From Acidimicrobiales bacterium (GTDB taxonomy: Bacteria > Actinomycetota > Acidimicrobiia > Acidimicrobiales > Acidimicrobilacustridaceae), in the NCBI GenBank assembly GCA_030830565.1, contig JAURMR010000018.1, positions 1 through 34,736 on the forward strand: 34,736 nucleotides of DNA. The letters run 5' to 3'. The first letter of the stretch is position 1, and every line of letters begins with the position of its first letter. Below are positions 1-34,736 of the stretch, in pieces. Below the pieces are notes generated by a model. It saw only the letters and a list, made by a program, of their open reading frames with translations. It did no database searches and was not told the origin of the DNA. Made by a program: the position numbers and the translations under genes.

Positions 1-180
1 AAGAAGCGCGCAACCAAGAAGCGCGTTGCCAAGAAGGCACCGGCCAAGAAGCGCGCAACCAAGAAGCGCGTTGCCAAGAAGGCACCGGCCAAGAAGCGCG
101 CAACCAAGAAGCGCGTTGCCAAGAAGGCACCGGCCAAGAAGCGCGCAACCAAGAAGCGCGTAGCGAAGAAGGCTCCGGCC
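1..180 (+). repeat. 45-bp in-frame tandem repeat, four copies
   Basis: Units are at 1-45, 46-90, 91-135 and 136-180. The first three are identical; the fourth differs at three third-codon positions (GTT to GTA, GCC to GCG, GCA to GCT). A diverged partial copy continues to the stop codon. The array probably extends left beyond the window. Perfect identity points to recent slippage or recombination and to likely length variation between strains. Confidence 0.95.
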
Positions 181-234
181 AAGAAGGCTCCGGCAAAGCG
201 TCGTGCGACCAAGCGTCGTGCAACTCGCCGCTGA
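1..234 (+). CDS. C-terminal tail of a lysine/arginine/alanine-rich DNA-binding-type protein (5' truncated)
   Basis: This is an open frame from the window edge to a TGA at 232-234; the start lies outside the window. The 77 visible residues are almost only K, R, A, T, V and P. They form four copies of a 15-residue unit ([15 protein letters not shown]) followed by [17 protein letters not shown]. Such tails are known on actinobacterial HU (HupB-like) proteins and on bacterial histone H1-like proteins, where they bind DNA without sequence specificity. No folded domain is visible, so the assignment to HU or H1-like is inference. The three base differences between copy 4 and the other copies are all synonymous in this frame, which confirms strand and frame. 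A strong hairpin terminator follows 24 bases after the stop. Confidence 0.8.
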
Positions 235-258
235 TCTTCAGCCGAATACGCAGTAACC

Positions 259-282
259 AGTGCCCCGCTTCGGCGGGGCACT
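259..282 (+). terminator. Intrinsic terminator-like hairpin after the basic-tail gene
   Basis: A perfect 10-bp stem (AGTGCCCCGC with its complement) closes a TTCG tetraloop. It begins 24 bases after the stop codon at 234. There is no following T run, which is common for terminators of high-GC actinobacteria. Confidence 0.8.
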
Positions 283-349
283 GTCGCGTCTGGGCGCAAA
301 CGCCAACATCGGCCAACGGGTCAGTTCACACTCGGGGCGGTCTGATCAC

Positions 350-355
350 TACCCT
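350..355 (+). promoter_or_regulatory. Candidate -10 element of ettA (TACCCT)
   Basis: TACCCT lies 8 bases before the ATG at 364. A TTCACA at 325-330, five of six matches to TTGACA, lies 19 bases upstream and could be the -35. No Shine-Dalgarno sequence is visible, so the transcript may begin at or just before the start codon. Confidence 0.45.
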
Positions 356-363
356 TGCCCGCC

Positions 364-2040
364 ATGAGTGCACAGTTCATCTTCACCATGCACAAGGTGA
401 GTCGGTTCTACCCGCCCGACCGTGAGGTGTTGAAGGACATCAGCCTCTCGTTCTACCCAGGGGCGAAAATCGGCGTCATCGGTTCAAATGGGTCTGGAAA
501 GTCCTCGCTCCTCAAGATCATGGCCGGGCTCGACGACGGATTCACCGGCGAGGCCCGACTCTCCCCCGGTTTCTCGGTCGGACTTCTTGAGCAGGAACCT
601 CATCTCGACGACTCCAAAGACGTCATGGGCAACGTCATGGATGGTCTGGGCGAAACCGCGACGTTGCTCGAGCGGTACGACGCTGTGCTGGCCAAGTGGG
701 GCGATTCCGATGCCGACTTTGAAAAGGTCGGCGAAGAACAAGCTGAACTCGAAGCAAAGATCGAGGCATCCGGGGCTTGGGATCTCAAGCGCACAATCGA
801 AATCGCAATGGACGCACTTCGACTTCCGCCTTCCGATGCCGAAGTCACCAAACTCTCCGGCGGCGAGCGTCGCCGCGTTGCGCTCTGCCGTTTGCTGCTG
901 AGCAAGCCCGACCTCTTGCTCCTCGACGAACCAACCAACCATCTCGACGCCGAATCAGTGGCTTGGCTTGAACGTTTCCTGCGCGACTACCCCGGCACCG
1001 TCGTTGCGATCACCCACGATCGCTACTTCCTCGACAATGTTGCCCGATGGATTCTTGAACTCGACCACGGTCGTGGCATTCCGTTCGAAGGCAACTACTC
1101 AAGTTGGCTCGACCAGAAGCAAGATCGCCTCAAACAGGAAGAGAAGCAAGAGTCCTCACGTGCACGCACGCTTGCCCGAGAGCTCGAGTGGGTCCGTATG
1201 GCGCCAAAGGCTCGCCAAGCCAAAGGCAAGGCTCGACTTTCTGCTTATGAACAGTTGCTTGCCGAATCACAAGAAGCTCAGGGTCGCGGTGACGGGCTGG
1301 AAATCTTCATCCCCTCCGGTGAACGTCTCGGCGATGTCGTGATCGAGGCCGAAGGTGTCACAAAAGGCTTCGGTGACCGTCTTCTCATTGAAGACCTTTC
1401 CTTCTCTCTGCCTCGCGCTGGCATCGTTGGCGTCATCGGCCCGAACGGTGCCGGTAAGACCACGCTTTTTCGCATGTTCACAGGCGGAGAGGAACCCGAC
1501 TCTGGTTCGCTCAAGGTTGGACCGACCGTCAACCTCGCCTATGTCGACCAAAGCCGCGACATCCTCGATTCAGAAAAGACCGTGTACGAAGAAATCACTG
1601 ACGGCAATGAAATTGTGAAACTTGGCAACCGAGAAATGAACGGTCGTGCCTATGTCGCATCGTTCAACTTCAAAGGTTCCGATCAGCAAAAGAAGGTCGG
1701 GGTCCTCTCAGGCGGTGAGCGCAATCGCGTTCACCTTGCCAAAGTGCTCGCCCGGGGCGGAAACGTACTTCTACTTGACGAACCTACGAACGACCTTGAT
1801 GTCGACACACTCCGCGCACTCGAAGATGGCCTCGAGGCTTTCGCCGGTTGCGCCGTGGTCATCAGCCACGATCGTTGGTTCCTCGATCGCATCGCCACCC
1901 ATGTTCTTGCCTTTGAAGGCGATTCACAGGTCCGATGGTTTGAAGGCAACTTCAGCGAATACGAAGCGTTCCGCAAGAAGGAACTTGGCGCCGACGCCGA
2001 TCAGCCGCATCGCATTAAGTACAAGCCGTTAGTCCGATGA
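364..2040 (+). CDS. ettA: Energy-dependent translational throttle protein EttA (ABC-F ATPase)
   Basis: EttA is a soluble ABC-F ATPase that binds the ribosomal E site and gates the first elongation step according to ATP/ADP level. The 558-residue protein has two ABC domains: Walker A at about 40-47 (GSNGSGKS), signature LSGGE at 164-168 and Walker B with catalytic Glu189 in the first; Walker A from residue 359 (GPNGAGKTT), LSGGE at 448-452 and a DEPTN Walker B in the second. A charged linker lies between them. Length and the opening MSAQFIFTMHKVSR are typical of EttA. I chose ATG 364; a TTG nine bases upstream is in frame but adds nothing conserved. The next gene overlaps the stop codon (ATGA), so the two are probably co-translated. 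Confidence 0.95.
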   Translation: MSAQFIFTMHKVSRFYPPDREVLKDISLSFYPGAKIGVIGSNGSGKSSLLKIMAGLDDGFTGEARLSPGFSVGLLEQEPHLDDSKDVMGNVMDGLGETATLLERYDAVLAKWGDSDADFEKVGEEQAELEAKIEASGAWDLKRTIEIAMDALRLPPSDAEVTKLSGGERRRVALCRLLLSKPDLLLLDEPTNHLDAESVAWLERFLRDYPGTVVAITHDRYFLDNVARWILELDHGRGIPFEGNYSSWLDQKQDRLKQEEKQESSRARTLARELEWVRMAPKARQAKGKARLSAYEQLLAESQEAQGRGDGLEIFIPSGERLGDVVIEAEGVTKGFGDRLLIEDLSFSLPRAGIVGVIGPNGAGKTTLFRMFTGGEEPDSGSLKVGPTVNLAYVDQSRDILDSEKTVYEEITDGNEIVKLGNREMNGRAYVASFNFKGSDQQKKVGVLSGGERNRVHLAKVLARGGNVLLLDEPTNDLDVDTLRALEDGLEAFAGCAVVISHDRWFLDRIATHVLAFEGDSQVRWFEGNFSEYEAFRKKELGADADQPHRIKYKPLVR

Positions 2041-2426
2041 GCGTCGAGTTGGTCACCTCCGATTCCTCCGGGCCTTCAACAATTCTGGGACCCCGCGCGA
2101 TTCGTCGCATCGTGATCGTCGTTTTCGTTCTCGGTATCGGCGGCATGATCGCCGGTTCGATTCTCGACAACAACGGCTTCGCCATCACCTTCGGCCTCAT
2201 AACTGCGATCGCTGCGCTCGCGCTCGTACTCGTTACTCAGGTCTCGCCTCCTGGCTCACTAGCGAAACCAGGTAAACCCGCACAGATTGTTGTTGACGAA
2301 CAACTTGCTGCGGACCTCGAATCTCGCATCGAATCCCTTGTCGCCGAAGGTGCGGACGAGACCGACGTGCGGAAACTCGTTGGTCGTGCCATCGAACTCG
2401 GTCGCCAGCAATACTTCCAGCAGTAG
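2037..2426 (+). CDS. Small two-helix membrane protein of unknown function
   Basis: This 129-residue protein starts on an ATG that overlaps the ettA stop by four bases. Two hydrophobic stretches at about residues 24-43 and 48-68 should form a membrane hairpin. A Pro/Lys-containing linker follows, then a predicted helical acidic C-terminus (about 85-129) rich in Glu, Asp and Leu. I do not recognise the family. Overlap with ettA suggests translational coupling, but a functional link with translation control is only inference. The next gene begins 33 bases later with its own ribosome binding site. Confidence 0.75.
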   Translation: MSVELVTSDSSGPSTILGPRAIRRIVIVVFVLGIGGMIAGSILDNNGFAITFGLITAIAALALVLVTQVSPPGSLAKPGKPAQIVVDEQLAADLESRIESLVAEGADETDVRKLVGRAIELGRQQYFQQ

Positions 2427-2459
2427 TTCCGCAGTCCACCTCGAAACGGAGACCTAACA

Positions 2460-3215
2460 ATGACCGCAGTTGATGACCACGCGGTCGCCGAGCTCCTCGC
2501 CGTGGATGCAGGAAAATTGTTGGTCTCACTTCGCAAGGATCTCGCAGCGAAAGGTTTCGACCAACGGTCGATCAAGAACGCCGGCGATCGCGAGTCCCAT
2601 GTCTGGCTCATGGAGAAACTCGCTGAGCTTCGCCCCGAAGATCCCGTGTTGTCGGAGGAGGGTCGAGACAACAGTCACCGACTTTCGTCATCACGTGCAT
2701 GGATCGTTGATCCGCTCGACGGAACTCGTGAATTTGGCGAAGGCCGCGAGGACTGGGCGGTGCACGTTGCGCTTGCGATCGATGGCGAACCCACTATCGG
2801 AGCAGTGTCGCTCCCCTCGCTTGATCTCGTTCTCTCAACCGCCAACCCTCCAGCCGTGCCCGAGCGCCCTCAAGGCCAGCCACCTCGACTCGTGGTCAGT
2901 CGCTCTCGTGCCCCGTTCGTCGCTCATGCCGTCGCCGAAGAACTGAATGCAGAGTTCATTCAAATGGGTTCGGCAGGAGCAAAGGCCATGGCCGTTGTTC
3001 TCGGGATCGCCGACATCTACGTTCACGCTGGTGGTCAATACGAATGGGACAACTGCGCACCCGCAGCTGTCGCTCTTGCCGCCGGCCTCCATGCCTCACG
3101 CATTGATGGCTCCCCCATGCGTTACAACAATCCCGATCCGTACTTCCCCGATCTTCTGATTTGCCGCAAGGAATACGCGGACCAAACGCTCGAAATCATC
3201 GCCGGCCTGATGTAG
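2460..3215 (+). CDS. cysQ: CysQ-like 3'(2'),5'-bisphosphate nucleotidase / inositol monophosphatase family
   Basis: This is a member of the Mg-dependent, Li-sensitive phosphatase superfamily. Proteins of this type remove the 3'-phosphate of PAP formed in sulfate assimilation, or dephosphorylate inositol or fructose phosphates. Metal-binding motifs are visible: LSEE at residues 64-67, DPLDGT at 84-89 and WDN at 196-198, in the usual order for a 251-residue protein. The actinobacterial CysQ type is the best fit; an inositol or histidinol phosphatase role cannot be excluded from motifs. GGAG lies about 8 bases before the ATG. It sits in the rightward housekeeping run and no other sulfate-assimilation gene is in the window. 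Confidence 0.8.
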   Translation: MTAVDDHAVAELLAVDAGKLLVSLRKDLAAKGFDQRSIKNAGDRESHVWLMEKLAELRPEDPVLSEEGRDNSHRLSSSRAWIVDPLDGTREFGEGREDWAVHVALAIDGEPTIGAVSLPSLDLVLSTANPPAVPERPQGQPPRLVVSRSRAPFVAHAVAEELNAEFIQMGSAGAKAMAVVLGIADIYVHAGGQYEWDNCAPAAVALAAGLHASRIDGSPMRYNNPDPYFPDLLICRKEYADQTLEIIAGLM

Positions 3216-3261
3216 GTCGCGACCGGGGAAACATCCGATCTCGCCCGTACACTCATGTGCG

Positions 3262-4902
3262 ATGTCGACTCCCCCCGTCGCCCCCGACTCTCCAATATCC
3301 GAGGCCGCTAGCGGTCCCGCCGATCTTGCCATCGGTTCGTTCTCGAGTACGCCCCCCTGGATTGTCGAGCCCGACTCCATGCCGTGGCGCGAAGTCGTCG
3401 ATTCCATTCGCTGGCTCACGAAGCATGACCTGCCTGAGCTCACGTCGCCGCGCCGCCTGCCTGACGTGAAGCGCGCCGCCACCGTTGTGGCCGATTTCGG
3501 AGCAGCGATCGGCATGTGGTGGGCAATTGGCCGTCGAAAGGGGAAGTCCGGCAATCGCACTGCGAGTCGCACTGACCTCTCCCGCCGCCTTCGCCGGTCC
3601 ATCGAACGTCTCGGACCCACTTACATCAAGCTCGCTCAGATCATTTCCTCAGGTGAGGGTTTGTTCCCCGAGGAACTTGTCACTGAATTCAAAAAGTGCC
3701 GTGACCAAGTTCCTGCTCAGCCCTTCCACATCGTGCGTTCGATTGTCGAGGAAGACTTTGGCGCTCCGCTCGAAGACATTTTCGAGTCATTCGACGAAAC
3801 ACCGCTTGCTGCTGCGTCAATCGCCCAGGTTCACGGCGCCGTACTTCGCAGTGGCGAACCGGTCGTGGTCAAGGTGCAACGCACCACCGTCGCAACCCTC
3901 GTCAACAAAGACATTCGTGTCATGGCATGGCTTGCACCGTTCCTTGTGGGTCGACTTCCATTTGCGTCACTCGCCAATCCACCTGCGCTCGTTGAACTCT
4001 TTGCCGAGACCATTAGCGAAGAACTCGACTTCCGCCTCGAAGCACAGAACATGCTTGACGTTGCAGCGTCGTTCGTGGCCCTTAAGCAGCGCGGTTACAT
4101 CGTTCCTCGACCGCACCCCACGTTGGTCACCCGCCGCGTGCTGGTGATGGAACGACTCTCTGGTTTCAACTTCGACGATGTTGATTCAATGCGTGATGCC
4201 GGCGTTGATACGCATGAGGTTGTGCGCACTGGAATGATCGGCTTCATGGAGGGCGCCATCATCGAAGGCATCTTCCATGGTGACCTTCACGGCGGAAACC
4301 TATTTGTTCTTCCCGACGGGAAAGTTGCACTGCTCGATTTCGGCATCACTGGCCGCATGGACGAACGTCAACGCCGCGCGTTCCTTCGCCTCATGCTTGG
4401 CGCAACCGTGAACGACGTCCACATGCAGATCGCAGCGTTGTGCGAACTTGGCGCTCTCCCACTCGACACCGATATCGACGCAGTGATCTCCGATCTCGGG
4501 CTCGGCGCTCCAACAATCGATCCAACCACCGCTGATCCCGACGAAATGATCCAAGAAGTACAAAAGATCGTGAAGATGCTCTTGGGCTACGGCGCACGCA
4601 TGCCCAAGGAACTCATGCTCTATGTCAAGAACCTTGTTTTCCTTGACGGCGCAATTGCTCGCCTTGCACCCGATCTCGACATTTTCGCCGAGATCACGCA
4701 AATCTCGATGTACTTCGTTCAAAACCATGGCGAAAAACTGTTCGCCGAAGCTGGCTTCGATCCTTCGGCCTTCGAGGTTGATCTCGCAGGGGTGAAAGAC
4801 AGCATCGGGCTTGACCGCTCGGTTGATCGCTTTACCTATCGAGACCTTCAAGAACGACGCGAACTCATCAAGACCCGTTTCGAAAAGCGCGGAGTCAACT
4901 AA
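3262..4902 (+). CDS. ABC1/UbiB (ADCK)-family atypical kinase-like protein
   Basis: This 546-residue member of the ABC1/UbiB/ADCK atypical kinase family shows the hallmark Ala-rich loop LAAAS at 182-186, which replaces the P-loop. It also has the catalytic-loop motif HGDLHGGN at 339-346 and DFG at 359-361. The family supports quinone or lipid metabolism through ATPase activity rather than protein phosphorylation; the substrate here is unknown. The invariant KxGQ motif reads KLAQ at 123-126, a Gly-to-Ala change. Residues 1-90 are a Pro/Ser-rich leader and linker. The start ATG is preceded by TACACT at 3248-3253, 8 bases upstream, with no clear ribosome binding site, so a leaderless transcript is possible. 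Confidence 0.88.
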
Positions 4903-4928
4903 CTCGCTGCGCCTACGATGACGGCCTC

Positions 4929-5588
4929 ATGCGTCTTGTCATCGCCACCTGTTCCGTTGATTACGCCGGCCGGTTGTCAGCCCACCTCCCGGTGGCGACT
5001 CGCCTCATCATGGTGAAGGCCGACGGTTGCGTTGCGATCCATTCCGATGGCGGCGCCTACAAGCCACTCAATTGGATGAACGCGCCAAATCGCGTCTCCG
5101 AAGAAGAAGGTCGCTGGATCATCACCAACCCCAAAGGCGAAATCCTCACGATCACGCTCGTTGAAGTGCATCACGATTCAGCACACGAACTTGGTGAAGA
5201 CCCAGGCCTGCAGAAAGACGGCGTCGAGGCGCACCTTCAGGAATTGCTGGCTGCGAATCCCACTGCGATTGCCGATGACCTTCGCCTCATCAAGCGCGAG
5301 TACTTCACCGACATCGGTCCCGTTGATCTGCTCTGTCGCGATGCGGATGGCCGATCAGTCGCCATTGAGATCAAACGCCGCGGTGAAATCGATGGCGTTG
5401 AACAGCTCACGCGCTATCTCGAGCGCATGGACCTCGATCCCGACGTGAAACCAGTTCGTGGCATCTTTGTGGCTCAAATCATCAAGCCCCAGGCGCGAGT
5501 GCTCGCCGAAGCACGTGGCATTGAGTGTGTCGAAGTCGACTACGACGAACTTCGCGGCATCGAATCTGACGAATTACGCCTGTTCTAA
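4929..5588 (+). CDS. nucS: Mismatch-specific endonuclease NucS/EndoMS
   Basis: NucS cuts both strands at mismatched bases and provides the non-canonical mismatch repair found in many actinobacteria and archaea that lack MutS/MutL. The 219-residue length fits. The C-terminal nuclease domain shows the PD-(D/E)xK residues Asp133, Glu147 and Lys149, with Glu100 and Gln159 in conserved positions. The protein ends in DELRLF, which matches the C-terminal hydrophobic motif these enzymes use to bind the DNA sliding clamp. TACGAT at 4914-4919 lies 9 bases before the ATG. Its stop is only 10 bases from the stop of the convergent MaoC gene. Confidence 0.95.
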
Positions 5589-5598
5589 ATCGCGTACA

Positions 5599-6447
5599 TC
5601 AGACGTCGAAGGTGTGGCGTCCACCAATCAGCACCACACGACCATCTTCACCGCGGGTTTGGAAGATGCATTCGCCAGCGCCTTCGTTCCACATCTCGAT
5701 GGTGAGTTCTTCGCCCGGGAACACCGGCGATGCAAAGCGACCTTCCATCGAACGGAACTTGGCGGGGTCGGAATCGCACATCGAGTGCAACAACGCACGA
5801 CCGGTGAAGCCGTAGGTGCAGAGGCCGTGAAGGATCGGGCGATCAAAACCAGCGAGCGCCGCGAACCACGGATCGGAATGCAACGGATTGCGATCACCCG
5901 ACAGCCGGTACGTCAGTGCTTGATCGGGGCGCACGCGATAGGAGACCAAAGCATCAGCAGCGCGATCGGGGGCAGCGTTGCGATCACCCGAGGGGCCTCG
6001 ATCTCCACCCCATCCACCTTCACCACGGATGAAGATTGCTGAGCCAACAGTTAGCAACATTTCGCCTGTTGCGTTGTCGACGCATTCGCCTTCAACAGCA
6101 ACGACAGCGCCTGAACCCTTGTCGTAGATGCCGACAATCTTCCCGGTTGCGGTCAGCGAACCTTCAACAGGAATTTCACGGTGCTGCACGAATGACTGCT
6201 CGCCATGCACGAGCATTGAGAAGTCGAATGGACCGATTGCGCTGGTTACACCGCTTACACCAGCACCGATAACTGCTGCCATGGTGGGCAGCACTCGCTG
6301 TGGCACGTCGTGGCTGTTCTCTGTCGTAAACGCGAGTTCATCGATACCTGCGCCCACGCCAACCGCATAGAGGAGCGCATCTTTCGATGTCCATGAATGA
6401 ACAACCGGCGCACCTTCGGCACCGACAACGTCGTGATTGATCGGCAT
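5599..6447 (-). CDS. MaoC-family (R)-specific enoyl-CoA hydratase (double hot-dog)
   Basis: This 282-residue double hot-dog protein of the hydratase-2/MaoC family resembles the hydratase part of peroxisomal multifunctional enzyme type 2. It should add water to trans-2-enoyl-CoA to give (R)-3-hydroxyacyl-CoA. The hydratase-2 signature lies at 180-209 in the C-terminal domain, with catalytic Asp185, Asn187 and His190. The N-terminal hot-dog domain lacks this motif, as is usual. It follows the SDR gene upstream by only 8 bases on the same strand. The pair recreates as two proteins what eukaryotic MFE-2 carries as a fusion. Confidence 0.9.
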   Translation of the reverse strand: MPINHDVVGAEGAPVVHSWTSKDALLYAVGVGAGIDELAFTTENSHDVPQRVLPTMAAVIGAGVSGVTSAIGPFDFSMLVHGEQSFVQHREIPVEGSLTATGKIVGIYDKGSGAVVAVEGECVDNATGEMLLTVGSAIFIRGEGGWGGDRGPSGDRNAAPDRAADALVSYRVRPDQALTYRLSGDRNPLHSDPWFAALAGFDRPILHGLCTYGFTGRALLHSMCDSDPAKFRSMEGRFASPVFPGEELTIEMWNEGAGECIFQTRGEDGRVVLIGGRHTFDV

Positions 6448-6455
6448 TATTCGAA

Positions 6456-7358
6456 CTACTTCCGATCGAGACCGAGCATGTCGGCGTTGGGACGGGCAGA
6501 TGCCATGAGTTCTTCAACGAGCGGACCAACACCAGATGGATCGAGCGTGTTGGTGACCTTGGGACCCTGGTGCCAACTTTCGCTAATGGCGAGAAGTTCG
6601 CCGCGCACATCAAAGACACGGCCAGTAACACCTGCTGACTCTTCACTCGCAAGCCACACCGTGATCGGAGCTATCCACTTGGTCGACATCGCTTCCTTGA
6701 CTTCTTCCGGAGCATCGCCAATTCCAAGATCAGCAGTGAGTCGCGTCAGCGCAGCCGGAGCGATTGCATTGACGGTGACCCCGTAACGGCCAAGTTCATC
6801 GGCTGCGATGATCGTGAATGAGGCAATTCCGCCTTTCGCAGCGCCGTAATTGGTCTGGCCGATGTTGCCGTAGATGCCAGAAGGCGACGTCGTGTTAATG
6901 ATGCGCGCGTTGTTCGTTTCGCCCGCCTTCGAACGATCTCGCCAATAGGCCGCAGCAAAGTGCGAAGGACCAGCAGTTCCCTTGAGATGCACCTTGATGA
7001 CGGCATCCCATTCGGCTTCGCTCATGTTGGTGAGCATGCGATCACGCAAGATGCCGGCGTTGTTGATGAGAACGTCGAGACCCCCGAACGTCGTGATCGC
7101 TTGATTGATCAGATTCTCAGCACCTGACCAATCGCTGATGTCGTCAGTGTTGGCAACGGCTTGACCACCTGCTGCAAGAATTTCGTCGACGACTTCCTGT
7201 GCCGGACCTTGATCGACACCAGTGCCATCGCGGGATCCACCGAGATCGTTCACGACGACTTTGGCTCCCTCAGCTGCGAGCAGCAATGCGTAGTCGCGCC
7301 CAATGCCTCGACCTGCTCCGGTAACGATGCACACTCGGCCTTCACACAGTCCTGCCAC
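6456..7358 (-). CDS. SDR, (3R)-hydroxyacyl-CoA dehydrogenase-like (MFE-2 type)
   Basis: This is a classical short-chain dehydrogenase of 300 residues. The cofactor motif TGAGRGIG is at 13-20, NNAG at 99-102, and the catalytic Ser158, Tyr171 and Lys175 are present. The long insertion around residues 40-52 and the C-terminal extension after about 250 resemble the dehydrogenase domain of multifunctional enzyme 2 (HSD17B4). This suggests oxidation of (R)-3-hydroxyacyl-CoA, perhaps on bulky or sterol side-chain substrates. I chose the GTG start at 7358 because AAGGGAG lies 8-9 bases upstream. It is the first gene of a two-gene operon with the MaoC hydratase, which would supply its substrate. Confidence 0.85.
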   Translation of the reverse strand: MAGLCEGRVCIVTGAGRGIGRDYALLLAAEGAKVVVNDLGGSRDGTGVDQGPAQEVVDEILAAGGQAVANTDDISDWSGAENLINQAITTFGGLDVLINNAGILRDRMLTNMSEAEWDAVIKVHLKGTAGPSHFAAAYWRDRSKAGETNNARIINTTSPSGIYGNIGQTNYGAAKGGIASFTIIAADELGRYGVTVNAIAPAALTRLTADLGIGDAPEEVKEAMSTKWIAPITVWLASEESAGVTGRVFDVRGELLAISESWHQGPKVTNTLDPSGVGPLVEELMASARPNADMLGLDRK

Positions 7359-7551
7359 GATGACGTCTCCCTTGTGAGTTCAGTTCTGAAGGCCGATTGT
7401 GACACGGCCCGTTCAGAGCCGCCGAGGCCGGGTATCACCCCTGAGCAACGGAATTGCACCCCATCGACGCCTTCGACGCCCTCGACGCCCTCAGGGGCCC
7501 CAGAATGCCCTCTGAGGCCTCTGTCACACCCATTCCGTAGGTTGGAGCGGT
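7359..7551. other. Divergent intergenic region with a 9-bp triplet repeat and a hairpin
   Basis: This 193-base region separates the leftward SDR operon from rightward rmuC. TCGACGCC(C/T) is repeated three times in tandem at 7464-7490. Just after it, CCTCAGGGGC at 7489-7498 can pair with 7507-7517 (one bulged T, 8-base loop). TAGGTT at 7538-7543, 8 bases before the rmuC ATG, is a candidate -10. No gene is visible. Confidence 0.5.
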
Positions 7552-8739
7552 ATGACCGCTCTTCTCCCCACCCTGACCCTCCTCGTCGGCCTCGCGCTTG
7601 GCGCGCTCATCGGCACGCGTGTTGGCACTCGCCGCTCGAACAATGAGTCACTCGACGTCGATCGCACCCGCGACATCGCAAACGCCACCTTGGCCACCAC
7701 CATGCGCGAACTCATCGATGTCAATACCCGACTTCAGGCCGAAGCTAGTGCTCGTGCTGCGGCCGAAGCAGCGCAACAACAGAAGTCGGTACACGACCTC
7801 GTCGCGCCGGTCGGCGAGCACCTTTTGCGGCTCGACCAAAAGCTCAACGAACTTGAGATCAAGCGCGTCGAAGATTCCGGCCGCTTGAACTACAGCATCG
7901 GGTCGCTGACCACTCTTGCGTCATCTCTGCAGAAAGAAACCGCCGAGCTGGCATCTGCTATGAAAAACACCAAGGTCCGAGGCAACTGGGGCGAACTTCA
8001 GTTGCAACGCGTCATCGAACTTGCAGGCATGACCGAACACGTCATGTACGAGCAACAGGAACACATTTCAACCGATGGCGAAGCCGCACGACCCGACATG
8101 ATCGTGCGTCTCCCCGACGCCAAGAAGATCATTATCGATGCGAAAGCACCAATGTCTGCCTACCTCAATGCAATCAATGCGGATTCCGATAGTGATCGTG
8201 AACAACTGCTGACAAAGCACGCCGCCGATGTCATGGCCCATGTCAATGCACTCGCCAAGAAGAACTACGCGTCACGCGTCGATGGTTCACTCGACTTCAT
8301 TGTCATGTTCGTACCTGGCGACACCTTCCTCACTGCAGCCTTCGACGCCAACCCGGAGTTCCTCGAACAAGCGATTGCGAAGAATGTTTTTCCCGCTTCA
8401 CCCGGAACGCTCATCGCACTTCTGCGCGCCATTGCCTACGGCTGGCGTCAGGAACAGCTGGCCGAAAACGCCGCACAGGTCGTCGCTCTCGGTAAGCAGC
8501 TCTACGAACGTGTCGGAGTCTTTGCTGGCCACCTTCAAAAAGTCGGCAACAACCTCACCAAGGCCACCGAGTCCTACAACTCAGCGGTGGCCTCACTCGA
8601 GACCAGAGTCATGCCCACTGCTCGCGGGTTCGAATCACTCGCCGTTGCGTCCGATCAGGCCTTACCCGGGGTCGCCCCGATCAACGTCACCACCCGTCAG
8701 GTCTCTCTTCCCGAGCTCAACGCCGGCACCGAGGACTAA
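7552..8739 (+). CDS. rmuC: RmuC-family DNA recombination protein
   Basis: This 395-residue RmuC-family protein has an N-terminal membrane helix at about 4-24, a long predicted coiled coil at about 50-150, and then a restriction-endonuclease-like core. The core contains the family signature RGNWGELQLQ at about 143-152 and a region with IIIDAKAP, carrying nuclease-type Asp and Lys. RmuC limits inversions between short inverted repeats in E. coli; the mechanism is not settled. The ATG at 7552 is preceded by GGAGCGG, which could serve as a ribosome binding site, or by TAGGTT as a leaderless -10. The gene is single, and the desaturase downstream has its own promoter. Confidence 0.92.
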   Translation: MTALLPTLTLLVGLALGALIGTRVGTRRSNNESLDVDRTRDIANATLATTMRELIDVNTRLQAEASARAAAEAAQQQKSVHDLVAPVGEHLLRLDQKLNELEIKRVEDSGRLNYSIGSLTTLASSLQKETAELASAMKNTKVRGNWGELQLQRVIELAGMTEHVMYEQQEHISTDGEAARPDMIVRLPDAKKIIIDAKAPMSAYLNAINADSDSDREQLLTKHAADVMAHVNALAKKNYASRVDGSLDFIVMFVPGDTFLTAAFDANPEFLEQAIAKNVFPASPGTLIALLRAIAYGWRQEQLAENAAQVVALGKQLYERVGVFAGHLQKVGNNLTKATESYNSAVASLETRVMPTARGFESLAVASDQALPGVAPINVTTRQVSLPELNAGTED

Positions 8740-8767
8740 GAGTTCCCTCAATTGCACTCCGGGTGCA

Positions 8768-8795
8768 TTGCTCCCTACCTACTGGTCGGTAGACT
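8768..8795 (+). promoter_or_regulatory. Desaturase promoter with TetR-type operator between -35 and -10
   Basis: TTGCTC at 8768-8773 and TAGACT at 8790-8795 are 16 bases apart, and TAGACT ends 6 bases before the ATG at 8802, which implies a leaderless mRNA. Between them, 8776-8791 (TACCTACTGGTCGGTA) is an inverted repeat matching its own complement at 12 of 16 positions. It is of the TACC-N-AC...GT-N-GGTA type used by many TetR-family repressors of lipid genes. Its placement would let a repressor block RNA polymerase directly. No tetR gene is in the window. Confidence 0.6.
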
Positions 8796-8801
8796 GATGA
8801 C

Positions 8802-9944
8802 ATGTCCGCCGGAGAAACACTGACTGAAACCGCCGAGATCGAGCCAGAAATGGCTGAAAAATCGTCTGGGCGCCCTGAAAAAGGCTCCCTCAAGCCCGTT
8901 CTCGACATCATTCCCCCCGAGGCCTACAAGAACCCGACCTGGAAGGGCTTGGCCTATTTCGGCCGCGACCTCGTCATCTACGGCCTCGTGATCGCCGGGC
9001 TCATTGCCTTCAACAACCCCTTTGCCGTCATCGCACTTTGGGTGCTTTCGGCAATGGTGATCTCTGGACTGTTCATTGTTGGCCACGACGCCGCCCATGG
9101 CGCGCTGTTCTCTTCGAAGCGGATGAACCGAGTCATCGGCACGATCTCGATGCTCCCGTCATGGCATGTCTACGAAGGCTGGGTCCTTGGCCATAACCGA
9201 ATCCACCACGGCTACACCGTGCGCGAAGGATTCGATTTCGTCTGGCACCCCTACACCGCAGACCAATACGCAGCAATGTCGAAGCTCGGACGCCTTCGTC
9301 ACCGAATCGAATGGTCATGGATCGGCGCCGGTGCGTACTACTTGCGCGAAGTGTGGTGGCACAAGATGATCGTCGGCGCTCCCCCGGCACGTTGGGCAAA
9401 GCCGATTCGTCGCGACCGATTTATCGTCTGGACCTTCGTCGCCGTAGCAGCCCTCACACTTGGCCTTGTTGGCTGGATGCAATCCGGAACCGTTATCGGC
9501 GTTGTATGGATGATCCTCAAGGTGCTCGTCATTCCCTTCCTTGCATTCACCTACGTCATCGCTTCATTCGTGCACGTTCACCACATCCAGCCGAACATCC
9601 GCTGGTGGAAGCGTCGAGAATGGACAAAGTGGCACGGCCAAATGGAAGGCACCACAGTGCTCCGAGCCCGTTTCGGCCTCAACTTCTTCTTCCACTGGAT
9701 CATGGTGCATGTCCCTCACCACGTTGATATGCGCATCCCGATGTACAACCTCGAGTTAGCCACGGCTGCAATCGAAGAAACCTTCCCCGGCACCGTGCAT
9801 GACGAACCCCTGCGATTCATGGACTTTGTTCGCAACACTCGTAAATGCCGGTTGTACGACTTCGACGAGGGTCGCTGGTACACCTACCGCGAAGCAGCGG
9901 AACGTCAGGCTGCTCAGCCCGTTTCCGAATCAGCTGCCGCCTGA
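8802..9944 (+). CDS. Membrane fatty-acid desaturase
   Basis: This 380-residue integral-membrane di-iron desaturase has the three histidine boxes expected: HDAAH at 95-99, HNRIHH at 131-136 and HVPHH at 303-307, plus HVHH at 258-261. Hydrophobic segments lie at about 55-92 and 205-260. It should introduce a double bond into an acyl chain using O2 and an electron donor; regiospecificity cannot be read from the sequence. The N-terminal 30 residues are acidic and polar. There is no Shine-Dalgarno sequence, and a promoter with a TetR-like operator abuts the ATG. Its last 15 bases overlap the end of the convergent CMD gene. Confidence 0.9.
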   Translation: MSAGETLTETAEIEPEMAEKSSGRPEKGSLKPVLDIIPPEAYKNPTWKGLAYFGRDLVIYGLVIAGLIAFNNPFAVIALWVLSAMVISGLFIVGHDAAHGALFSSKRMNRVIGTISMLPSWHVYEGWVLGHNRIHHGYTVREGFDFVWHPYTADQYAAMSKLGRLRHRIEWSWIGAGAYYLREVWWHKMIVGAPPARWAKPIRRDRFIVWTFVAVAALTLGLVGWMQSGTVIGVVWMILKVLVIPFLAFTYVIASFVHVHHIQPNIRWWKRREWTKWHGQMEGTTVLRARFGLNFFFHWIMVHVPHHVDMRIPMYNLELATAAIEETFPGTVHDEPLRFMDFVRNTRKCRLYDFDEGRWYTYREAAERQAAQPVSESAAA

Positions 9945-10898
9945 GTTTCGCTCGAATTCGTGCGTCAGTGCCGACGCATCAACAGTGACGGTTTCACCAG
10001 AAGCGTCAATAACTTGATATTCGAAACCTTCTTCAACGATTGCGTCGTCAACGCCAAATGCAACCGGGATCTTGTTGCAGGCGTTTCGCATCATGTAGCT
10101 GACTAACTCCACAAGTTCGCCGATTCCATACGACTGCCTGAGGCGATCACCGAGTTCTTGGTGAAGTGTTGGTGGCCCAGCGAATGTCGCGTCGACAAGA
10201 TCAAGTGCTGCGATAGTTGCCGCCGAAAGAGTGCCGGCCGATGAGGGGTCGTCGGCTCCCAACAGCTCATCGTTCGCTCCGGCATTCAAGGCGGCAACGC
10301 TTCGAACCGACAGACAACGGCGACACTCGTGCAAGCGCGCGCCTCGAAGTCGAACGAGTTCTCTCGTAATTGGATCAACGGATTGCAAACGGCCGACGGC
10401 TGCGAGCATCGCCATGATCGCCACCATCGGATCGGCCGGGATTTCGCCAGTTGCTCCCCATGCCCAAGAATCCGAGGTGAGCGTTTCACCCAGAAGGGCA
10501 CTAAGAACGACCTCAACTCGTTGCCCAACATCGAGCACGTACAACGCCTGCACGAAGGGGCCAATCTCCGCTCCGAGCACGCCCGCAGATGCGGCCAACG
10601 GACCCGGAAGTACACCCGTGACGTCAATAACGAATTGTTCAGTCATCGCCAAGGCGGCCTTCTGACGCTCATTGAACGCATCTGAAGTTGGCCAGTTGCT
10701 GAGTTCCGCCATCTGTACGTCAGAAATCGCGCCCCATGCTTTTGCTTGGAGTTCGACCTCATTCGTCAACAACATCGCGACACGGCGACGAGCCAGTTCC
10801 AGCAGCGTCCCGTCGCAGGCCCTGCGAATGGATTCGCAAGCAACTGCGAGGCCGGCAAGGACCTCTGGAGCTTCAGCCGAACGAGGATCTGATGTCAT
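9930..10898 (-). CDS. Carboxymuconolactone decarboxylase/AhpD-like two-domain protein
   Basis: This 322-residue protein seems to hold two AhpD/CMD-like helical domains. The second contains ECRRC (Glu191, Cys192, Cys195), the redox CxxC of AhpD-like peroxidases. The histidine normally four residues after the second Cys is Arg199. The first domain, around 30-140, lacks cysteines at the equivalent place and looks degenerate. Its start overlaps the P450 stop by four bases (10895-10898), so it is the last gene of the leftward catabolic operon. It could be a peroxide-reducing partner or a decarboxylase-like enzyme; I cannot decide. The 3' end overlaps the convergent desaturase. Confidence 0.75.
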   Translation of the reverse strand: MTSDPRSAEAPEVLAGLAVACESIRRACDGTLLELARRRVAMLLTNEVELQAKAWGAISDVQMAELSNWPTSDAFNERQKAALAMTEQFVIDVTGVLPGPLAASAGVLGAEIGPFVQALYVLDVGQRVEVVLSALLGETLTSDSWAWGATGEIPADPMVAIMAMLAAVGRLQSVDPITRELVRLRGARLHECRRCLSVRSVAALNAGANDELLGADDPSSAGTLSAATIAALDLVDATFAGPPTLHQELGDRLRQSYGIGELVELVSYMMRNACNKIPVAFGVDDAIVEEGFEYQVIDASGETVTVDASALTHEFERNSGGS

Positions 10899-12148
10899 CG
10901 CAAACCACCGGGCGTAAACGAAACCGGAAGGCTCTTTACGCCGTTGATGAAGTTGGAACGAAGTTGCACTGGTGGACCAGCAAGTTCGATATCTGGAAGG
11001 CGCGTGTAGAGCTCACGGAACATGAGGGTGATTTCACGGCGTGCAAGGTGCGCTCCCAAGCAGAAATGCGGTCCAGGTCCGCCAAATCCAACATGAGGAT
11101 TCGGATCGCGAAGGACATTGAACGCGTCGGGATCAGCAAAAACTGCTTCATCGCGATTCGCAGAGCCGTAATACATGATGACTTTTTCGCCCTGACGGAA
11201 TTGATGTCCTGAAAGCACATAATCCTGTGTGAGCGTGCGTCGCATCCACACAACTGGCGAGGCGTAACGAACGATTTCCTCAACAGCACTTGGCATGACG
11301 CGTTCCATTTCCCCAAGCAGCAACGCCCGCTGATCCGGATTCTGCGAAAGGTGGGTAATGCCATGACTCAGTGCCGTACGTGTCGTTTCATGTCCGGCGA
11401 CTGACAAGAGAATGAAGAATGAGGCGAGTTCGTCGCCAGAGAGTTGCTCACCGTCAACCTCGGTGGTCACCAACGCTGACAGCAAGTCGTCAGTCGGATT
11501 TTCTCGACGCAGAACTGCAAGCTCAGTCAAGAGACCCGCCAAAGTTGCGCCGGCTTCAAGGAAAGCCGAAATGGGATCGACACCCTCGGGAATGAAATCA
11601 GGGTCTCCACCCGAAAGAATGATGTTGGACTGCGACAACACGGTGTCGAACTCGCTATGAGGAATTCCCATCATGTCGAGAATCACAAGCAGCGGGAACG
11701 GCATTGATATATCAGTGACGAAATCGACCTCGCCCTTTTCGATGATTCCATCGACCACCTTCTTGGCCGTCTTCTCGACGTCCTCAAGCACGTTGGCAAG
11801 CATTCGTGGCGTGAATGTTCCCGACACAATCTTGCGAAGGCGGGCATGACGAGGATCATCCATTGAGATGAGCGAGCCGTAGAACTCATTCATTTCTGCG
11901 GGCATGTCGAGGATCGAAACCGCGCCTTGGCCGGAACAGAAGATTTCGGGATGACGACTGATTTCCAAGACATCGTGCATCTTGGTTATCGCGTAATAAC
12001 CCGGGCCTTCAGGGAATGGTTCGACGATCGGCTCTGGGAAATAGGCGATCGGGTTTTCGCGGCGCAGTGTGGCAAATGCCGCATCGCGCTCGGCCCACGG
12101 TTTGGCCCAGAACTCGATGTCGGAGAGATCAATGTCTTCAAGTTTCAT
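10895..12148 (-). CDS. Cytochrome P450
   Basis: This is a soluble bacterial P450 of 417 residues. The I-helix oxygen-activating motif AGHETT is at 251-256, the K-helix ExxR at 291-294, and the heme-binding loop FGGPGPHFCLG carries the axial Cys363. The overall pattern resembles actinobacterial CYPs that oxidise steroids, terpenes or alkyl chains (CYP124/125/142-like), but the substrate is not determined. AGGAG lies 6 bases before the ATG. It sits between the VOC gene (27 bases upstream) and the CMD gene, with which it overlaps. No ferredoxin gene is adjacent, so redox partners must be elsewhere. Confidence 0.93.
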   Translation of the reverse strand: MKLEDIDLSDIEFWAKPWAERDAAFATLRRENPIAYFPEPIVEPFPEGPGYYAITKMHDVLEISRHPEIFCSGQGAVSILDMPAEMNEFYGSLISMDDPRHARLRKIVSGTFTPRMLANVLEDVEKTAKKVVDGIIEKGEVDFVTDISMPFPLLVILDMMGIPHSEFDTVLSQSNIILSGGDPDFIPEGVDPISAFLEAGATLAGLLTELAVLRRENPTDDLLSALVTTEVDGEQLSGDELASFFILLSVAGHETTRTALSHGITHLSQNPDQRALLLGEMERVMPSAVEEIVRYASPVVWMRRTLTQDYVLSGHQFRQGEKVIMYYGSANRDEAVFADPDAFNVLRDPNPHVGFGGPGPHFCLGAHLARREITLMFRELYTRLPDIELAGPPVQLRSNFINGVKSLPVSFTPGGLR

Positions 12149-12175
12149 AACGACTCCTAGGTGAGGAAGAAGAAC

Positions 12176-13090
12176 TCAGAGGGCACCAGAACGATTCGTT
12201 GTCTCGATGAGTTCGAGACATTCACCATTCGGTCCGGGCCAAAACAGGACGAGCAGCAGTGGTAAATCATCGCCGACAGAAAGTTCTTCGGTCGGGACAA
12301 AGGGGACAGAACCGGCAGCACGAATAACTGCTTCATCGGCTGCGCAATCGGTTGTCGACCACGCCATACGAAAAATGCCGAGTTCGTTGGCCCCGCGCAC
12401 CCTTGCTGCAGTTGACGGCGCAGGATCAAGCCACTGAACGAGCGCGACGGTAAACACTGATCCCTCGTCAGCGAGAATCGCACCGCGAATGTGCTTGTTG
12501 GTCTCGCCGCCGAACAGATCTTTTGTCCATTCCATTTCCGTGGGCTCAAAGACCAACTTCAGGCCCATCACGTCGCGGTAATACGCGACAGATGCATCGA
12601 GATCGACACAGTTCACGACGACCTGAGCAATCGAGGTTTTGTCCGACTGCAGAAGTTGAACGGGAATTCCGTCGGGATCAAGAACCATCGCAAGACGTGG
12701 TCGCTCGGGACCAGCGTCAACCTCAATCGGGCCGCCAACCAGCGCGCCTCCGGCTTCGACGGCGCGCTCTATCGTTATCTCGAGGTTGGGCGTGGTGATC
12801 ATTAATCGGTTGTACCCGGGTTCGCCGTCTAACCCGGGAGCAGTGCCGGTCGGTAGCGGCGTCTTCCACTCCAGCAGATCAAGCGAGAGTCCGTCGAGCC
12901 CATCGTCGGAATGGAGAATCCACGCGTCCCATGCGACTTCGTCGAGACCGAATGCCGAACCGGATTGGTTTTTGCTTGGCACTGTGCGAAGGACCCGACG
13001 CAAACCCAGCGCCTCATAAAAAACGACCGAGCGATCGAGGTCAGAGCAGTTGGAATTGCAGTGGTAGATGCGGTTTCCCTGAATCGCCAT
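12176..13090 (-). CDS. Two-domain VOC (glyoxalase/dioxygenase fold) protein
   Basis: This 304-residue protein consists of two vicinal-oxygen-chelate modules, about 5-150 and 153-297. Each begins with a strand and a DLDxSVxFY-like stretch. The family includes extradiol dioxygenases, glyoxalases and epimerases. The usual metal ligands are only partly present: His10 is seen in module 1, but the Glu normally near the module end reads Gln (VQLLQ). Module 2 has Glu residues near its end (ECLELIE) but no clear N-terminal His. So it may be a binding protein or use an unusual metal site. TACGAT, 6 bases before the ATG, could give an internal leaderless promoter within the operon. Confidence 0.8.
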   Translation of the reverse strand: MAIQGNRIYHCNSNCSDLDRSVVFYEALGLRRVLRTVPSKNQSGSAFGLDEVAWDAWILHSDDGLDGLSLDLLEWKTPLPTGTAPGLDGEPGYNRLMITTPNLEITIERAVEAGGALVGGPIEVDAGPERPRLAMVLDPDGIPVQLLQSDKTSIAQVVVNCVDLDASVAYYRDVMGLKLVFEPTEMEWTKDLFGGETNKHIRGAILADEGSVFTVALVQWLDPAPSTAARVRGANELGIFRMAWSTTDCAADEAVIRAAGSVPFVPTEELSVGDDLPLLLVLFWPGPNGECLELIETTNRSGAL

Positions 13091-13132
13091 GGACGGATCG
13101 TAGGGCCACCACAGCGGTAGCGCCTTCAGGGG

Positions 13133-14398
13133 TCAGTAGGACTCAGGATCGTCAATTACCGACTGCGGTACGGGGAAGTCATAGAGCTCAGAAGCGTTCT
13201 GCCACGTGATGCGGGCGATGTCTTCCGCAGGCAAATTGCCGATCTCGTGCTTCGTCACGCGCTGTGTATTCGGCCAGGTCGAATCGCAATGGGGATAATC
13301 GCTCTCGATGAGGATATTTTCGATCCCAATGCGATCGCGCTGAACAAATGCTGAGGGATCTTCGACTGCACAGAACCAGAAGTTTCGCTTGAGCACTTCC
13401 GCCGGCGTCAGATCAGTGCCCGTCCACGTTCCATACATGTCGTGGTAACTGAGCATGTGATCAAGGCGATCCATGAGTCCCGCCACCCATCCGATGCCGC
13501 CTTCGGACATGCACAACTTCAGATCCGGGAATCGAACCGGGAGCATTGAGTACAACCAATCAACGGCGGCAAACATCGCGTACCCGAAGAACAGCACACC
13601 GACGGTGTCAGGCGGTGCGTCCGGAGCAGTTGCCGGAGAGGTGCCCGATGAACCGATGTGCAGATTCACAACAGTTCCGGTTTCGGCACACGCTTGCATC
13701 ATCGGATCCCAGTAGCCCGTATGTAGCGACGGAAGTCCCAACATGTGCGGCGCTTCGGTGAAGCTCACTGCTTTAAATCCGCGCTCTGCATTTCGCCGAA
13801 TCTCTTCAGCCCCGAGCACTGGATCAAGGAGCCACGGAATCTGACAGGGAATGATGCGACCGGGATGTGTACCTGCCCATTCTTCAAGGTGCCAGTCATT
13901 CCACGCACGAGTTGTGGCGAGAGCGAGATCAACATCGTTCGTCGTCGTCTGCAGTCGTTGACCACAGAATCCTGGCAAGAACGATGGGAAGTTCACCGAT
14001 GCATAGATTCCGTTGAGGTCCATATCGGCAATACGCGCGTTGATGTCCCACGCTCCACGCCGCATCTCATCAAAGCGCGCCGGCTCAAAGGAGTACTCGG
14101 AAACGGGGCGACCGACTACCGCGTTGAATCCGACGTTGGGAAATTCCATTCCGTCATAGACCCACGTTTCGGAACCGTCTTCCTTCTCAATAATCTTGGG
14201 AGCGCGATCGGCCAAGGCCGCAGGCAGTCGACCCTCGAAGGTGTGTCGCGGCTCAACGATGTGGTCGTCAGCAGAAATAATCGTGTAGTCACGTTTACGG
14301 CGCTCAGGCTCTGGCAAGAACGTGACCCCACCGGACTTCGACTTTCCGCCGGTGGTGAAATTCATATTGGACGCGAGATCATCAAGACTGATTGACAT
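13133..14398 (-). CDS. Amidohydrolase-2 (ACMSD-like) metal-dependent hydrolase or decarboxylase
   Basis: This 421-residue TIM-barrel protein of the amidohydrolase-2 family includes ACMSD and related non-oxidative decarboxylases. The metal motif DDH is at 44-46 after a polar leader. Further family motifs are NLHIGSSG in the middle and ESDYPH near the C-terminus, where an active-site Asp is expected. Proteins of this group are frequent in actinobacterial aromatic and steroid catabolic clusters. GGAG precedes the ATG by 8 bases. The aldolase gene upstream ends 3 bases away, so the two are co-transcribed and its product may be the substrate or product partner. Confidence 0.85.
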   Translation of the reverse strand: MSISLDDLASNMNFTTGGKSKSGGVTFLPEPERRKRDYTIISADDHIVEPRHTFEGRLPAALADRAPKIIEKEDGSETWVYDGMEFPNVGFNAVVGRPVSEYSFEPARFDEMRRGAWDINARIADMDLNGIYASVNFPSFLPGFCGQRLQTTTNDVDLALATTRAWNDWHLEEWAGTHPGRIIPCQIPWLLDPVLGAEEIRRNAERGFKAVSFTEAPHMLGLPSLHTGYWDPMMQACAETGTVVNLHIGSSGTSPATAPDAPPDTVGVLFFGYAMFAAVDWLYSMLPVRFPDLKLCMSEGGIGWVAGLMDRLDHMLSYHDMYGTWTGTDLTPAEVLKRNFWFCAVEDPSAFVQRDRIGIENILIESDYPHCDSTWPNTQRVTKHEIGNLPAEDIARITWQNASELYDFPVPQSVIDDPESY

Positions 14399-14401
14399 GG
14401 T

Positions 14402-15223
14402 TCACTCCATAACGTCGGGTTCTTCACGGATAAGACGGCGGACCGCTCCGGCCCAATACACCTCGGTACCGCGCTCAAGTAGCGAGGCTTTCATCGCCGG
14501 ACGCACAACAGGTGGGACCGTTGTTGCGGGTCGATCAGCGACAAGAACGTCATACATCAACTTGCATTGACGATCGAGGGTTGCCGATTTGTAGGTGGCT
14601 TCCTCAATTGTCGCCGCCGTCACGATCGCACCATGGTTCGCAAGGATGACGACCGATGCGTCACCAATTCGTTCCGCAAGGTCAGCCCCAAGTTCAGGAG
14701 AATCAATCTCCCCCGAGTATTCGCTGACGAATCCAAGCTCGCCGTCGAACAGTGATGACTGTTGATGGAAGAACTCAGGGACTAACCCAAGTGCGGCGAG
14801 CAGCACCACGTAGTACGGGTGGTTGTGCACAACGACTCGCGCTTCTGGACGACGTCGGTGAAGTTCAGTATGAATCTGCACCGCCGGAGTGACATCCCAC
14901 TTACCGCCGATCACGCGACCATCGGGATCAACACGACATATATCAGACGCAGACACTTCCTCCCACCACAAGCCCCACGGATTCACCAGCATGGAGGAGT
15001 TGTCGTCGTTCGCCCATGTGATGTGACCCGCGATGTTTTCGCAGAATCCTTCGCGAGCAAGAATCCGAAACGAACACGCCAACTTCTGCTCATCAGAAAG
15101 TTCGACACCAATCGGTGGCGTAATAGACGGCGACCACACCTCGGCCCCGCCCTTCGAAAGTTCAATGCCCTCTGGCACCATGGCCGCGCCAAGAGCTGTT
15201 GCGTCATTCGCTTCGATCGTCAT
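14402..15223 (-). CDS. Class II aldolase/adducin family protein
   Basis: I place the start at ATG 15223 (273 residues), where GGGGGG lies 7-12 bases upstream; longer in-frame starts run into the divergent esterase promoter and have no conserved sequence. The class II aldolase/adducin fold is shown by the metal-binding VVHNHPYY segment (HxH) and the later ANHGAIV with a third histidine. Family members cleave sugar-phosphate or hydroxy-acid C-C bonds or decarboxylate similar substrates. It is the first gene of the leftward operon with amidohydrolase, VOC, P450 and CMD genes. It diverges from the esterase gene over 85 bases. Confidence 0.87.
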   Translation of the reverse strand: MTIEANDATALGAAMVPEGIELSKGGAEVWSPSITPPIGVELSDEQKLACSFRILAREGFCENIAGHITWANDDNSSMLVNPWGLWWEEVSASDICRVDPDGRVIGGKWDVTPAVQIHTELHRRRPEARVVVHNHPYYVVLLAALGLVPEFFHQQSSLFDGELGFVSEYSGEIDSPELGADLAERIGDASVVILANHGAIVTAATIEEATYKSATLDRQCKLMYDVLVADRPATTVPPVVRPAMKASLLERGTEVYWAGAVRRLIREEPDVME

Positions 15224-15308
15224 CGTGCAACCCCCCGGTCGATGTACGAACGACCACGTTAGATGCCAAACCGACGCACGTGACCATCGAATGTGGTTGC
15301 CTTTCGCC
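15224..15308. promoter_or_regulatory. Divergent promoter region of the catabolic cluster
   Basis: These 85 bases separate the leftward aldolase operon from the rightward esterase operon and must hold both promoters. TAACGT (complement of 15256-15261) is a possible -10 for the leftward operon, leaving a 33-base leader with the G-run ribosome binding site. I see no convincing operator or rightward -10. Confidence 0.4.
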
Positions 15309-16772
15309 ATGACCACCGTCGCCATTGCCAACGGCAGCCTCCTGGGTCGATCCGCCCCCGGCTCGATCGCATTTCTCGGCGTTCCTTTCGCTGAAGCACC
15401 GATCGGCCCATTGAGATGGGCACCCCCGACCCCTCGGAAGCCGTGGCAAGGCACGCTCGATGCCACGTCATTCGGTCCAGCCCCGTGGCAGCCGACCGGA
15501 GGTCCACTCGACGGGCTCGTACCGGGCATGGGCAGCGAGGATCAGTCAGACGACTGTTTGAACCTCAACGTTTGGACCCCGTCAATTGATGGCTTGCGAC
15601 CCGTCCTCGTCTGGATTCACGGCGGAGCATTTTCTTTGGGCGCTGGGTCGCTCTCGGTCTACGACGGAGCCCGTCTTGCCGCAGCGACAAATACTGTCGT
15701 CGTCACGATCAACTACCGCCTCGGCGCGCTGGGCTTCATGGTCATCGACGACCCGTCGTGCACACCGAATGTCGGACTCCTGGATCAGGTCGCTGCCCTT
15801 GAATGGGTTCGAGACAACATCACCGCGTTCGGCGGCGACCCCGACAACGTCACCGTCTTCGGCGAATCAGCAGGTGGCGGAAGTGTCCTTTCACTCTTGT
15901 CGATGCCTTCAGCACTTGGGCTTTTTCAGCGAGCCATCGTTCAAAGCGGCGCAACCGAACTACTGCTTGACCGAGGGAAGGCACAGTTGGTCACTGAAGC
16001 GGTCGCTCGCGCAGCCGGGCTTAATGGTGTTGACGCCGAGGCCCTTCGTTCGCTCCCGGGACCACAACTCATCGAAGCGCAAGCAATCGCATCGATGGAA
16101 TTGTTCGGAACGGTTGGCACGATGCCGTTCCATCCAGTTGTCGATGGCGTCGTACTTCCACACACATGGCTTGAAGCGGCATCGTCGGGATTCAATCCTG
16201 TTCCAGTAATCATCGGCACAAATCGCGACGAGATGGATTTGTTCAAGATGTTCGATCCTGATGCCGGATCGCTCACCGCTGATGGGCTTCGCAAACGATT
16301 CGAGATCGTTGGCGGCAATGTTGACTCCCTAATCGATGCCTACGCCTCGGTCGGAGCCACGGAACCACCCGAAGCTTGGCGTCGCGCGAACACCGATATC
16401 GCGATGTGGTTACCTGCTCTTCGTATCGCTGAAGCTCGCGCGAAGCACGGCCCAACGTGGATGTACCGATTCGATTGGGAGACCTCATCCCCAGAGATGG
16501 GTGCTGCACACGGCATTGATATTCCGTTCCCGTTCAAGACCATCGACATTGATGGTTGGGATCTATTCATTTCCGATCCCGAACAAGCGATGTCGTTGGC
16601 GTCGCTCATGCAACGGTCCTGGGCGGACTTCGCGCGAGAAGGTGTCCCGTCGCTCGGCGATGCCGACTGGCCGTCCTATGACCTCGAATTGCGCACAACT
16701 GCGATCTTCGGTCGGGAAGTCTCTGTGGAACACGACCCGAATGGGGCGGTTCGGCAAGCATGGACCAATTGA
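15309..16772 (+). CDS. Type-B carboxylesterase
   Basis: This 487-residue serine hydrolase belongs to the type-B carboxylesterase family, relatives of acetylcholinesterase and p-nitrobenzyl esterase. The nucleophile lies in GESAGG (Ser187), with acid Glu308 in NRDEM and His401 in AAHGIDIPF. The oxyanion-hole HGGAF is also present. I chose ATG 15309 because the mature family start (a strand then FLGVPFAEAP) follows directly; upstream in-frame codons overlap the divergent aldolase gene. No signal peptide is seen, so it is probably cytoplasmic. As first gene of the rightward arm, it may hydrolyse an ester that feeds the cluster. Confidence 0.92.
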   Translation: MTTVAIANGSLLGRSAPGSIAFLGVPFAEAPIGPLRWAPPTPRKPWQGTLDATSFGPAPWQPTGGPLDGLVPGMGSEDQSDDCLNLNVWTPSIDGLRPVLVWIHGGAFSLGAGSLSVYDGARLAAATNTVVVTINYRLGALGFMVIDDPSCTPNVGLLDQVAALEWVRDNITAFGGDPDNVTVFGESAGGGSVLSLLSMPSALGLFQRAIVQSGATELLLDRGKAQLVTEAVARAAGLNGVDAEALRSLPGPQLIEAQAIASMELFGTVGTMPFHPVVDGVVLPHTWLEAASSGFNPVPVIIGTNRDEMDLFKMFDPDAGSLTADGLRKRFEIVGGNVDSLIDAYASVGATEPPEAWRRANTDIAMWLPALRIAEARAKHGPTWMYRFDWETSSPEMGAAHGIDIPFPFKTIDIDGWDLFISDPEQAMSLASLMQRSWADFAREGVPSLGDADWPSYDLELRTTAIFGREVSVEHDPNGAVRQAWTN

Positions 16773-16812
16773 TGACACAACCAGTCGCGCCATCATTCAC
16801 TCAGGGGGATTA

Positions 16813-17844
16813 ATGAAGTACGCAACGCTTGGAACAACCGGTGTCTCCGTAAGTCGCTATTGCCTTGGCGCAATGATGTTCGGCCAAATGGGCAATACCG
16901 ATCACGCTGAGTGCATCCGCATCATTCATAAAGCGCTTGATTCCGGTATCAATTTCATCGACACGGCGGACGCGTACTCCGGCGGTGAAAGTGAAGAGAT
17001 CGTCGGCAAAGCCATCGCTGGCCGCCGTGACGAACTCGTGATTGCAACGAAGATGTTCCACCCGATGGGTACGGATCGAAATCAAAAGGGAAACTCCCGC
17101 CGTTGGATGGCTCAAGCGATTGAAGGAAGTCTTCGGCGCCTTGACACCGACCGGCTTGATTTGTTCCAACTTCACCGATTCGACGAAACCGTCGCCCTTG
17201 AAGACTCCATGGGAGGTCTCACCGATCTCACCGCTGCGGGGAAGATCATTTACGCAGGACACTCAGCGTGGCCGACCGAACGAATGGTCGAAGCCCAGTG
17301 GGCTGCGGAAAAGATGGGCTTCGTGAAATTCCGCTGCGAGCAGGCCTCTTACTCGATCCTCAAGCGCCGCATTGAACGTCAGGTACTCCCAACCTGCTCG
17401 CGATATGGCATGGGCGTCATCACCTACAGCCCGCTCGGTGGTAGCTGGCTTTCAGGCCGTTACCGCGAGATCGGCGATGTTCCTGAATCATCGCGTCTCG
17501 CCATGATGGGCAAACGATGGGGCCAGGAACTTGATTCGCCACAGAATCGGGCGCGCCTCAACGCAACCGTTGCGCTTCAGTCGCTTGCGGACGAGGCCGG
17601 ACTTCCACTTGCGCATCTCGCAACTGCGTGGGCAATGGAACATCCGCACGTCACGTCAGTGATCATCGGACCGCGCACGATGGAACAACTCGACGATCTC
17701 ATCTCCTGCGCCGAACTTCGCCTCGATCCAGACCTACTTGATGCAATCGATCGCGTCGTCGCCCCCGGTGAAGATGTTGTTGAGGAAGACAAATCAATTG
17801 ATCCGCCGTCGTTGCGCCCCGCCGCGCGTCGTCGCCCTGCGTAA
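16813..17844 (+). CDS. Aldo/keto reductase
   Basis: This 343-residue AKR has a complete catalytic tetrad, Asp50, Tyr55, Lys80 and His121, on a TIM barrel. The late motif with SVIIGPRTMEQLDD should bind NADPH. It is expected to reduce a carbonyl to an alcohol or the reverse; the natural substrate is unknown. The start is ATG 16813, preceded by AGGGGGA about 4 bases upstream. Longer in-frame starts would overlap most of the esterase C-terminus and are rejected. The basic, Pro/Arg-rich last 15 residues are outside the fold. The next gene begins 10 bases after its stop. Confidence 0.92.
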   Translation: MKYATLGTTGVSVSRYCLGAMMFGQMGNTDHAECIRIIHKALDSGINFIDTADAYSGGESEEIVGKAIAGRRDELVIATKMFHPMGTDRNQKGNSRRWMAQAIEGSLRRLDTDRLDLFQLHRFDETVALEDSMGGLTDLTAAGKIIYAGHSAWPTERMVEAQWAAEKMGFVKFRCEQASYSILKRRIERQVLPTCSRYGMGVITYSPLGGSWLSGRYREIGDVPESSRLAMMGKRWGQELDSPQNRARLNATVALQSLADEAGLPLAHLATAWAMEHPHVTSVIIGPRTMEQLDDLISCAELRLDPDLLDAIDRVVAPGEDVVEEDKSIDPPSLRPAARRRPA

Positions 17845-17854
17845 AGGAACCCGC

Positions 17855-18757
17855 ATGTCAGCAATCGAACGAGTTCCCTATGACGAATTTTCGTACTTCA
17901 ACGACAATGCAACCGAGGTAGGAATCGCTTGGAACGGTCCACCAACGGTGGAACGGGTCAAAGTTTCTGTTGATGAGGACCGGTCGCTGAGTGCCCTTGT
18001 TTGGGGAACTGCAGAGCCCGAGATTGTGTTTCTCCATGGCGGCGCTCAGAACGCCCACACATGGGACACCGTCGCTCTCGCGATCAATCGGCCACTTGTC
18101 GCGATCGACCTTCCCGGCCATGGGCACTCTGACGGAGGCAAGAACGGAAGCCTGAACGTCTTTGCCAATGCCGAGGACATTGCCACCGTCATTCGCGAAC
18201 TCGCGCCCAGTGCGCAACTTGTCGTCGGCATGTCGCTAGGCGGCATGACAGCGGTGGCTCTTGCCGGACATGCGCCAGAACTTGTGCAGCGACTTGCGCT
18301 GGTGGACGTCACCCCCGGAGTCGACGGACCGAAGGCTCAGCAGATCGCCAACTTCATCAATGGTCCCGAATCGTTCCCGAATTTTGATGAGTTACTCGCT
18401 CGAACTATTGAATTCAATCCCACACGAACAGAGTCCTCTCTTCGTCGAGGCATTCTGCACAATGCACTGCAACTTGACGACGGCACATGGGTGTGGCGCT
18501 ATCGCCGCATGCTGGAAACCGGTGGCGAACATCCGGATTTCTCATCACTGTGGGACGTCATCGGTGCAAGTTCTATGCCCCTACTTCTTGCCCGAGGTAT
18601 GTTGCCTCAGTCGGTTGTCGATGATGCCGATGAAGCCGAGTTGCGAAAGCGCCGGCCCGATGCGCAAGTAGTTCGCGTCGAACAGGCGGGCCACAGCATC
18701 CAGGGAGACCAACCAGTCGAACTCGCCCGTATCCTCGAAACATTCCTCGACCGCTGA
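17855..18757 (+). CDS. Alpha/beta-fold hydrolase
   Basis: This 300-residue alpha/beta hydrolase has the oxyanion motif HGGAQNAHTW near 60-69, the nucleophile elbow GMSLGG (Ser127) and the terminal His280 in AGHS. The acid probably comes from the Asp-rich loop near 254-260. The layout is like meta-cleavage-product hydrolases and other small-molecule esterases, which would fit a C-C bond or ester hydrolysis step. The ATG at 17855 has AAAGGA 6 bases upstream and lies 10 bases after the AKR stop. Its stop codon is embedded in a hairpin that may terminate the esterase-AKR-hydrolase transcript. Confidence 0.88.
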   Translation: MSAIERVPYDEFSYFNDNATEVGIAWNGPPTVERVKVSVDEDRSLSALVWGTAEPEIVFLHGGAQNAHTWDTVALAINRPLVAIDLPGHGHSDGGKNGSLNVFANAEDIATVIRELAPSAQLVVGMSLGGMTAVALAGHAPELVQRLALVDVTPGVDGPKAQQIANFINGPESFPNFDELLARTIEFNPTRTESSLRRGILHNALQLDDGTWVWRYRRMLETGGEHPDFSSLWDVIGASSMPLLLARGMLPQSVVDDADEAELRKRRPDAQVVRVEQAGHSIQGDQPVELARILETFLDR

Positions 18758-18770
18758 GCGATCCGCTCAG
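18754..18770 (+). terminator. Hairpin at the stop of the alpha/beta hydrolase gene
   Basis: CTGAGCG at 18754-18760 pairs perfectly with CGCTCAG at 18764-18770 around a 3-base loop, and it includes the TGA stop codon. No T run follows. It may terminate or attenuate transcription before the SDR gene 26 bases further on. Confidence 0.5.
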
Positions 18771-18795
18771 GCTCAATTGATTCAAAGGCGACACC

Positions 18796-19698
18796 ATGAC
18801 GTGGACAACTGCTGACATCCCTAATCTCACCGGAAAGGTTGCCGTCGTCACAGGCTCGAACGCTGGCCTCGGCTTTCACATCGCCAGCGACCTGGCTGGT
18901 GCTGGTGCCAGAGTCATCATGGCCTGCCGCAATGAAACCAAAGCGACAGAAGCCGCCAACAAGATTCGCCTGACCTCGCCGCGCGGCACTGTCGAAACGA
19001 TGACCCTTGACCTTGCCGACCTTTCGTCGATTACTGCGTTCAGCGAAAAACTCGGATCAACGGTTGACCGCCTCGATATTCTTGGAAATAACGCTGGTCT
19101 CATGGCCGTCGATGAATCGAAGACCGTTGACGGATTCGAAACCCAATTCGGCGTCAATCACCTCGGACACTTCGCCCTTACGGGCTTAGTTCTTCCCCTC
19201 TTGCTCGCAACTCCCGGATCACGCGTGATCAACCATTCGAGCATGGGACACCGCCCCGGCAAGATGCATCTCGACGATCTCAACTTTGAACGTCATCGCT
19301 ATTCGCGTTGGCCGGCCTATTTCCAGAGCAAGTTGGCAAACCTGCTCTTTTCGCTCGACCTGCAACGCCGACTTTCACTTGCAGGTGCACCAACGATCGC
19401 ACTCACTGCTCACCCGGGCGGAAGCCGAACCGACCTTGGCGTCGAAGGTTCGGGCCTACTCAACAAGGCTCTCAAACCAATCGGCGGATTCGGGCAATCA
19501 GCAGCAAAGGGGGCACTCCCCTTTGTGCGCGCCTGTGTCGATCCAACTGCAAAAGGTGGCGACTTCTATGGCCCGCGTTTTCTGATCTTTGGTTCGCCAA
19601 AACTCGAAACGCCAACCAAGCGAGCCCGCAACACCGAAGATGCGAAACGACTCTGGAATGAGTCCGAGCAGCTCACGGGTGTTCACTACCTCGACTGA
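18796..19698 (+). CDS. SDR of the retinol-dehydrogenase-like type
   Basis: This 300-residue short-chain dehydrogenase has the cofactor motif TGSNAGLG at 19-26, NNAG at 98-101, a catalytic Ser in the HSS at 147-149, and Tyr175 with Lys179 in YFQSK. This is the pattern of the retinol/WW-oxidoreductase-like SDRs, which use NADP(H) on lipophilic alcohols and ketones. AAAGGCGA lies 5 bases before the ATG. It is the last gene of the rightward arm of the catabolic cluster. A hairpin lies between it and the preceding hydrolase, so read-through may be partial. Its stop is 8 bases from the convergent VOC gene. Confidence 0.9.
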   Translation: MTWTTADIPNLTGKVAVVTGSNAGLGFHIASDLAGAGARVIMACRNETKATEAANKIRLTSPRGTVETMTLDLADLSSITAFSEKLGSTVDRLDILGNNAGLMAVDESKTVDGFETQFGVNHLGHFALTGLVLPLLLATPGSRVINHSSMGHRPGKMHLDDLNFERHRYSRWPAYFQSKLANLLFSLDLQRRLSLAGAPTIALTAHPGGSRTDLGVEGSGLLNKALKPIGGFGQSAAKGALPFVRACVDPTAKGGDFYGPRFLIFGSPKLETPTKRARNTEDAKRLWNESEQLTGVHYLD

Positions 19699-19706
19699 AC
19701 CGCCGT

Positions 19707-20168
19707 TCAGCCGTAGTGCCAATCTCGTTCCGGCGGCGCGGCGTATTCAATGCACTGCACATCGAACCAAATCGGCAAGAGATACTTCACGTAGAACGCG
19801 TGGACCGTGCTCGCTGGATTCACAAGGTCGTCGTAGACCTTAAGCTGAATGCCAGGTTCGGACGTCTGCATCTCAGCAATACGCGAACACAGTGAGTCGA
19901 CTTCTTCTCGCGTGTCATGCAAAAGACCGAGGTGGTCGTAACCAGGCGATGACATTGGATTCGGATTTTCGGCCAAGAGAATGAACTGCGTCGCTCGTTC
20001 ATCGAGCATCATCAACAATCCGTTCTGACCAAGAATTTCAACGTCCTTGCACTCCCAGCCAAACAGGTCTCCGTAGAAGGCTCGGACTTGATCGCGAAAT
20101 TCAGGTGTGAGCGTGCCGGGTGCGAATGTCAGTTCCATGTGGTTGAAGCGCATCATGGAGTCGACCAT
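19707..20168 (-). CDS. Single-domain VOC metalloprotein next to the phosphonate-ester hydrolase-like gene
   Basis: This 153-residue VOC-fold protein starts at ATG 20168; a GTG at 20195, directly abutting the sulfatase-superfamily stop, is an alternative. His10, His79 and Glu141 fit the classical VOC metal triad found in glyoxalases and in thiol transferases such as FosA. It follows the phosphonate-monoester-hydrolase-like gene on the same strand by 27 bases and should share its transcript. Function is unknown. A role on a phosphonate or a hydroxylated by-product is inference from position only. GAGGTGA lies about 13 bases before the ATG, somewhat far for a ribosome binding site. Confidence 0.75.
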   Translation of the reverse strand: MVDSMMRFNHMELTFAPGTLTPEFRDQVRAFYGDLFGWECKDVEILGQNGLLMMLDERATQFILLAENPNPMSSPGYDHLGLLHDTREEVDSLCSRIAEMQTSEPGIQLKVYDDLVNPASTVHAFYVKYLLPIWFDVQCIEYAAPPERDWHYG

Positions 20169-20195
20169 AGAGCGATCTGATTCACCTCGCCGCAC

Positions 20196-21614
20196 CTATG
20201 GGAGAAACGTTCCCGTGAGCGTTCGATCGGTGTGCTGTGCTCGCCAAGCCAACATCGCCCGGGCTTCGGCCCATGCTCGCTCAGGATCAGCAAGCATCGT
20301 CCGCCAGGTTGGATCAGCAGAAATGTCATAGACAAGCGCTTCGCCATCGGCGAACTGCACATAGGCAACGTCATCGCTTCGGCGCACCGTGAGTTGGTGC
20401 CCGACACTTCGACGATCCTGCGGCCACTTCGCACCATCACGACCCGGCGTGAAAAACCGCCAGTCAAATTCCCAGTAGGCCGCATCGCGCCACTCTTGCG
20501 GCACTTCACCTTCGAGGAACGGTCGCAAGGACCGACCATCACACTGACGAGGAACGTCGAGAGCAAGCAATTCACACACAGTCGGAAAGACATCGACTGC
20601 TTCGGTGAAAACCTCGATGACAGTCCCGGCTGATTCCGGCGATCGTGGATCTCGAACGATGAGTGGGATATGGAAACTCTCCTCAAACCAACCCATCTTT
20701 TGGACCATGCCGTGATCGCCGAGTTGTTCACCATGGTCTGAGGTCACGATGACGATCGTGTTCTCCCATTGACCCATCTCGCGTAACGCGTCCCACACTC
20801 GACCAAGTTGCTGATCAACATCGCTGATCATTCCGTAGTACTGCGCGCGCATCTCACGCAGTCCGTCCTCGTCAGTGGATGCTGCGAAGTACGAAATCGA
20901 CAACAGGAATTCGTGCAGCGGATGTAGCTGCGATCCTGGGCGATTGGGAAGATCCACTGCGGAACGTTCATATGCCGTCGACCACTCCCCCGCCGCAGAA
21001 AATGGTGGATGTGGTCGGAGATGGCTCAAGTGCGCAAACCAGGGTTCGTCTTGTTCGGGCAACCACTCAAGGAAACGATTCGTGAGAAACGCGCTGATGC
21101 CAACCTCTGCAGGCCGCTGCGATTCAGTGGCGAGTCCCTCTTCCGGATCAACTGGCATTTCGTAACCCAGCGCGCGCACCCAGTCCGCCCAAGCCTCACG
21201 TCCACGGGTGAGATCGAGCTCACAACGAAAGCCGGGTAATACGCCTTCATAGGTGAGCAGGCGAGGATCATCTTCAGGGACTGTTCGGGGATCGACAGCC
21301 TGATCGGTGTAACCAAACAGAACCGGGTCGTAACCATTCCGACGAGCCGCCAGCGCGATGTTGTCGAACCGATCGTCAAGCGGCGATCCATTCATCACCA
21401 CACGGTTATTCATTTGGTACGTGCCGGTGTACAACGCCGCGCGACCCGGGGCACATGGCGACGCTTGCCCATAGTGCTTTGCGAACCGAACGCCTTCGCC
21501 GCACAGTGCATCGAGGGAGGGCGTCTGCACGACTGGGTGACCGGCTGCCGAAAGGCATCCCGCACGAAACTCGTCAAGAGTGACGAAAAGGACGTTAGGG
21601 CGGGAGTCGGCCAT
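20196..21614 (-). CDS. Formylglycine-dependent sulfatase superfamily, phosphonate monoester hydrolase-like
   Basis: This 472-residue alkaline-phosphatase/sulfatase superfamily enzyme carries the formylglycine motif CAPGR at 54-58 (Cys54 to be oxidised), metal Asp14, and the SDHGEQLGD block starting at 292, with Lys306 near by. Several stretches recall phosphonate monoester hydrolases (PMH) of Rhizobium and Burkholderia as I remember them: MNNR after the active site, an LHLGY-like HLSHLRPHPPF, QCDGRSL, and a C-terminal WR-x-HTDRTLT. PMHs split phosphonate monoesters and also sulfate and phosphate esters promiscuously. An ordinary arylsulfatase is the alternative. I chose ATG 21614 because TACGCT lies exactly 6 bases upstream; 21662 would overlap the divergent gene. 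Confidence 0.82.
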   Translation of the reverse strand: MADSRPNVLFVTLDEFRAGCLSAAGHPVVQTPSLDALCGEGVRFAKHYGQASPCAPGRAALYTGTYQMNNRVVMNGSPLDDRFDNIALAARRNGYDPVLFGYTDQAVDPRTVPEDDPRLLTYEGVLPGFRCELDLTRGREAWADWVRALGYEMPVDPEEGLATESQRPAEVGISAFLTNRFLEWLPEQDEPWFAHLSHLRPHPPFSAAGEWSTAYERSAVDLPNRPGSQLHPLHEFLLSISYFAASTDEDGLREMRAQYYGMISDVDQQLGRVWDALREMGQWENTIVIVTSDHGEQLGDHGMVQKMGWFEESFHIPLIVRDPRSPESAGTVIEVFTEAVDVFPTVCELLALDVPRQCDGRSLRPFLEGEVPQEWRDAAYWEFDWRFFTPGRDGAKWPQDRRSVGHQLTVRRSDDVAYVQFADGEALVYDISADPTWRTMLADPERAWAEARAMLAWRAQHTDRTLTGTFLP

Positions 21615-21649
21615 GCCCGGAGCGTAGGACACGGGCCTAGCATCGCGAC
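21615..21649. promoter_or_regulatory. Overlapping divergent leaderless promoters (PMH-like / PhyH-HD)
   Basis: Only 35 bases separate the two start codons. Leftward, TACGCT (complement of 21621-21626) lies 6 bases before ATG 21614. Rightward, TAGCAT at 21638-21643 lies 6 bases before GTG 21650. The two -10 elements are 11 bases apart, so each promoter's -35 region must fall in the other gene. Joint regulation is therefore likely. I see no Pho-box direct repeat. Confidence 0.6.
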
Positions 21650-22417
21650 GTGGACCAGCCATTCTTTGACACCATCGAACCCGGGCCTGATGCCGCTGAG
21701 CATTTCAATCGATTCGGTTGGGTCCTTACGGAACCGCTTCAGCCCCAAGCCGTCGCTGAATTGCGCGAATGGGTCGACGAGCTGATGTCGTGGCCTGATG
21801 ACGGACCGTGGCTCCACTATCGCGAAGCAACATCGAACGGACCGAGACTGTGCCGCACCGAAAACTTTGTGCCGTTCCACGACGAGTTACGCGAACTGCT
21901 GACTCGGAGCGAGCTTTCCGACACCGCCTCAATTCTTCTCGACGAGAGTGCGGTCCTCTACAAAGAGAAGATCAACTACAAAGCCGCCGGAGGCGCTGGG
22001 TATTCACCTCACCAAGACGCGCCCGCTTATCGATTTATCGAAACTCACGTTTCATGCATGTTGGCGATCGATGACTCACGCGAAGCAAATGGCTGCCTTG
22101 AAGTCGTCTCGTCGATGCACCACGAAATCTTGCCGATGGATGAAAAGGGATGCATCCGGTCAGATGTCGTCGAACAACTTGAGTGGACGCCGGCGCCGAT
22201 TTGGGCCGGCCAAGCACTCTGGTTTCATTCACGAACTCCCCATCGAAGTGGTCCGAACACCTCCACCCAACCTCGTCGTGCGATCTATCCCACCTACAAC
22301 GCACTCCGTGAGGGCGATCTCCGAGAGGCGTACTACGAGCAGAAGGCGAAAGAGTTCGCGTCGGCCGATGGCCCTCGCGTCTCACTCATCGGCGACTTCG
22401 AGGGACAGATGCTCTGA
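21650..22417 (+). CDS. PhyH-family Fe(II)/2-oxoglutarate dioxygenase, PhnY-like
   Basis: This 255-residue phytanoyl-CoA-dioxygenase-family protein has the iron facial triad His121, Asp123 (HQD) and His198 (TPHRSGPN), with an Arg pair about 10 residues on for 2-oxoglutarate. The family hydroxylates varied small molecules; the marine enzyme PhnY hydroxylates 2-aminoethylphosphonate. The PhnY assignment rests mainly on its partner: the next gene, overlapping by one base (TGATG), is a PhnZ-like HD oxygenase. I chose GTG 21650, supported by TAGCAT 6 bases upstream and the lack of an earlier start. A generic PhyH role remains possible. Confidence 0.8.
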   Translation: MDQPFFDTIEPGPDAAEHFNRFGWVLTEPLQPQAVAELREWVDELMSWPDDGPWLHYREATSNGPRLCRTENFVPFHDELRELLTRSELSDTASILLDESAVLYKEKINYKAAGGAGYSPHQDAPAYRFIETHVSCMLAIDDSREANGCLEVVSSMHHEILPMDEKGCIRSDVVEQLEWTPAPIWAGQALWFHSRTPHRSGPNTSTQPRRAIYPTYNALREGDLREAYYEQKAKEFASADGPRVSLIGDFEGQML

Positions 22418-22968
22418 TGACGCCCGCATCGATTGATTCCGTTCTTGAGTTGTACTCTTCGTTCGGAAACGAGAACTACGACGAGGATGTCAGCCAACTT
22501 GCGCACGCGTTGCAATGTGCTGCGCTTGCCAGCCGTGATGGCGCAAACGAGGAACTAATCGCGGCCGCTCTTCTCCACGACATTGGCCATCTCTTTGAGA
22601 TCCAACGCAACAATGGCCCCGACCACCAGACAGATCTTCGCCACGAGCACGCCGGCGCTGAGTTTCTTCGTGGGCTGTTCCCCGAATCAGTCACAACAGC
22701 AATTGCGCTGCACGTCGAAGCAAAGCGGTACCTCGCCGCGAACGAACTCGACTACTTCGATGCTCTTTCACTCGGCTCGAAGCGGAGCCTTGAAGTGCAG
22801 GGTGGGCCATTTACAGCACAAGAAAGTTCCGCATTCCTTGCGCGTAAAGGAAGCTCAGACGCAGTCGCTCTTCGTCGTTGGGATGATCACGGAAAAGTGA
22901 TCGATCTTGCGGTCCCAGAATTTGCGACTTGGATCCCGCTCCTCAAACGAGTTTCGATCTCCGAGTAG
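22417..22968 (+). CDS. HD-domain mixed-valence di-iron oxygenase, PhnZ-like
   Basis: This 183-residue HD-domain protein should bind two irons. PhnZ cleaves the C-P bond of hydroxylated 2-aminoethylphosphonate with O2, releasing phosphate and glycine. Metal ligands expected by comparison are all seen: His30, His54-Asp55, His76, His99 and Asp156. His58 follows the HD pair (HDIGH). Residues expected around the phosphonate are also in place: Lys103 (HVEAKRYL), Ser121 before LEVQGGP, and Arg153 three before Asp156. Tyr21 and Glu23 lie in the mobile N-terminal segment. An ordinary HD phosphohydrolase would not share the LEVQGGP block. The alignment is from memory of PhnZ. The stop abuts the convergent next gene. 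Confidence 0.78.
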   Translation: MTPASIDSVLELYSSFGNENYDEDVSQLAHALQCAALASRDGANEELIAAALLHDIGHLFEIQRNNGPDHQTDLRHEHAGAEFLRGLFPESVTTAIALHVEAKRYLAANELDYFDALSLGSKRSLEVQGGPFTAQESSAFLARKGSSDAVALRRWDDHGKVIDLAVPEFATWIPLLKRVSISE

Positions 22969-24045
22969 TTAGCGCAGACGAATCTGAGCCGAACCCGTAA
23001 TTGGCGGCAGGTCCACAGGGCTCAGTGCTCCTGCATCTGCTGCGCACACTGCGGGAATCGCGTTGACGCAACGATTGGCTGCGCTCGCGTTACCGCCACC
23101 GGCAGCACCAGGTTCGCCCGGCTCGTTTCCATGAACATTGATCTCGAGATGGGGATGACCACTCATAACCACTCGGTGTTCGCCACCAGGCATGGTCGGC
23201 TGCTGCCAGTCAGGCGCACAGTCATCATCAATACGGGTGACGTGCTCAACCACCAACAGCGGCTGACCTTGAACGATGCCCGTCACTTGGAAACGAAACG
23301 CCCCAAGTGTTCCCTCTTCAAACGTTCCCATTCCCGGGACTTCAATCGTGCGTTCGAGTGGTCGACGTTCGACGCTTGTGGTGATCTGATCAACTTCAAG
23401 TTCAAGAATGTCAGCAAGCACGCGCACCATTGGCGCCCACACAGTCAACAACGAAATTTCTTCAAGCATTTGCGGCATTCGATCCATCGGCCCACCAAGA
23501 CCGATCACATTCCGCACGATGTCGGGCGCGTCGTAGAGCGCATAGTTGAAGATCTCTTGGATTCGGATCTCGGTAATTCCAGCGCCAACACCGCTCACGA
23601 GGCCGGGGAGAATGTCGAGAGCCCAACCGGGATCGATGCCCGAAACGAAGACTGAGGAATTTCCTCCTTCCATCGCAGGGTTGAGCATTCCCATCAACTC
23701 CGGCGGTGCACTTGCAGGGTGCAACAACGGGTAGAACGCTGTCGACACCACATTGCGACCCGAACGAAGCAGGCGTTCTAGATCCATATACGCCTCCATC
23801 GGGCGCGTATCAGCGGTGGCGGCGTACACGACGCAATCAACATCAGGCGCAAATGCGATCTCGGTATTGTCGGTCGCAAGAACCCCAAGCGGACTAATTC
23901 CCGCAAGTTCACCCGCGTCCTTGCCGACCTTGGCAGGGCTCGAAACGACTACCCCGACAAGTTCCAGATCACGATGCGTCGCGATCGCGCGGATCGCTGG
24001 CCGTCCGACGTTCCCTGTTCCCCATACAACGACTCGATAGGTCAT
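22969..24045 (-). CDS. DapB-like NAD(P)-dependent dehydrogenase (diaminopentanoate dehydrogenase-type family)
   Basis: This 358-residue protein has an N-terminal Rossmann motif GTGNVG at 9-14 and the overall pattern of the dihydrodipicolinate-reductase-like family. That family includes 2,4-diaminopentanoate dehydrogenase and many uncharacterised actinobacterial proteins. The substrate is unknown. The C-terminal 60 residues include a Gly/Ala/Asn-rich loop (about 305-320) with a Cys pair nearby. I chose ATG 24045 rather than an upstream start: TAGGGT lies 8 bases before it, just beyond a hairpin that ends the preceding gene. Convergent with the PhnZ-like gene with no gap between the stops. Confidence 0.78.
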   Translation of the reverse strand: MTYRVVVWGTGNVGRPAIRAIATHRDLELVGVVVSSPAKVGKDAGELAGISPLGVLATDNTEIAFAPDVDCVVYAATADTRPMEAYMDLERLLRSGRNVVSTAFYPLLHPASAPPELMGMLNPAMEGGNSSVFVSGIDPGWALDILPGLVSGVGAGITEIRIQEIFNYALYDAPDIVRNVIGLGGPMDRMPQMLEEISLLTVWAPMVRVLADILELEVDQITTSVERRPLERTIEVPGMGTFEEGTLGAFRFQVTGIVQGQPLLVVEHVTRIDDDCAPDWQQPTMPGGEHRVVMSGHPHLEINVHGNEPGEPGAAGGGNASAANRCVNAIPAVCAADAGALSPVDLPPITGSAQIRLR

Positions 24046-24053
24046 GGGCGGGG

Positions 24054-24059
24054 ACCCTA
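24054..24059 (-). promoter_or_regulatory. Candidate -10 (TAGGGT) of the DapB-like gene
   Basis: The complement of 24054-24059 reads TAGGGT and ends 8 bases before ATG 24045. No Shine-Dalgarno sequence is seen. It lies directly after the hairpin at 24061-24078. Confidence 0.4.
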
Positions 24060-24060
24060 G

Positions 24061-24078
24061 CGGCGAGGAACCTCGCCG
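24061..24078 (-). terminator. Hairpin between two leftward genes
   Basis: CGGCGAGG at 24061-24068 is the exact complement of 24071-24078; seven pairs can form around a 4-base loop. It lies 13 bases after the stop of the extended SDR gene on the minus strand, with no T run. Confidence 0.5.
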
Positions 24079-24091
24079 TGTCGGAACACTT

Positions 24092-25198
24092 CTAGTTCTC
24101 GAAGGTTGCTTGCGATCGGGGACGTCCGCCGGGGCCGCTGTAGGCGAGTCCCACCCCGGGGACGACAGCAAACTCCACTGGCTCCATCGATCCAATCGCC
24201 GATTTCCATGACGTGATCAAGTCGTCTTCGGCCCGGTAATCGAACGGATCGGTCAGCACGTATTCCTCGGGTGCTCCTGGGGCAATCGGGTTCTCTGCAA
24301 GCCAACGCGCAGTTCGAGCTACTGCCTCGCGGGCAGGAACAAGGTCCCGGTACCCGAGTCGGGTCTGCAGCAGCGACGTATCAAGAACGCGATGGGTCGG
24401 AGAAGGTTGTGCAAGAAGCGGACGAGCCGGGATAGCGACCTCGAAGGGCATCGACACGATTTCAAGTTCCGCTTTAAGTTCCGCAGCAACAATTTCAATG
24501 ACCTGACGGATCGTGAGCACTTCGTCATCGCCACAATTAAACGCGAGTCCTGCAGCTTCATCAGGATGGTCGACCCCGCACAAAACAGCATGCGCCAAAT
24601 TCTCGGTATAGCCGTGGTGATGCAGGGTCAACCCGTCGTCAGCGACAACGATCTGGCGACGACCATCAAGGATGCGACGGACAATGCTCCATTCACGCGG
24701 AACGACCTGCAACGGACCATAGGCATACGGATAACGAAAATGCGCCGCGTTTGGCTGATTCGCAAAGACGAACTCTTCCGTTCGAGCGACTCGAAACCCT
24801 TTCTCGTCTTCTTCCGGAACTACGACGACCGGCGCGGATTCGTTGACAGGAACAGGCAAACCTTCTGGAGTAAACAACCACGGATTCATCCATCCACGAA
24901 TTGCTGGCACACCGCCGACGGAAACAAAGCGATCAGTTCGCCCAACCATGAATTCCGCGATTCGCCGAAGACGTCCGTACATCACGACCGTGAGGTCCCA
25001 GGATCGGTCGCCCACTGCTTCCGCCAAAGAATCCATGTTGTAGGGATCGGCATGAATATGTTCGATATCAACCGGGGTCTCTGGTCGCTCATGGGTTCCA
25101 CGGTGCAGGATCACGACCTCGTGACCACGGGCCTGAAGACCACGAACGAGGTGTATGCCAGTCGGCCCCGTGCCGCCGATCACCAGTGTCTGTGTCAT
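24092..25198 (-). CDS. Atypical extended SDR / NAD-dependent epimerase-like protein
   Basis: This 368-residue protein begins with a Rossmann motif GGTGPTG at 8-14 and follows the extended SDR (NAD-dependent epimerase/dehydratase) pattern, with FRYPYAYGP in the middle. The catalytic YxxxK is not visible: no Lys follows the central Tyr residues at the right spacing. This places it with atypical SDRs that act as reductases, binding proteins or isomerases. The C-terminal 45 residues form an extra polar extension. TAGGGT (complement of 25235-25240) is a possible -10, with a leader of about 30 bases. Divergent from the SDR at 25331; a perfect palindrome lies between them. Confidence 0.78.
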   Translation of the reverse strand: MTQTLVIGGTGPTGIHLVRGLQARGHEVVILHRGTHERPETPVDIEHIHADPYNMDSLAEAVGDRSWDLTVVMYGRLRRIAEFMVGRTDRFVSVGGVPAIRGWMNPWLFTPEGLPVPVNESAPVVVVPEEDEKGFRVARTEEFVFANQPNAAHFRYPYAYGPLQVVPREWSIVRRILDGRRQIVVADDGLTLHHHGYTENLAHAVLCGVDHPDEAAGLAFNCGDDEVLTIRQVIEIVAAELKAELEIVSMPFEVAIPARPLLAQPSPTHRVLDTSLLQTRLGYRDLVPAREAVARTARWLAENPIAPGAPEEYVLTDPFDYRAEDDLITSWKSAIGSMEPVEFAVVPGVGLAYSGPGGRPRSQATFEN

Positions 25199-25255
25199 AC
25201 ATTGCTCGCTTCATCGTGCGGTGTGTGATTGGTGACCCTACAAGCGGAGCGCTCA

Positions 25256-25267
25256 GACTCATGAGTC
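25256..25267. promoter_or_regulatory. Perfect 12-bp palindrome in a divergent intergenic region
   Basis: GACTCATGAGTC reads the same on both strands and lies in the 132 bases between the divergent genes starting at 25198 and 25331. It overlaps the place where the -35 of the leftward promoter (TAGGGT at 25235-25240) would be. It is a candidate operator; the regulator is unknown. Confidence 0.45.
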
Positions 25268-25330
25268 ACCGCGCATCTCCGCATCGTGGTAGCAATCACT
25301 TTCGGCCTTTAGCTGCCATAGGGGGAAACC

Positions 25331-26113
25331 ATGATTCTGAAAAACAAAGTCTCAATCATTTCGGGTATCGGTCCTGGACTCGGACAGGAACTTGCCTACG
25401 CCTTCGCACGCGAGGGATCCGACGTTGTTCTCGTCGCTCGCACCGAATCAAAGCTCCGCGAAGTCGCGGACGAGATTTCCCGGCAGTGGCCCGAGCGCAA
25501 AGCGCTCGTGTGCCCAACCGATATCGCCGATGCCGAACAAACCCAGCGCATGGTCGATGCAACAATCGCTGAGTTCGGTCGCATTGATTGCCTTGTGAAT
25601 AGCGCCTACGTGCCACCTCCATTCACAATGTTTGAAGATGCCAATTTCGACGAATGGCGAAAGTCCTTCGATGTCACGGTCTTCGGCACCCTGCAACTCA
25701 CCCAACAAGTTGTTCCGCACATGAAGGCAAACGGCGGCGGATCAATCGTGTTCGTGAACTCGATGATCCAGAAGAAGCCACTCGCAACCCAGTCTGGTTA
25801 CGCGACCTCAAAGGGTGCCCTCACCGTTGCCGCCCGCATGCTGGCGAAGGAACTTGGCGCACACCACATCCGGGTGAACTCGACATTCATGGGCTGGATG
25901 TGGGGACCTCCGGTCGAGAGTTACGTGAACTACGCGGTGAGCACTGGACAAGACCGCGATGCCGTCATTGCCGAAATCACCAAGGACATCCCCCTTGGCA
26001 TCATCCCCGATGACGCCGATTGCGCAAACGCCGTCGCCTTTCTCGCCTCCGACCTCGCCAGCGTGATTACCGGAGCCGAACTTGATGTCAACGGCGGCGA
26101 AATGATGCTTTGA
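25331..26113 (+). CDS. Short-chain dehydrogenase/reductase
   Basis: This 260-residue classical SDR has the cofactor motif SGIGPGLG at 11-18 and catalytic Ser144, Tyr157 and Lys161 (YATSK). The structural NNAG motif is replaced by NSAY at 90-93, which is unusual but seen in some actinobacterial SDR subfamilies. The C-terminus ends with the typical AELDVNGG. The substrate is unknown. GGGGGA is 5 bases before the ATG. It stands alone, 64 bases before a deazaflavin-type gene on the same strand, which has its own strong ribosome binding site. Confidence 0.9.
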   Translation: MILKNKVSIISGIGPGLGQELAYAFAREGSDVVLVARTESKLREVADEISRQWPERKALVCPTDIADAEQTQRMVDATIAEFGRIDCLVNSAYVPPPFTMFEDANFDEWRKSFDVTVFGTLQLTQQVVPHMKANGGGSIVFVNSMIQKKPLATQSGYATSKGALTVAARMLAKELGAHHIRVNSTFMGWMWGPPVESYVNYAVSTGQDRDAVIAEITKDIPLGIIPDDADCANAVAFLASDLASVITGAELDVNGGEMML

Positions 26114-26177
26114 CCGCGTCCCATTGACGCCAAATCTTCTGACACAATCTTTCGTACAACGATCGAGGAGGACCACG

Positions 26178-26660
26178 ATGCCCACCGAACAGCACGCCGA
26201 AATGCTTTGGGAAACGCCAAGCCACGAAGAAATCATCGGAATCACCAAGAGCCACGTCGAAGCCATGGAAACCATGAATATCGACGAGGTGTGGGTTCAA
26301 GCCGGAATGCACCACGTCATGCTTCGCACCATCGGCCGCAAGTCCGGTAACGAGCACAAGATCGCTCTTCCTTTTTGGCGGGATCCCGAAGGCGTGCGCG
26401 TCGTTGTTGCTTCCTATGCCGGACACGAAAAGCACCCTGCTTGGTTCCTCAACCTTCGTGATCGCGACGCAAATCCCGAGATCTACGTGAAAGTCCAAAA
26501 TGGCGAGTTCTGGTCAGTACCAGACATCCTCGATGAAGGACCTGAGCATGGTCGCATCTGGGAACTTCTGTGCGACGACCGCGCTTGGTACCGGGATTAT
26601 CAGAAGAAGTGCAATCGTACGATCCCACTGGTTCGACTTCCCGAAACTCGCTCCGTCTGA
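26178..26660 (+). CDS. Deazaflavin (F420)-dependent nitroreductase-family protein (DUF385/Ddn-like)
   Basis: This 160-residue split-beta-barrel protein contains the Ddn-type block LRTIGRKSG at about 50-58, followed by FW-x-DPEG, ASYAGHEKHPAWFLNL and a PEIYVKV strand. These are typical of actinobacterial proteins that bind reduced F420. Such enzymes reduce quinones or nitro compounds or act on lipophilic substrates. I chose ATG 26178, with GAGGAGG 7 bases upstream, over an in-frame start 54 bases earlier. It converges on a DsbA-like gene, and a 7-bp hairpin between them could terminate both. Confidence 0.9.
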   Translation: MPTEQHAEMLWETPSHEEIIGITKSHVEAMETMNIDEVWVQAGMHHVMLRTIGRKSGNEHKIALPFWRDPEGVRVVVASYAGHEKHPAWFLNLRDRDANPEIYVKVQNGEFWSVPDILDEGPEHGRIWELLCDDRAWYRDYQKKCNRTIPLVRLPETRSV

Positions 26661-26679
26661 TTGTCACTCTATGCAGCCT

Positions 26680-26701
26680 CGACTGACGAAAAGTTCAGTC
26701 G
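26680..26701. terminator. Bidirectional hairpin between convergent genes
   Basis: CGACTGA at 26680-26686 pairs with TCAGTCG at 26695-26701 around an 8-base loop. It lies 19 bases after the rightward stop at 26660 and includes the leftward TGA stop at 26695-26697. Confidence 0.5.
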
Positions 26702-27408
26702 CAACCTTCAGGACCGCAAACCTCGCCCTCGACAATAATTTCGAGGGCGGGTTCGCGTTCAGACCACACTCGGTTGAGGACTTGAAGAAGGACTTCCGGT
26801 GGCTGTGCACCCGCAACTGCAAGTCGACGATCAAAAACAAAGAACGGAACACCGGTCACCTGCATTGACGCTGCAGTTGCTTCGTCAATACGAACTTCTT
26901 CGGCAAATGCATCCGTCGTCAATACCGCCGCGACTTCCCCTGCGTCGAGCCCCGCATCAATCGCAAGCCGCTCCACAACCTCAGGTAGCCCGATCGCCTC
27001 TCCTTCAGACAGGTACCCGCGGAGAAAACGTTCCTTGACCTGCTCCTGAACTCCTCGAGCTGCACCGAGGTGAATCACTCGGTGCGCATCAAACGTATTG
27101 CCGGGCTGCACGCGATCGAAGCGAAATTCAACACCGCACTCAGCGCCCGTTGCAGTCATGCGGTCGATCATCGCTTGTGCCTCTTCAGGCGAAGTCCCGT
27201 ACTTCTTCGCCAACATCCCGACGTAATTACCTTGTCGAGCAGCAGGAGCCGTCGGATCGAGTTCATAGCTATGCCAGATGACTTCCACGCTCTCACCATG
27301 CGCGAACTCGGAGATCGCAGCGTCAAGATTGGCTTTGCCGATGGCGCACCATGGGCAAACCACATCGGACCAAATGTCCACTCGAAGGGTTTCGGTAGCT
27401 GAGCTCAT
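26695..27408 (-). CDS. DsbA-family oxidoreductase, FrnE-like
   Basis: This 237-residue thioredoxin-fold protein has the active site CPWC at 18-21, right after the first strand, and the DsbA-type alpha insertion. It has no signal peptide, so it is the cytoplasmic FrnE-like type (2-hydroxychromene-2-carboxylate isomerase/DsbA-like family). FrnE proteins are linked to disulfide exchange and polyketide or stress functions. The cis-Pro loop appears as VTGVPFFVF near 185. The C-terminal CGPEGCD adds two more cysteines that might take part in redox chemistry. GGAGAG lies 4 bases before the ATG. Confidence 0.9.
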   Translation of the reverse strand: MSSATETLRVDIWSDVVCPWCAIGKANLDAAISEFAHGESVEVIWHSYELDPTAPAARQGNYVGMLAKKYGTSPEEAQAMIDRMTATGAECGVEFRFDRVQPGNTFDAHRVIHLGAARGVQEQVKERFLRGYLSEGEAIGLPEVVERLAIDAGLDAGEVAAVLTTDAFAEEVRIDEATAASMQVTGVPFFVFDRRLAVAGAQPPEVLLQVLNRVWSEREPALEIIVEGEVCGPEGCD

Positions 27409-27450
27409 GATCTCTCCAATTGCTAAACACGCAGAGCGTATCGGCCAGTC

Positions 27451-28770
27451 TCACCAACTGATGAGGGCAACCGTTATGCCAATCGACAGCACAAACAACG
27501 CAAAGGCCGGAACAATCCCTAGCGTCAATCGCACGCCAAACGAGCGTCCGCCAGTTGAAAATCCCAGCACGACTTTTGTCAACGTATTGGCCGCCATTGC
27601 CGCAGCAATCGCCACTAACGCAGTGGCGAGATTGACCGCTCCAGCGCGAAAGAATTCCGCACTTGCGAGTGCACCCGCATGAGCGTCAGCCAAACCTGCC
27701 GCCCCTGCCGACAAGTAGACGCCGCTGCTCCCGAAGACTGCCGACGCCCATCGTCCCAAGAGCAGAGCACCAGTAAGCACCGCAGCAAGCACAAGGGCAG
27801 ACCGCAGCGCGAATGGTCGAGAAAGTGGAGTACTCAAGTCAGCGGTGTCCCCTGCTCCGTCTCGCAGTGGTACGTCGACTCGACTCACACCAACTTCCTT
27901 GCGATCACCCGGTCGATGTGCACCTGAGTCGCGATGACGTTGTCGATCAACCAGCGCCAGCCCGATGAGCACCCCGACTCCAACCAACGAAGCGGGCCAT
28001 AAATGCAGAGCGATCTCGGGAGACGCGATCACCATGATCGCTTCAAGTTGGATGAACGTTGCAACGCTTGCGAGAAGCCCTCCAGCAACTGCCTCACCAA
28101 CCTCGCCACTACGCGCCCGACGGCCCATTGCTGCAGTCGTTGCGCTTGCAGACACAAACCCGCCAGCCAAACCGGTCACCAGAGTTCCTCGGCCAGGTCC
28201 GAGAACTCGTACCGCGATGTAGCCCACCCACGAAATACCAGTGAACGCAACCACGAGAAGCCAGATTTCGTGGGGATTAATCGCCCCATACGGGCCGAGC
28301 TCTCGATCAGGAAGTAGCGGGAAAACTACGAACGCAACGACTGCGAACTTAAGTGCATCATCGAATTCAATGTCGCTCACGACACTGCGAGCGAATCCGT
28401 GGATTCGCTTTTTCGAAGTAAGGAGCACCGTCACGATGATTCCGAGGCTGACGGCGACAACTGGCTCCTGCTGTGTGAGCGCACCCAGCAGAAAGGTGGC
28501 AAAGAGTGCAATCTCGGTCGTCGTACCAGGATCGGTGAAACTGGTACGACGATATCCAGCGATTAAGAACACTGTTACCGCAACAAGTCCGGCGACAACG
28601 ACCCAAACATCGACGCGCGCTGACAATGATCCGACAAGGGCGACGATCGCGAATGTCCGAGAGCCGCCGATCTTCTTGATTTCGGGGGGATGACTTCGTT
28701 CGCGTTCGAATCCGATGAGTAATCCAATAGAAAGCGCGTAGATAAACGGGAGAAGATCATCAACGGACAT
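27451..28770 (-). CDS. MgtC/SapB and DUF4010-type membrane protein
   Basis: This 439-residue polytopic membrane protein has an N-terminal MgtC-like part (GLLIGFERERS at about 15-25, then helices) and a C-terminal DUF4010-like region with GLAGGFVSASATTAAM in the middle. About 11-13 hydrophobic segments are visible, plus a polar cytoplasmic loop at about 300-340 rich in Arg and Asp. The function of the fused family is unknown; MgtC proteins help survival at low Mg and regulate ATPases. I chose ATG 28770 with GGGAG about 10 bases upstream; ATG 28779, three codons earlier, is also possible. It ends 42 bases before the DsbA-like start. Confidence 0.85.
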   Translation of the reverse strand: MSVDDLLPFIYALSIGLLIGFERERSHPPEIKKIGGSRTFAIVALVGSLSARVDVWVVVAGLVAVTVFLIAGYRRTSFTDPGTTTEIALFATFLLGALTQQEPVVAVSLGIIVTVLLTSKKRIHGFARSVVSDIEFDDALKFAVVAFVVFPLLPDRELGPYGAINPHEIWLLVVAFTGISWVGYIAVRVLGPGRGTLVTGLAGGFVSASATTAAMGRRARSGEVGEAVAGGLLASVATFIQLEAIMVIASPEIALHLWPASLVGVGVLIGLALVDRQRHRDSGAHRPGDRKEVGVSRVDVPLRDGAGDTADLSTPLSRPFALRSALVLAAVLTGALLLGRWASAVFGSSGVYLSAGAAGLADAHAGALASAEFFRAGAVNLATALVAIAAAMAANTLTKVVLGFSTGGRSFGVRLTLGIVPAFALFVLSIGITVALISW

Positions 28771-28855
28771 CGCACCCATACTCCCATGACACTCACTGAA
28801 GTACGGCGAGAAGCGGCCGTGAGAGTAGGTTTGCAACCGAAATTGGGGGTGCACT

Positions 28856-30058
28856 ATGGATGACGGCGCCGCGCTGACAGAAACAACCGAACCTGCACAC
28901 CCTCTCACTCGGGCGATGGTGTTGCTGTTTCTCCTCACCGCACTCATGTCCCTTGGCTACGGAAGTGTCTTCACGCTTCTCGCCGATATCCGGGACAAGT
29001 ACGGATTTACTGATGGCCAGGTTGGAATCATTGCGTTTGCTGGCCTGTTCACTGGCGTTCTTAGCCAACTTTTTCTCGCTCGCTTTTCCGATCGTGGCTA
29101 TGCGGTTCTCATGATGCGCGTCGGTATCGCTATCGCTGCATTCGGCATGCTCTGGATGACGTTTGCGACACCACTTTGGCAATGGATTGCTGCCCGACTC
29201 CTGCTCGGTCTCGGTTCCGGAATGGTTGGTCCGGCGATTCGTCGAGTCATCATCGCTCGTGACCCACAGCGTGTTGGAGCAAACCTCGGTCGACAAACCG
29301 CGTTCGATGTTGCTGGATTCGTTCTCGGACCAGCGCTTGCCGCTGCACTCGCTCAAGTCTTTGGACTGCGCGCACCCTTCATTGTTCTCACCGCCGCATA
29401 CGTTGCCGCAATCTTTTTGGTGGGAAGAGTCACGACATCTGCTGATGCCGCCGCCTCCGAAACTCCGAAGGAGAAGCACCCATCACTCCTTCGACTTCCT
29501 GCTATGCAGTCGGCACTTTTTGCAGCAATTGCGTTCTACCTCACGATCGGAATGTTTGAAGCGCTGTGGTCGATCCTGCTCCGCGACCAAGGCGCGGCCA
29601 CGTGGCTCATCGGAGTCACATTGAGCCTGTTCACGATCCCCATGATTGTGTTTGCACCGAAGGGTGGGGCGCTCGCTCAACGAATCGGACCAATCCGTGT
29701 CGTGACCGTGAGCATCACTGTGGCTGCGATTGCGACGTGCCTCTACGGCTTCCTGCCACTCTGGTTCCTGATTGTCATTTCAGGCGTTCACGCAGTCGCA
29801 GATGCGTACACCATGCCAGCGAACCAAGTGGCAGTCGCGGTTTCCAGTCCACCTGATCAAATAGCAGCAGGTCAGGGACTTCTCGGGGCAACGGGACTTG
29901 CGATTGCTGCCGCAGCTGCACTCATCGGGTCAGCCATCTACGACTCGTACGGTCGGGGAGCAATTTTCGCGGGCACCGCATTTCTCATGATGCTTTGCCT
30001 TGGCATCGCTCGTTGGCGCTGGAACGCACAACCCGCGTTACACGGCATCACCGGTTAG
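28856..30058 (+). CDS. MFS transporter
   Basis: This 400-residue major facilitator has twelve hydrophobic segments in two halves of six, separated by a polar loop at about 190-210. The loop between helices 2 and 3 carries ARFSDRGY, the MFS motif A equivalent, and helix 4 begins ARLLLGLGSG. It resembles drug/metabolite efflux types, but the substrate cannot be read. GGGGGTG lies 5 bases before the ATG. The stop TAG at 30056-30058 forms the first half of a possible -10 element for the next gene. Confidence 0.9.
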   Translation: MDDGAALTETTEPAHPLTRAMVLLFLLTALMSLGYGSVFTLLADIRDKYGFTDGQVGIIAFAGLFTGVLSQLFLARFSDRGYAVLMMRVGIAIAAFGMLWMTFATPLWQWIAARLLLGLGSGMVGPAIRRVIIARDPQRVGANLGRQTAFDVAGFVLGPALAAALAQVFGLRAPFIVLTAAYVAAIFLVGRVTTSADAAASETPKEKHPSLLRLPAMQSALFAAIAFYLTIGMFEALWSILLRDQGAATWLIGVTLSLFTIPMIVFAPKGGALAQRIGPIRVVTVSITVAAIATCLYGFLPLWFLIVISGVHAVADAYTMPANQVAVAVSSPPDQIAAGQGLLGATGLAIAAAAALIGSAIYDSYGRGAIFAGTAFLMMLCLGIARWRWNAQPALHGITG

Positions 30059-30068
30059 CGTCACCCCG

Positions 30069-30728
30069 ATGGGTGAACTGCTCTCAAAAATCATTCCCCT
30101 TTCTATCGGCGCCGCATTCAGCCCCACAGTTCTCGCCCTTGAACTGCTAATCCTTTCGGGGAAACGTTCGAAAGCGCGCTCTACTGCGTTCTTGGTTGGC
30201 GTGCTGTTGGTATTTGTGATTTTGACGGCACTTGGTCTTGCGATTTCGCACACCACATCGGCGTCACCGGTTCAAGAAACCATCACGAAGACGGTTGATG
30301 TCCTGGCCGGGGTCCTTCTTTTGCTCCTTGCTCTCGCAACGGTGCTTCGATCCTTGGTTCATGATTCGGTGGCTCCAGTCGATGGAGAAGCAAAAGACTC
30401 GACCAATCCCGGGCTCCTCTCGGCATTCCTCCTTGGACTTGCCATCATGGTCTCGAATTTCTCAACGATTCTTTTGTACGTGCCCGCCATGCGCTCAATT
30501 AGCGCTTCGACGGTGTCGGCTGGGGGGAAAACCGTCGCAGTCGTCATCGCATTTTTCATTTCCGCGGCGCCGATTTTGCTCATCTATGGATTCGCTCTTG
30601 CATTCCCGAAGATCGCAACTCCGTCGCTCAACAAACTTCGTACGTGGATCAATCGCCACCAGAAGGCGATCGGCATCTCGGTCGAAGTCATATTTGGCGT
30701 GTATTTGCTCTACAAGGCCTTCAAATAA
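30069..30728 (+). CDS. Sap (GAP-like) family membrane protein
   Basis: This 219-residue protein with six hydrophobic segments begins with a Met-Gly-Glu-Leu-Leu helix and the motif IGAAFSPTVLALELLIL. That is typical of the Sap/GAP family linked to mycobacterial glycolipid and sulfolipid export. The central loop is acidic (about 116-136). Its role here is unknown; export of a lipid or small solute is inference. I chose ATG 30069: TAGCGT at 30056-30061 lies 7 bases upstream and there is no ribosome binding site, so a leaderless transcript is possible. It is convergent with the TauD gene 12 bases away. Confidence 0.8.
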   Translation: MGELLSKIIPLSIGAAFSPTVLALELLILSGKRSKARSTAFLVGVLLVFVILTALGLAISHTTSASPVQETITKTVDVLAGVLLLLLALATVLRSLVHDSVAPVDGEAKDSTNPGLLSAFLLGLAIMVSNFSTILLYVPAMRSISASTVSAGGKTVAVVIAFFISAAPILLIYGFALAFPKIATPSLNKLRTWINRHQKAIGISVEVIFGVYLLYKAFK

Positions 30729-30740
30729 CGTTCTTGCGAG

Positions 30741-31673
30741 TTACTCGTCGGCGACGAGCGCGTACGACCTATTGCCGGCACTATCGACGGGGATATCCCC
30801 CGCCAATGTGATTCGTTCGTGACATCGGTGCATGCCCTTAGGGATATCGGTTGGAACGATGTGTGCGGTGGCCCGGTTGTCCCAGAACGCAATGCTTCCC
30901 GGTTCCCATCGGAACCGCACGGTGAATTCCTGACGCTGAAGGTGTTCATAGAGCATCGCCAGAATGTGGTTGCTCTCTCGCCGAGACAGTTCGACGATGT
31001 AGTCCGTGAAGTTGGGTTCCACGAAGAGAACTTTCTCACCCGTTTCTGGGTGGACTCGGACAACGGGGTGAACAGCGCGGAGCGGACGCGACATAAACGC
31101 TTTTGCAACCTCGCCGGGAAGTTCCCCTCGGTCAATCGGGAGCGCGTTGTGGTTCACCGCATGCAATCCGTCAATAAAACTTTGAATTTCGGGAGAAAGA
31201 AAGTTGTACGCCATCGCAAGATTCGACCATTGGGTGTCACCCCCGTACGGCGGCACAACAACAGCGCGAAGAATCGAAGCCATCGGCGGCGCCTCAATGA
31301 ACTTCACGTCGGTGTGCCAGCGACTCTCGATTCTCGTTCCACCCGAGCCCTTCTTTTCCTTGACGTTCGCCGTCCCTTGTTGATTATCAAGCAACAAGAT
31401 TTCGGGATAGTCAGGAAACGCCGGCGGAAACGTGGGATGCCCTGGAAGGGGCTCACCAAAGGCCCGAGCAAGTGCAAGATGCTGATCGCGATCAATGAAT
31501 TGGTCTCGAAAGAACACCACCTTCCACTGAAGAAGGGTCGCGCGGATTTCCGCAACCACTGCTGGCTCAAGGGGTTTCGTGAGATCGACACCAAAAATCT
31601 CGGCGCCGGTGTACCCCGTCATTGGTCGAATATCGAGTCCGAGTTCGGTCGCCTGCGATACGTGTTGTTCCAT
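30741..31673 (-). CDS. TauD/TfdA-family Fe(II)/2-oxoglutarate dioxygenase
   Basis: This 310-residue TauD-type dioxygenase has iron ligands His120 and Asp122 (WHTD) and distal His271 in WDNRATAH, with Arg287 in HRCHER binding 2-oxoglutarate. Family members hydroxylate taurine, alkyl sulfates, 2,4-D or fatty-acyl compounds. The substrate here is not clear. I chose ATG 31673, where AAGGGGGA lies 4 bases upstream; the longer in-frame reading starts in the divergent intergenic region. A perfect 6-bp palindrome hairpin (30744-30758) lies at the 3' end and could serve as terminator for the convergent Sap-family gene. Confidence 0.9.
   Translation of the reverse strand: MEQHVSQATELGLDIRPMTGYTGAEIFGVDLTKPLEPAVVAEIRATLLQWKVVFFRDQFIDRDQHLALARAFGEPLPGHPTFPPAFPDYPEILLLDNQQGTANVKEKKGSGGTRIESRWHTDVKFIEAPPMASILRAVVVPPYGGDTQWSNLAMAYNFLSPEIQSFIDGLHAVNHNALPIDRGELPGEVAKAFMSRPLRAVHPVVRVHPETGEKVLFVEPNFTDYIVELSRRESNHILAMLYEHLQRQEFTVRFRWEPGSIAFWDNRATAHIVPTDIPKGMHRCHERITLAGDIPVDSAGNRSYALVADE
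30744..30758. terminator. Small hairpin between convergent Sap-family and TauD genes
   Basis: CTCGTC at 30744-30749 pairs with GACGAG at 30753-30758 around a 3-base loop. It sits within the last codons of the leftward TauD gene, 16 bases after the rightward stop. Stem length is modest and no T run is present. Confidence 0.35.
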
Positions 31674-31803
31674 CAGTCCCCCTTGATTTCCCCGGTCCAC
31701 ACTAGAGCCACCGATCCGAGGTGTTGGGCGCAACAGATGTCACTCCGAATCGCAATTTCGGTGCTCTACTTAGAACTACTGATTTCCACGTTCCGGAGAA
31801 ACG
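31674..31803. promoter_or_regulatory. Divergent intergenic region TauD / lipoprotein
   Basis: These 130 bases contain no gene. TAGTGT (complement of 31699-31704) may be the -10 of the leftward TauD gene, leaving a short leader with an AAGGGGGA ribosome binding site. A rightward promoter must lie before the GGAGAA site at 31795-31800; I could not pick one -10 with confidence. Confidence 0.35.
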
Positions 31804-32433
31804 ATGAACTCTCAGCGCAGACTGGCCACCATTGGCGGATCGATAGCGATTGTTGTTGCCGCTAGCACCGCTCTGACGAGCTGCGGCAACCCATCGTCGA
31901 ACTCTTCCGAGAGCACCACAACCGTCGAACTAGCAGCCACAACAACGCAGGCCCCTACGACGACAACAACGGTCGACCCGGGCACACTCCCTCAGACAGA
32001 CGAGAAGCCCACTGGGACTGGGGCCGAGTTCGACTCTCGAATGACGACGCTTGCAAACGCGATCATCAACAACAGTCCTGACACAGCGATCTCAACATTC
32101 TTTCCCGTTACTGCCTACAAGCAGACGAAGAAGAACACCGATCCAGCAGGCGATTGGAACAACCGTCTCATTAAGAGTTTCCGAGAAGATGTCGCCACTG
32201 CGAATAAAGCGTTGGGCCCAAACGCGAAGTCCGCCGTCTTCACTGGCGTGACTGTTCCCAACACTGCGGTATGGGTGAAGCCTGGGGAGGAGTACAACGT
32301 CGGGCCGTATTGGCGAGTCTTCAAGACTCAAATGAATTTCACAGTTGATGGAAAGACTGTCCAAATTCCAATCGAGTCGATGATCTCGTGGCGCGGTCAG
32401 TGGTACGTCGTGCACCTCGGAAAGATCCGCTAA
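31804..32433 (+). CDS. Secreted lipoprotein of unknown function
   Basis: This 209-residue protein has a classic lipoprotein signal: a positively charged start, a hydrophobic stretch at about 8-24, and lipobox LTSC with Cys27 as the lipidated residue. A Ser/Thr-rich linker, low in complexity, spans about 30-57. The rest is a small alpha/beta domain (about 75-209) with WRVFKTQMNF and SMISWRGQWYVVHLG near the C-terminus, like NTF2-type or SnoaL-like folds, though I do not recognise a family. It should be anchored outside the membrane. GGAGAA lies 4 bases before the ATG. Confidence 0.85.
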   Translation: MNSQRRLATIGGSIAIVVAASTALTSCGNPSSNSSESTTTVELAATTTQAPTTTTTVDPGTLPQTDEKPTGTGAEFDSRMTTLANAIINNSPDTAISTFFPVTAYKQTKKNTDPAGDWNNRLIKSFREDVATANKALGPNAKSAVFTGVTVPNTAVWVKPGEEYNVGPYWRVFKTQMNFTVDGKTVQIPIESMISWRGQWYVVHLGKIR

Positions 32434-32454
32434 ACCCCAAGGGCATTCGTCAAT

Positions 32455-33246
32455 TCAGCCAGTGGTTTTTTTACGGTACGTCTCCATGTACTCACGCACG
32501 TCGGGCGCGTAATTCAAAAGATTCTGATTGCGGGCCTCAAGGGCAATCGCACTCGTGAGGCTCGATGCCTCGGCGTTATGCCAAAGCACTTCTTTGGTCG
32601 TGCGAAGACCGCTTGCGGTGTAGGAGGCCATTCCGCGGGCATAGTCATACGCGAGCCTTTCGAGATCTTCGTCAGCTACAACGCGAGAAACCAGACCCAT
32701 TCGCAGGGCTTCCGCAGCGTCGATGTCGCGACCGGTGAGGATCAGGTCGAAAGCGTTGGCATTTCCTATGAGCCGTGGAAGCAAATACGTGATTCCGATA
32801 TCAGTACCTGAAAGACCTGTGCGAATAAATGCTGAACAGAATTTCGCAGATGCAGACGCCACTCGGATGTCAGCAGCACAGGCCAACGCCAGCCCGCCAC
32901 CAAATGCCGGTCCATTCACCGCGGCGATGATCACCTGAGGAAGATCACGCATACGTACCGTGAGGTTCGACATGAATGTTTGCGCATCGACTCCCGCCGG
33001 CATATGCGGGTGTTCTCCCTGCTTCGGAGGCGTTCCGAAATCCTTCAAATCAAGGCCAGCGCAAAATGCTCGGCCCGCACCAGTGAAAATCACGACTTTG
33101 CAGTCAACATCCGCTGCGATTGCATCGAACGTGTCGTGAAGTTCTGTTACAAGCTCAAACGAAATGGCGTTGAGTCGATCGGGACGGTTGAGCCGCACCA
33201 CGGTGATGTGCGGTTCCGGCGTTGTCACTTCGACAAGAGCACTCAC
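32455..33246 (-). CDS. Crotonase-fold protein lacking the catalytic glutamates of enoyl-CoA hydratase
   Basis: This crotonase-superfamily protein has 263 residues from GTG 33246, which overlaps the acyl-CoA dehydrogenase stop (GTGA); a GTG 18 bases earlier is possible. The oxyanion-hole segments FCAGLDL (61-67) and GPAFGGG (112-118) are intact, so it should bind acyl-CoA. The two Glu residues of enoyl-CoA hydratase are replaced by Ala120 and Phe140. Asp149, in GTDIG, lines up with an Asp used by dienoyl-CoA isomerases. It could be an isomerase, hydrolase or non-catalytic acyl-CoA binder like mycobacterial EchA6. Co-translation with the dehydrogenase is likely. Confidence 0.87.
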   Translation of the reverse strand: MSALVEVTTPEPHITVVRLNRPDRLNAISFELVTELHDTFDAIAADVDCKVVIFTGAGRAFCAGLDLKDFGTPPKQGEHPHMPAGVDAQTFMSNLTVRMRDLPQVIIAAVNGPAFGGGLALACAADIRVASASAKFCSAFIRTGLSGTDIGITYLLPRLIGNANAFDLILTGRDIDAAEALRMGLVSRVVADEDLERLAYDYARGMASYTASGLRTTKEVLWHNAEASSLTSAIALEARNQNLLNYAPDVREYMETYRKKTTG

Positions 33247-34430
33247 TTGGGGATCTCGCTCCACGGAACATCCGTATCAACACGGACATCGCCAGGGAGG
33301 CCAAGAACGCGTTCGCCAAGGATGTTCCGCATGATTTCCGAGGTGCCACCTTCAATAGTGTTCGCTCGTGCACGCAGGAATCGACCTGTTCGTGTGGACA
33401 TCGCGCCAGATGAACGTGTCATCGGATATCCGGGTTCGTGCAGCATGCCGGCAGCACCTTCGAGATCGACGACTGCGGCCGTGACCCGCTTCGACAGTTC
33501 GGCAGAAGCCAACTTGCTCACTGAACCTTCAGGGCCTGGATTCCCACCAACTGCAGACTGTTTCGCACGTGCATTCGTAAGGCGAACAATCTCGGCTTCG
33601 ATCCACAGCGCCATGACTCGATCGCGCCAGATCTCGAGCTCAACCGGCGAAAGTTGCGACTTACGCACGTCCCATAACTTCAGAAGTTCGTTGATCGGAC
33701 CTGAACCCCGTGGTGCAGGACCGCCGGCGAGAGCAACGCGCTCGTTCATGAGCGTCGTAATCGCAACTCGCCAACCGTCGCCTTCGTCGCCGAGACGCAG
33801 TGAGTCATCGATACGCACATCGGTCAGGAAGACCTCGTTGAATTCCGCTTCACCAGTCATTTGGTAGAGCGGACGAACTTCAACTCCAGGTGCATGCATA
33901 TCAAGGACGAAATAACTCAAACCCTTGTGCTTCGGAACATCGGGATTCGTTCGCGTCAGAAGCATTCCGTAATTCGAGGTATGGGCAAGTGTGGTCCACA
34001 CTTTCTGACCATTCACGACCCATTCATCACCATCACGGATCGCGCGACTTGGGATACCAGCGACGTCGGAACCATGCGTGGGTTCTGAGAACAACTGACA
34101 CCACACGTCTTCGCCGGTAAAGATCTTTCGCAGGTGCTTCTGCTTCAGTTCCTCACTCCCATAGGCGAGAACTGTGGGAGCGCCCATGCCGATTCCAATG
34201 GGATTAATGCGCAAGTCCTCGTACTTCACTCCATACGAACGAAGCACGCCATCAATGATCGCCTGCTGACCGCGGTTTCCTGCAAGACCGCCGTATCCCT
34301 CAGGGAAATGGACCATCGCCAGACCGGCGTCGTACTGCTTTCCCCGAAACGCGAATTGGTCATCAAGAATGTCGCGATTTTCCTCGACCAATTCTTCGGT
34401 GCGCTTCGCCAAATCCTGGTCTTCGTACAT
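33243..34430 (-). CDS. Acyl-CoA dehydrogenase (FadE-like)
   Basis: This 395-residue flavin acyl-CoA dehydrogenase has the FAD-binding stretches CQLFSEPTHGSD and NGQKVWTT, and the C-terminal signature IEGGTSEIMRN with the candidate catalytic Glu in IEG. It should form an alpha,beta double bond in an acyl-CoA and pass electrons to ETF. This length and these motifs are common in the many actinobacterial FadE paralogs, including steroid side-chain types that work as heterodimers; no second FadE is adjacent. AAGGTG lies 5 bases before the ATG. The crotonase gene overlaps its stop by four bases. Confidence 0.92.
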   Translation of the reverse strand: MYEDQDLAKRTEELVEENRDILDDQFAFRGKQYDAGLAMVHFPEGYGGLAGNRGQQAIIDGVLRSYGVKYEDLRINPIGIGMGAPTVLAYGSEELKQKHLRKIFTGEDVWCQLFSEPTHGSDVAGIPSRAIRDGDEWVVNGQKVWTTLAHTSNYGMLLTRTNPDVPKHKGLSYFVLDMHAPGVEVRPLYQMTGEAEFNEVFLTDVRIDDSLRLGDEGDGWRVAITTLMNERVALAGGPAPRGSGPINELLKLWDVRKSQLSPVELEIWRDRVMALWIEAEIVRLTNARAKQSAVGGNPGPEGSVSKLASAELSKRVTAAVVDLEGAAGMLHEPGYPMTRSSGAMSTRTGRFLRARANTIEGGTSEIMRNILGERVLGLPGDVRVDTDVPWSEIPK

Positions 34431-34535
34431 AAAGCACCTTTCCGTCCCAGTCGTGGGAAAGATGGTGCCACGACCATTCGATTGCGGCCAACCGAAGAAT
34501 CTGGATCGTCCTATGCCTCCAAAAACATCCGCGCT

Positions 34536-34736
34536 CTAGAAAGCAATTGCACTCGTTCCCGTGCTACCGCGTCGACTCGCATTCCCACTATTGCCGGGCG
34601 ATGAGGACTGACCCGGCGCATTCCCACTATTACCCGGCGACGAAGACTGACCCGGCGCATTCCCACTATTACCCGGCGACGAAGACTGACCCGGCGCATT
34701 CCCACGATTACCCGGCGACGAAGACTGACCCGGCGC
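34536..34736 (-). CDS. C-terminal end of a Pro/Gly/Ser/Asn-rich repeat protein (5' truncated)
   Basis: This is an open minus-strand frame from the right edge to TAG at 34536-34538, with no start in the window. The 66 visible residues are four copies of a 13-residue unit, APGQSSSPGNSGN (one copy has Arg in place of the second last Ser), followed by a 14-residue tail ending GTSAIAF. I prefer this frame over an overlapping Arg/Val-rich minus frame and over the plus strand. The four base differences of copy 34581-34619 are all synonymous third-position changes here, but alter residues or add stops in the other frames. Such linkers are typical of extracytoplasmic or wall-spanning proteins; function unknown. 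Confidence 0.72.
   Translation of the reverse strand, partial: APGQSSSPGNRGNAPGQSSSPGNSGNAPGQSSSPGNSGNAPGQSSSPGNSGNASRRGSTGTSAIAF
34581..34736 (-). repeat. 39-bp in-frame tandem repeat, four copies
   Basis: Units are at 34581-34619, 34620-34658, 34659-34697 and 34698-34736. The middle two are identical; the first differs at four synonymous positions, and the fourth by one base that gives Ser to Arg. The array reaches the window edge and probably continues. Confidence 0.93.

Follow-up and report, generated by a model that had tools for sequence, protein, structure and literature searches.

Phosphonate monoester hydrolases (PMHs) are well studied in vitro, while their natural substrate is, to our knowledge, not settled. 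The oxidative pathways described for phosphonates include PhnY*/PhnZ, acting on 2-aminoethylphosphonate, GmPhnY/GmPhnZ on methylphosphonate and TmpA/TmpB on trimethylaminoethylphosphonate, and PhoF is a fungal PhnY-PhnZ fusion (PMC10574752). Part of the phosphonates in nature exist as esters, dissolved marine polysaccharides being one example, and a Sulfitobacter PEH has been proposed to release phosphonates from dissolved polysaccharides ahead of C-P lyase (PMC5649143). The concept of a PMH that releases the phosphonate from its ester ahead of C-P cleavage has already been published. The term ‘phosphonate monoester hydrolase’ was not found together with ‘PhnZ’ in the open-licence PMC literature.

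The window analyzed here, a stretch of 34,736 nucleotides from an Acidimicrobiales lake bacterium, contains three adjacent genes that by their sequences encode a PMH-type hydrolase, a PhyH dioxygenase and an HD-domain oxygenase (hereafter the trio; Table 1). Our main reading, with a probability of roughly 0.6, is that the trio forms a pathway in the cytoplasm by which the cell gains phosphorus from a phosphonate monoester, as a variant of the PhnY/PhnZ route. The sequences themselves show the gene families, their active-site residues, the linkage and how it recurs, and the fusions in relatives, while we infer the catalysis, step order, substrate and cellular location as follows. The hydrolase, with a formylglycine derived from Cys54, would cut the P-O-C ester and yield the free phosphonate. 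The PhyH dioxygenase would then hydroxylate the alpha carbon of this phosphonate, and the HD oxygenase would split the C-P bond of the alpha-hydroxyphosphonate into phosphate and a carbon product. Candidate substrates are small importable esters, such as a phosphonolipid head group freed of its acyl chains, a glyceryl ester whose phosphonate moiety may be methylphosphonate, 2-aminoethylphosphonate or a relative.

Table 1. Features of the locus, in window positions.
Feature	Position	Strand	Remarks
VOC-fold gene	19707-20195	-	directly downstream of hydrolase; judged non-core
PMH-type (D-PMH) formylglycine hydrolase	20196-21614	-	472 aa from proposed ATG at 21614
Divergent promoter region	21615-21649		35 bases, two -10-like hexamers
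PhyH 2-oxoglutarate dioxygenase, PhnY*-like	21650-22417	+	255 aa, GTG start
HD-domain oxygenase, TIGR03276 Phn-HD family (PhnZ/TmpB type)	22417-22968	+	183 aa

The positions of the four open reading frames in the initial annotation were borne out, and the PhyH and HD genes overlap by a single base at 22417. The hydrolase frame as called (20196-21662) is longer than the gene proposed here. Translation probably begins at the ATG at 21614, since a stop follows residue 15 of the longer frame in two congeners (L011 and L046), and with this start the divergent gap between the PMH and PhyH genes measures exactly the 35 bases originally given. A -10-like hexamer lies 6 nt from the start codon on either side, TAGCAT (21638-21643) for PhyH and TACGCT (minus strand, 21621-21626) for PMH. 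Both are unchanged in five out of seven congener stretches and differ by one base in the other two; both transcripts would be leaderless.

The trio is present in all 16 assessable genomes of the genus (the window genome counted) and in both sampled genomes of the sister genus. In the latter it has different flanks, and none of the 11 other queried window genes occurs in the 20-kb stretch around it. Two genomes of another family encode a PMH-HD2-PhyH row, where HD2 is an HD subfamily unlike that of the trio. In locus L128, PMH-HD2 faces a PhyH gene, and in four loci (L085, L098, L100, and L101) PMH-HD2 is present and PhyH was not detected. The pairing is thus not unique to the window genome but is found across the genus, the sister genus and another family. 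In a quick tree of the PMHs (87 of 88 rows used, one left out for length), the HD1-linked PMHs form one group with a support of 97. The HD2-linked PMHs need three changes, only one of which is forced by the starred branches, and several origins are suggested for them.

Our order and phylum samples were even draws and are partial. The order sample of 298 genomes contains HD in 82 genomes, PMH in 66 and both in 38, which leaves 28 of the 66 PMH genomes without HD, a count that speaks against the trio pathway. The odds ratio for co-occurrence is 5.8, or 4.9 minus the genus (Fisher test, kinship ignored). Outside the genus, these 298 genomes have 78 HD loci, and a PhyH or TmpA-like gene lies within 3 kb or is fused in 51 of them. 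This suggests a frequent occurrence of the oxidative route within the order, given that seven phnY*Z clusters are reported for 19,425 complete bacterial genomes (PMC8154272), a comparison of different searches that is not like for like. A hydrolase of the alkaline-phosphatase superfamily is found within 3 kb or fused at 22 of the 78 loci, and hydrolase and hydroxylase are both found at 17.

Twelve loci (10 complete frames) encode one chain in which an alkaline-phosphatase-superfamily domain is joined with HD-oxygenase and TmpA-like dioxygenase domains; the open-licence PMC literature gave no match to all the terms tried for such a three-domain fusion. We consider these fusions the strongest support for the putative trio pathway. 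The fused hydrolase domain is a second kind of alkaline-phosphatase-superfamily domain, NPP-like and other than PMH. It was rejected as a phosphonoacetate hydrolase, as the corresponding model scores 20-28 bits in three fusions, 27-40 bits in three out of five separate neighbours and nothing in the other two, all far below the cut-off of 407.55. In principle, the domain might be a PhnA-like C-P hydrolase, which we consider unlikely. The presence of hydrolase, HD and dioxygenase domains in the same chain, together with PMH genes that are found linked, more than once, to two different HD subfamilies, points to a hydrolase that is coupled with phosphonate oxidation.

The same two observations argue against the best-surviving alternative, which we regard as possible but unlikely: PhyH and HD would be an ordinary PhnY*/PhnZ pair for free 2-aminoethylphosphonate or methylphosphonate, and the PMH a phosphodiesterase that shares with them only low-phosphate regulation and neighbourhood. 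PMHs cleave phosphate diesters as well (PMC5649143), so a phosphate ester is a possible substrate of the trio hydrolase. This alternative is favored by the surroundings of most PMH relatives. Among the best 80 of 326 relatives scanned, no HD or PhyH gene lies within 3 kb at 60 loci. Beyond the genus-like clade, 35 of the loci are flanked by 3 kb of sequence in both directions, and only three of these are linked. Likewise, PehA of R. leguminosarum has ABC-transporter genes as neighbours and PhyH or HD is not annotated there, and PhyH alone accompanies HD at 26 of the 78 loci outside the genus. On plasmids, where gene tables are incomplete, an annotated HD or PhyH was found at none of three PMH loci (37 records) and an annotated PMH at none of eight HD loci (28 records). 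A viral link was also considered and rejected, with none of 245 pattern matches in viral contigs confirmed. An HD match occurs in a single phage record.

The hydrolase itself scores 417 bits with the PehA model NF045661, against a cut-off of 900, and is thus not PehA itself. Its predicted nucleophile is Cys54, the formylglycine precursor in a CxPxR motif found in the window hydrolase and in all 15 other hydrolase frames covering that site. Two positions distinguish PMHs from related arylsulfatases: PMHs have Tyr where the latter have Lys, and Asp or Thr where the latter have His (PMC5488252). The window hydrolase aligns with Tyr and Asp at these positions and lacks the arylsulfatase signature, so it does not group with arylsulfatases only. 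Compared with the active site of R. leguminosarum PehA, 9 of 11 positions are identical; of the other two, Thr107 is replaced by Asp, as in the D-PMH type, and Gln13 by Glu. Among solved structures, 4uph and three PMHs, deposited or described as such, are the closest relatives and rank before 4upl and 4upi. Structure 4uph was deposited as a sulfatase and is presumably the Agrobacterium PMH. These features, and the linkage that is retained between genera, make it improbable that the enzyme acts on a sulfate ester and stands beside the phosphonate pair by accident or for another nutrient, even though Pfam names it Sulfatase, the window genome has six PF00884 matches and the enzyme class is promiscuous (PMC5488252).

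The dioxygenase matches PF05721 with 85.2 bits, and H121, D123, and H198, corresponding to the iron-binding H-x-D...H triad of the PhyH fold family, do not vary among 11 aligned sequences. The only phosphonate model it matches is the methylphosphonate hydroxylase NF052437, below cut-off (251 bits, cut-off 500), and 2-aminoethylphosphonate is therefore one candidate among several. Neither PMH nor PhyH reaches its family-specific cut-off.

The HD oxygenase barely passes TIGR03276, with 215.2 bits for the annotated protein and 214.6 in the genome search (cut-off 214.6), and scores 149.5 and 152.0 bits with NF049941 and NF052439, the TmpB and hydroxymethylphosphonate dioxygenase equivalogs (cut-off 300 each). 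The PhnZ residues noted initially are in place except for one element. In an alignment of 11 sequences, the di-iron motif H...HD...H...H...D (H30, H54, D55, H76, H99, D156) and K103, S121, Q128, and R153 are invariant, whereas the substrate loop, YxxE in PhnZ/TmpB (PMC8177086), is one residue shorter here (Y21-D22-E23, YxE). Because of this shortened loop, we do not file the protein as PhnZ or TmpB proper. The short loop and the marginal or failed cut-offs could also be read as signs of a phosphohydrolase rather than a C-P-cleaving oxygenase, which is very improbable in view of the invariant residues, of the structure model, whose 10 fold matches with E < 0.001 are all TmpB or PhnZ, and of relatives that lie within annotated C-P lyase clusters of Variovorax and Nostoc or, in Asticcacaulis, close to phnX, so that both sequence and fold go with PhnZ/TmpB.

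The initial annotation proposed ester cleavage followed by oxidation, with the VOC protein as a possible fourth component. The versions re-assembled or fused in relatives strengthen the former part; the latter was not supported. The VOC protein is slightly over the Pfam Glyoxalase cut-off (21.6 against 20.6 bits), and its His/His/Glu triad is compatible with the proposed one, H8, H77, and E139 of alignment A5 being invariant in eight sequences. Of the 21 genus genomes, 9 lack the gene, including G012, which is rated 100% complete and contains the trio, and the sister-genus homologue is remote from the trio; we thus rejected it as a fourth enzyme. In L051 the VOC gene is shifted in position within the cluster. 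The VOC structure model (mean pLDDT 55.4) is too low for a fold search. The flanking SDRs, alpha/beta hydrolase, DAP-dehydrogenase-like and epimerase genes were also rejected as pathway members, being genus-conserved but without a match in the G027 and G034 stretches of 20 kb.

Maturation of the hydrolase by a classical FGE was rejected, as PF03781 is not matched in the window genome or in 20 of 21 genus genomes, with a partial match in G009. An anSME appears likelier than FGE as maturase: TIGR03942 is above cut-off in 11 of 21 genus genomes, with 462 bits in the window genome. G002 (99% complete) and G012 have only weak radical-SAM matches, and such near-complete genomes lacking both maturases speak against the trio pathway. 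For uptake, PF12974 is matched in 8 of 21 genus genomes, 7 of which exceed the 27-bit cut-off, with a maximum of 33.7. Since 10 out of 14 control genomes exceed the cut-off as well, these matches do not indicate a true PhnD. By inspection, the hydrolase lacks a signal peptide, and the domain analogous to it is joined to oxygenases in one chain; a small ester taken up by the cell is therefore a better fit than extracellular cleavage of a polymer.

Beyond the trio, we lean slightly towards a general bacterial phosphonate-monoester pathway, in which an alkaline-phosphatase-superfamily hydrolase (PMH here, NPP-like in relatives) is coupled to a 2-oxoglutarate hydroxylase and a C-P-cleaving HD oxygenase, in some lineages by fusion. 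If this holds true, D-type PMHs would gain a physiological role, at least in these lineages, and the fused form would unite ester hydrolysis, alpha-hydroxylation and C-P cleavage on one polypeptide. Since natural phosphonates are in part esterified, a C-P lyase-independent route that leads from the ester to phosphate, here in actinobacterial MAGs, would widen the known phosphorus cycle.

Compared with known systems, the trio shares with PhnY*/PhnZ, GmPhnY/GmPhnZ, and TmpA/TmpB the adjacent genes for a 2-oxoglutarate hydroxylase and, acting after it, an HD di-iron oxygenase. It differs from them by the added ester hydrolase, by PhyH and HD scores below the cut-offs of the characterised equivalogs and by the YxE loop. 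PhoF combines hydroxylase and HD oxygenase in one chain, like two of the three domains in the fusions of relatives, which have in addition the alkaline-phosphatase-superfamily domain and whose dioxygenase is TmpA-like. The trio hydrolase resembles R. leguminosarum PehA (2vqr), B. caryophylli PMH (2w8s), 4upk, and 4uph in most active-site residues, CxPxR motif and overall length, but differs from them in being D-type instead of T-type, in the Glu at the Gln13 position and in its linkage to a putative C-P-cleaving pair. Finally, the Sulfitobacter PEH is described with a C-P lyase route and by co-occurrence, whereas the trio consists of adjacent genes for a predicted oxidative route.

The four open reading frames of the initial annotation were confirmed at their positions, in a genome of 2.0 Mb with a completeness rating of 71%, where the window begins contig C11. 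Profile matches are NF045661 for the hydrolase, NF052437 for PhyH and TIGR03276 for the HD protein. The hydrolase most likely starts at position 21614, since the frame upstream contains a stop in two congeners. In line with this start, a -10-like hexamer lies 6 nt upstream of each of the divergent start codons (hydrolase and PhyH); we infer that the transcripts of this pair are leaderless. A TauD-family dioxygenase (PF02668, 208 bits) is encoded about 8 kb from the trio. Among the best 80 of 326 relatives, the nearest named loci are titled uncultured Candidatus Microthrix sp., Microthrixaceae bacterium and Actinomycetota bacterium.

Coordinates of the features discussed in the window and in related records.
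Record	Feature	Position	Strand
Window	VOC protein	19707-20195	-
Window	PMH-type hydrolase	20196-21614	-
Window	PhyH dioxygenase	21650-22417	+
Window	HD oxygenase	22417-22968	+
Window	TauD-family dioxygenase	30741-31733	-
L209	NPP/PhnA-like + HD + TmpA-like fusion	5742-8084	+
L039	PhyH, HD, NPP-like gene, then ABC transporter	8453-13700	+
OQ658365.1	PhnZ-like HD frame	61055-61567	

The proposed resemblance of the hydrolase to phosphonate monoester hydrolases (PMHs) holds. Its closest solved relatives are 4uph and three PMHs (2w8s, 2vqr and 4upk), followed by 4upl and 4upi. In the alignment, it equals R. leguminosarum PehA at nine of 11 active-site positions (numbering checked against the sequence), with Asp for Thr107 (D-PMH type) and Glu for Gln13 as the two differences. 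Compared with related arylsulfatases, PMHs have Tyr in place of Lys and Asp/Thr in place of His, most of them carrying Asp (excerpt of PMC5488252). The PehA profile NF045661 gives 417 bits (cut-off 900) and, judged by its sequence, the window hydrolase is a D-type PMH relative distinct from PehA itself. Regarding the formylglycine maturases, FGE was not found in 20 of the 21 genomes of the genus, while anSME scores above cut-off in 11 of them. Two near-complete genomes that contain the trio (G002 and G012) seemingly have neither FGE nor anSME; the CxPxR cysteine is kept in the genus PMHs, including those of both genomes.

The HD protein carries the PhnZ metal and phosphonate residues that had been ascribed to it: its metal ligands and the residues of the phosphonate site do not vary across 11 relatives, though the substrate loop reads YxE versus YxxE in PhnZ/TmpB. 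A sequence search against solved structures at E ≤0.001 yielded TmpB (E 2.9e-31) and PhnZ (E 2e-30) and no others. A fold search with the AlphaFold model (mean pLDDT 90.2) gave 10 matches at E ≤0.001, all TmpB/PhnZ (TM 0.78-0.84 by query); the match that follows these has a TM of 0.36, and that of myo-inositol oxygenase is 0.55. Plasmid relatives are located inside annotated C-P lyase clusters (Variovorax, Nostoc) or close to phnX (Asticcacaulis). Two further plasmids, L146 (Dietzia) and L147 (Rhodococcus), share a six-gene set including PhyH and HD (methionine-synthase-II-like, 2-oxoglutarate oxygenase, GPR1/FUN34/YaaH transporter, PhyH, HD; divergent beta-propeller gene plus MurR/RpiR regulator). 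A Pseudomonas phage record of 62 kb (OQ658365.1) has an unannotated PhnZ-like HD frame at its terminus (46% identity to the window HD), which may stem from host DNA there. Among close congeners, identity is ~67-73% for the HD protein versus ~86-89% for the VOC protein.

The gene pairing extends beyond this genome. A Phn-HD match at E 1e-38 or better is present in 19 of the 21 genus genomes (own included), and G009 and G014 have weak matches only. PhyH adjoins 18 of these 19 HD loci and PMH adjoins 16; the loci without the neighbour (L007, L012 and L030) all run into a contig end. Both sampled genomes of another genus in the same family (G027 and G034) keep PMH-PhyH-HD, and a search of their 20-kb stretches for 11 other window genes found none, which argues against mere inherited gene order. 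The VOC gene, suggested as a fourth component, is absent from nine of the 21 genus genomes and probably stands outside the pathway.

PMHs in general are not bound to HD genes, because 60 of the best 80 PMH loci (of 326 relatives) have neither HD nor PhyH within 3 kb and no annotated PMH-HD pair occurs in three PMH (of 37) and eight HD (of 28) plasmid records, whose tables are incomplete. Two of these 60 loci (L078 and L093) have PhyH-HD ~9-10 kb distant. Another 18 of the 80 have HD within 3 kb, and in two PhyH is present and the contig ends ahead of HD. Outside the genus-like clade, three of the 35 loci among these 80 with 3 kb on both sides are linked. In the order sample of 298 genomes, HD (84 places, E ≤1e-22) occurs in 82 genomes and PMH in 66; 38 genomes have the two together, where independence expects ~18 (odds ratio 5.8, p 4e-9; minus the genus 4.9, p 3e-7; kinship not corrected in either). 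Flanks were examined for all 78 HD places outside the genus, counting neighbors within 3 kb or fused: PhyH only (26), TmpA only (8), TmpA with NPP (12), PhyH with PMH (3), PhyH with NPP (2), NPP only (5) and neither (22).

We found 14 loci in which a PF01663 (NPP/PhnA-like) hydrolase and an HD domain share a single frame (L191, L193, L196, L197, L199, L200, L202-L208 and L209), followed in 12 by a TmpA-like dioxygenase. Ten of these 12 three-domain frames are complete (764 to 971 residues) and two are interrupted by contig ends; L202 encodes a complete hydrolase-HD protein and the L193 frame is cut. Three fusions that were scored exceed the PF01663 cut-off of 23 (73-85 bits) and stay under cut-off for TmpA NF049936 (263-311 bits) and TIGR03276 (147-168 bits). 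Invariant in the sequences covering each are the HD ligands, residues T57, D21, D161, H165, D203, H204 and H211 in the hydrolase domain, and H606, D608 and H747 in the dioxygenase domain. The three-domain fusion apparently holds the whole phosphonate-ester pathway within one chain. Among the 396 genomes of a phylum sample, two gave a match to it, both from the window's order. In five further loci, the NPP-like gene is separate and lies 36 to 43 bases away from HD. In L039, PhyH, HD and an NPP-like gene precede a two-permease ABC transporter with a CBS-domain ATPase, an architecture we take to be that of quaternary-amine importers; this set hints at a trimethylaminoethylphosphonate-type ester.

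PMH genes also accompany a diverged HD subfamily (HD2), which retains the metal ligands and K/S/Q/R residues and has no loop Tyr. Two genomes of family f46 (G274 and G081; loci L210 and L216) encode PMH, HD2 and PhyH in a row on the same strand; family scans back all three L210 genes and the L216 PhyH, the other two L216 genes being tblastn matches. In L128, PMH-HD2 faces a PhyH with 63% identity to that of the window, and in L085, L098, L100 and L101 PhyH was not detected beside PMH-HD2. The latter three have a nearby GDSL/SGNH esterase gene, a possible phosphonolipid deacylase. A GDSL gene is also near PMH in L088, L118 and L139, with no HD found in the stretch examined.

We propose that the hydrolase would release the phosphonate from its ester, PhyH would hydroxylate the alpha carbon and HD would split the C-P bond to give phosphate, an order based on the chemistry of characterised relatives (excerpts of PMC10574752 and PMC8177086). 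Inspection showed no signal peptide in the hydrolase, and the analogue of this enzyme is part of the fusions with oxygenases; ester hydrolysis is therefore probably cytoplasmic with a small imported ester as substrate. A role in phosphonolipid deacylation would fit the GDSL esterases encoded near some of the PMH-HD2 pairs. Our search of the open-licence PMC literature found no report of a gene link between PMHs and the oxidative pathway or of the three-domain fusion. For Sulfitobacter, PMH/PEH enzymes have been proposed to free phosphonates from esters ahead of C-P lyase (excerpt of PMC5649143).
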